DNA from: Mycteria americana
Taxonomy: Eukaryota > Chordata > Aves > Ciconiiformes > Ciconiidae
Reading direction: 5' to 3'
Length of the DNA: 64,000 nucleotides
Assembly (NCBI RefSeq): GCF_035582795.1
Contig: NC_134374.1
Coordinates: 24,815,798-24,879,797 of the forward strand
The notes under the pieces are model-generated. The model did not search any database and was not told the DNA's origin. It saw nothing but the letters and a program-made list of their open reading frames with translations. The first letter of the stretch is position 1, and each line of letters starts with the position of its first letter. A program made the translations under genes and the position numbers. This document shows, one piece after another, positions 1 through 64,000 of this stretch.

Positions 1-3000
1 TTGAGAATCATTTCCTCCATAAACACTTGTGATGCTTCCCCTGAATATGAGTCTAATTTCTGTTTTCCTGAGGGAAAATAGAGGACACATCAAACAAATT
101 GTTTTCCAGTGACTGGGACTACATTAGAAGAAAGTATTTGCAAATCTGTTTTTCAACTTGGCATTAGTTGTTTTCCAAGGCTATCTTGGTCTGAGGTTGA
201 GATTTTCTTTTGGTTTGGGGGGGGGGGAGGTGGGGTGTCCTGATGTCTGGGGTTGGTTTGCTCTGTTTATTTTTTTTAAGAAAACAGTTTTGTTCAGGCT
301 TGAAAACTGAAATAGCAAATTATCATTGAGTAAAGAATGAAGAACCCCTGGAACTGAAAATTCAGTCACGAATTTCAGCGCTTGAGGTCTGGACATGTTG
401 CAAATGGTTGAGTGTAGTAGAATGAGATTCCTGTTTCCTAACAGCACCAGGAAATAGAAGATTTGCTCAGGTCTCGGTGGGTTTTAATTTGGGATGGGTG
501 ACACATAGCACCAGTGCCATTTCCAGAATGAGGTACCAGCCCAGACCGGGTCTTGTAGGTCACGTACAAGCAGAAGTAATGGTGTCCCATGTCTCACCAA
601 ATGCATATTTACCTGGAGCAAGGGTATTCTCCAATCTTTACACCTTTGTGGCAAACGAAAGCAGAGCAAAAGCTCATTGCAGTGCTGGGAGGTAAATGCA
701 GAGTCATTGGAAAAGCCTAAAGGAGTATTTGGGATTGTAAGAGTTTAGTGAGGGTATGGCTGGAGCGTGGCAGGATTCGAGCAGATGAAGCCTGTCCTCA
801 GCAGTGGTCTCTGACAGCCCAGCTGGAAATCCCGACCCACCAGCGGCCACGGAGCTAATGCCATGATTTGCCTCTGTCCAGATCATCGTACGTGCAGTCA
901 TCGCGTAAAGCAACCCTTCTGCCGCCGAGGGGAGCTGAAAAAAGTGCAAGATGAATTACTGGTACCGCCGTCAGTGTTTGCCAGAAATCTGCTTTCTCTG
1001 TATTGTAGATTAACGTTGGTTATCTTCAGCTGGTGTGGGGGGAAGTTAATTGACAGAAAGAAAAATGTATTATTTCTTCAACAAAAGATCTTAGGAGCTA
1101 TTTAGAGTGCTGTTGTTGCCTAAAAGAATGAAAGGAGGAAACAAATTCTGCGCTACTCCCCATAAGGAATGCAATTCCCTTATTAGTAGAGATATTTTAT
1201 TTGGACAGATGACAGGCATTAGTAAGTTGTTTCCTAGTGGGAGCACACAGATGGACAAAAATAACTTACATAGAAAAACCATTAATTAAGAGAGCAACCT
1301 AATTAATTGCATCATTGTCAAACTTCAGATGTTCTCAGCAACCTCACTGGCAACCCTAGAAAATCATTTTGGAAACACAGTTGTCCTAAGGGAGTTATTA
1401 GGACTATTTAATGCTTCGATTGTTTAAAAATTGAAAAACTGGCCATTTTCCCTTACTGCCAAGATTTCTTTGTGTTCCCATTTAACGTTTTTGACAGTCA
1501 ATAATGTAAGTGAGCACGGGCGGGTTGAACCCGGCAGCGCGCAGCCACCTGCGAGCAGTCACCAAGTGGCACGCGGAGGAGTAAATCCCGCAGCTAGCTG
1601 GGGAAAAACGACTGTACAGGCAGCCCTGTGGATGGAGGGGCTGGCGGGGGCTGCCCTGTGCAAGTTCTCACTGCCCTCTCCCCTCAAAGGGAGACTGAAT
1701 ATGTTGGGTTTTCACATTGAACGCAGCCCCCAAAGGTAGCACAGGAGGTCCTCGTGAGCAATCACAGGTTTCTATAGTTCCCTTGGTCAAGAAAAGGCAG
1801 GCAGGGCTGTCCTGGCAGAGCAGGACGGGAGGGATTGTTGGCAGTTGCACAGCTGATGTTGAGAAGGTGACTTGGAAGAGGGGGGGGGGGAAGTGGGTTT
1901 GACCAGATCAGCTGGAACTCAAGAAAGGGGAAGGACAGAGCTGTTCACATCTCAATTAGTTCTGGCCAAAATGTGCTACTCCCAAGCTACGCAGAGCCTC
2001 CAGCACACCCTCAGCTCTGGTCTCCACGGAAAGCCCCCTTACCCGTCCTTTCTTCAGTGGACCTGCATGCCTTCACTCCACAGCTGCAGTGCCTGGCTCT
2101 GAGGGAGGATCCCTGCAGCCCTCCCATCGCTGAGGCAGGATCTCGGCGTAAGCGATTCCCCTTTCCTGGCACTCGTGCCTGAAGTGACTTGATGCATCCA
2201 ACCTCACCTATTTAGTGCGTACTGTTCCAGCTCTCGTGTGCCTGCAGGCTTGCTCTCTCGCCGCTGTGGGGAAAATTGTTCCTTTTCCTGTAAGCGCAGG
2301 CTCATATGAGGAAGCAAGCCCGGAGTTAGAGTATTGGCAGCTTTCGCTTCTATTTCCTCAAGCCTTTGCCTTTTCTTATTTGCGTTATCACCTCTTGCTT
2401 CACTTTCTCTCTCCTGCTGCTGCTCCTATGCGGTGTTGCAGGTTCTTGCATAAGCTGTTATGGTTCTTTTGCTTCTTGTTGCCTGTAATAGTGATGCTGT
2501 AACTCTGATAAAAAGCTTGGAGGCAGCAGAAACACTTATTAAACAACAATGGCACTTTGTTCATTCTTATCCTCTCTTTCAGTTATCGTGTCTCTCCTGC
2601 TCCCTTTTTCTGTGTGGCTGTTGCACTAGTTCTGTTTTCGGAAGATGGTAGCAGACATGGATAAAATTGCAGTTAAAATAGGGCTGGCTTCAGTACTGTA
2701 AAAGCCCTTTGGTGAGCTTCAGCCCCAAGCTGTGTCCTGCCAAGCAGCTCCCCAGGTCTTACGCTTGATGCTTTGCCCACTCAACCCTCCTATTTTGTAG
2801 AACTATCAAGAAGATAAATATAAAATGTTTGCTTCTGGTTGACAAGGAATTATTCTTAAACCACATCCTTTCTGGAGGGCCCGTTTCAGCCTGGTACCAT
2901 GGCCTGGCCGGGCAGAGCAGTTACAGACAGGTCCATCTAGGGGTTGCGGGGCCTCAGCCAGCCCCACCAGCAGTGGACACCGCTGGGTTCGCAAAGGTTG

Positions 3001-6000
3001 GCAATGAGCAAGGGCCAGAACAACCCAGTCTGTCTCCTGAGGTTCCCCTTTCTTTTCCCCATGAAAGGTAACAGGAGAGACTTGATCGTTCTCATGAAAA
3101 TCCTCAATTCACTGCAAATACCATGTAGGGTTTTTACGGCAAAGACAGAGCTTTGGGCAAATTGCTTGAGACGGGTAGACCAGAGAGAGCACTGGTGCCG
3201 GAGGGAGCGGAAGAGAGCTTCGTACCAGCTGGGACAGCTGTAGCTTTTGTGATCCAGGGCAACAAAGAGAAAAACATTGTTCACCACTCAAAGAAATTCT
3301 GGTCTTAAGATCAGAGAAAGTTGTATCAAGATTTCCAGGGCATGTCACTTGGCAGATCACAAGTCTGCAGCTGGTAAGATAAAAGATCTGGAGCGAGTCT
3401 GGGGGTAGGAGGAGTAACATATCTGTTAAATGGGGGAATTACCAGAAGGTTGTTGGTTTTTTTTTTAAGGCCACACCAGTGGTTTTCAGAAGAAAATGAC
3501 TTTCACTGCCAGCTGAAACTGCAGATGGTGTGTTACCTGCCTTCCCGCAAAGCCACCCCGCTGTGCACAGGTGATGGTGCTAATGCCAGTGGTTATCACC
3601 ACGCCCTGCACAGAGAAGGCTACAGAATTCCCAGCTTTCTGTAGTTTTACTGGGGTTTGCTTTTGTCTCTCTTCTGAAGAGAGCACTGGGACCTGTAAAA
3701 CAGGACCTAGGACCCATCTGTTATTCCTGGCAGCAGCCACTGCGGTTGCAGAGATGCAGAAGTACTGAGAGCTGGTCCTTGGCAGGGAGATGCAGCAGGT
3801 ACTCGTGCTGATTTCTGCACTGACGTGTCCCTGTGGATTTGCTAGAATAGCTACTCCTTCCAAAATCTCTGATGTCTGTAAAACAAAAGTAAAGGCTAAA
3901 TAATGATGATCCTGTTCTACGGAGTCCTGCTGTGCCTTAGAAAAAAGCAACGTGGGAAAAATTAGAAGGAAAACACAACATAGAAAGAATGATGCATACA
4001 ACTAAATAAATCATGGAGCAAGCCAAGACATCAGCTGAACTAATGGCTCGTGGTTTCTGCAGTGAAAGTCTGAGAGCTTGGAAAACATCAGCTTGATGCT
4101 TTTTAATTCTGTTCTAATACAGACCTTTAAAGGCAGGAAGGAGAAGCTGAAATCTGATTTTTGAAGGCAAGGGAAGAACTTGAATGTGGGTAGATTAATC
4201 AGAAGACAACGCGGGAATCGGTTGTTAGGTTTAGCGCTGGGTGGGCACAAAATGCTCCACTTTCTGCAGAAGTCATCGTCTCTAACTGGGTTGCTCTGCT
4301 TGGGTCTGCTGCCCTTCATGGAGGACAGGCAGGTACCGAGTACATGGTATACAGTAACCCTACATGACTTGCATGAGTGTAAAGCATTACGGTGCACATC
4401 AGGAAGATCAGCTGGAAGAACAGCTACGAAGGCTGGCAGGCAGAGAGCAGCCATCCAGATTAAGCACAAGGATCTGAACAAACAGCCTTTAACATCAAGT
4501 CCTGGTCAGTCTCAGCCTAAGTTAAACAGAAGCATAGCTGATTTATCTCAGAAGTACTCAGATGGCCAAAAAAGGCCAATTTTTATGATGTGGGATGATC
4601 TTCAGGCAGCGATCATCAGCCATAAATCTCACAGATACGCGCAGGCAGTTTGAACAGAAGTCTGAACTCTCCTGAGAAGAGGCTGGTGTTGGCCATGGGG
4701 TTTTGTGTCCGTCCAAGGTCAGAAGTCACTCCTGAGCTTGACCTCACAAAGCCAACATGCTTTTGATGCAAACAGCCACAGAGCAAACGGATAAACTGCG
4801 TTAGTGTGTTTTATATCTACATGTAGCCCGAGTGTTGCAAATTTGAAACAAAACCTCGTAGAAACAACTTCAGGGTGCTCACAGAAAGTTAGGGAAAGAT
4901 CTGTCTCCACCAGCGGTACCTCTGGGCACTGACTGCCCGGTGACCTGCGTCCCCTTAACTCGCAAGCTGATGGATCAGAAGCAGCACAAAGTGGGGTTTA
5001 AGACGTTGCTTGGCAATGGGTAACAAACTCCAGTCTTTACTGGGCTGTCACTACAGTACTCCTTCAGCTCTCTGCTTCTCGGAACTTGGAAATTTACTGG
5101 AAGAGACCAAAAAGGCATTAATTCCAAAATAAGCACGTCTTAGTTTTGCAAAAGTCCCGCTGGTATCTGCTGTACAGGGTATGTTATTTGTCATCCTCCT
5201 TAGGAGAATTTTTCTCTTCCAGCAGTATTTTCATATTTTGAGCAATCTTCAGACAGATGGAAACAGGCATTTTGTCTTTGGATTTTAAATGCTGTTGTCA
5301 AAAGAGTCAATATGATTATAAAGCTGTGATTTTAATTGCTGCTGTATTGAATTCGAGATCGACACTAATGAATCGTGTTACGGCATGTTCATGGCTGGTA
5401 ACCTCAGCCCGAGCCCAGTGGTGCGGCTTTCCCTAGAAGCTGCTGACCAAGGACTACAGCCTGGGCTGCAGGTTGTCGCCAGCCTCCGCCACCGCACATC
5501 ATAGTACCACTGCATTTTAATTATCAGTGATCACAAGGGAGATGATCTTGTCTGTGATTTTTTTCTTTCTTTCTTTTTTCAGGCAAAAAGCTTTCACGCT
5601 AGTTTCCTTAGCTGCTTCCCTTTCCTTTCCCGACCCAGATGACAGGATGACCTGCACATAACCCATCTCCTCTTGCGATCAGCAATCCGTCTTCTGAAGA
5701 ATAGCTGACAGCTGAGCAAGTTTGCACAAGGCAGCGCTTCCCAGAAACAGAGACCGTTCCCATCAGCAAGTGACTGGGGCAACAACAACTAGAGATGCTT
5801 CTGCTACACATTCTCCCCAAACATCATTCAGCGCGTGTGCCACCCTGGTTTGTTCACAGATTTAGGAACTTTCTGCAAGTTTCTTCCCTCTTCCCAGCAC
5901 ATTCAGAGGAGAGGACTGTAGAGCCGTCGTCAGGACAGAAAGGCCATGAGAGGGTCATCTTTTGAATGACTAAACTCAGTTGTAGGGTATTTGATACATC

Positions 6001-8820
6001 TAGTGTGAGACAAAAGCAAGAATCTTGGTATGTTAAGCCCACAAAAATGAATATATTGTTTATTCAAACTCAGAATTAATAGGTCAATACAAAAGTAAGG
6101 AACTATTTTCCATAATAAAAAACCTGAGCATGGTTTGTTCTTTATAGGCCTTTACTAACTCTGACTTTTGAGTGGGTTTTTGCAACAAGGGCAGGTTTCC
6201 AGTAGCGTCTGGCTTGAGACTAGCAAGACTCATTTTTAAGTGGTGAACCTTTGGGGTTAGAAATGAGGAGACAGGCTCAGACTACCTTTCAGCCCTTCCA
6301 ACCCTGCTTCACACCAAATGGTGTCTGAAGCTTACACATCTCAGTGAAAGGAAAGTGGAAAACAAAAGAATATATTTCTACTTAGCCTCCCGCCCTCAGC
6401 AGGCTTCTCAGCCCATCTACAGGTGTTCCACAGACACCATCCCAGCACCTCAGATGTGTTCCTTTCCTTCCATTTCCATACTCTCCTTCATGTCATCTGC
6501 CGGGTTTTTGTCCTGTTTCCCAAATCAGAAAGAAGGATATTTCGCGGTTCCTCAGCATGGCTGTACAAATTAGTTTATTAAGCATTAGAAATTAAGTTCT
6601 TGTTCATTGTAAGATACTTTACTTTGCCTGGCATCATAAAAGAACATGAAAATTAATGCCTCTGGCAAGAAACACCCCTATTTTACCCAGATGGAGCTCA
6701 GCAGCTTTGGTACTACAGAGATTTAAGAACCATTATTCTGAAAAAGGACAATCAGTTGGCACAGTTGCTGTTTCATGCTCCATTGTACAGCTAGTCTCAC
6801 CTTACACTCTTCTCTGGTCGCTTCTTTTAATTCAAAGTTGTTGTGATTTCATTGTTGTGTTGACTCAACTCATCTGGCTGCAAAAGAAGAAAGATAGGAA
6901 TTATGTTGAAGGCCTTTTGGGCTGCATCTCCAGAGCTACTTGGTCACTTATTGCTGATGGTCTTCCTCTCCACCCAGGGAGATCTTGCAGATGAACGTGC
7001 CTCGGACTGATGGGATGCAAGAGCAGCAGGTACAGAAATGGATGGCTGTGGGCTGTAAATCAGACTGACGCGGGCAGAAGATGGCCTGCGTGGTCTGAAC
7101 TGGCACAGAAGAGCACGCTGGTAAACAGGAAGGCAACGGTCCTTCGCTGCAAGCTCGTTGGGCAACGCTTATCAGCAGATGAGATGGGAGGGACACCAGC
7201 AAGGAGCAGGAAAGCAGAAAGAGCCTGAGGCACTGTCTGAAAGAGGAAGGGTGATGGATTAAAGTCTTAAAAGCAATTAAATAGCTGAAGACATCTGAAA
7301 TCAAGCCAAAGAGGTTTAATACACTTCACTGAATCTAACAGCCAGAGATTTGCAATGTGATTTAGAAACGCACAGGCACGGGAGAGGAAGAGGGAGCAGG
7401 CAACTGTCAGAGGTTATTAACACTAGGAAGAGAGAATAATTATTGGAAGTGATACGTCAGGTTAGAACTGGAAATAATAGTACCTTGGAATAACTTTCTG
7501 GTAGAGAGAGGTCCCAAGAGGATTTTGGTTTCCAGGAGTTAGGTCAACATATGTGAATATGTAGAATGTGTGTCTGTATGTAGCTGAAGCTGACGGGAAA
7601 AGTTTGCATGCTCAGGTTTTAAGGGAGAAATCCCTTTTCCCAGGGCTGCTCCTTATTTCTGTTCTGTGGGAGATTAGTTTAAAAGTGGAATGTTAGGAGA
7701 AAAGTCAGTCCCACGGTTTTGCTCAGACTTGAAGGCTAAACGTTTTTCCCAAGAAGCAGCAGAGCAACTTTTCCAGGAGACTTTTTTATTTCTTTGCAAT
7801 GTTCACGGTCTGCACTTGCCAAAAATGTTTTGCCTTGTAAACTGGAAGAAAACTAAATCTAGAGCTGTGTAAGATCTCACATAGTGCGAGGAAACAAAAC
7901 CATTCCAGTAAAATTGCGTCCTCCGCTGCCTTCGGTGCACGCCAGGCTGTGGGTGAGCGGGACCAGGGGTTTACTCCCCATCTCGGAGCAGGTACGGAGA
8001 CATCCTGGTGCCCTCTCCAGTCCTGCACCCACGTCAGGAGGAATCGGGAGCGTTTCTTCCTGCAAAATTTGACTTTGACAGGCACGGTAATAAAGGTGAC
8101 TTGTTTCCTGTGTGTGCTTCATTGCATGAAATACAGTAAAGCACACACAGGGCTCTGACTGCCGAGTACCTTTTTTGATCTACCGTTGAAAATCATCTTT
8201 GCCAGCCCATTAATTTTACCACTCTCCTTGGATGTTATCCAGGCAGCTTCCAGTGCACTTTTGACTTTCTAATCACAAAGACTTGTTTCTTGCCTGTCCT
8301 TTGGCCTCCATCTTTTATCTGCCTGAGAATGATTTTTTGAATGAGCCCAACTTGAAAAAACATATAATTGGTTTAAATTGCTTTAAATGCATTATTAATT
8401 CTTTCCACCATAGCAAAAGAATATCAAAGTGCAAAACCTTAAAGTGCATTTCAAAATATTGAGGATCACATAACATAATTAATAAAGCGAAAAAAATCCC
8501 AAAGTTTTTGGAAAGATATTGCACCACTGGTTTGACAAGAAATGATCAGCCGTAAAACTACGGCAGCCTGTGATTAGCATTTTTAACAACGGGACTAGAT
8601 TAGCCTGAATGTAGTGATTAGTGAAAATATCCAGGTACTAAAAACATTGCTGAATGAAAAATAATGCGTGGTTTACAGTGGCAAATTCGTGTGTGGTTTG
8701 TAGCTATTTCACTTCAAGGCAAAGAGACTGGGTACTTGGTGTCTAAGGGGGGCTGAGCTGAGATGCCTTAGTCCAAGAATACCAGCACTCTCCTAACCAA
8801 GCTGAGGAAGAGTCCTGGTA
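1..8820. other. Intergenic DNA, no gene recognised
   Basis: No open frame in this stretch resembles a known protein, and none shows a convincing exon chain. The longest frames (for example minus-strand 3486-4001 and 4011-4481, plus-strand 4180-4653) have lengths expected by chance in 64 kb. Low-complexity tracts are a G11 run near 217-227, a second G11 run near 1880-1890 and a TTTC-rich patch at 5558-5580. I see no RNA gene. Confidence 0.6.
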
Positions 8821-8823
8821 GTT

Positions 8824-8876
8824 TGTTGGACTAGATGATCGTTGTAGGTCCCTTCCCACTGAACTATTCTATTCTA
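8824..8876 (+). mobile_element. CR1 LINE 3'-end fragment
   Basis: The segment reads as the terminal part of an avian CR1 element: a TTGGACTAGATGATC-type motif, then AGGTCCCTTCCCA and a degenerate ATTCTATTCT tail. This is the usual order at the CR1 3' end, so the element is on the + strand. Upstream sequence from about 8720 may be a diverged continuation, but I could not align it with confidence. Confidence 0.75.
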
Positions 8877-8879
8877 AAG

Positions 8880-11800
8880 CATATTCATGGCAATTTATGT
8901 GCATGGTCTGTAGAGGACAATTTGAGCCTGTGTATTAAACAGAGCTTATGCTCGGCTGGAAGGAGGACGCTCCTCACTGTGTCGTCGGGACAGCAAGGTG
9001 TCTTCCATCGCAGTCAATGGAAAGTCACCTCACGTTGTCTGCCCGTGTAGGCAGCCTGCGTGACGTGAATTTAACACGTGTAGAAGGTTCCTGATGGCTT
9101 TGGAGGCTGCAGTTGTCTCTCCCAGGATGAGATATGTAACAGTCAGGACTAACGTGGTCCCCTCCGCTTTGTGCTTTACATGAGCCCTGAAAGTGAAAGA
9201 CATCATTTCACAATTTTTTTCCCAATTTCTGCAATTCCTATTTACCACAGAGGCTTGAGATCTTGCTGGTATCACGCACTCGTGCCCCACTGAGTGCCCG
9301 TCGAGCGTTAGCAGCCCGGCACCATTGCCAGGCATTTCAGCCCGGACCGAGCCGTGATGCTTTCTCCCGGGAGCGCTGCGGGTGAGCAGGCAGCGCTGCC
9401 TTCGCCGGAGCAGCGAGGGGGTTACAGCTGGGGCGGACATCAAAATGCACACTGCTTTTGAGCTAATCTACAGCAAATACCCGTTCATGAAAACTCCTGC
9501 AGGTGCCCATCGGCAGATCCTGACACAACACCTGCTGTAAAACCCCCTGGTTTTAAGTCCAGGGGAGAACAAGTCTTTTCACCAGGGACTGGCAGTTACA
9601 CATGGAGCTGAGCAAGGAGGAGCATAAAGGAAGGAAAAGTGCAATCCTCTTCAGTCCATTTTTCTCCTATTTTAGAGAGATTCTTAAATCTACAAATACA
9701 TGCCTTACATGCTAGCTAGCTCGCTCGGTAAAAGCCAAAACCAAGTTTTCATCCTGCAGGCAGTGGCAACACACAGAGCAGTTGAATCACGGCAGAACAA
9801 CAGTCGCATCTTTCTCCAGTGAGGGTTTGTTCGGTTGTTTTTTTTTAAAAAAAGCACCCACTTCTCAGCACATCAGCTGCAGAGAGCAGCAGGTTATGCA
9901 ACTGAAGGGCTTGATTCACATCCCAGGGAAGGCACTTTTTGGGGCTTACAGCTGGCCTGGACCAGGCCCATCATTTGGGGGCTGAGACCACACCTAATTA
10001 AATCCAAGTGGAAAGCATGGGACAGAAGCATGGGAAGTTTTGAAGCAGTGGATAACACCTGGATGAGAGCACAAGCAGCCCAGCAGGGTGGTATATGCCA
10101 CACAACTCATCTCTCTGACCGAGAACATGAATTATTTTTAGGCAGTTCCGCTACTGACACTCAGAAAATAAGAGGATATAATTATTAAAGCCCAAGCTAT
10201 TTCATAAAACTTCCCGGTGATATCTTCTGCAATCTGTTCTAGAAGCAGAAATACAAGTGTTGTAGGCGAACACCAGTAGCTGTAAGAGCATCTTTCACAG
10301 ATTCCTGGTATATGGGGTCCCCTTATCTGAATCTCAGATTTGAACAAAGATCCTACTTAAGTATGTCATCATTCATCAGGGGAGTTTCTCTTTACATTTT
10401 TTCCTTTAAAATCAACAAGAAAAAATTAAAAAACAACCAAGTTGAGCACTTGAATGCTCAAAGAACAGCAAATTTCTAATACTATTTCCTCTGGTGATTT
10501 TAACCAAGTTCCTTTGCATATCTGATGATCTTTATTCATCATTCTCATGCTGCATGCCTCAATTTTTGTTGACTTAAATTCTCATAATGCAATTGCATAT
10601 CCTACCCTTGCATTAGTTGTTAGACGAGGCAAGATGTTTATCTGTTGCTATGTTGCCATTAAGTGCTGCAGTTTATTTTGATTCGAAGTTGGTTGTTTGG
10701 CTCATTTTCTGTTTGGGTTGGCATTAGCTCCCCTGGTATTTTTGTTGGTTGACAAACCCCTCCGCGCAGGCGTGGGAGCGCGTGTTTCGCCATTGGCATG
10801 GCTTGCAGCCTGCTTTCTCCTTTCTCTGAGAGCTTGACTAGGCTTTTGCTATGTTAGTTTTGCTATTTTTTTAATTATATCCTTCAAAGATCTTATTTCT
10901 CTCCCACTTCGTGCAGGGTCCTTCTGATACCAGTCCCTACCTATTGCGTTCACTCCTTCGTGAATGTTAGAAGCCCAGGACTACTGAGCTCCAAGGATGT
11001 CCACCAGCAATCTCAGCTTAGACATGGACATGGGGCTTTCCTTGTATGAACCAGTCAGTAACAGCATCGTCTTCCTGACAGGGATTATTCATACGACCTA
11101 AATATAGTCCAGAAATCAAGGGATGTTATCCTAAGAAGAAATAATAAGAAAGATGCTCTTTGGATGAAAGAGTGAAGATGTTTTCTGTTCCAGATCTGTC
11201 ACAAGTTGAGATCAGAGTACAGAAGCTATGGATATAGGACAGTAACTACTTTCTTCATTTAAAAGTCTGCCACATAAAGCGCTGTGGCAATTGCAAATTA
11301 AAAAAGGAAAGTGTCAAATGAAACAGTAGAGACGACTTACACCGGGCACATGGCCAGTGCACACAGGTCACAGGACAGATCTCGGTGGCAGAAGCCATTC
11401 TGTAGATTGGCACGCCACAAAGCAATACAACACTGCAGCAAAAGGATGCCGGCTCGTCACCCAGAGCCCTGCCTTTATCCCAAAAGTCCTCCGCTCGCTG
11501 CTCCCTGGCAATCCCATACATCTCGGGTGGAGTGTGTGCAAAGTTTCTGAGAGCCAGAAGAGCAGATGCGTGATGGCCCTTCTGAAACATGGCGATGCTT
11601 CCCTCAAGCTCACGTTGACGCCAGGCTGTGGACTAGCACGCGTGTGCACACACGTGCACGCAGAAGGCTGGACACAACGGCTCTGGTCCCATGTCCTTTT
11701 CCCCCTTTTTCTTGCTTAAGGCAAGCGGGATGCTTGCAGCTCCTCTTCCCGTTGTCCTGCTCGTGCAGTGACCTACATCCAGTGGAGACAACTGGCCTCT

Positions 11801-14800
11801 CTTCTCAGCATCTACAATGGGGCAAAATAACCTTTGTGTGCAGAGCTTCCACGGGTTGTCCTGGTAGTTAATGTGTAGGAGTAGAAGAATGAATTTTCTC
11901 CTGGGAATCAGCTTGGCCAGTCATATCCTTGCGTTCCCTGTGTCCTTCTAGAGTGAAATTGTGAATAAGAACAGATGAGCATAGGCGCAACCTTGATAAA
12001 ACGGAACGATGCTGGTAGATAAAGGGAGTAATTAAAGGGTTAAGCCCGTGGCAGTGTATGTTTCATCAGCAAAGATTAATAGTGCAGGTTTTAGCAGACC
12101 TGGTATTTCTTCTTAATTTAAAAAAAATCACAAAAAACCCAAAAAACCTTTGGCAAATCGGGCCATTTTAAATGACCAGCTTTCCCAGAGGTGTAAATCA
12201 CAAAGTGCCGATCACGGTGGAGCTCCGGGGGTGGCCCCGGGAAGCGGCCGGCCACCTCCGCTGCCGCGCAGGACTCCCTGCCACGGCCCCGGGGAGCCCG
12301 AGGGATGCTCCTGGGCCGGGCAAGGGAGCCCAGGGGCTGCGGGGGACGGAATGCCGTGTCAAAGGGAGCCCCTGAGGCAGCCCCAGCACGAGGCAATCTA
12401 GCACTAGGGAAAACCCGCGTCTGATTTCCCCGTGGGTGCGTTTGCACAGCTAACGTGGAACCGCGCTGTTGAAAGGCAGGGGTTTGTATCCTGATGGACA
12501 CATCCTAAGAAAAGCCTCTGCTGGAAGCCACTTGGCAGGGCCTGCAGTCGCATTCAAACACGAGTAGATTAACGCGATCTCTGATGTTCTGTGGTAATTT
12601 ACTTGACTTATATCATGTTACAGATAATTATCTGGCCATCCTCAAATACCTAACAGCAATGTATATCAAATCATGCACTAGATAAGTATGAGTTTAGTTA
12701 ACTGTAAAGTGTCTCTGTTATCAATGTTAGTAAAGCACATGAATTTGCCTTTCAGTTTAGATTTAAAAAAATTTCCAAGTGATACCCGCCCCAAAATAAT
12801 TTTGATGCCAAGAATTCACATATTTTTGTGATGTGTATTCCATTCCCTGTCCGAAAAAAGAAAGGCAATTTACATATACTATTTCCAGCTTCTGTGATTA
12901 CTTTCCAAGAGAATGTTAAAGCAAAATTTCCCCTTGACAAATGTTTTCTTGCGTACTGTTGAATTTTCCAGGAATAAGTTTGTTTTCTCATCCTCCACAG
13001 AAAAAGAACCCTGGTAGTTCATGTAATCAGAAAACTCTGCTATCAAAAAATGAACATCAGAGAATTAAACTGCTACTTTACTATTGTGGGTGGGAAAAAA
13101 ATGTAACAAAAAATCTCTGATAGACTCTTTTTATTTTTAAAAATTTGTATGTCAGAGTATTTTTTTACAGAAAAAGTGGTAAGAAGCAATAAAGCTCGTG
13201 TCAGTAGCTGAAACAAAACTAGAAAATCGAAGCACAACCTTTTGTCAGTTTGAAAGTAAATGCTAGTCAAGATTTCCTGGACAGACACCCAGTAACCCAG
13301 ACTGTGAAGCTTAAAGTCACTGCTGACCTGCATAGACCCTCGCACCCAGTTCCAGTCTAAGGGCCAATAAATGCACTTTGGGTCCGTCCCATTCTGGAAA
13401 AAAATATTAGAACGATAGAATACTTTGGACAGATTTGCATATAATACAGATTTCACATCAGTTCTGACAAAACCAGAAGAATTAATGTAATTTCCCAGCT
13501 CCTGATAAATGAAGCCTCCGGGATCGGGAAAACATTCTGCTGCTTTTGCCTGAAAATATGTCATCCACAAAGCGACGCTGAAGGTTTCTCGTTTCTTGAC
13601 TGGCATGTCTGCAGTGTGACTTGTGAAATAATGGAGACACGGCTTAGAGAAAGCTCTATCTCACCCATCTGCTGAAGCACTCATTTGTTACATGTACAAA
13701 ACAGGAAGAGGAAGCAGCAGTTTGCTCTATCAGGACAGCATCTCCTGACAGCGTGGCTATTATGTACTACAGGTTGACATGTTGGAACCATAAAAAAACC
13801 CAAGGAAATACAGCTTTTCAAATCAGCAGTCCAAAAGTCTTCATGATGTCTTTAACTTTTCTCTTTTCTAAGGTGGTTAAACATGCAAGGACTTAGGACG
13901 CCAAGCTGCAAGACACCAGGAATCTCTGCCTGCCATCGAACGCAGCAAGACCTGGAGGTGTTCAGCATCTGGTAAAGCCAGTCCCATAATGCCTACAGAA
14001 AGGTAAAAATTCAAACTTTATCTTTTACGAACACATATATAGTGTTCTTGTACGGAGTATGATCAGCTGATTGCACACGGGCCAGTTCTTACGGCTTGCT
14101 GAGGTCCTTCACCAGCTGAACCACAGCAGAATGATGTCCCTGGGTCCTTGTCTGGAGTTTTGGCCTGACAAGCCCATCCTTTCATTTTGCACAAGGTGAA
14201 AGGATCGGAGCCGGTTAAGGGGTCCCTAAAAGCCCTACTTCCAGAAATGTTCCCAGCAGAAGACCCTGAAATTACTGCTCCCTGTCCCAACAACCCCCCA
14301 GACCCAGGTGTGGATCAGTCTAGGGGAGACTGGAAGTGAACCCAGCTGCAGGAACATCGTGAAGCTCTTTGGCTGCGGCACCCCAGGGAGGCTGAGGCAG
14401 CACGGGCAGCCCCGTACCTGTGCCCATACCCGTACCTCTGCGGCGGGGGCCACTCGCGCTGCTCCACTTCTCAGAAAAGACAGCACAAAGTCTCACCTTT
14501 TGGTTTGCATTTTGAGTGGAAACCACATGAACTCTGTCTTCTTCGATGAAACAGAAACAACGTTGTTCCCTGGCTGATGTCTTCTGTTATTTCCCAGATT
14601 AGTCAGCCATCTCCAGTAGTGCCTCCTTTTGTAAGGAGAGATTTGTGCCTGTGAAAGAATAGCGTAATTCTCCAAATATTTGGGCTAACAATGATGGGAT
14701 TGTGGAACACTCTCCTTCCAGTCATTTCTGGTAATAATTTCTTTCATTCGCCTCAGGAGACCAAGCGCTTTATTCCAAAAAATGCTGAATAGAGACAGTG

Positions 14801-17700
14801 CCGAAGATGTCCTACCATCTCACCCAGCTTTGCATCTTCTCTGTCCTCTTTTCCACAGCAGCTAGTTAAAAAGGTTGTATTTGCAGTAGGATACAATCAA
14901 CAGCTTCATGATCTGAGAGCTTGAGGAGGGATGAGGTTTTCTTCACAGACAGTTCCCCAGCTCCATTCTTCTCCCACAGAAATCAGGGGAACGGGGAGCC
15001 CCGTTGGTCTCCTACGGCTGGGATGGAGCAGCCCCTCGCAGCTCCCAGTAAGGGCCACACATATTAACATCAGTCCCTAAAAACCAAGCGGAAGACAGAG
15101 CCGGTGCTGGACCTGTGACATCAAGTCTCTGTGCTGGGTCCGGGAACAAATGGAGACATATCCTGTAGGGTCTAGGTGACAATAAGGGATGGTGCCCTGG
15201 AGAAACAGGTCCCACTGCGTGGGGGCCCTCACAGGAACTGTTACAGCGAGAGCACAGCAGAAAAGGGATTGCCTATCCTTGGCAAGAAGCAGAAATTACT
15301 TTTCGAAAGAAGGCATCACATTTGCAAGCTGACAAAGGAGGGAGGCATGCCCATCTGACTCCGGCCGCTGATACCATCGTTTCTCAGTGTGGTTTTCTGC
15401 TACCCAGACACATTGACTCATCCAACCTCGGGGCTGGCTGCGGGCTCGTTGCCACTCAGAAACAGAGGGGATGGCCCTGGCTGAGCAGCTCCTGCGCAGG
15501 CAAGAAGCAAAAGCCGCTTGTTTCAGAATTACTATGGGCTGTCAGGCATCAAGGCACAGAAATTGTTGCATAAAAAATACTCTTCATCTCCTCTCACACT
15601 TGGGCAACTTCTCCAAACCTTCCATTTCCCTGCGACTTCCCCATCCTTTTGCAATGGGAGTGCCCCCCCCACATGCTGGACCCAGGGCCACCATACCAGC
15701 GCGCTCCCTGCATTACCCACACCAAAACCTTTCCGTGCCCCATTCCCCCTTCGTTTCCCCCCCTTTCCCCACGTGCTTTATTTCATCCATGTCAAGGGAA
15801 GGACATGCCCGGGTTGGTGAGTCCTCCCTCGGCAGCGCACAGGGACGGCAGCTACGCACTTTCCAGGCTGGGGCTGGCTCGAGTCAGAGCAGGCAGAGCT
15901 GCGCCCGGGTCTCCATCCCCCATCTCGGGCATCACCACGGCCATGCTTTTCTGTAGAAAGCGCATCTGGCAGATGACATTGCCACTAGTCATTCTCCCCC
16001 AGCGTCACACAGTCCAGCCTACTCTAAATAACTTCGAGCAAGTCTGAGCTGAAGTTGAGATTACCATCCTTTTCACGTAAGATTCAAAGAGAAACAACCT
16101 ATTTTAGGTAGTCCCAGGAGAGGGAAGAAAACAGCAACGCGTTGAAAAGACGTATGCTTTATCATGAAATGCTGGCTTTCTGATTTCTCCTTCTTAAATA
16201 GCCAGTGTGAAAGCAGTTGCCAAAGCTGAAGAACTTTTTCATTCAGGCTACAAACTATTTAGGTGTTTAGGAAAATTGCTTGAAAATCCAGCAGTAAAGG
16301 AAGAAGCAGTCCAGTGCACTGGATTGACACGATATTTAATGAAGGGCTCAACATCTCCTGGTGTCTGGAGCTGCGGGCATTCGGGGCCCAGGAGGAGAAG
16401 GCAATGGGAGGTCACTCAGTGCTAAGTGGCAACTTTAACCCTAAAGCATGGTCGGGCTTTTTCCAGATTTGGATGGTCCCAGACAGATCTCCAAAGCACG
16501 TACCCCTAAATTGTGCCTTATCCCACTGTGCTGTGAAAAGGGAATCAGGCTGATTTTCAGGCTAAGCATCGAATTGCTCTTATTAAGCACTAACGGAACA
16601 AATCTTCAGCCTCCAGATGTCTACCAAGCCATTACAATTTGTGTTGTTGTTAATTAATAATCACCTTTATGTCGGTGAAAATCTTTCCCAGAGGCAAAAG
16701 GTATCTTATCTAGGCAAGTTCCTCTGGTGAAATACTGAAAGAGCCGATGCCTCCGATGCAGTCACCGCTCGCACAGACACGGGAAGTGCCAGCAATTAGC
16801 ATCATTAAGGTGGCTGTGAACATCTGCCCCGTCACTCGGCTTTCTAAAGTGCTTGGAAACTCCCAGTGCAAAGAGTCTGCAGACCGATGGCTGGTTCCTC
16901 CCCTCAGCATGCATGCGTGTGTCTTATTAACGTAGCTAAATTACTCCTTCCAAAAAGTGTCTGGTTCCCTGGTACGGCTAGAATTCAGGTTGTCACTTAA
17001 TTAGGCCAGACTTCTAGCGACTATGAAGGAGAGCTTCAAAGAAATCACTTGAAGAAATCACTTTACGCCACGTTAGAAGTGAAATGACAGGTTACAGCTA
17101 CCCTCGCCCAGTCCCAGATCCTGAAGCGCAGCCCCCCTTCCCTTGCTGACCTCCATCCCTCTCCCAAAACGCCCTACAACTCTCTTCTTTCCTCTTTCTC
17201 TCTTTATCCAGCCTTCATCCCATCCCCACCCCCTTCACGCAAGTTTTTGGGGGTTTCCCTCCTCTTTCAGCCTCTGCCACTGCCTTGCGTGTTTTTGCAC
17301 GCTGTCTCACCTCCTGTAGTTTTCTTTTTGCCTACCACTCCCCCCCTCGTCCTCCTCTGCTTTATGTTCCTCTGAATTTAGTTTCTTACATTTTCTCCAG
17401 CCCTTGTTTCTTTGAGCCTCCCTGTCTAAGCAGGATCTCTCCCCTCGGGACACAAAGTGCTCTCAGCGGCTGCACTAGACAAAACCATCCTTGACCCTGC
17501 CACCTTCTCTTCATCACTCCCCACACTGTCACCACAGCACACCCACACTACAGACCCCACTCCCTCTTCTTCTGACCCATCCTCAGCCTCCAAGAACAGG
17601 TTCTCACGTTCCACAACATGAACCTGCTCTTCCTAAAGCCTCCCCATCCCCGTAGTCCTGCCTGGGCTAATTCTGCAAGCCTGACCGCTCGTGAGAGGTA
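8880..17700. other. Intergenic DNA, no gene recognised
   Basis: No coding frame resembles a known family. A 177-codon minus-strand frame at 13073-13606 is unrecognised, and its length is near what chance predicts. The most distinctive compositional feature is the pyrimidine-rich block at about 17100-17660, listed separately. There is a short GCTA/CTAG patch near 9712-9722. Confidence 0.55.
17100..17660. repeat. Pyrimidine-rich low-complexity block
   Basis: About 560 bp of + strand is strongly enriched in C and T, with many CCCC, CTCTT and TTTCTC runs and few purine runs. It ends shortly before a CR1 tail at 17701. No clean tandem unit is visible. It is an imperfect polypyrimidine-polypurine tract, not a gene. 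An old degenerate repeat is possible, but none was recognised. Confidence 0.5.
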
Positions 17701-17785
17701 ATCACAAAATCACAGAATCACAGAATCACAGAATCGTATAGGCTGGAAAAGACCTTTAAGATCATCGAGTCCAACCGTAATGTGT
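17701..17785 (-). mobile_element. CR1 LINE 3'-end fragment, minus strand
   Basis: The start is three to four copies of an 8-bp AATCACAG-type unit, the reverse complement of the terminal ATTCTGTG repeats of CR1. It is followed by the reverse complement of the TTAAAGGTCTTTTCCA and GACTCGATGATC motifs. The element therefore lies on the minus strand with its 3' terminus at 17701. The inner boundary near 17785 is uncertain because the following sequence diverges. Confidence 0.85.
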
Positions 17786-18700
17786 AACCTCATGCTCCAG
17801 ACCTGATGGGGATCGCTTTGTAGGGGTCTTCTTCACACCCACTTCTCTGGCAATGCATCCAGGGGCTCCTCTGGGGAGTCCTCCCCTTCTCTTGCCCTCC
17901 TCTGGGTATCTCCCCTGTCCACGCCTGGCCTTTATACATGCATGTTCTTGTTGCCAGCTCCCCCATCCTTCGCACTGCCCCCTCCCAGTTCCTTGTCTAA
18001 CCTACCCTGTATCACCTTCTTGAGACTTTGCATTGTCAGTCCCCGTGACATGTCAGCTCGGTTTGGACTCCAGCTTACAGGAAGGCTCTAACAAACCAAG
18101 CAGAGGAAGAAGAGCGAGGAGGCGACCTTGTGTGGTGTGCGAGGGACACCACACTGACGGCACTTCCCTGAAGCACGCAGCGCTTAGTGGCCTGAAGATC
18201 TTCCCCTGCACAAACAGGGAGAGCAGAGTCACCATGGTCTGTCCCACCAAGCAGTGCAGCCATCCCCGGGGACAGTCACCCGCAGCCCCGCAGCCGCAGA
18301 CATCTGCTTTGTCCTCTCCTGGGGCACCAGGTCTGCATGCCGTGGATCCATCCTTTCCCTGGAGTGCAGAGGTCCCCGTGGTGCATGGAGGTGTTGGGGT
18401 CAGCCACCTTCCAGCCACACATCCCAGAGGACAAAAGGTTTCATCCAGCTCCTCACGGTGTTGATAGCCCAGTTCTGCCCTTCGGTATCATGCCTGGCCC
18501 CCATCAAATACCACGTGTCTTCTTGGCCTTATTGTAACAGAGCTGCAGCTTGACCTCATCCTAGGAGTCCAGTGAGGAAACCCTTTCTACAACAAAACTC
18601 TGGCTCTTCTGCCAGCACATATGGAGCAGCAGCAACCTCCTCGATCCCACACTAACCTCAGTGTGACCTTGCAATTAGAATTCTTCCTGTTCTTAAGAGT
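17786..18700. other. Intergenic DNA, no gene recognised
   Basis: I see no repeat or gene that can be named. Overlapping open frames on both strands around 18033-18464 are in moderately GC-rich DNA and resemble nothing known. Confidence 0.5.
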
Positions 18701-18704
18701 GAAG

Positions 18705-18840
18705 GGCAGAAAAGAAAAGAAGAAGGAACAGCAAAAAAAAAGGAGAAGGAATAACAAAACTGAGTAGCAAAAAGCAGAAGGAATAGCAAAAAAAAGTACC
18801 AAAAAAAGCAGAAGGAATGGCAGAATGGAGTAATACCAAA
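18705..18840. repeat. Imperfect purine-rich tandem repeat
   Basis: The + strand is made of degenerate copies of a unit like AGCAGAAGGAATAGCAAAAA with varying A-run lengths. The GCAGAAGGAAT core recurs near 18773 and 18810 and in altered form near 18725-18750. The array ends about 55 bp before a CR1 tail. The pattern fits slippage expansion of an A-rich seed. Confidence 0.6.
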
Positions 18841-18894
18841 ATGTGCACCACAACTAAAGCAAACTACAGAACTGGCTCACAGCACAGGAGATTG

Positions 18895-19080
18895 CAGGCG
18901 GTGCAACAGGTTGCCCAGTCCTGGAGGCCCTTGGACCTCCATCCTTGAAAGTCTTCAAGACCAGGTGGGATAAAGCCCTGAGCAACCTGGCCTGGCCTGG
19001 CCTGGTGTGAGCAGGATGTTGGACTAGAGATCTCCTGAGGTGCCCTCCAACCTGAATTACCCCATGATCCTGTGATTTCA
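18895..19080 (+). mobile_element. CR1 LINE 3'-end fragment
   Basis: The order of motifs is that of a CR1 3' end: ACAGGTTGCCCAG, a stretch resembling CCATCC-TGAAAGTCTTCAAGACCAGG, GAGCAACCTGGCCTGG, GTTGGACTAGAGATCTCC, then GTGCCCTCCAACC and a weak tail. The element is diverged, with one local expansion of GGCCT units near 18990-19003. It belongs to a different CR1 subfamily from the copies at 28.9 and 35.1 kb. Confidence 0.85.
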
Positions 19081-19082
19081 GT

Positions 19083-21830
19083 GTTCCTAATATGCTGCCA
19101 AGTGGCTCTTGGGAGATGGGCAGGCTTTTCCGTGCATGGGGTAGGTGAGGAAGGCAGGGAAGGCTCTCAGGAGGGCCAGATGGATGAGGTGTACTTACTT
19201 CTCACCCACCTTCACTGTTCATAGAGAGTGGTGCGAAAGAGGAACTGCCACCTCCACAGCACCATGGCTTTGTCTGAAATGCAAGTCTGCACATTCTGCC
19301 TGTGAGAAGGTGCCAAGGACCCACAACGGAAGTGCAAATTGCTGAGTTCGACAGCAGAAAAACCTCCTGGGACACATCAGGGTGGAAGAGATGCAACCAA
19401 AAAAGAAAGAAAAGAAGACCTGGCATCGCAGCTGGAGGATGCAGGCACAGCTGCAACGCTCGCTACTGCAAAACCTCCAGGTGGGTCTGTATGGGGTCTG
19501 TGATTCCAGTGCCAGGCGGACAAGGGCTTTGTCATTATATTCAGCCCATCTCCAAGCCTTTGCTTTCCCTACACGATGCAAAACAGTGAAACAGGAGAAT
19601 AAGAGCATGGTGAATAGGAGCTTGCAGTGGCTGAGTGCAGTGACAATTAAATAAACCACACAAGTACAAAACCAAAACCATGCAGCCCAGGCAGAACCTG
19701 CCCTAACAGTCTCCAAAGAGACCATCATCCACCTACCTCCCACGAGAGCAGACTCCAGTGTGCTGTTGATCTTACTTGTGGTTCATTCCTATAGAGCAAT
19801 AATGAGTTTATCGACATGGTGGCCTTTATTTCATTCTAAACCATTTATTTAAAAGGTTCGAGGTGGCAAAATGTGTAATTAGTGCTCTCCAGCAGCCTTC
19901 CCCCAGCAGCTGCTCAGCTCTGCACCCTTCCAGCTCTCCCGGCACAGCACCTGGATGCCACCTCCTCGCCTCGGTGCCAGCACGGGGCCACGCTCGGCCC
20001 TTTGCGCCTGCACGTCTCTGCGCTGTGCTTGCTGGCTCCGTTCCCTGCCGCAGGCACTCACTCAGCTGACACTGACCTAGGGTCTACTCCCTGTTAATGA
20101 GAAAAGGAGGATTTGGAAAGCCCTGGAGCCCAGACGGCACTGCCCAACCATCTGTAGGTGTTTTCTAAATGTTATCACCCAATGTTGTGCCAGAACTGAA
20201 GATGTAGAAACAGCCAAAAGAAAACAAAGAGCTGGAGGAACTTCATGAGTGATGCTTGCACCAAGCCCTTCCCTCTGGGAATAGCCATGGGCTGTGCTGA
20301 CCCACGCACGGGGGCAGCGGGGTCCGAGGGGCTCGCGTGGGAGGCAGGGCTGGAAGTAACCGCTCTCCCTCTCCCCGCACGCCTTCCTCCCCGTCTGCCC
20401 TATCTCTCCCCAGCCCCTTGCGCTGTGGTGGGATTCCACCCGTGCCAGACTGGGGAGAGCAAGTCCTATAGCGGGAATGTTTCCTTCCCACGCTGAGCGC
20501 TCCTAAATAACAGCGTGGCACGTCCTGCTGAGCAGAAAATGGGCTGTGGACAGGAGCAGCCTCGGGGACCCTCGCACGGGGGCACGGACAGGCAGGGAGA
20601 GGTCCCCTCGCGTGACCTCCACACCACAGAGGTGCCGTGGGAACAGGAGGACGTGGAGAAACGTACGTCCTGTGAGCAGAGAGCAGTGTTTACAGGATCT
20701 CTTGGTTACTGTCTTTTTTTTTTTTGTGCCTGCCACTTTGGAATTTAATCCTTAATTTTGAGAAAGTGTATTTATTTGGTATTGTTATTTCCCATGAGAA
20801 GCTAAAACTTAGAGTTACTACAGAGGTCAACTGGCATCAAATGGAAGAAAATCTGCTTCCCAGAACCCAGATGAGTGTCAGAGCTATTCCCTGGCCACCG
20901 CAGCATCTCTGCACCCGTCACCTGCGTGACCCTCCCGCTCCAAGGAAGGGCTGGCAGAGACCTCTGTTCCTCCTGGTGCCCCGCACGGACACGGGGGCTG
21001 CAGGGCTGACGATGCTGCGGGGACAGCCCGAACGGCTCTGCTGGGTGTCAGTGGTCAAGATCGTTCCAGCTGTACCTTTGGGAACACTGATTCTGTAGAA
21101 GACAGGGCGATGCCACCACTTCCAGGACAGCGTAGGGGCAAAGTTTGACCCTGAGCTCAGGAAAAATGTCTTTTGGTGCGTGTGGCGGTCCGGTGCGACT
21201 AGAAGTCACCACAGAGCACGTTTGTGTGTGATCTGCATTTTTTAAATAGGTGAGCAGCAAAGTGCTCGGTGGCTCGTCAGCATGTGGGAGGGGATTTTTC
21301 AGTAGCTGACTTGCCATGAGGTGAAAAGATCTGCCTCCACCAGTGCGATTTCTCAGTGCATAGTAACTAGCCAAGCATACCAGGGGTTTTACTGGAGCAC
21401 CTTCCTGTCCCGCTGCTGGCGTGCAGCTGAGGTTGCCCCATTTGCACTCGCCTCCCCATGATGCTGTCAAGCTACCGCTGTTTCCCAGTCGTGTGCTTCA
21501 CCACTTTGCATCGCATCTGGGGGGACCATGCAACCAGCCTGGCCGTCCTCGCCCAGCTAGAGAGCTCACAGGTCTATGGAAGCTCCGAAACCAGCCATCA
21601 AAACAGAGCTGGGGCAGAAAAAATGGCTCAAAATTCAGCCAAGCAGTCACCCAACCACGCAGCACCGCGTAAAAGCTGCGGCGATGCAGGTGTCTTTTCA
21701 GGAGGAGCACCCGGGGTCACTGCTTACACCGCCTGCTCATTGAAAAGGAGCTGGACGAGGCTGTGTCTGGGGACACCAGCACCAGACGGGGCCCAGGGAT
21801 GCACGCGAGGACAGGGGTCTGCACGGGGAG
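19083..21830. other. Intergenic DNA, no gene recognised
   Basis: GC content is moderate to high and overlapping open frames are short and unrecognised. A T13-type run lies near 20713-20725. No transposon, RNA gene or exon could be supported. Confidence 0.5.
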
Positions 21831-21832
21831 TT

Positions 21833-22150
21833 ATCACAGAATCATAGAATGGTTGGGGTGGGAAGGGACATTTACAGGTCATCTGGTCCAACCCCCTTGC
21901 AAGAGCAGGGACAGCTTCAACTTGATCAGGCTGCTCAGAGCCCCGTCCAACCTGACCTTGGATGTTTCCAGGGATGGGGCATCTTCCACCTCCCTGGGCA
22001 ACCTGATCCAGTGCTTCACCACCCTCCTTGTAAAAAATTTCTTTCTTAGATCCAGTCTAAATCTGCCCTCCCTTAGTTTAAAACCATTGCTCCTTGTCCC
22101 GTCCCAACAGGCCTTGCTAAAAAGTCCGTCCCGGTCTTCCCCACAGGCCC
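21833..22150 (-). mobile_element. CR1 LINE 3' end, minus strand, abutting CpG island
   Basis: The stretch begins with the reverse complement of the CR1 terminal repeat (ATCACAGAATCATAGAATGG) and continues through the reverse complement of the last part of the CR1 ORF2. Read on the minus strand, it still gives a recognisable ORF2 C-terminal region with the RLPREV and PSLE motifs. About 318 bp remain, so it is a 5'-truncated copy. It lies directly against, or inside the edge of, CpG island 1, so it may have inserted into the promoter flank of the downstream gene. Confidence 0.9.
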
Positions 22151-22569
22151 CCTGTACGCGCTGCCGGGCTGCTCCAAGGTCTCCCCGCGGCCTCCCCGCC
22201 CCGGGCTGCTCCCGCCCCGGGCCCGGCGGAGGTGCTGCAGCAGCCGCAACCTGGAGCCATCCCCGCCGCAGACAAAAGCTGCCCCCGGCAGGGCTTCCCC
22301 CTGCCCCGCAGAGGAGCCGCCAGCCCCGCAGCAGCCGGCAGCAGCCGAAAAGCCGCCGGTTCCCCCCGGCACCCCCCGGGTGCCGCCACCGGGACCCCTC
22401 CGCCGTCGGGACGGGCGCTCCCAACGCGCACACACGCACACCCCCGCCCCGCCGCTCCAGAGGCGGGGGGCGGGGGCGGCCGGGGGGTCCCGGGGGGCGG
22501 GGGCGGGCCGGGACCGGGCCCGGGCCCCTCCCCGGGGCGGCCAGGGCTGGGCAGGGGCGGCCCCGCTTT

Positions 22570-22622
22570 AAGGGCGGCGGCGGCGGCGGGGCGGGCGGAG
22601 CTGCGCGCCCGGCTCGGCTGCG
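22570..22622 (+). other. CYSLTR1: Candidate non-coding exon 1 (approximate start)
   Basis: The exon end at 22622 rests on the donor GTGAGT at 22623-22628. The start is a guess placed just after the TTTAAG sequence and GC boxes. No ATG lies between 22570 and the donor. If it is joined to the acceptor at 26743-26744, the first ATG of the mRNA would be the one at 26794. Confidence 0.35.
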
Positions 22623-22668
22623 GTGAGTCCTGGCCGGGGCGCGCTGGGGGGGACGGCGGTGGGGCACC

Positions 22669-22713
22669 CCACGGCACGGCACTCCACGGCACGGCACTCC
22701 ACCCCACGGCACT
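22669..22713 (+). repeat. 15-bp tandem repeat, three units
   Basis: Two identical copies of CCACGGCACGGCACT (22669-22683, 22684-22698) are followed by a third with two substitutions (22699-22713). The array starts about 46 bp after the candidate splice donor, inside CpG island 1. It is likely to vary in copy number. Confidence 0.85.
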
Positions 22714-22830
22714 GCCCTGCCTCCGGTGCCCTCGGGAGCTGCGGTGTCCCGGCCGCGGGGAGCGGTTTGCAGCCGGGCTAAAGGACCGGCGGAGCTCGGT
22801 GAGACCGTTTCGCGGTGATGAGCCGGGTTG

Positions 22831-25800
22831 CTAATTAGCGTCTGCTCCTCGCACCGGTTAGCCGTGCCGTTCCGCTTCCCAAAGCCAGGCTCTGCTCCTC
22901 TTGCAGCAGGGAGGGGGTGCCTGTGAAGCCCATTCGGGGTTCCAGGTGGTTCCTACGCCTCTCGCCGACCGTTAAATCCAGCCGGTGTCCGCGCTCGGTG
23001 TGCCGGCGGAGTGGTGATGCGTTCCAGCCGAGCTTGACACAACCGCTAGTATCTTCTTTGGTGGTATGCTTTCTGATTGTGTAATTAAATTTAGCGTTAG
23101 CCTACTTGCGACCAACCATAAATCTCGCTGTGCTGCGTGAGGCTTGGAGAAGAACCGTTGGTTAGGGCTTTGCTTCGTTTGGGATACGCGGCCAGCCATC
23201 GCTGCTCCCTCTCGCTTGTGTGCGTTCCGAATGCGCTGAATTCGCCAGCACGCAAATAAATGGTTCGGTGAACCACAACCATACGGATAAAAAGTGGCAG
23301 AAGTGATATTTGTCTTCAATTCATGATGCCAACCTGGTCTAAAGCCTGAGCTAGGAAATGGTGTTTTGTGGGGTTTTTTGGGTTTGATAGATGCGTTTCT
23401 AGGTGTGGAGCTCTCTTATACTTTAGCAGTCTGCTTCAGTATTGTAATCATCTGTTTTCCTTTTGGTTACAAAAGACGCTTTAAATTATGTTTAGAAATA
23501 TGACAGATAACAGGTCTCAGTTGTCTCTTAGTGAACAACCGTGCGAGGTATTTGTCCATCTGCTGATGTCTTTCAGAACAGCAGCTGAAAGACTGAAATT
23601 TAGTCCCCAAAGGAGGTAAAAAGTTTATTATCCAGCTCAATACCGCTTAAGAAGCGTGCACAAATGGGCACAGAGATTAAATAAGGAAGTTTATCTAAGG
23701 CGCAAATGAGGGGCTGAGACGTTTACCGTTATCTCTTAGGCAGGATAGCTAAACTGGCAGAAGGGAAGAGAAATCCGCAGCGGTGGGAAGGCAGCAGTGC
23801 CTTCTGCAGTGCCCTCCCGAGAGGCACGCGGGAGCCTGGCCCAAAATGTGCTGTTGGGAGACGCAGGTTGTGCCCGCGCTGCCGGGCGTTCCTCCATCTG
23901 CGGCCTCTTCCCTTCTCTGAGCCTTACATCACATCGCTGCTTTTAGGCAAACCCATCGTTGTTTAGCCGCTGGGTTGGCCACGCAGCCTGGTTTGTCCCG
24001 TCTTCTGCTTCTCCTTCATACTGCTCATAACTGCCTGGAGGTGCAGGCAGAGGAAAAAAGCCTCAATGTGCAAAAGAGATCATTCCAGCCTCTTAATCGC
24101 AAACATCCTGGTTGTGTTGGTTTTTTTTTTTTTAGACTGAGAAAATTTTATATATATTTTTTTTTTAATGTCTGAGAAAGAACTGATACATGATTCCTTG
24201 GTAAGTACAGAGATTTTTATCTATACAAGTTTTCATGAGATAATTGAGCCAGTAATCTCAATGTGTGCTTACAGCACATAGCACGGTGGGGTTTTCCTCG
24301 GCAGGTCTGCTTGTTGGGCATTAACCCAGCATAAGAGTAATGGTAGTAAGGGCTTCATCACCTGCATCAGATTATCTTGGCAGACAAAAACAAGGAAGGG
24401 GGATCATACAGCTTTTTTCAGCGATTATTGCTACCTGTCACTCCCCAGCCATTGGTTAAAATCAGACCAAGGTTACCACAAACTTAATTTTAGCCCTATC
24501 TTGGAGATTTTGAAACATGAAAAGAGCATCACTCCAGTAATAACTTGAACCTCAAGCCTGAAGTGAAGACCTCAGGCAAGTGAGGATGCCAGCGGTGTGG
24601 GCTGAAGGCCAGATCTCTCAGCATCTCCCAGGGGACCCGGGGCTCGGTCTCCTCTGCACCGCGCCACCGGGGCAGCAGCTCCGTGTTGCTGGCTGGTCCT
24701 CGCAGAGCAGGGGTGGCTGGAGCCACGAGAGGCTGGCCGGGCGATCGCTGGTGTTCAGACCCGCTCTGGGCTTTCCATCACGAGGAGCCCGGACGCATCC
24801 GAGCTGGGGCTGAGGTCTGGATTCTGCCACCACCAGAACGGGGCTGCCGGGAGGCGGCACTTGCGGGGCAGGGAGAGGTTGCAGCTGCAAACTTGCTGCC
24901 TCTCTCTATTGACGGGTTATCTGCAACGAGCATCGCTAGATAAGCTTCGCTTATGCAAGCTGAGGTGAACTGAAAGCGATGATGTGTAATGTACTGACCT
25001 CTGGCTTTTGGCTCAGCCGCGGTGTGTCTTGGCTGCTGCTTCTGGCCAAAGACCTCTGTGCAGTGGCACGGTTGGTCGCTCACGTGCCCCTACATGTCCA
25101 TGAATAGTCCGAGGGGAAAAAACATCCTCTCTTGTATGAGCTTTTGCCTCCTCTCCTGTCTGTGCTGCCTCGCTGGTATCCATTGAGCTTTAATGTAATT
25201 TGTGCACTGCAGATAATGAAAGGATTGTTTTAAGAGCATAAACTCCCAAATAGCTGAAACTGGACTGAAACCTGGAGGCCTTGAGCATCCCAGTGTGGTT
25301 CTGAATTCCCAGTATATCCCGGAGAGAGAAAGACTGGGGAATCCTTCTACTCTAATGCTGCCAGGCTATTTTCATGGGTGAAAATCTGTACCGTTTAACA
25401 TCAGTTCTGAGCACATACACAGTGTGGGTTCTCGGTTGCTCTTGTCCCAGCTGTTGCTTTCATCGTTGTTTTTGTTCAAGTCCTGTTATTTCAGTCTGCC
25501 TGAATCCTGCAGTTCTGATCGCCAGGGTTTTACACGGTCTCAAGACTGCAAGTGCGATTCTGTGTCTGAACCATTAGAAACTGAAAATTAATGAGAAAGA
25601 TATGTAGGTGTGTATTTTCCTCTTACTTTAGGACAACCCAAATTAAGAGTGTCATGCCTCACTGCAGTCAAATGAATACCAAAAAGGAAACGATAAAATT
25701 TCATGAAAGACTAGCTGAGTGGATCCGAAAACCCTGCCAGGCTGCAGAGTCTGACTGCTCTGGAGAGCCCCCGACCTGCTCATGCGAATCAAAGCAATGT

Positions 25801-26744
25801 GCAAAAGCAAGCCCAAGAAGAAACCCTGTGCTAGGGAGTTGCCTCGATAGCGCGGATGTCTCCAGACCAAGAGGTTTGTCCTCCGTGACATGAGGACAAA
25901 CCTGCCTGCAGCTTCCCGCTCCGTCTGCCGGGTGTTGCAGCAGCATCTCTGCCCAGGCAGCGCCAGGGAAACCGGAGCCCTGCAGCATCCCCTGTGCTGC
26001 AGTGATCCTTCCTGTTCAGCAGATGTAATAGGCCATATCTTTTCCAAAGCTAGTAATTACCCATCTTTATTAGCATAGCAAGCTTAAAAAATGGTGCTAC
26101 CTGTGAGCAGAGGAGAGCAAAGAGGAATTTGGGGAGCTGACAAATGTCTGGTGGTGCACTGAGCAGCCTCTAGCTTGGGGTTTTTTAATTGATTTTTTTT
26201 TTTTTTTTTTTTTTAACTGGAGAAATGCTTGTTTGACCACATCCTTTACCGTTTCAGAAACCTTCTTGCAGTGACCTGTCCTTGGGCAGGCAGGCGTGGA
26301 GGTGGAGCACGGGGAGACAGCCATTTGCCAGGCGATGCGGAGAGGCAAGACTGAACAATCATTAGGGACCAGATCTGGTCTTTCTATTTTAAATTGCATA
26401 GTGCTATTGCCACCTGCATTATTCCTCTTTGCGGTTTTAATGAGTAGCTACCTTAGCTTGCGGGGAGTTAGAGCTTTTTGGTAATTCAGTGGAAGAATGC
26501 CGCCAGTACTGAGGACTTACAAAAGTGTGACTCTCATCTTTACATCACCAGTTGTTGGTACCAGGTTAAGAAAGGTGGCTCTAGTGGATAGTTATAATAA
26601 CACGGATCTGTGCAAATCCAGATCCCTTCCGAGCTGTTCTCTCCTGTAGGAGAGATAATAGGATTTTTCCCTCCTTTTTAATAATCATATTTTATTTTCA
26701 TGTGCTGCTTTACAGAAAAACTCACCTGAGTTTTTCATCCTTAG
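22831..26744 (+). other. Probable intron between CpG island 1 and the CYSLTR1 coding exon
   Basis: The sequence is non-coding in appearance, with T-rich runs near 24121-24134 and 24160-24168 and a T22 run at 26193-26214. An acceptor-like sequence (TTTTCCTCTTACTTTAG) ends near 25631 and could introduce an alternative 5' exon, but nothing confirms it. The region ends with the acceptor TTTTTCATCCTTAG at 26731-26744. Confidence 0.4.
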
Positions 26745-26793
26745 GCCTGACATTCGTCGCCAGGTGGAATTGGTGCCTCGCCCAGGCAACGTG

Positions 26794-27828
26794 ATGGTGC
26801 TGTTCGATAACCTGTCGTGTCATCACGCCATCGACGACTTCCGAAACCGAGTCTACTCCACGCTCTACTCCATGATCACCATTATGGGCTTTGTCGGCAA
26901 CGGCATCGTGCTGTACGTCCTCATCAAAACATACCGGCAGAAGACGGCCTTCCAGGTGTACATGCTGAACCTCGCCGTGTCCGACTTCCTCTGCGTGTGC
27001 ACCCTGCCCCTGCGTGTCATCTACTATGTCCACAAAGGGAACTGGTTCTTCAGTGATTTCCTGTGCAGGGTCAGCTCGTACGCACTGTATGTCAACCTGT
27101 ATTGTAGCATTTTTTTCATGACTGCGATGAGCTTCTTCCGTTGCATAGCCATCGTTTTTCCAGTCCAGAACATCAATTTGGTAACGGAGAAGAAGGCTAA
27201 ATTTGTCTGCGTTGGCATCTGGATTTTTGTCACCCTGACAAGCGCTCCCTTTCTGCGAAATGGGACGTACCAACATGGCAACAAGACCAAGTGCTTCGAA
27301 CCCCCAGAAGACTCTCACAAGACAAATCTAGTGGTGATCCTGGATCTTATTGCCCTATTTGTGGGTTTTCTTTTTCCCTTTATTGTCATAACTATCTGCT
27401 ACACCATGATCATAAGGACCTTACTGAAAAATTCCTTGAAGAAGAACCAGGCTAACCGCAAGAAGGCGGTCTGGATGATCATCATCGTGACAGCCACCTT
27501 CCTGGTCAGCTTCACCCCGTACCACATTCTGCGTACGGTCCACCTCCACATGCTGCAGCTGAAGAACGCCAGCTGCGAGGACGCCATATACCTACAGAAA
27601 TCGGTCGTGGTAACGCTCCCCTTGGCAGCTGCCAACTGCTGCTTTGACCCACTTCTGTATTTCTTCTCAGGGGGCAACTTTCGGAAGAGACTTACCACGT
27701 TTAGGAAGGCTTCTTCCTCCAGCTTAACACAAGCCTTCAGGAAAAAGTTCTCCGTAAAAGAGAAAGATGAGGAACCCTTTGGAGAAAGCCATAGGGAGAA
27801 TGGAAGGGGAGATGTGGTCCCTTCATAA
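26794..27828 (+). CDS. CYSLTR1: Cysteinyl leukotriene receptor 1
   Basis: This 344-residue rhodopsin-type GPCR binds cysteinyl leukotrienes (LTD4 above LTC4) at the plasma membrane and, in mammals, signals mainly through Gq and calcium. Seven hydrophobic segments are visible. Landmarks are GN in TM1 (residues 35-36), NLAVSD in TM2 (59-64), Cys91 and Cys167 for the TM3-ECL2 disulfide, FRC (115-117) in place of DRY as in the mammalian receptor, a TM6 proline at 242, and DPLLY (285-289) in place of NPxxY. Cys9 and Cys261 could form the second disulfide. Possible N-glycosylation sites are Asn6, Asn156, Asn163 and Asn258. Human CYSLTR1 is about 337 residues, so length agrees; the tail after about 305 differs most. 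The start at 26794 is the first ATG in the exon and has G at -3 and +4. The frame is open further upstream, but only a GTG is available there. Confidence 0.95.
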
Positions 27829-28280
27829 GGGGGCTAGACCTTCCCCTAAGATCTCACATGGTCAACAGAGATCTTGGAACTCTTCCAGAAGACATGATGG
27901 AGGCTTGCAAGCCTTCGTTGCAATTAGATATGTAATAATAACGGTGGACAGTCCCTGATTTATGCTACTCAGTGGTACGGCTGCTGCTGGGGATGGCCAG
28001 GCCCTTCCCCAGGAGCGCTGCTTGGACGTGCACAGCCACTTAGCATGGAGGAGCCACTGCCAGCACCAGAAAACTGTTGATCTGATGATAAACTCGCATA
28101 AACAGACTCTTCAAAGCCTGTATTTGGACATTTGCTTGGACATTTTGGACGTTTGGACTTTGGACATTTAACAACTCTACAAAGAGTGTTAATTCTCCGA
28201 GCCAGTGGGAAATGTAAACACAACGTTTGCTGTATGTGGCGCTTGGGGACCTACTGACAAATAAAGAATGCAGAGTTTTC
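27829..28280 (+). other. CYSLTR1: CYSLTR1 3' UTR
   Basis: Non-coding sequence between the TAA stop at 27826-27828 and the polyadenylation signal. It includes a short repetitive patch around 28122-28165 with TTGGACATTT repeated in slightly changed form (the TTTGGACATTTGC, TTGGACATTTTGGACG and TTTGGACATTTAAC segments). No other motif was recognised. Confidence 0.6.
28260..28265 (+). terminator. Polyadenylation signal AATAAA
   Basis: A canonical AATAAA hexamer lies about 430 bp after the CYSLTR1 stop codon. A T-rich stretch follows within 25 bp, which fits a downstream element. Other AATAAA hexamers occur near 30730-30740, so a longer 3' UTR running through the CR1 element cannot be excluded. 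Confidence 0.6.
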
Positions 28281-28289
28281 ACTGAATCT

Positions 28290-28929
28290 TCAAACAGCCG
28301 CTAAATTATTTACACAGCAGAGGCCAGGATACTTTCTGCCCTGCTCCTAGCTGCTTCTGCTTTGGATTTCAGTTTTCAACTTAATTATGTGTGTAAGACT
28401 TGCAGGGTTGGTGCCTGGGTCTGCAAATCCAGGAACTCAGGCTTAAGCCCCTCTCCCACCCCAAATGAGCAGCTCTTCAGACATGCTGTCATGGGGAGCA
28501 GATCTGCCAGCATTTTCTGAATATCTAGAACAATCTTGTCTGTGGGAGCAGTTTTAAAATTGCGGTATCCTAGTGTGCGTTTGAAGCTTAATTCAATGGG
28601 ACTGGTCCTGTAAGTGATGGCTGCAGGATCTGGATTACCACTCCAGTTCTTTAGGAGGTTTTACCTAAAAGTAGAGCTCTGGGTGCTCAGAGTCCAGTGC
28701 AGGATCACGCCTGCCTTTCTGAACTATTGACCATATTTTTAAAAAAAATTTTGAAAAAATTAATGCAGAAGTCCTTTTTAAAAATGGCTACATAGCATAT
28801 TTGATCCTGTTCAAGAGTGTTCACCTTGCAGAAAAGAGGCAACCCAAGGCCCTTGGAAAGACCTCTAAGAAGACCTGGAGATCAAGAGTCTCATTAGTCT
28901 GGATGAGACATGAGTGAATCTTATCTTAT
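28290..28929. other. Intergenic DNA, possible relic of an ancient amniote repeat
   Basis: No gene is visible. Around 28590-28640 the sequence TTCAATGGGACTGG, followed by GGCTGCAGGATCTGG, resembles a motif common in old amniote interspersed repeats. The match is short and I would not name a family. Confidence 0.3.
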
Positions 28930-30446
28930 GACACACACAAGTCTATGGGGCCGGATGGGATCCACCCAAGGGTACTGAGGGAGCTGGCAGAAGTGCTCAC
29001 CAAGCCACTTTCAATCCTTTATCAGCAGCCCTGGCCAACCAGGGAGGTCCCAGTTGACTGGAGGTTAGCAAATGTGACGCCCATCTACAAGAAGGGCTGG
29101 AAGGAGGATCTGGAGAACTACAGGCCCATCAGTCTCACCTCGGTGCTGGGGAAGGTTATGGAGCAGATCATCTTGAGTGCCACCACGTGGCACGTACCAG
29201 ACAACCAGGTGATCAGGCCCAGCCAGCATGGGTTTATGAAAGGCAGATCCTGCTTGACCAACCTGATCTCCTTCTACGGCAAGGTGACCCACTTAGAGGA
29301 TGAGGGAAAGGCTGTGGACCTTGTCTACCTGGACTTCAGTAAAGCCTTTGACACGGTTTCCCACAGCGTTCTCCTGGAGAAACTGGCTGCTCATGGCTTG
29401 GACGGGCGTACGCTTTGCTGGGTAAAGAACTGGCTGGACGGCCGGGCCCAAAGAGTGGTGGTGAATGGAGTTTACTCCAGTTGGTGGCCGGTCACCAGTG
29501 GTGTTCCCCAGGGCTCAGCACTGGGGCCAGTCCTGTTTAATATCTGTATCGATGATCTGGACGAGGGGATCGAGGGCACCCTCAGTCAGTCTGCAGATGA
29601 CACCAAGTTGTGTGGGAGTGTTGATCTGCTGGAGGGCAGGAAGGCTCTGCAGAGGGACCTGGACAGGCTGGATCGATGGGCCAGGGCCAACTGTATGAGG
29701 TTCAACAAGGCTCAGTGCTGGGTCCTGCACTTGGGCCACAGCAACCCCATGCAACGCTACAGGCTTGGGGAAGAGTGGCTGGAAAGCTGCCTGGCAGAGA
29801 AGGACCTGGGGGTGCTGGTCAACAGCCGCCTGAGTATGAGCCAGCAGTGTGCCCAGGTGGCCAAGAAAGCCAATGGCATCCTGGCTTGTATCAGAAACAG
29901 TGTGGCCAGCAGGACTAGGGCAGTGACCGTGCCCCTGGACTGGGCACTGGTGAGGCTGCACCTCGAATGCTGTGTTCAGTGTTGGGCCCCTCACTCCCAG
30001 AGAGACATTGAGGGGCTGGAGCGTGTCCAGAGAAGGGCAACGGAGCTGGGGAAGGGTCTGGAGCACAAGGCTGATGGGGAGCGGCTGAGGGACCTGGGGT
30101 TGTTCAGCCTGGAGAAAAGGAGGCTGAGGGGAGACCTCATCGCTCTCTACAACTGCCTGAAAGGAGGGTGTAGAGAGGTGGGGTCGGTCTCTTCTCCCAG
30201 GTAACAAGTGATGGGACGAGAGGAAATGGCCTCCAGTTGCGCCAGGGGAGGTTTAGACTGGATATTGGGAAATTTTACTTCACTGGAAGGGTTATCAAGC
30301 ACTGGAACAGGCTGCCCAAGGAAGTGGTGGAGTCGCCATCCCTGGAGGTATTTAAAAGATGTGTAGACATGGTGCTTAGGGACATGGTGTAGTGGTGGGC
30401 TTGATGATCTTAAAGGTCTTTTCCAACTTAAACGATTCTGTGATTA
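28930..30446 (+). mobile_element. CR1 LINE, 5'-truncated, about 1.5 kb
   Basis: The element covers the later part of ORF2 (reverse transcriptase onward) and the short 3' UTR, ending in CTTAAAGGTCTTTTCCAAC and ACGATTCTGTGATT. It lacks the 5' UTR, ORF1 and the endonuclease domain, which is the normal outcome of incomplete target-primed reverse transcription. Apart from one missing base, the coding part is open, so the copy is not very old. It shares diagnostic bases such as TTTTACTTCACTGGAAGG with the 0.3-kb copy at 35.1 kb, so the two are probably from the same subfamily. Confidence 0.95.
28945..30392 (+). pseudogene. CR1 ORF2 reverse transcriptase fragment, one frameshift
   Basis: Counting from the ATG at 28945, reverse transcriptase motifs appear in order: YRPISL (59-64), LDFSKAFD with the first catalytic aspartate (129-136), [11 protein letters not shown] (185-195), and SADDTK (216-221) where the family usually has FADD or YADD. 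The first frame stops at 30204 after 419 codons. At 30180-30183 there are four G bases where the 35-kb copy has five. Past that point, a shifted frame stays open with the usual CR1 C-terminal region to a TAG at 30390-30392. The fragment lacks the endonuclease and the start of the RT domain, so it cannot be a working element. The ATG is simply an internal codon of ORF2. Confidence 0.9.
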
Positions 30447-30449
30447 TTT

Positions 30450-33400
30450 TGTATACAGAATGATGACAAACCAGATTGGGCTATTTCTTATGTAAAGAAA
30501 AACTTCAAAATCTTGGACAGAAGGAAACATTCCTGTGCTTTTCCAGTGAACCCACGGAAAAATAGCGCTGCCTGCCTGTTGCTGGAGCGAAGCCAAGCCC
30601 AAGATGCGTGATACATCAAGACAGAAATAGAAATTCTTGTAGGATTAAGACTCGTAGTTGGAAAAGTGGTTGAAAATGAATAGCAAGTATGTTTTGGTGT
30701 GTTATTTATGAAGTTACTTGATGTTATCTTAAATAAATAAAATAGTTTTAATACTGTAGAATAAGCAAAAGGAGTTTGGCTTGGGGGCAGGGTCTGCTTG
30801 AGAAATTATCTTTACAGATACACAGAAGAGTGCAAGTTCACTCTTTTCACCACGGTCTGCATATCCCTGGGTCAGCAAAAGGCAGTTAAAAAAGCAAATT
30901 CACCTGCACAAAAATTTATGGATGTGAATTTTCAACAAGATCTGAAACCCCTTTAGAGAATTTTAAGGATCCATAAAGTGGAAGAGGGCTGAAAGCCGTT
31001 CATGTAGAGGAGTGTGAGAGTTCCCCCTAAACCCACGGGAGGGCAGAGCTTATAGTTCAAGGATGTAGCTGTAGTTAATGGCATAACCGCTTTGCGAAGG
31101 CGTGTGTAAGAGGAGAGTCGGCTAAAACTTCATCCCAGGGGTTAGCACTGAGTCTTACAGCTGTGTCGCAGAGCATTGAAGGCATTGTGCAACTGTAAAT
31201 AGAGATCAGCATGGAAAACAGAGTTTCAGAATATGTAGAAATGATACGCACACTCACAAATTTTATAATATTGTACAGTAAAGCTATACATATGTGTTGC
31301 AAAGCCTTTTTTATTGTACCATTTTTACTTTTTCCTTTTTACCTTATTTTTGTAACAAGGGTTATGGCAAGAGAAATGGCAGTGGTTTTTGTGCAATAGG
31401 AAAGACTATTTAAAAAAGATTGCTGAAAATTAAATGAAAACGTTGCAAGTTAAATTTTAACAATTACTGTTTTCTGTGTCTTATTTTAAAGTCTCCGCAT
31501 ACAGATTCTTCTTCCCTACAGTACATTTCTGTCTACACCCAGCACTAGAGCGTAACATTCACGTAACAATCATTTATAACGATATAGTAAAAGCTGAGTC
31601 AAAGCAGCACAGAAGTTGCTGAGGGCAGCACCTGGAGCGGGCTGAGGGGTCGGGGACTCGCTGCGGAGCTGGAGTTTGGTCCAGCCAAACCGGCCTTTGC
31701 TGTAGCCCAACTTCCCCCCGGGCACCGGCTGCCGGTGCGGGGACCTGTCAGAGCCAAACCGCTTCTGACGGCAGCTGGGGTCTCGGTAGGTCTTGTAGAG
31801 TGGAGAACCCCAACAAATAGCAGCTGGGACCTCGGTAAATCTCTATTTACGGATAAAATCTCTATTTACAGATAGAAAAGCTTGTAAGATACTTGGCGGG
31901 AGATGCCGCTTTTGGTGAGGGTCATGTCTTTGGGTGTCTTGTGTGGTCACGTATCACGCAGGAGTTCCTGCATGGAAAAGCCTGCCGAGAATGACATTTT
32001 CTACTTATGTTCTCCAAAAATATGTGCAGGATCTGCAACATGTTTAGTTATAAAACTCCAGCCTGTACTGGTGAGGAGGGAGCTTTGCCATCGGCTCGGC
32101 AGAAATTGGGTTTCGCTCCGGGCAGGCTCTGCCCAGCTCCGGCTGAGAGGCAAGGGCAGTTGTCCCCTGCTTGTGACTTTGCCCTGTGGCACACAGAAAA
32201 GTGCTACCCTGGCAGCGAATGCTGATCAGGTTTTGTTCAGGAATAGGGACCCGGAGAGAAATACGTGCCAAGAAACAGGAGCTGTCACCGGCATGAGGCG
32301 AGTTAGAAATTGCAGCATTTGTATGGGCTGTAAAAATGGCAGGAGTGGGGAAGAGGGAGGCCGTGCCGTCCTGGAACAGTGTCTGTGTCGAAATGCCTAG
32401 AAAAGGCAAGCGAGGCGTTCGGGTTCTTGCTTGAAACTGGACTTTTTTTCTGCCGCATATGCTGCAATTTATGGTACAATAGTGTCCCCTAGTGCTGAGT
32501 TATTCCTGGAGCCTGTTGCCTGATGAGGTTTCTTCTCTCTTTTTTAGACAGTCCAGTCTCAGCTCCTCACCTGTAATGTTGTCCTGTTTCCTCTGGTGTT
32601 GGTGACACTCAGATCCCCCTCTCCCACCCCTGCCCGTGTTTTGTTCCATAATCTTCGGGGTTTTCCTCTCTGCCTTCCTCTTGTTTTTTTCCTTTTTTCC
32701 TGGAGGGATGCTCAGGCTGGGAAGGAGCCAGCCACGGAAGGGGGTCCAGCAGCACCCATCCCCACATGGCCGCTGGTCCCCGTATGGGGACCCCAGCCTT
32801 GGCACTGGTGGCGAGCAGGGTCCCTCCTCCTGCCCCGGGCTCCAAAAGGAGGAGGGTCCCTCCTCTGCCTCCGTCCGCCTTGCCCAAAAAATGCTGTTTC
32901 TCCGTTGAATGGCTGTCCCAGGGTGGAGCTCAGACCTTCAAAGCTTTCACTGGACGCTCGTGGTAACTACAGCCCTTTGGCATCACATCACCACGACAGA
33001 AGTCCCATCATTCTGGCCTTCGTTCGTCTGGGAAAGTTATTTCTGATAAAAGCCAGTATAGATCTGGAAGAAAGCAGCACCCAGGACGAGCTCCTCACTG
33101 TGCCCATATGGCAATAAAATGTTCTTGCTTGTCTCCTACCAAAAGAAACCCAGCGGTCCCCGCTGCCGGCTGCCTTCGCTCGGACACTGCCCCGCTCCGA
33201 GGAGTCCCTCGGGTCCTCGGTAAGGGAACCCAGTGCCAACACAGCACACGCCGGCCACGAACATCCCAGCCCGGCAATCGCCGTGCGGCCGTCGGTGCCG
33301 GAGAGACGGGCCGTGCCTTGCTCTAGCCTTTCAAGTACGCGCTGCCCGATTTGGCAAATAGTAATTAGCCCTGGGTTAATACGAGGAAGTTCCGTGGGTA

Positions 33401-35060
33401 AATTAGACACCGGTGTTCGTACCTGTAATGCGGTATCATTTCTGTTTGTTCAAAGATGGTAAAAATAACTGGAGCATCATAAACGCTGCCAACCAGCTGC
33501 CTGGTCACTTCTGACTGACGCTTGCTGTGCACACGGTGCCAGTCCTAAGCACTCAAAAACCTTGAATCGAGCCTTCCAAATCGTCGCTTAGTGCTGGTTT
33601 GGATCTCTTTCTTTGCTGTTCAGTGCCTGCACCTGAGGGTGCAAGCAGGTAACATCTTCAGGCTTTGCTCTGCAACCCCCACAACTAGAAATATACCTTT
33701 TTTTTTAATTATTTTTCCCCCAAAGCAAACCGAGAGTGGAAACTTCTGTTCTAGATCTCCGATTTTAGGGGGAAAAGGCCGATCTCAGCTAAAGCCTATA
33801 GCATGTAATAGTACATACAACCTGCAGGTGTGAGCATAAGCAAGGGCTGAAGCTGGGAGGAGACACGGTTTCTTTAGTCCCCTTTCATAGTTTCAGTACA
33901 GAAACCATATATACAAGAATATAATATAGATATTGTAGTTTCTTTTTTTAAAAAAAAAAGGGGGGGGGGATCCAGCCCTTTTCCCAGGGGGTTGAATAGG
34001 TGCCACCAGCTTCTTAGAGCATGAAATGGAGCAAAACTCTTAAATAGAAGAGAGAAAAATCTGCGTTACGTGTTGATCGAGGCAGTAATCTTTTGGGGGG
34101 GCTGGGGGATTACAGGGTAGCAGATAACCGTGCAAATTCCTTAACGGGAATGCGTGGCAGAGAGTTTCCCTTAACAAACAAGAAATCCTGGTCTAGCAGA
34201 TGCCCGGGACACGGTGCCTCCCAGATAGACTAAAACCTCTCCCCTTTACCTCTTGGAGGACAGGTTTCAGGATAAACTTCTGTGCAAGCAAAGAGCACCA
34301 TACGGGTGCTGTTTTGTCTTTGCAGCAGGCTAAAACCTGTTTTTATTTGTGCTCGTTTTCAGAGAGGGTCCAAAGCAGCCACCTGCTGCCAGAAGCTAAC
34401 CACAAACTAGATTTCGGTTTGCAAAAATAAAACAATCTTTCTGTTTCCAAGAAAACAGTACAAACCTTGGTTGCCAATGAATCCTGGCCTTGATGGCTCT
34501 GCGCTCCTTGTCAGCAGCTGCTCAACGCGGGCATCCCCTCCAGCAAGCACATCACCTCGCAGCCTGCCTGGCTTCCCTCGGACACGCTGCCGGGGCAGGT
34601 GCTCTACAGAGGATTTTCAAGCAGGACTCTCTGCTTTTCTTAATATTCTCACTCGTAGCTTTTCTTAATATTCTTCTTCAGCAACAGTAAAATTGTCCGA
34701 CGCTGAGCGCAGGAAGAAGAGGGCACACTCTGATTTCTCTCCGGCTGCGCACCCCCAAACCCCATCAGTCAGAATTGCTGGTGACTTCTGGAAATGTTAA
34801 GTTTTGGGGGAGTTTTCTCCCCACATGCATGTATATGCTTGAACACACTATAAATCACAGAAGATAAAGTCATATTTCTAACACTCAGTGGCATGTCTAT
34901 CTTGTTGAGAAGCCTTCAGTGGTCTTTTTTTCTCAGGCCATAAAAATATTTCCTTTTTTGACACTTGTGGTACTATAGCAAGTTGTCATTTGGCTTTTTT
35001 AACTCCACACCATTTTTGCCTGCTACGGGGCCAAATTCCAACGCCACAGGTTGGGAAACA
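30450..35060. other. Intergenic DNA, no gene recognised
   Basis: AT-rich to about 31.6 kb, then mixed. Small duplications are visible: an 18-bp unit AATCTCTATTTACGGATA repeated with one change near 31837-31875, and a TTTTCTTAATATTCT unit repeated about 27 bp apart near 34636-34674. A T7-A10-G10 homopolymer block lies at 33943-33969. Open frames around 32.6-33.4 kb are unrecognised and overlap on both strands. Confidence 0.5.
33943..33969. repeat. Adjacent T7, A10 and G10 homopolymer runs
   Basis: The + strand reads seven T, ten A and ten G with no interruption, preceded by an AT-rich ATATA patch from 33907. Such a block mutates easily and is prone to sequencing error in length. Confidence 0.9.
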
Positions 35061-35061
35061 G

Positions 35062-35363
35062 CTGGGGGTCGGTCTCTTCTCCCAAGTAACAAGTGATGGG
35101 ACGAGAGGAAATGGCCTCCAGTTGCGCCAGGGGAGGTTTAGACTGGACATTAGGAAATTTTACTTCACTGGAAGGGTTGTCCAGCACTGGAACAGGCTGC
35201 CCAGGGAAGTGGTGGAGTCCCCATCCCTGGAGGTATTTAAAGGACGTTTGGCTGAGGTGCTTAGGGACATGGTGTAGTGGTGGTCTGGGCAGTGTTAGGT
35301 TTACGGTTGGACTCGATGATCTTAAAGGTCTTTTCCAACCTATACGATTCTGTGATTCTGTGA
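35062..35363 (+). mobile_element. CR1 LINE 3' end, about 0.3 kb, open C-terminal frame
   Basis: This copy begins within the GGGGGTCGGTCTCTTC segment of ORF2 and ends with the CTTAAAGGTCTTTTCCAACC motif and two ATTCTGTG repeats. The ORF2 C-terminal frame is unbroken ([39 protein letters not shown]) and stops at 35275-35277. Its similarity to 30180-30446 is very high, so both copies came from closely related source elements. Confidence 0.95.
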
Positions 35364-35364
35364 A

Positions 35365-37863
35365 ATTCAGAAACGATGCGTAGGACATAACCACCCTTAT
35401 TCTATCTGAAGTGTCTTCATATAAAATGCTTGCAGGATGTGAGAAGCAAGCAACCCTTCAGTTTAACAAGCAATAAACTCCAAGTACTGGCAATAAAGAG
35501 ATATTTCCTGCTCTGAGCAAGGCGCTTTCTGCCCCCGCCATCCGCAGGAGCCTGGGCCCGTGTTCTGGGGCTGGAGGGGCTCGGTGAAAGGGGTCGGTGC
35601 AGCCCGTGGGGTAGCTCCACTGCCTGAATCCCCCCCCCAGCTGCAATAGGGGTCTGCGCGCCCAGATGCCGCAGGTCCCTTAGCAGGAGCTAATTCTCAC
35701 GCTAAATTCTGATTTAGCATTTTTTTCCCCCATTTCCACCGCGGTCTGACATTAGAAGAGGGACTTCTTCCATATGGCAGGAGGGAGAACACTGGGCTCT
35801 TTATCCTTCACGTACGGCAGCGGAGGGTATAACCTGATTGCTGAGTACATCAGATTTTAAAATTCTATCAGTGTAAGCAATAAAATGTCTTAGGAACGCT
35901 ACTGAAAGCAAACCTGAGGCACGAAGAGCCCGGCCTGCCACTCGGGGTTACAAATCCATCTCCCGGCGCACGGGTCGGCAAGATTGGGAACTCAGCCCTA
36001 CTTCTCCCAAACTATTAATTTCAGCTCTGCAAGTGGCCACACGTACAAACAAATATTTGGAGTATTTGCAAACTTCACTTGAGGGTGAAATGTGCCCGTT
36101 TCTCTCCTGTCAATGCGGCTTCTTACGCTTCAGAGGAAGCCGGGCTGCTCTCGGAGCAAAGCGAGGACCCTTTGTTAGTTCAAGAAATATATTCCAGATG
36201 GATATTCACCGGGGCGGGGGTGGGATGAAGGGGAAGAGGGAGCAAACCCACCCTATTTTGGTCATTAATAAAAATTCCACTTCCAGGAACACTGCTGCAT
36301 GTCTCTGCTAGGGATGTTGAAGACTAAACAGAGTTTGTTTTCGGTTTAGCCCATTGAAATCCCTTTATCTGTGAGGAGCGCGTCTCTGCGATGCTCTGCT
36401 TGAGTTTAACTTCAACCAGGCTCCGGGCAGCCCCCGTGAAGCCCCCAGATAAGGCCTTGCGGGATCAAGGGCAAAAGGCACAGCATTGCCCTGTGTAACC
36501 ATTTCGGGAATCCCTCTCAGCACGAGGCAGGAGGTTTCTGCAGATATTTTGTCTAGCAAGCCCGTGCCGGGGGTGCTGCAAAGGGCTGACTCGAGAGCCG
36601 CTCGCTTTTGCGGCTCTCAAAAGGCGAGCGTGTGGCCTGACTCTGCTGAAGAATTGCATCTGTCCCCGGAGTCAGCCGAGGCTTTATTTCCTTTCTGAGT
36701 AACCATCTGAAATGAGACAGCCCCTACTCTCTGCCCTTTTCTCCTTCCACGTTACTCATGGCAGGAAGCCTGCTGGGGTGACGAGCACACGCTGCTTACA
36801 TGAGTGAGGGCTGAAAAATGCAGCAGTGCCCTTTCACCACCGTTTTTCAAGGAAAATGGAATGAGAAGTTCCCCAGAATTGGCCTTGAGGCTCTGCCTCC
36901 TGTCAGCAGCGTCTCCTCCCGCACGCCTCCGTGTCCTTCATCACCCCGACTTACTATGCCAGAGGTTCACAGGACTTCAGAGCTGGTTTATGTTCCTCCT
37001 CGCCCTTTTTCGGCTGCTCAGGTGGGAAGGGCATCGCTGCAGCCCCCCTACCAACCTAGAGCAGCATCCTCCCCCTGTGCAGGAGAGCTCGTGGTCCCCA
37101 GCTCCGGGCTGACCCCGGGGCAGCAGCCTGCTCCCTACCCGGGCAAAGGAGACCAGCGAGGCTCTGCGTGCGCAGTCCAGCCCCCGTGACGAGGTGGCCC
37201 GGAAGACCTGCCCCAGAGAAGAGCCACGAGCCACGCACGAGGTCTGCTCGGTCCCGCGCTGTGCGGGACTCGAAGCGGGCAGAGGCTTTGTGCTGAATTC
37301 AGGTGGATTTTCTGCTTCGGGATGCAGCACGATGACTCCGGTTAGGGTTAATCATATCCTGTGGTAGGAAAAACAGGCCTCGGGGATGTGAACTAATAAA
37401 ACAGAGGCACTGAGAAATGGTTGCCAAAGCCCGGGGGAACAGCTCTGCACATCCTGAGGTCCCGGCTACTTTTATCTTATGATCTACCAGGAGCCTGTTC
37501 AAAACTGAATTGCGCTGCTAATACTGAGCTGACCGTGGAGTTTGCTTTCACTGCAATTAAAACGAAAACTAATCATTACAATCTGGGGTTGTTCTGAGGG
37601 TCAGTAAATGGCCCTGGTGCATCTGCGCGGGCTCTGCGTTTCCGGCTGGTCCACGGCAAAGGCCGCTGTAGCAGGGCAGGAGAAATCGACAGCGATAGAA
37701 AGCGGCACCAACGATTCAGCCGTGGCATCCGCCCAAATTCAATTTCTAAGCAGAGTAACTCTTTCCCATGGTGGGAAGTTCTGGTGAAATAACCCCAGCT
37801 CCTTGCAAACGTTCAATATTACACTGAGTTTACATAAATATAAAAGCACTGATCTCACCAGCC
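35365..37863. other. Intergenic DNA, no gene recognised
   Basis: No exon, repeat family or RNA gene could be named. Two overlapping plus-strand frames at 36804-37189 and a minus-strand frame at 36977-37330 lie in GC-rich DNA and look non-coding. Confidence 0.5.
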
Positions 37864-38007
37864 GGTTAGACAAAGCAGGTGAGATACCTGAATCAAAATC
37901 AAGAGGTTCCTTGTAGACGGTGTGGCCACAGGTACAGTATTTTGCTCCTTTCTGTCTGCCTTGATGCAGGAGGACTATCACAGAGAAAGCTTTTCCAGCT
38001 GTGATGG
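37864..38007 (+). repeat. Left arm of 144-bp inverted repeat
   Basis: This arm is the reverse complement of 38315-38458 with only two differences in 144 bases and no gaps, found by base-by-base comparison. Paired coordinates always sum to 76322. The differences are T37921 against G38401 and G37937 against T38385. Identity stops sharply at both ends. Read on the minus strand, the arm is an open 48-codon stretch including GKAFSVIVLLHQG and CTCGHTVYKEPLD, which I do not recognise. Confidence 0.97.
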
Positions 38008-38314
38008 AAAAATTTTCCAGCTTTTCCATCCATGGAGGCTTCCAGCGAGGGGTGTCTGAGCTCACAGCCTCCTCCACGGCCGCTGACCCTGCAGCAGGGT
38101 TATATATTTTGATTTTCCCCTGTTTATTTCTACTGGATGTTCCTCTGAAACAACTGTGCTCCAACGAGGAGTGCTGTAGCAAGAGACCGGTTACACTTCA
38201 CTCTCATGGAGGGCACGTTCTGTTGGTAAAGTGACTCTTCTTAGTTAGAAGGAAGTCGTGAGAGTTAATTGATAGTTGCGAGGGGGAAAAAAAAGCAGAA
38301 ATCTAGGGTATTAG
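38008..38314. other. 307-bp spacer between the inverted repeat arms
   Basis: The spacer is mostly unique. Its first bases form, together with the end of the left arm, a perfect GGAAAAATTTTCC palindrome (38006-38018). A TTTTCCAGCT decamer at 38013-38022 repeats the same decamer of the left arm at 37991-38000. Such short repeats at the junction fit a template-switch origin of the inverted copy. Confidence 0.8.
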
Positions 38315-38458
38315 CCATCACAGCTGGAAAAGCTTTCTCTGTGATAGTCCTCCTGCATCAAGGCAGACAGAAAGGAGCAAAATATTGTACCTGTGGCCAC
38401 GCCGTCTACAAGGAACCTCTTGATTTTGATTCAGGTATCTCACCTGCTTTGTCTAACC
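38315..38458 (-). repeat. Right arm of 144-bp inverted repeat
   Basis: The right arm is the partner of 37864-38007. On the + strand it is open in the same 48-codon frame as the minus strand of the left arm. It differs at one amino acid (alanine for threonine in the CTCGH-VYKEP segment, from the 38401 change) and has one silent change (38385). Confidence 0.97.
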
Positions 38459-41400
38459 AAAGTATTCTTTGGGCAGCAAAGAGAAGTGTGTACTCCTCCA
38501 CCCCACTCCCCCCAAAAACCCCCAAGAATAGCGATAATGAAAAGTTAAAGTTGAGAAGTAATCAAGAATTCAGACCTGAGAGGCCCAACAGCTGAAGTTT
38601 CAATCCCAAATTTAATTCAGTTACACAAAAAAAAATATGTAAATGCTTCAACCCCTGGTTTCCCTAGAAAATTGAAATCTTTACCAATTACCAGCTCTTT
38701 ATCCAAACTACAAAGATTATGTCAATACAAATCACCCATGCTGCACTCTCCCGGGGTTGTTGGGAGAGGCAGGAGATGTGGGGCTGTTTGAGAAAATAGT
38801 AAATTGGGGGATGTGTTTGTTTCTTTTTATTTTATGTTAAACTTCAGGGGCTTTTCTTTAAGTTCAGAGAAGAAACACCGCAGAACAGCATCGCCTTTAC
38901 CATCCCAGCTTGCATAAACACAGTTTAGGCTCCTTTTGGATGAAGGGATCTATATTTAAACACTCATGCCTTTTATGATTGTTTTTGCTGTATCCTATAT
39001 ATAAATACAAACCTACGTATCCAAGGGCAGCGGTGAAAAGGCAGCTACGCTGTAGGTGAACAACAGACCCCAATGTTGGCAAGACGTTTCCTCTCCCCCT
39101 CTCCCAAAGACGCAGGGGGTCAGGGTCCGTTTTCCTGGCAGGTTCCCCTAGAGAGGCACCGACAGCATTTTGTCCGTCAGAAAGAGGATTTTAAAGCCTC
39201 GGCCACGTAACCTTTAATAAGACGGGGGATTAGCAAACCTCGTTGAGTGACGCTGTGACAAAAGGCCAGGCTTGTGCATGTTTTACCCTCGCCTGCGTGC
39301 CCCACGCTGCTGGCACGGCCGCGGCACCCCGGCAGCACGGTTTGGGGGGAAAGGCTGAAGTCACTGCAAAGAGGGGAAGTGAAAAGCATATTGCTTCATT
39401 TTTTGATGAAACAAGAGTCCTGTACTTCTCTCAAGTACGTGCTCCGTGGTTTGTTTTTTAGAGAAATGGCTGGAATAGACACTGAGGACACACGTGTAGG
39501 TGGGAGAAGGATTCGGGTTGCCGCTTACAGGTGGCCCCCCTGGGGTGACTGTCCACGCTAGATCCTTCACAGGTAGAAATATTTCATTTTTGGAGGCTTT
39601 CCTTCAGCTCCCTTTGAAACGCTTAGGATGAACAAGAGCAAAGAGCGTCATTTCAAACTTGTTATACCTAACACTACGCTAGTTCAGGCTGTGCGACGGG
39701 GAATCCGCTCTCGGGTCTCCTCCCTGACGCATTTCGCAGCGCGTGATGCCGCTTTACCCAGCCTCATAAGGAACGGGTTGTAAGTGGGATGCAAAGCGAA
39801 ACTTTTCCATTTGCTGGGTTTAACGGAGACTGGCATCTGCACCCGCCGTGACGCGGGGCCTCTGTCGCTGCGTGGCGGCCAGGGCGATGCTCCTCTGCGG
39901 GGCTTGGCTGAGCTGCCCCTCCCTATAGCAGAGGAGCGTTTGGCTCGGGGGTCTCAAATCAGTTCCCGGCAGAGAGCAGCTTCTCACCCCTCTCTCACAG
40001 CTCTAACAGAAAACTGTCCTCCATCGCTGCCGTACTTCTCTCACCCCCATTACCACACCAACAGAGTAACCTCTAACGAACTCGGGCTCCTAACTTCCCT
40101 ATGGAGCAGGGAGCGACTGTTATTGCCAACGTGTAAATGAAGAAGGGAGGCAGTGACGGACGCCGGAGCACCAGGCCACTCTCCACCACCTTTTCATCCC
40201 GAGCTCACCACCAGCCGGACCGTGGTGGCAACCAGAAGCATCGCCCAGCCGGGCTCCAGGCGCGAAGGCAGCTTCAGGGCACGCTCGCAGCAACGTAACT
40301 GCTCCGTACACTGCTTACACCTCACTTTCTTTCTTCTGCTTTTCTCGCAGATGATGGGAAAATTCACTGCTGGAGCATCAGAGACGAGCCCCGCGTCGAT
40401 CCCCGTGGACGACCTCAGCTGGCAGCTGCTCGGGGCCTCGCTCGCAGCCCCCGGAGCCGCCAGCCCCTTCTCCAGAGCACGGCGTTGGCAGGAAACTCGG
40501 CCAAGCGAGCACTCCGCATTTCTGCAGAGGAGCTTTCGGAAAGGCTGTGTAAAACCTCCCCTCTTCCCGCAGTCTCCATTGCAAGGCGCTCACAATAGCT
40601 GCAGCGAGGAAGGCAGCGCAGATTTTTTTTTTCATAGCAGGAGAAGATGGGGAAGGTGGGAAGAAGCCAATTTTTTTTTTCTTTTCTGCTTTCTCTTGCA
40701 CAAAAGGGTCCTTATTCATTTTAATAGCAGGTTCTCTCACACAGCAATCTGCTCTGTCAGCCAGACAGCGGAGAAAGACTCCTTATGCAGCTACCTCAGG
40801 CAGAACATTGCTGCTTAGACCTTCTCGTCTGCTCTCTGAGGATGGGAAACTAGATCCATGACAATCTCAAAATGGAGAGCATTAGCCCGGAACAAATAAG
40901 TAGATTGCAATAATGGATACAATATGGAGGTTTCCTCGAGGAGCCAATATTTGTATTCTTCACAGCTGCATCTTTTTCTTTTTCTGTTTTTTTTTTTTTT
41001 TTCTTTTTAGCCTGAAGTGCTCCCAAATGCTTCATGCCATGTGGCCTCTTCTTATTTGCATCAAAGACCTGGTTCATCGCTGCTCTGCACTTTGATAGAT
41101 TACGTACGCTCCTGCAAAGCAGATATAAAATGCTCGTCGGGGAGCACGGTGAGCCTCTTCTGCAGCGCTGCTGCCACCGATCCGACGCGAAGGAGCCGGT
41201 GCCCCAGCTCCGACGTGTCTGCCGAGGGCTGCGGCTGGAAGAGGAACCCCCAACGCAGAGCAGGGGCCCTCGGGCCTCCATCAAGTGAGGAAAAAAAAAA
41301 AAAAAACCCAAACAAAAAAGGGAATGGAAACAATAATGAGGAATGGGGTTATTGTAGGAGAGAGCAAGTAAAAGAGGTTGTTCGGGGACAGTGAAGAAAA

Positions 41401-44400
41401 TGCCAGATAGGAAAGAAATAGCGCTCTGAAGAAAGACAATGGAAAATAGAGTGAAACAATTGAAAACCCATGTTAAAACAGAGCAGGGAGATCGCTGATC
41501 ATAGGCGAGCAGTTTTTCACGAAGGTGCTGCAGCTTTGTTCCCTTCCAGCACGCTTTACAGCTATAGGGGATGCAAATAAAACTCTTTGCGTACGTAGTT
41601 AAGTGGAAACTTCGGTGCTCAGGTGCTGCCATGAGGGAGACGGTTTTTACTCCCTAAAGGTGAAGGGGGTGGGAGTTAGAAAATGGGAAGCAGCCAGGAA
41701 AATGAGTGAACCTGCATCACTTGATGGAAGGGAGGAAACCTGCAGCACAGGCACAGCCGGAGAGAAAACAACGCAAACAAAGGGAAGAGCATCGCGTTGC
41801 ACTTGACACGGAAATATTTTCAGATGGCAGCAGTCCTTTATTGCTGGTGGTTCACCTGCAGCTCGTCCAGATACGACATGTAGAACAAGTTATAAAAGAG
41901 ATCGGTATTTCAACAACTAAAGTCTCAGCCTTTTGTCTGGTGGAAAAAATCAATTCCAAATGTGGAAATTTCAATACAGACTATAATTTTGTTACAATTC
42001 AGATTTATTCTGCTTGCTTTCTTTCCTTTTTGCCCTTCCCCTCCTCTCTGTTCTTCAGAAATTGGCTCTGATGCTTCGTTCTCGCTCTCCAAAGACCTTT
42101 TGCAGCTGAGTTTCATGCAGCAGGAAACAAGCCCTGCCCAGCCTAGCCCGGGGAGCGAACCCGCTCCTTCCAAATCCCCTGTCTTTGGGGTAAAACCGCA
42201 GGACCCTGGTGCTTCAGCATCTTGCAAACTTTATCTTCATGCAAAGCAACGGTAAAGCATGTCGATGATGTTTTTTTAAACATTTTCAGCCCAGTTTATA
42301 AGAGCTAGCGGTGAACTCATTTTGGCTTTCTCCTTTTCTCGCTAGAGCGAGGACAAGCATCCTCCGGCTCTAACATGTTTAAATTATGGTTGTTTTGAGC
42401 ATTTCTGAGGATCCAGCTACTCGTATTACTTAGAACCATGAATAGAGGCAAGGCAAGGAGACCTGACTTCACTCCGCTGGCACTACTACCAGGTCAGCTG
42501 GAGAACTGCCTGTGTATTTACCCCATGACTCCGCTCCAGCTCCTCAGAGCCTGAGTCTTCCCACCGCTGAGATGTCCGGTGCATCTCCCGTGTGCTCTGG
42601 GGATGCTGCAACACCAGGGAGCGAGGCCGGGATGGGCTCCCTTCTGCAAGGAGAAGCTGTTTGCAAGGAGACCGCGATTTCCTTCAGCTGTATCTTTTTG
42701 CTCTGGAGCAAAAGGTCCGGTGCCACGTTGCGTGTGCTTCCCCCAGCATTGCTTGGGCCTGCCTGTTTCCAGCACGTTGTTGCAGGATGGAGTTCTTCAG
42801 CCTGTTTGGGTTTTTTTCGTTTGTTTGCTTCTTGGCTTGGGGGAAGAGTTATAAATTTATGGGTAAACACAGCTAGTGTTTGGAATTAGACTGAATCGGG
42901 ATGTTTGATTCCTATCTGGGCCCTTGCTGAATAATTTGAGGAGGAACTGAGCAGAAAGACCTTGCAGAAGGTGGTAAAGGCATGTGGGAGAGAGCGGGCA
43001 GGTGTCCCACACCCATCTCCTCCCGTGGTGGTGCTGCAGAAGAGCAGCAGCTCCAGGCTGGGGCCAAGGGAAGCGAGCAATGACCGCCCCGCTCCAGGCT
43101 TTCAGACGAGGGAAGCATCGGCAGTGCTCGGGGCCGTGGCAGCGAGCTAGGCGGTAAAGGAGAGCTGGAGGGTGCCGTGTTCCCCTCGGTCAGAAGGCCA
43201 AGCAGCTCCTGCGCTTGCACGTGCTCCTCCAAGGCTCTGCGGAGCCGCTGGGACCGGTCGCTACGAGCCCTCCGACAAACAGCACTTTCCCCCGGCCTCT
43301 CATGGCGCAGCAAAGAGCAGACGGCAATGTGTTAATTACAGGGGCCGAGTTCAGCAAGGAGGCAGAGCTGCTGCTCAATATAAGCAGCCAGTCATTCGGA
43401 TGAAGACGGCCAGGCAGCCAAATGCTCCCGGCTCTCGGCACCTTCAGCCTCCAGGGATCCTGCTGGCTCTGAAGAAGCCCTTCCAGCCGCTTTTCCCCCT
43501 CATTTCAAAATCAGCCGGAGTGCAATTAGTCTGCCATGGCTGATCGGCAGCCTGTGTCAAGCTCCAGAGGAGTCACGCTGCCTTTCAGTGCTCCCTGGCA
43601 TCCTCTGTTGTTATTTACAGGCATCCTCTGGCAGCGAGCAAGGTGAGAGCTCCGGCTGTCCCTGCTCCCGATGTGGGTGACAAGGGCAAGCTTAGCTTCT
43701 CCTTGCACACAGAGAGGTCAGCAGCGGGGCTGCAGCACCAAGCCAGGGTGTAATTCACTTTTCCTAATAGAGCCGGTTGCGTTTCCAATGAACTCGGTCA
43801 AACCTGACGGCTGGGGCGAATGACGATGGGGGTGCAGCTCTAGGTCAGGACACGCGGTGTTTGCACACAGGCTGTGCCATACAGTGAGCGCGAGAAAGAG
43901 TCGTCAAACAGATGTGCTGTGCAAAGTGCAAATTACCCAGGCACTGAACTTCATCCCGGGCCGCTTACAACAGCCATAAACGCCAGGCATGTTTATTGTG
44001 GGTTGCGGAGGGCTTTTGTTTTGCACCTTTATCATCACTTTGTACCGACGGCATTGTGGATCCAGTGGTGATATTCAGTGAGTTCACAGGGGATTTTACG
44101 TGAGAACTTCTGCGCGAGGAGTTTCTGGTCTGGAGTGGTGGGTTCACTGGGAGAGGTACCACGGGGCGGTTCTGGGTCCCGCTTGGAGAAAGACGCGCAG
44201 ACAGCAAAACGCGGTGTCCGTCTGCATCTCCATCACCTGCCAAACTTCTCTGCCAATCCGTTCTGGCCCGTCCATACTGATGACAAGAATCTGGTTTCGT
44301 TCTTCATAAGACGTCTCTCTTTTTCAGTAAGATTACCACTGTTCCGGTTCTAACATAACAGGTACATAAACCACTGTGCCCACTGAGAGGCAGAAAGTAC

Positions 44401-47400
44401 TGTGAACGTTACTGGACTCAAAAGAAAATCTCTAAACTTGGTTTAATTTCTTCACTTAAAATGGCATTATTTTTTTAATGACATAGCGGACAAAACTACA
44501 CGGAGCGTGGAGCGGAGTGCTGGTATAATCCAGTGTCGCTGATGGTATCACCTCTTTGTTGAGTGTTGATTAACCTTAAATCATTTCTGCTGGTGATGAC
44601 TTGTTTCGGGCGTTCAACAGCAAACAAACAGCAAATCCTCCGGAATCGGGATGAGCTCACCTGCGCACGCAGCAGAGCAGGCATGGTTCACCTACCTGCA
44701 AGGGAAACTCCCGCTCCCGATGCCCTACAGGCTTTTCCCAGTGTGCTTCTTTCAAAATATACAGCAGAGAGTGCTGGTTTGCTCTCGGTGGACCAGATCC
44801 TCCGCTGGAGAAAACACTCCTAATTCCACTGGGGTGGATGGAGCGATGCCAATACATACTGGCGGAAAATCTGCTCCAGTATACACGGTTTACTTTTGAG
44901 GATCTAAGCACATACGCTTCCAACAAAGTGCTGTTTGATAAAAGTTTGTTTGCCAGGTTGCCTTGCCTCGGTCCCTCCTAAAGTGTACACAACAGTATTT
45001 TGTATATAATAAGAGAAAATGAAGCGAATGTGTTCCAAGACCTCGTTCGCAGCTCCTAATGAATTCAAGAGCTGGGAGGCGTTGCTAGACACTAGTTAAA
45101 ATAACCATAATCATCATCATTACTGCCATGCAAGTATGGAAAAAAAAAAGTTTTTATTATGGGCTGGAACTAGAAATCCAGAGCAGCTGCTAATCATCAC
45201 GATAAGTGGGTTGCTGGTTTGGAGGGGGTTTGTGCATCCAGGTATTTACTGTGGCCAACTGTAAGAAGCAGTTTTTTGTTATCCAAGCCTTTCAGCAACC
45301 TCCCCGCCCATAGGAATATGTTGTAAGGTTGGAATATATTGTAATTGTAATATTCCTCTTACCTCTCTTTTCTCCCCTTTCTTGTCAAAGGCTTTTCCTT
45401 TCCATTTATTTAATATTTCTCTCTTCCCCCCACCCCTTTTTTTTTATTTATTAACTCACCTAGGCAGTTGAATTAGCAAAGAAAAAATAGAAATTACAAT
45501 TCAAAATTTTCTAATGGAAGAATGAGTGTGTTTTTGGCACTGCTTCTTCCCATTGTTTTTTTAAGACAGACTCTCCTTAACTCTCCTTTTCCATTCCAGA
45601 GACTGCCCTTCCTTTATAAGCCCAGATTTCTTCCCATTTGTGCTCTCTTCCCTCCCTCCTGACTCATTTCCACTTCCCATTTTGGCTGTTTCTTTTCTCT
45701 TTCCTCTTCCTTTCTCCAAATGTTCTCTGATCTTATATTCTGCTATTTTTAATTCCTTCTTCCCAGGCCTGGATCCACCCCCCCACCCAGTATCATTGGG
45801 CTGTGTGCCTCTCTACCCTCTTCCTCTCTGGACTGAAAGGACAGCCTGGGCAATAATTTCCTCAAAATCCAACTTTTTTTAATCCAGCGACTCGAGATGA
45901 GCATTGCCTGCCTTGGTGTGGGAAACCTGGCATCACCACTGTCCGTGCACAGTCCTTATGGCTCTCCAGGAATTTCAAAATATAGTTCAAGCTCCCCTCA
46001 GACTTGTTCCATGCTGTTCTGTAATTTCTGACCCATCTAACCAGGGCCTTCTTTCCAGGCAGTTTGGTCACTATGCTACTCCTGCCAAATATTTCTTCTG
46101 TGCAGCTTTGCCATCTGGAACCGCCCGCCTATGTGCCTTCAGCCTCACCGACTGGCCGTAGAGTTTCCAGTTTCAGCTGAAAAAAAATTTTCCCTTACTG
46201 TCATCCCATAGCAATCTGAACGTAGGATGTAGGCAGCAAACATTCGGTCATTTATTTTCCACGGTGTGGGAATAGTTCTCGTACTTGAAGCAATTTCAGT
46301 TTTAAAGAAGCCCTGGAGCTTGTGGAATGTGGGCAGTTTTCAGATCTTTCATCCTAAGTCTCACTAGCAACGACTCTGTAAGCTTTTCCATCAGACATCA
46401 TATTTGCTAGAATTACCAGTGACTACCTCGCTAGGGTATAAAGTATATTTAGAATGGAAAATTAAGGGGGAAAAAATGATTTAATGAAAGGTTGGAGGGA
46501 AAGGAAAAGGATTTTTCGGAGTGCTAAAATAGTGTATTATTACCTACAAAGGAATTCTTGTAATAATCAAAGCTGGGAGGTCCAATAGCCTTCAGTGCAA
46601 AGAATGCTCAGCATTCACCCCCGACGACCTTCTTTATTCTGAGTACCAGACACAGTACGCTCATGACGAGGAATCAGACCTTCGTATATCACACAACACC
46701 ACTAGTCATAACTTTTAAGGTTTAGCTGGCAATGAATAAATACTGAGCCTGCAAAGCCAAAATAGTCCTTGAACTGCTGCCTTCAGCAGCAACGTTCATT
46801 TAATGCGATGTATTTCAAATTTCCAAATCGCATCCTGATGGGTCTCTTTCAGAGGATCTCCCAAAAATTAAGTACAAATATTTGACTTCAGAAATTAAAT
46901 CCCCGGGGCACTAGATACGCTTCGCTGCAGATTAGTTAGAGCCTGTGGAGTTATAAGATTCCTGAGATGGAGTGCTGAAGATTCCAGGAATTCTCTCAAA
47001 GGTGAAATGATTAACTAACCTTTTGTTCCTAGAGCACAATAATGCAGAAGGCAGGTCTGCATTCACTGAGTCCCATGCTGGACTTGTCTTCTACCTTTTC
47101 TGAAGTGTTCACAAGCCTTAAATCTGAGTCCAAAGAATTTTGGACTTGTCAATGAAATAAAGAGCTAAGTATTAGTGACAAAAGTAAGATATGACTCAAA
47201 ACACAGGAGCAGCTTATTTTTCCTCTGAATCTTTTACTGAAGATTTCAATCTATTTTATTGGCACAAGGACTTATTAATTTCTTTTCAACCATAATAAAA
47301 CATGTGATGTGCTGATCCACACTATTCCCCAGGGCAAAAGTAGGAGCTGCTGCTTTTCTGTACCAGAATCAGTGCAGTAAAACTTGTGGAAGAGGTAGAA

Positions 47401-48940
47401 AGAAGAGGAAATTTCAGTGCAGAGACCATGACAGAGATTTTGCCAATTATCTCATTCAGAGGGAAAGGTTTCCCCTGCCTTCTCTACCTGGAATTGGCCA
47501 TCGAGCCAGCTACCAAATTTGCTTTTCAGATCCCAAAGGGCATTACAATGAGCTGTTCAGACAAAGAAGCTCTCGTATCCGTTCAGGAGCTTAAATAAAT
47601 ACAGGTGGCAACAGAGATCAGAGAATGAAAAGGTAATGGGCTCCTTGCAAAAGTCGTCTTTTAATGCACCAGCAGTGTTATTCTGCACCAAATGTACATT
47701 TTCAGCGATGCTAAAGCATGATGATAGCATTTGCTTGTTTTCTCCCCAAAACAAATGTAAAAAAAATGTACAATTCAAAAACATTAGTGAAGTCTTGTCA
47801 TAGCTAGATGATCAAATACAACAAAAGAGAGGAAAGGGACAACGCTTCAGCAAGTGCCGAACGCACAGATGCAATCTGAGGATGTTTTTTATCTGTTATT
47901 TCACTGTTTGCTATCAATTTGCAGAGAACATATTCATCATTTCATGGGCCAATACGAGTAAAATTAATTGTAAAGTTACACTGAGTGTTTTTGTGGCATT
48001 TATTTAGCAAAGTAAGTTATTAGTCACCTAAAAATTCAGCAGACACCACCACCTCTGGCCTTCCTTAACACTACTTGCTTATTTAAAAAGATGGATGGGA
48101 ATTTATTTTAGTCCTGTTTAGCATAGGTTGTTCAGTATGGCAAATCAACCACTTCCACTAGTCTCCAGAGAGAAATTCTCTGACATAAACAATTTCTGCT
48201 ATTCATTATAAAATTTCCTATATTCATTAAAAATATATCTAAGATCAGTCCAGGGGTAAACACATGGATATTTGTTTTAAAAGGTTAGTTTCTTCACATG
48301 TATATAATATAGCTTGCATGTAAATGTCCGGTTTGACCTTTTTCTTCTAAACTGCTGTGATCCACAATTTACGTGGAGCTTGTATGAGAGCACGGCCGTC
48401 ACATTTATTTTGCATCCACACAGAAGCTGACTCCCATGCTGTGCGCAAAATATTCCTTAAATCACCGCTTCACAAATGTGCCTCAAACTTGCATAAAAGA
48501 CGTTAATGGAAACGTATCGGTACAAACTGTCCAGTGGATATAAGCTGAAGAGCACAAAATTTATTGTGGCGGAGGAAATGGATGTGCCAGGGAGGCTCTT
48601 CAGCCTGCGCTGTGTTTCCTCAGCCCCTGCCCTTGATCCTTTTTGGAGCAGGGCTCGGCGGCCCCGAGGGCTCGGGATGCTCTGGCAAGGAGTAAGAGCA
48701 GACCTGGAGAAGGGAGCTGCATGTCAGGATACCTGGCTCTGCGTTTTGACAAGCCAGTACCGAGATCTTGCCTTCCTCTTCGCTTTGCCCGCTCAAACAG
48801 TTGGCGTAATACCCCTGGCTTCTTCTGGTCATCAGCTTTAATGCTTTTTATATTATTACACAGTATTAGAGTTCGGGCCTTTGGTCTTTGCACGTGCTGT
48901 GACCATCTATCCCCCTAAGTTGGGGGGGGAGACGAAGCGT
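38459..48940. other. Long intergenic stretch, no gene recognised
   Basis: No known exon was found. An acceptor-like tract (TTTCTTCTGCTTTTCTCGCAG) ends at 40350 inside a 221-codon plus-strand frame, but no supporting donor or similarity is seen. A 260-codon minus-strand open frame covers 40850-41632 and includes translated T and A runs. 45.1-48.3 kb is AT-rich. A T-rich run lies near 40988-41002 and an A16 run at 41291-41306. I name none of these as genes. Confidence 0.5.
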
Positions 48941-49504
48941 ATAAAATGCGTAAAACACCACATTTGTCCTGGTTTTGGCACGATGGGGGTTGAGGCCGCA
49001 GACCTCCCGGCCACAGTCGGGCATCGGTTTGGGCGTCGCAGCCGGGGTACAGGCAGCGGCGCTGGCTGTGCCACCGGGTGACAGGCCGTGCCCAGGCAGG
49101 ACATCCGCCATCAGGTGCCACCAACTCCGTCTGCAGAGGGACAGGGCCCGGCGGCGGCTGCAGGCCGCGGGGGCACCTCAGGGGACACGGCCCGGGCCTC
49201 GGTCATGGCGGGATGGTGGCTGCCGGCCGGCCGGCCGCCCGCTCCGGCCACCGTGGCACCTTTGTCTCCACTCGGTGCCACCTCTGCCCTGAAGAGCTGT
49301 GTCCCCTCCCTCGCCCCCCAGCCCTGCCTCCCCCGCCAGACACCCGCGGGCCCGAGCTCCCGCCCCGCCGGGGCCTCCTCAGCCACCTGCGGGCTCCCCC
49401 GCCGCCCCCCCGCGCCCCTTTTCGCGGGAGCGTGTGGCTGAAGACGAAGATCGGCGCGGCCTGTGGTTGGCGCGCCCGCCCGCCCCCGGCCGGCGGCGGC
49501 GGCG

Positions 49505-49515
49505 GCGCAGGCGCA
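49505..49515 (+). promoter_or_regulatory. NRF1-like site
   Basis: The sequence GCGCAGGCGCA fits the NRF1 half-site pair GCGCA-N-GCGC closely. It lies about 15 bp upstream of a YY1-like ATGGCGG, a spacing often seen in housekeeping promoters. Confidence 0.65.
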
Positions 49516-49519
49516 GTGC

Positions 49520-49598
49520 CCGCATTCCATCATGGCGGAACGGTCGGTTGGCGGTCGGCAGCGCCGGGGTTGAGGCAGGGGCTGCGGCGCCGCGCACG
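49520..49598 (+). other. Candidate first exon of unidentified gene (approximate)
   Basis: The start is placed at the expected initiation area between the NRF1- and YY1-like sites. The end is set by a GTCAGT donor candidate with GT at 49599-49600. A second donor candidate (GGCAGG|GTGCGG) has GT at 49881-49882. Neither is tested. Comparison with mammalian synteny around CYSLTR1 would make an FNDC3-family gene or TAF9B possible, but no coding sequence here supports either. Confidence 0.25.
49528..49540 (+). promoter_or_regulatory. YY1-like site containing an ATG
   Basis: CCATCATGGCGGA resembles the YY1 consensus AANATGGCGGC. The ATG at 49532 opens a frame of only 13 codons before TGA, so it is either a binding site in the 5' UTR, a very short upstream frame, or the first codons of an exon that splices early. 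The third case would need a donor within 40 bp, and none is strong. Confidence 0.5.
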
Positions 49599-49884
49599 GT
49601 CAGTGCTGCCGCGGGGCCGCCGCGACGCGGCCCGGGACGGGGGCCGCTCCCGTGGGCTCCCTCTGCCCCCCGCTTCCCCCCGGGGCGGGCGGGAGAGAGC
49701 GGCGGGGCCGGGCCGGGGGAGAGCGGCGCTCCCCACCCAAGGCGCGGTGGGCAGTGCCAGGAGCTGGCGGCCGGCTCGACCCGCCGCCGGCGGCGGGGAG
49801 CGGAGCGGAGCCCGCCGAGGCGGGGCTGGGCGGGGGGAAGGCGGCGGGGTGCCGGCCCGGCTGTGGCGGGAGGCGGCAGGGTGC

Positions 49885-50200
49885 GGGACGGCGGCCGGGG
49901 GTGGGGGGGGGCAGCGGGGGGGCCGCCGTGTGGGACGGGGCGCGGGGCGGCGGGGTGCCCGCCGTGTGGGGCGAGGGGGAGCGGGGGGGATTGAGGGGAG
50001 AAGCGGGACCCCGGGGTATGGGGCGGGTGTTGGCGGGGGACCCCGGGGTATGGGGCAGGTTTGGGGGTGGACGTGGCGCACGGGGCAGGTGGGGGCAGCC
50101 CGGCGTATGGGGGAGGATGGGGTGCCTGGGGCAGGGGTGGGCTGGGGGGGAGGCAGGGCGAAGGGGGAGCCGGGGCAGGAGGAGGGCTGTACGGGTGGGC
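49885..50200. repeat. G-rich quasi-repeat array with G-quadruplex potential
   Basis: The + strand has dozens of G3-G8 runs separated by a few bases. Two near-identical units, GGGACCCCGGGGTATGGGGC, start 32 bp apart (about 50005 and 50037), and degenerate relatives continue to about 50125. The array follows the probable start site, so it would be in the first exon or intron. Confidence 0.75.
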
Positions 50201-50601
50201 TGCCCCACGGGGCGCGGGGGGTCTGCCCAGGAAGAGCCGGGGGCTCTGGGGTGCCGGGGCTGGGGTCGGCGCGGGGTGCGGGGGGCCGCTCCTAACGGGA
50301 CAGCCCCGCTGCGGCGGCAGCCCCCGGGCGGCCGGGCTGGGCTGGGGAGGCAGAGGGGGCTGGGGCCGGGGTCGCGGCGGTGCCGCTCGCAGGGCGGGGG
50401 TATCTCGGCTGTGTTTCAGCGAGCCCCGCGGTGCCTCCCCGGATGGGGTTAATGCCAGCGAGCTCCCCGGACTCGCTCTTCCCTCCGCCCGTTCCCGCTC
50501 CTCTCCCCAACGCACACATTCTCCGTCTCTCCCCCCTCCTTTTTCTTCCATTTCTTTGGGGAGAGGGGGGTGAGATCTGAAGTCGTTCCCCCCTCCATCA
50601 G

Positions 50602-50624
50602 CCCCCCCCCCCCCCCCCCCCCCC
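50602..50624 (+). repeat. C23 homopolymer
   Basis: Twenty-three consecutive C bases follow the G-rich region, with further C runs just upstream. The length is likely to be variable between individuals and unreliable in assemblies. Confidence 0.9.
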
Positions 50625-50881
50625 GCTCTGTTCTCCCTCCTCGGCAGCCGGAGCTGCTGCCTGCAAATGCCACGTAGCCTTCGAGTTGTTCCCCTTGGCT
50701 GATCAGCAGCTCGAGTACCAGACACCTCCCCCAGCTCCTCCTGGGGTCGGGGCAGGGGGAGGTCAGTCCTGTCATCCAGTGTTTGGGTGGTGACCATCTC
50801 TTACCCTCCCCCATTCTGCTTTGTCCCCCTCTGCCTTGGGGCAGCAGCAAAGGTGGGGACCCTACTGTGACTGCTTTTCAG

Positions 50882-51063
50882 CGCGGTCCTATTTACTGCC
50901 TCTTACAAAAGGCTGTTGACTTCAGCTACGTGGGGTTGCTTTCCTGCGGAGGGCTGGGGGAGCGTCTCCAGGGTTTCGTGGCCCCCAGCCTCAGCAGCCC
51001 CTCCGCTGCCTCTCCTTTGAGGCGCTTCATGCGCAGCACATCGCAGGAATCTCAGAAAACAGG
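50882..51063 (+). other. Candidate exon, weak
   Basis: A 182-bp stretch lies between an acceptor-like GTGACTGCTTTTCAG and a donor-like CAGG|GTAATA. It is open in one frame (including SPLRRFMRSTSQESQKTG) and keeps several CpGs. The product was not recognised, the acceptor tract is short, and it may just be the edge of the CpG island. Confidence 0.2.
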
Positions 51064-51447
51064 GTAATAATGCATTGCTGGCAGGTGTATTGGCTTCCTT
51101 CAGCAGCTCGCTCTCAGCTGGTTTCTGAGTTTTGATTCTGTTTAAAACTTGCTACTCGGACTTCTTGTAGGAATGATGGCGATTTTCTGTAAAGCTAATT
51201 TATTTTCATAACGGAGGTTTCAATTTCTATCCATTCTTCAAATATTTGATGTCTTTTCTGTCCTGTGGTAGCTAGGTTTTTAACATTGGCAGTCCTTCCT
51301 TTCTTTAGCTGACGCCTAATTGTGAATATTGACACATGGTACTGCTGCAGATAAGTTCTTTGGTAGCCCGGTACGCGTATGCCTATGGCCTGTGATTCCT
51401 AATGTTCTTCTAATGTATTTATCTTTATGACACTTGGTTCAATAGGA

Positions 51448-51593
51448 AAATACTATCTCGGTCACAGATGGAAAGACTGAGGCACCGAAATATTTATGGC
51501 CCAAGGTCACACAGGAAGTATGTGGTGAGGCAGGGAATTGAATCTAGATTTCCTGAGACTCAGATTAGCATTTTAACCAGGGAAGCATCCTCT
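51448..51593 (-). mobile_element. MIR-type SINE remnant, minus strand
   Basis: The + strand contains ACAGATGGAAAGACTGAGGC, then CCCAAGGTCACACAGGAAGT and GGCAGGGAATTGAATCTAGA, and TTTCCTGAGACTCAG with TTTTAACCAG. This is the reverse complement of the MIR core in the right order and spacing. The element is therefore on the minus strand, with moderate divergence, as expected for an amniote-age SINE. Confidence 0.85.
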
Positions 51594-54500
51594 CTGTATT
51601 TTAAGCCAATAAATTGACCTTGGAGTTAATATCCAGTGTAGAAGAAAGTACTTTGTGTTTTGCTCAGTATCTTTGTGAGTAAGAAGCAAAACCCGAGTTG
51701 CTTCCCACACTTGCATTCCTTTCCTTGTTTTTTGTAGTTTGTCTGTGAAAAAGGATAAGGTGGTAAATAAGAAAGATGTTGACTTTCTCAAGGCTCTGTG
51801 TGTGTAGCCACGCATGTTGAAAAACAGCCAGCTGTTACAGCGTCCTCTCTTTTAGGTCTTTCTACCTTACTGTGTTCCAAATCTGTGGAAGTTTTGGAAT
51901 GCTGTTATTGTCTGGGAATAATTTGTTCTTAGCTAGGATCAAATAAATCTAATATTCTATAAAGCTGAGTTGAAAGCAATCTACTTTGTGTTCATTGGTA
52001 TCCTGGTTCTTAGTTTGTCATTCTTAACGCAGCAGTCTGTGAATAAACAGGATTTGGATTGACCGTCTTAAACGTCTCCTGGAGCAAGCTATTACAAGTC
52101 GTTCACTCGGTTGTAGGCTCAGTATTGTTGCAGCAAGTTTTTGAAAAACTTGGCCTTCGCTGCAATTAAGCAGCACTTTGACAATGAGATGGAATAATTT
52201 CAGCTCTTGGGCTTTGTATCTGCACAGATACATATTGCAGGCTGTTTTCATTCCCGTTATATTAGAATAGCTTATTTTTGTTTGTAAAATTTGGTAGTTC
52301 ATTTTACCGCAGTGTTTTACTTGCCAATGGTTTTGAGGAATTGGATGTTAGAATAGTTTAAAACAATAACTCCTCGTGTATTCACCTTTAGAGAGAATAA
52401 AGATAAGTTTGTCTACACAAGTGCGTTTCCTGCCACAACCCTTGATCACAAACTGCATCTTTCTTTGATGTTGTACTGAAACCAAATTTGCAACACAGTT
52501 GAATATAAATGTTCTCTATAACGCTTTTAACGGTCTTTTGTTTGGGTTTTTTTGGAGGCTAGCATTTGCATCGTGTTGACTGTGTGGGTTGTCACACCCA
52601 TGCCAACAATCTTTCATCTTTTATGTTTATTTTAGGAAAGGTTTGGTGAGTCCTTAAAAAACAAGATTTCATATGTACTGTGCAAACAGTAAAAATGCCA
52701 GCGTGCTGCTCACCAGCGAGAGTGCCTGGCCTTGGCAAAGCCCCACTGGGAAATGCAGTACGCTTGAGCCGTACTATGTATGTATTTGTAGACCCATTTG
52801 TATACCCATTACTGAAAAAGGTTTTGGAATCCCTTAGGGTGAATTTCAAGCAAATTAAAATACATGTTTTAAGCTTGGAAGACTGAAACTGGCACTTTTA
52901 TTTGATGACCTGCTGTTTCCCCAACTTGGAAGACTTCTTGTCAAACTGTAGAAGTAAGCTTGTAACTTCTAAGAAAATACACAACTGGGAAGGCATTCTT
53001 ACAATATTCTGCATCAAAGTCAGAAGCGGCTATGAAATCCTGTAAGAATTCCTTCCCTAGTTACATATTTTCTTCATTTCCTGTCATCATTTCATTTAAT
53101 CAGAGAAGAATTTTAAATTTATCTCTGAAAGCAGATGAGAAAACCTCATTATTAGTAATACTGCAACAGTCGAGAGACTTTAGGAAAAAAATTACATTTC
53201 TCACTTCCAATTTTGCTATATCTCAAAACAATCAGGTCTGAACTGTCGCTATTTAAAATTGTGGTTGCTCATTGCTCTGGTTTCAAGGCTGGTGAATATC
53301 AGAGCAGTAACCTTTTCATTTTTTCACCTGTTTTTAGCAAGTTGTCATGAAGCTTACCAAGGTCAAGATGGTTAGTTTTCAGCTGTTATCTTTGCTGCAA
53401 GCCAGACCTTAACTGAAAAGTTTTGGATTCCTGAGTGAGGAGCACACACTGAACTCTTTATTGCATTCTTGAAGAGCTTATTGTAAAAGCAGCGATAATT
53501 TATTCTTTCAGTGGTGCTAACACAATCCTTTCTGTGTATTGACCAGCAAAGACAGACCACTGGCTCGGAGCCCTTAGTCCGTTTCCCTCTTAATGTAAAT
53601 CTGCTATTGTTCCCAATATCTTGATTGATGTGGAAAATGCCTCCGTTTGCTCAAGATTCACTTTTCCAGCATTGGGGCCTGATGCTTTATATTTTTTTTT
53701 GCCCGTGTCTCATTAAAAGTAGTTCAGGAAGAACATTTATTAGGCTGTGACTTCAGACACATCTGCAACTTCAAGACAGTATCACCTTTCTGGGGAAAAT
53801 AACAATGGATCTGCTGTGTTTGCTGGAGGAAGCTGTGAGCTTCTGCTGGCTGGCTCAGTGCAAAGTTAGCCAGCTTAGCTTATAAACTACCTCAGTGAGC
53901 TACACTCAGGGGCAGTGATTTCCTACAGTGTTCCAGTAAAACTGCAGAACGTACGTGCCTGTGCCCTATCTTTAGAAAAACTATATTGGGAATGGGCTAG
54001 TATTTGTAAAGACTTCCGAAGTTTGGAGAGCCAAAACCGTGCAATTTATAATCTTCAGTGTGCAAATGGTTTCGGAACTGGAGTTTGGTACTGGATCCAG
54101 TCGTTTGAGAAAGATGATGATTTTTACATTATTAAACGCAATGTCTTGAGTGGCTTCAGTGACTACTAAAGCTCTTCATTACCTTCTCCTGGTGGAGCAT
54201 CTTTAGTGGAACAGTTTCTAGAATAAAGCTGTGCTGCCCCATAACAGTAAACTGTGATTGTGTCTTCCAGATTGTACAATTTTTGTCTTTTCAATGTACC
54301 CTATTGGAGGATAAATATGTGCATGGTAATTTAAATGTGGATACATTTACATACTTTTTGGAAATGGATTTTTTTCATCATTACTGTCATATGGAGGAAT
54401 AGAGCGCTGAGTAGATAACTAGGTAAATACACTTAATTACCGCAGAATGCACTTCATAGGGAAACTGTCTTCATAGCGTTCAAGTTACCTTTCACTAATT

Positions 54501-54820
54501 AGATCACAGCTTAAGCAGTGGAGTGTCTTTGGCTAGTACGGCACTAAATGTGTGTGCAACATTCACGCGGTTGTCAGGTTTTGCATTCTGTAGGTACTGA
54601 ATGAATGCAGGAAGGCTGCGTAAGGTCTTTCGGTTCTTTCCCAGTGGAGTCTTCCTTGGGCTTTATTTGCTGATTCTAGTGGAGTTAATCATTGGCTGTT
54701 CTCTGATGTCTTTTGCTGCTTTATTGAATGTAGGTTGTTTTCTGCACCCTTTTTTCTTAAAACTTTACGCTTGCCAAGTCACTGAAAAGAAAATTACTGT
54801 TACTTTTTTCTTGTCTGCAG

Positions 54821-54924
54821 AAAGAAGACTGAGGGACAGTACAGCACATTGCTCATACTACAGCAGGCGCTGACCGTGTAACATTTATCAACAGGAGCAA
54901 ATTCAAGGCAGGAGAGTGTCAACG
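54821..54924 (+). other. Candidate exon, weak
   Basis: A good acceptor (TTACTTTTTTCTTGTCTGCAG, ending 54820) is followed 104 bp later by CAACG|GTAATT. In-frame stops occur in every frame, so it could only be a non-coding 5' exon. No similarity supports it. Confidence 0.2.
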
Positions 54925-57900
54925 GTAATTAGACATAACTTACTATTATCTCAGATTTTTATGAAGCATTTTTTCCTGTTAAGTCTCTAAGTAACACTTT
55001 AAGGTGAAATAATATAAAAGTATTTGACATACTTCTAAACTTAGGACTCCTTTTTTTTTTTTTTCTCTTCTTTTTCCTGGAAGAAAGTTTTTGATAACTT
55101 ATTGTCAAATGTAAAAAAATGAATTAGGGAAGGAAGAATTGATAGAGTTCTTGAGGTAAGAAGAGGTTCAATATTTCCACATAAACATTATTGATTTTAT
55201 AAGGTAGCAACCTCATCTTTGTGTCCACATTAATTTTTCTCTCTCTCTCCCTTCCCCCCACCCCCTTAGCTGGAAGTGTTGTCTTGGAGAGACTTGCATA
55301 ATTGGCCTTTGGATAAAGAAAGTAAATTCTGTTTTTAGCGAAATGCATTTCCTGTGTAGAAAACAGCTCAAGTGGGTGGTAGCATACTGATAAGTGAGGG
55401 ACTAGGTGGCCTTACTCAGATACGTTGGTTTTAGTTGGAGTCATGGAGCACCTCAGTGGTGGAATTGATCAGATCATGGAACTGACTCGCTTGAAAAGTG
55501 GAAAGTAATCTGTCAGAAAATTGCCATTGATATGGCACTTACAAGAGCAAGAATTCTCCAACTTTTTTTTTTTTTTAATGAAGATTCCTGTGAATTATCT
55601 TTTGATGTGCAATACTTCAAGACCCTTATGAAACCATGGCAATTGCATTCTTGAAAGTTCAAGTAGCCAAAAGTAAAGACGAGTTTTAGAAGCTGTTGGC
55701 TAGAACAGCATATTTTACATAGGAGGAGAATAAGCAGATGCAGTATAAAGCACTTGTGAATAAGAAATCACCTTTTTGATGTAAAGACACAAAGTAGTTG
55801 TTTTCATTTCTTGAAGAGTTGACGTATGTCCTGAAGACCATCATCAAGCTTTTTCTAAAAACAACGTTTAGTTATAGAACCACCCGCTGCATTGGTGGAG
55901 GCCTGGTCTTTCCAATTCATATATTTGAATTCATGTTTCACCATCTGTCTGTGGATTAGAAGACAGCAGTTGTTAATATTGCTCAAAATGGGTATCCATC
56001 GATACTAGGCGACTATTATATGGTCACTAATTAACCCTGTCCTTTGACAAGTTTTTGATCACGGTATGCATGATGTTGGCTGCGTATAGCTGACAACAGT
56101 GTATTCTTTAGCCTGATGCGACTGCTGCATCGAGGAAAGCAATCGCACATCAGCTGCGTCAGAGGATGGAATTGCATTTTTGCGTTGCATCACAGCTAAC
56201 GTGCTGTTTATTGAATTGAAAGGCATCCAAGCAGATTTTAGTTTTTCTATGATGGGGGTGTGTATTTTTACTGAGGTTAGGTCCCCTCTAATGAAGAATT
56301 AGTTTTCATGTTATGACTAGGCACCAAAATTCAAATGTAATATGCTAGTCTCAACTTTGTGAAGAGCAGTTTATCCCATTTTCCCAAGCCCTTACGTGTT
56401 TGCTTTGCAATTGTCTAATGCAACAGAAGAAATCAAGTAAAGAACTGAATGGTAGCTAATCAATGTAGAATAGAATGTGATGTGAAACTGCGTAAGTACA
56501 AAACAAGTCTTTGGGGAGAAATTTGAAAGTGTCCTGTGAGCAAAAGATCAATCAGCAGATGGATTTCTTACAAGATATAAAGGAAAAAAAATTGGTAACC
56601 GTGTTATAGTCTCCTGAGTTGAGTAGGTATTTGGGGAGGAAAATTGTTTAACCATGTTAAACATGGGGTTATAAATTTGGATGATGTATTTTTATCTGCT
56701 GTTTCATGCCCTTTATTAAATAGCTTCAACATTGATATCTCTTTAATGGCGATCAGTTGCTTTCGGTTCTGCTATGTGAAGTATTAAAGTGTTCCAAACT
56801 AGTGAAGTGATCTGTACCATTAGCTTATCACTTGAGTTGGGTTCGTCGTGTTACAGTTACGTGAAGGAGTAAAGGCAGCCTTTAATATTTGCACGGATGT
56901 AAAGTGGTTTAGTATTCTTTAAGTACTTGCAAGACGGTACATGCTAGTATGGAGCAGAATGACTGTTCTCATCAGAAGGTTTAATCTGCTTACCAATACA
57001 TACATTTTTGTCCATTTCAAAATGTCAGGGGTGATGGTTATTTAGAAGAATTATTCCATTTTGGAAGATATTATGTAAACACCTTTTTGGTGTATTGTAA
57101 ACTGTCATTTTGCTTTATAATGCCTAGATCTCTGAGAATATAAACTTTATAAAAACATATATATAAACTGTCATCCTTAGATTCTTCAAAACTGTGACGA
57201 TTTACACTTACACTCTTACGTAAAGGTGTGATTACATCCCCAAACCTGTAGCAGGTTAACTGATTTACCAATAAATATTGAAAGCTCAGACATAGAAGCA
57301 AATTATTTTAGTGTGTTACCATGCATCAGCTGACCTGGTATAATGGTTATATGCACGTTCCTGGCCTGTCAGAAACGCTGGGTGAAGTGTGTTTGCTTAA
57401 ACCTCGTGTATGATCTCATACTTGCATTTCACCTTGCATTTTCCATGAACTAAAAAAATGCACATGGTCTGTTACTATGAGACTGCTCAGATGTGGTAAT
57501 TTAAGTAATTTATTGGTGTGTTTTAGCCCTTGGTTTAAGTATAACCTGTTTTAACTAGACTAATTTGATCCGCTCTGCAGCTAAGGCATTACAGCCCGAA
57601 CCTCTTCTCATGTTGCGCAAGGGAAACAGTCTTCAGTTTGTGTATCAAAATAATTCTTCCTTGCTTGAAGTTTGCATAATCTCTTACAATATACAAAAAA
57701 GAAATCCTTTGCTTTTGCTGTATTTTTATGCTTGTTTTTGAAGTCATGTTTTGTAAGAGAGTTCTTAAATTAAAAAGCTTGTTTGTATCAATACATTGAC
57801 AGGAATCATCAAGCACACTTCTGATTCGCAGAAGCAGGTTGAATCAGAGCTAGGGGAAAATCAGCCTTTGCTTTCCGTAGTGTCTACAGAAACCTGAAAG

Positions 57901-60900
57901 CAAACTCCTGCTTGTATTAATCTTGTCAAGTCCTGATATTACTTCCGTTTTGTTGGATTAGACGACAGCTGGCTGCTCTGACCAGTCTTGTGGTAGGGAG
58001 CCTTTCCTGGAAGTAGCGTTGTTGCTGTTGGTTTTAATAATCTGGATGATTGCTCTCTCTTAGAGTCAAGCTTAAAAATAAAAAATAAATTGTCGTTCAA
58101 GATTTGGAATGCAAGCGTTTGGAAAATAACTTTTGGATCAGATCTTGTTTGTATCATACCAGCTGTACCAACTTTGTGCTGGTGTCTGCCATCCCATAAT
58201 GTTCTCTAGGTTAATTTAGGACAGGTATTACACAGCTCTGGCACTAAAACGGTCTGAGTTTTGGTGCTTCCCTGGCATAATCCCAGGAGGTTTCACTGGT
58301 TCAGCAGACCGACATCCGCATCTGTACAACGCGCAGCATGGCATGTTTGGTGTTGGGAAATACATAGCATAGGACAAAGTAAAGCAGCCAAGCTCAGGGT
58401 ACCCTTAAATTTGCCACTTTGCTGGCTGGTCCTCAGCCAGCTCTTACTTGAAGATTATAAGAAAAGCTTTTAAAAATACTTAGATATTTATTGCTTGCTG
58501 TGAACTAGGTATTCCTTGCTATAGGGAGGAAACGCAGATGAACAAGGTGCTATGGAATATGTGTTCCCGTTGCGGTGGACTTGTCTGCACATACAATAGC
58601 CATTTCTTTGGATTGTTTCCAGTCTTTGAAACAGAACTTTTTGCCCTGGAGTTGAAGAAGGTTGGTAAATAAATGGGCAGAACTTGGGTTTTTTAAGGGG
58701 AAAAATTATCATAAAAGGGATTAAATTTTACATTCCACCTCAAGACCGAATTTTTCCCATAGGGAAGAATTGTACTTAGTTATCCAGATACTTAACCTGA
58801 ATTTCAGAATCTTGGAGCACGTGCGGCTCCCTGTAGAAACTTGTAGTTCCCATCTTGTAAATCTTGGCATGGTTTTAAACGTTTTGCTTCATCTGTTCAG
58901 CTCTGTAATTACTTAAAGGTGTAAACTCCAGCTGCCTTTTTGCTGACCGGTTAAGGTTTCTCTGTGGCTGTTACTGCATTATCACCAAGATATATTTTCA
59001 GATACATAGTAGGACTTGTGCTCTTAAGAGTATAGGGTTGTCTTTCTAGAGCCGTGTGTATTTTATCTGCAAATAAATAGCCTGTTAGCTTTGCCAGCTG
59101 TTCTTTACCACTGTTCACATTGTGACTGCACCACGAGACCTGTGAGGACAACGTCACTGCTTTTGTTCTTCATAGGGTTTTCCTTTCTCGTTTTTTAGAA
59201 TTTTTTTCATTTCAACAGTGCACTCTACTTCGTGTGACTCTGGTCAGAAGGTTTTCTGGAACTACTTTTCCATGAACCGTGGTGTATGTTACTTCTATAA
59301 CTTCTAAGTGATTTAGATAGACATTTGGGTATAGAATTTCAGTAGTATGTTGTTAATGTGTAAATAAACTGGTTTCCTTCAAGGCCTAAACAACCACAAC
59401 GTTTTGAAATTCAGAGGACACAGTTTCACACTTAGAAAATCATATTTAAAATAAATATGTTGTTACATTGCATTTATTAAAAGCTTTTTCATATAAGCTT
59501 AAAAATTTCATGCTTTGTGTAGCTTTAGGACATTAAAATGAGCAACTTAGCTTATGCCAGAACTTGTCATCTTCCTAGCTGGTGGAAAGAAGCAGTCAGT
59601 TTTGCATTTAATTAATTTTTTTTTTAACAACAGCGATACAGCTGGAAAATATCTTAATCCCATTACTTTTTTTTAAAGTTAAAATAAGAATGAAACACTT
59701 TAAGGGCTCAGCCCTTTGAGGTGTTCAGTTCTCTTGAACACTTCTAGAAGTAGGAATGGGACCTTTCAGGAACTACTGGGTTTCGTTTTATGGGGCTGGT
59801 CACTTAGGAAGCAGCACAGAAGTGCTTAGGTTATGACTCTGCTTTCCTGGCAATAAGAGTAAAGACATAAAATAACTAAAACAATGAAGGAAAATATTTA
59901 TCTGGGAGTAATGTCATGTTTGTGTTATAGAAACTGTTAATGCAAACTTTACAGGCCTCATAAACGAATAAGAAAGAGGACAGACACGGCCCTAACGTGA
60001 CCAATGAGCATATTGTTAAAGAACAGGTCCAATCTAACGTACTTTGGGCACTGACAGATAACTTTCTTCCCAGCTCACGACAATGGAGTTTCTCTTGTGA
60101 AGAACAGCAAGGACTTCTGCAGTCACTTGGAAAATGTGTATAACCCTCTAGGGTGAGCACTACCCTTCAGGCTGTGCATTTCCCTTTTTTGTCCCCATGG
60201 AGTAGAGCTCTCAAATCTTGAGGGATGTAGTTTCAGGTTAGAAAATAATTTTTAAGTGCTGTGGGCGGTTGCTTGTGTAGTTCCTATTTGAGGGTGGAGG
60301 GGAGCAATTTTTTTTATTGCTTTCCTGGCGCAGTCACATCAGGAACCTGATCCAGATTGGTAAGGGAGGATGAAAGTTGATATTGTCACTTACGTCAGAG
60401 TTCCCGTGTGTCTTAGTATGTTCTATCTGCTGTTTCTCTGCTTTTTTAGGGTTTTTTGGTGTCCGTGATATGAGGGCTTTCCATCAATCTTACTCCTCCT
60501 TCAAGGAGAATTGCTATGGGCAATCAGGTATCACAGTACCCTGAGAGATGAGCATTAATACTTAATTGTCTGTAGGAAAAAAGTGTCCTTTTGTAATTTG
60601 CTAGTTGCTTCCCCCCCTCGCTCTCCTACAGAGCCTTTCCACCTTGACTTCCCCCTCCATGGGTCATTCAGTCTGGCCGCAGGAGCCAGCCAACTTTCTG
60701 CAGCTTTTAGGAAGTTACTAGAGGTCCTTCTGGCGACCGGCCTGATGTGTTTGATCCCCAGACGGTCTTTGTGAGGGCAGAAGGTCTATCTGGCCTGTGA
60801 TAAAAGGCTTGTGGTCACCTTTATATTTTACCGTGGAAACTATTAGCACTACTTTAGAATGATAAGCATTTAAGTAACAGTTAAACTTTTTGGAAAACAC

Positions 60901-61978
60901 AGAGAAATGTTTTGGAATTGTCACTTTTTAGACGTCAAAAGAGAAAAAGATTTTAAAAGAGTTTCCAGAAGAAAACACTTGGCGCACGGTGCGGAAACCT
61001 TGTACTATGTGTCTGTGGAGTTGGGGTGGGCATCTTGTTGAGGTTTTTTTATTTTACTTGGGTCACAGACCTCACCTAGGTCAAAATTGCGAGGTCCTAG
61101 CAGTACCTAGATCAAAATGACATTGGGCTTTTCACAGCTGTAAGTATTAAAAATGTTTGACTGAGCACATTTGTTGGGTAAGTCATGAAGAACGTTTTCA
61201 GTATCAAAGTTGCGGTGCCCTTCTGGCTAGAAGCCAAACTTCATACAAGATGGTGCAGACAAATTCACTTGGGTGTCATTACAAATTATTTCCAACATTT
61301 TAATCAAAACATATATTTAGTTTTGAACAGATGACTGTTATGGAGTGATGGTGGTCTCTTCAGGGCTAAAGTTGTAACTGAGCTTCTGTTAAGTCTCTCA
61401 TTCCCTTAATCTTGCTAAAAGTAAACCAGTCCACCTAGAACGTCTCACGTGTGGTCCTGCGGCAGAGGAGAACTATTTTAGGATTGGGATGATATCTTAA
61501 ACACCTTGGTAATACTGTTTATTTGAAAAACTTGGGTGGGAGAGAGTAGCTTGTATCTTTTTTTCCAAAATGTTTCCTGCCTCAAAATTGCGTGGGGCAT
61601 AAATTTCAAATCTGGAGGGGTGAGGTTTTTTTAGAATTCATAAATAAGGTTTGATCTTTTCGACGAGGCTATTCCTTAGCCTGAAGTTGGGGATGACTTT
61701 TGTTTGGGTCTACTGTTGTTCTTTTTAACAACCTTTGGAGATCGCTGATGCAAAATTCAGCTGACAGGTTGGAGTGTTTAAAATAATCTGAAGTCTCAGT
61801 TTGCAAGAGATCTTCTGGAGTCTAAGGCATGGCAGTGTCTCAACGTTTTCTTTATCCAAGTACATGAGGTTCGTATGTGTCCATGGATCCAGTTCTGGAT
61901 GTTACTTTTTTCCAAAGGTAAAAGACACTAATGAAGGAAGTTGCTTGTAATGAGCCTGGGGATTTTTTTCCCCACTTA

Positions 61979-62070
61979 GAGAAGATAACTGTATATAATA
62001 TAAAAAAAGTATAGCAAATATATATAAAAAATACTAATTAGTAATTCTATTAATATAAAAAAGTATCATT
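61979..62070. repeat. AT-rich low-complexity patch
   Basis: About 90 bp of nearly pure A and T, with TATATAATATAAAAAAAG and ATATATATAAAAAATACT segments. It leads into the hairpin at 62089-62122. Confidence 0.7.
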
Positions 62071-62088
62071 AAAGCTTCAGGTTTTTTA

Positions 62089-62122
62089 TACAATACTGCT
62101 TTTAATAAATAGCAGTATTGTA
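62089..62122. repeat. Perfect 12-bp hairpin, 10-base loop
   Basis: The arms TACAATACTGCT (62089-62100) and AGCAGTATTGTA (62111-62122) are exact reverse complements around an AT-rich loop. It is too short for a standard microRNA precursor. Confidence 0.9.
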
Positions 62123-62171
62123 GTAGTTTACTTCCTGCAATAAATGTAAACTTACGATCGGGCTAGAAGGT

Positions 62172-62345
62172 TGCATAAGGCAGTGAACCTAGAAATCAGG
62201 AAGCCTGGGCTAAATTTCTAGCTCTCCATCAGACTTCCTCTTTGGGCCTGGACACATTGTTCTTTCTAACTCAGGCATACTGTATTAAAAAAAAAAAGTG
62301 TCTCCGTTTAAGTAATAAGCTCCTTGGAATAGGAACCTTCTCATG
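62172..62345 (+). mobile_element. MIR-type SINE remnant, plus strand
   Basis: In order, the sequence shows GCAGTGAACCTAGAAATCAGGAAGCCTGGG, a CTAGCTCTCCATCAGACTTCC segment, GGGCCTGGACACATTGTTC, TCAGGCATACTG, and near the end TAAGCTCCTTGGAATAGGAACC. These match the order of the MIR core and its 3' region in the forward direction, though the copy is well diverged and has a short A11 run. Confidence 0.65.
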
Positions 62346-62349
62346 TTAA

Positions 62350-64000
62350 ATCCAGCACTTACTGTAATGAAAATAGTGTCTTTGTGATCGCTTCTGTATG
62401 GGATTATAAACTTTTTTTTTTTACTGTTTATGAAATCTGTTCGGCTTCCACTCTGGATAGTGGAGTGAAGCTGATCCATTTCTAGCTACAGTGTTCCCCC
62501 TCCCATTTAGTTGCTGTGTGATATCTTTCTGGAGAGAGAACTTTAATATACTAGGAAAGTATTTTAATATGAGGTAACAGGATTTCAAAAACTTGCTAAA
62601 TACGTAACACTGCTGCACATTTGCACAATAAATAATCTCATAGTCTATTAATATGATAAAAGGATATAATTCCAACAAAAAAGTTATTTTTTCACTATAT
62701 GAAATTTTTCTTATTTTGTATAGTACTATAAAGCACATTTAATGAATACACAAACTTTTCTTTGTTTTTACATGCCCTGCACATAAATAGTTGCCCATTT
62801 ATTGTTACTGCCTAAAGGGCAACCACATCTGTAAAATTGTTGATGTGGTGTTGGTGTTTACTGGTGACTGGTTCCAAAGTTCTTGATAAAACAGAAACGG
62901 TGCATTTATGCAGGAAAATGATTCCGGTCGTAACTTTTTCTTAGAAATATGACTGTCGTAATTGTGAAGTTGTTTCTGTTGTGTCATCCAAGTGGAAGTG
63001 ACACTGAGTTGAACGTGGCACCTCGTTCCAAGCCGCACGTTGGCAAGTGGCCGAAGGAGGCTTCAGAATGCAGCAAGCATCGTTTCCAGTGGTTTTAGTA
63101 AACGTTTGTTAGTAACTACTCGCGTGTACTAGAATTGCATATTGATTTCACTTCAGATTGAAACTATTTTAGACTCTTTCAGATTTTAATTTCAAAACGA
63201 CTCATGAGAATCCATGCTGTTTTCCAGACTTCAGGCAGGATGGTCTAGTATCACACAGACTTCAGTTAGCTACCTTTGCTGTGCTAGTTCCGTATAGGGA
63301 GCATAATAGCTGGTTTGTATGTAAATAAGAGCCCAGCTTTCTCGGCTGAGGCGCTGACTTCAGACAGGAGTAGGCATGAATCAATGAACACTGAGTTCAG
63401 TGCGAATCCTCGGGAGCTGGACGGGGTCCAGGGTGACTGCAGCACTGGTTGAGAAGAATTTGGGCTGGAGAAAAGGGAAGGCCAATGTTTCAGTCTTCCA
63501 GAGTCTCAGCATTTTTACTATGTCAGGAAGTGAGGTCAGGCACAGCCGCTGTATGCTGTAATTGTTTTCTGGAAGGCTAGTCATTAAGATTTTCTGTTTT
63601 TCTTAGAAGCCTTTGTAGTGTGAGACTGTAAGTGGAAAATATTGCCTTTTTTTTAATATGGTTAACATGATTAACCATATTACATTAGCACAGTGTTGAA
63701 TGACTCAGGAACACTTCTCGGGGTACATTTTTTTAAAATATGAACTGGTTTTATTTAGTTTAAAATAATTTATTTTAATGTTGTGAAATAAATGACAAAA
63801 TATTTCAGCTTTTTAGATGCATGTGTCTTGAACAAATAATCTTTGAAAGCAGTAGCTGACGCTATTTCCGGTGTAGATTTTTGTTAACTTAGAAATGCGA
63901 TATCCACTATTACTTCTTTCAGCTTTGCTAAAACAGTGCTTCAGAAGGGTTGTTTCTGAGATGGTTAGTCCCAATTCTTTTTCTTTTTTTAATGGCTATC
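62350..64000. other. AT-rich DNA, no gene recognised
   Basis: No exon or named repeat is visible. A perfect hairpin lies at 63654-63682. The window ends in this stretch, so any gene transcribed from the 49.5-kb promoter would continue beyond it. Confidence 0.5.
63654..63682. repeat. Perfect 12-bp hairpin, 5-base loop
   Basis: The arms TAATATGGTTAA (63654-63665) and TTAACCATATTA (63671-63682) are exact reverse complements around CATGA. A T-rich run precedes it. Confidence 0.9.

Follow-up and report, generated by a model that had tools for sequence, protein, structure and literature searches.

The window analysed in this study, a stretch of 64,000 nucleotides from Mycteria americana (C10:24815798-24879797), contains a near-perfect inverted repeat, which with high probability arose as a recent, local, single-copy inverted duplication of apparently non-coding DNA via a fold-back or a template switch. 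Such inverted duplications belong to an already described class of mutation, and the origin of this one most likely lies in an ordinary slip of DNA copying or break repair. The locus is of interest as a clean single example of a near-perfect long hairpin arising in non-repeat DNA; its importance would be greater only if RNA from the locus were found.

Structure of the inverted repeat

When the two arms were aligned with each other, 142 of the 144 positions were identical (98.6%), without gaps and with a spacer of 307 bp between the arms, and the coordinates, arm length, identity and spacer length given in the original prediction were all confirmed (Table 1). A chance match of the arms is excluded by the E value of 5.8e-67 obtained in self-BLAST. 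Both differences between the arms are transitions, one of them being of the TG/CG type.

The ends of the arms are sharp and the flanks are unrelated. Compared in inverted orientation, the 300-bp outer flanks showed no extra homology, their score being reached by 79% of random window pairs, and the inner halves of the spacer, likewise inverted, gave a score that was not significant and was reached by 11% of such pairs. The sharp ends noted previously hold on both the outer and the inner side. Moreover, comparison of the arm with the spacer and with the 500-bp flanks revealed no older homology (22-74% of random pairs scored as high), and no target-site duplication of 2-10 bp was found around the arms. 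Within the arm there is an imperfect palindrome, ATCACAG...CTGTGAT (window 37977-38005), which encloses AAAGCTTT, so that each arm also has a small hairpin near its inner end.

Table 1. Features of the inverted repeat (window positions) and the three other inverted pairs, designated L006, L014 and L019, found in the background scan
Feature	Position	Strand	Basis or remark
Left arm of inverted repeat, 144 bp	37864..38007	+	Arm alignment; the two arms are the only places found in the assembly
Right arm, reverse complement of left arm at 142/144 positions	38315..38458	-	Arm alignment
Spacer, 307 bp	38008..38314	.	No other assembly match at E up to 1
Arm mismatch 1, T at 37921 versus C (reverse complement of 38401)	37921	+	TG/CG, CpG-type transition; U-G pair in + strand RNA
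Arm mismatch 2, G at 37937 versus A (reverse complement of 38385)	37937	+	Transition; G-U pair in + strand RNA
Hairpin stem, 9 bp perfect, 10-nt loop, straddling inner boundary of left arm (38007/38008)	38003..38030	+	Candidate stall or fold-back point
Inverted pair L006, arm 725 bp, 86.2% identity			High-copy repeat
Inverted pair L014, arm 140 bp, 77.1% identity, spacer 408 bp	9175-9857 (L014 numbering)		High-copy repeat
Inverted pair L019, arm 119 bp, 75.6% identity, spacer 443 bp	5870-6548 (L019 numbering)		High-copy repeat

Copy number in the genome

The assembly searched comprises 1,348,465,905 bases in 279 contigs, with contigs of chromosome scale (C1, 223 Mb; C10, 27 Mb). Across the whole 1.35 Gb the 144-bp arm had two matches, both within the inverted-repeat locus. 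The region 37264-38858, in which the repeat is flanked by 600 bp on the left and 400 bp on the right, matched only itself and its own arms genome-wide, and the spacer used alone matched only itself in the assembly, even at E values up to 1.

The genome search skips very common words and repeats can therefore be missed; hence positive controls were run with an arm, whole or in part, from each of the three other inverted pairs. Genome-wide, 118 bases of L019, 136 bases of L014 and 301 bases of L006 gave 2083, 2632 and 5675 first-look candidates, respectively, of which at least 40 were scored as matches in each case. Since the control pairs yield thousands of candidates, the search does detect repeats. 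The possibility of an interspersed-repeat pair is ruled out, because the arm has no genome copies beyond the two arms while the controls have thousands of candidates. The earlier observation that the arms resemble no known repeat was borne out, in that they are not copies of a repeat family, and the genome-wide search with one arm that had been suggested with it led to only two places, both at this locus, and not to the many copies of an ordinary repeat pair.

For background, the window and 20 stretches of 10 kb (264 kb altogether) were compared with themselves in search of inverted pairs whose arms measure at least 40 bp and are at least 75% identical, at a spacer of up to 5 kb. The 20 stretches scanned belong to a set of 200 placed at random in the first 24 Mb of contigs C1-C10. 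Four inverted pairs were found in these 264 kb, a sample from which no useful rate of such pairs can be derived. The window pair was the only one above 87% identity and the sole one of the four without other genome copies. L014 and L019 are similar in arm length (about 120-140 bp) and in spacer length (408 and 443 bp).

Proposed mechanism of the inverted duplication

With no target-site duplication, no other copies and sharp ends, a local event of reverse-complement copying remains as the explanation. During replication or break repair, a 3' end would have paired with its own strand in a fold-back, or moved to the complementary strand, and would have been primed on a few inverted-complementary bases, for which the inner arm ends GATGG (left) and CCATC (right) are candidates. 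About 144 bases would then have been copied outward, and the rejoining to the other side would have required hardly any homology, if any at all. As for the two transitions between the arms, they would be ordinary substitutions added later. The locus is probably recent and neutral.

Two features at the inner boundary of the left arm bear on the priming step. The hairpin stem GATGGAAAA/TTTTCCATC is one of nine stems (at least 9 bp, loop of 3-12) in the 64 kb, and simple arithmetic on this count puts the chance of such a stem straddling one of the four boundaries at about 1.5%. The 40 bp inside this boundary also contain a 10-base match to the arm, which was equalled by 1.5% of about 3000 random 40-mers from the window; the same word-match test gave 48%, 16% and 91% at the other three boundaries, and the corrected signal at the left inner boundary is about 0.06. 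The hairpin and the 10-base match, which were recognised post hoc and are not independent, are weak indications, compatible with fold-back priming but no proof of it. An 8-bp inverted match at the outer left (37852-37859 with 37878-37885) was equalled by 16% of random 40-mers and was not used as evidence. As to the direction of copying, two hints concern the left arm: judging from the TG/CG difference, a CpG seems to have been lost from it, and judging from the boundary hairpin, its last bases seem to be native at their place. Neither hint conflicts with the left or with the right arm being the copy.

Comparison with published events

Previous studies described similar events in other organisms. 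Fold-back inversions at breaks in yeast were reported to measure 2 to about 150 bp, mostly under 14 bp, and in the fold-back events described there the priming microhomology was inverted and imperfect and spanned 10 bp, the loop measured 41 nt and the other joint had 0-5 bp (PMC11724301). The locus studied here shares with the yeast duplications of that report the size range and the little homology at the outer joint, and it has candidate inverted priming bases at the inner end. However, at most about 5 bp of priming is suggested here, the loop would be 307 nt, and the event is a historical one in another organism. In great apes, template switches often result in perfect inverted repeats, the copied length being reported with a median of 12 and a maximum of 128 (PMC7954356). 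These switches, together with the RNA hairpins treated in PMC8794818, have in common with the locus that a local reverse-complement copy gives a near-perfect inverted repeat in one event, whereas the arm of 144 compares with the maximum of 128 in the great-ape set, and the locus is known here from one assembly.

With its 144 bp the locus lies near the upper size limit of the template-switch and fold-back events in these reports, either at that limit or slightly beyond it. No paper combining an inverted repeat, a bird genome and template switching was found in the literature search. As for the spacer, rearrangement in wild-type yeast was reported to fall about 20-fold when the spacer was lengthened from 12 to 200 bp, and widely spaced repeats were reported to turn unstable in long single-stranded DNA (PMC10164571). 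The persistence of the locus is compatible with its 307-bp spacer. If a sister species proved to be without one of the arms, the event could be dated and its joints would become visible.

Age of the duplication

If between 5e-9 and 1.5e-9 substitutions per site per year are assumed, values that are not specific to this species, the two differences in 144 positions would correspond to an age of 1.4 to 4.6 million years, the Poisson limits over the assumed rates being 0.17 to 16.7 million years. Yearly rates near 0.16-0.17e-9 have been reported for the snowy owl and the griffon vulture (PMC9995274), and arithmetic on that reported rate would place the point estimate at about 41 million years. 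Since the estimate spans so widely with the rate, the description of the duplication as recent depends on which rate applies and presupposes that no gene conversion has taken place.

Predicted RNA hairpin

It had been proposed that the locus, if transcribed as one RNA, would form a very long hairpin, and the predicted folds agree with this. The RNA of 715 nt folds at -395.1 kcal/mol on the + strand, compared with a mean of -201.8 for 20 shuffles, and at -402.9 kcal/mol on the - strand, compared with a mean of -203.8 for 20 shuffles, so the strands are about equal. In the + strand RNA the duplex of 144 bp would be unbroken, both arm differences being accommodated as G-U pairs; for two transitions, the chance that both give G-U pairs on this strand is one in four. 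Any inverted duplication folds in this way, and the stable hairpin is therefore no argument for function.

No Rfam match at the gathering threshold and no tRNA (ARAGORN, bacterial code) were found in the 64-kb window, and Pfam searches at E values up to 0.1 gave no match for either of the two long open frames that cross the arms, one of 108 aa on the + strand at the right arm and one of 152 aa on the - strand at the left arm. Across the left arm itself, one frame of the minus strand stays open (47 codons), but 58% of random 144-mers from the window (2898/5000) carry at least one open frame. A coding origin of the arm was rejected on this chance and on the lack of a Pfam match for the arm frames. 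The search of the whole assembly with the full arm gave no third match, and hence no long homologous target for an hpRNA or endo-siRNA. The analysis indicates no function of the duplication.

Alternative explanations

That the pair is a foldback artefact of the assembly or the library is highly improbable. In a read foldback the copy is expected to extend as far as the read does and to leave almost no spacer. Here the 307-bp spacer is unique, the flanks are unrelated and two transitions lie inside the arms, all of which speaks against an artefact, as do the chromosome-scale contigs. The outline of a 595-bp unit with long inverted ends would match a non-autonomous DNA transposon with 144-bp terminal inverted repeats, but neither a target-site duplication of 2-10 bp nor a second copy in the assembly was found, and this explanation is scarcely credible. 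The original prediction had named gene conversion between the arms beside recent inverted duplication. Duplication stands as the best explanation with the only two assembly matches lying here, while gene conversion between older arms is equally compatible with the identity, which by itself fits youth and conversion alike. The inverted repeat could accordingly be older than it appears, if gene conversion or recurrent template switching between the arms had preserved their likeness; the correction of one arm by template switching from the other has been described in the reports cited above (PMC8794818, PMC7954356). However, ragged and partly diverged edges would be expected of such a repeat, and no decayed similarity was found past the arm ends. 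We regard it as unlikely.

A functional long-hairpin locus, whose dsRNA would serve as a substrate for ADAR editing or as the precursor of siRNA or of a young miRNA, is very unlikely. The unbroken duplex of the + strand transcript would suit it, and in chicken the CR1 repeat was reported to carry over 35,000 hyper-edited sites, editing being tied to long dsRNA made mostly by repeats (PMC5625713). As repeat-derived dsRNA is edited in chicken according to that report, editing would be plausible here in the event of transcription, but would be no sign of selection. On the other hand, the empty Rfam and Pfam searches, the 1 in 4 chance of both differences being G-U, the nearly equal folding of the - strand and the fact that any inverted duplication yields such a fold argue against function, and the prior probability that the hairpin would have a role in A-to-I editing or as a source of siRNA is low. 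The fly hpRNA loci giving endo-siRNA (PMC10317233) likewise have arms capable of forming a long hairpin; a locus of that kind would entail transcription, small RNAs and a target gene, whereas here there is a predicted hairpin, with an arm that lacks a third genome match. The more specific proposal of a newborn bird long-hairpin RNA gene, which would have been created by one fold-back event and would feed its 144-bp + strand duplex with G-U-compatible substitutions into ADAR editing or an endo-siRNA/miRNA pathway, is accordingly conjectural, and its probability is slighter still. A local inverted duplication through fold-back or template switching is the reading that we prefer.

Surroundings of the locus

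Open stretches of 90 codons or more number 169 in the window, and nine of them were scanned against Pfam. Among these nine frames there was one convincing host gene, located about 10 kb upstream of the repeat (26662-27828, + strand). It is a single open frame coding for a rhodopsin-type (class A) receptor (7tm_1, E 2e-54), and the best match of its product among solved structures is cysteinyl leukotriene receptor 1 (6rz4, E 1.3e-141). A reverse-transcriptase frame at 28918-30204 on the + strand, open over 428 codons (RVT_1, E 1.8e-30), is presumably part of a CR1-type LINE, and its open length suggests a fairly young copy. At 47316-47594 on the + strand, a short match to thrombospondin type 1 (ADAMTS-type) narrowly passes the Pfam cut-off; it is apparently isolated, being the sole one in a strict six-frame motif scan of the window. 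CpG-rich stretches are present at 22.0-23.0 kb and 48.75-50.75 kb.
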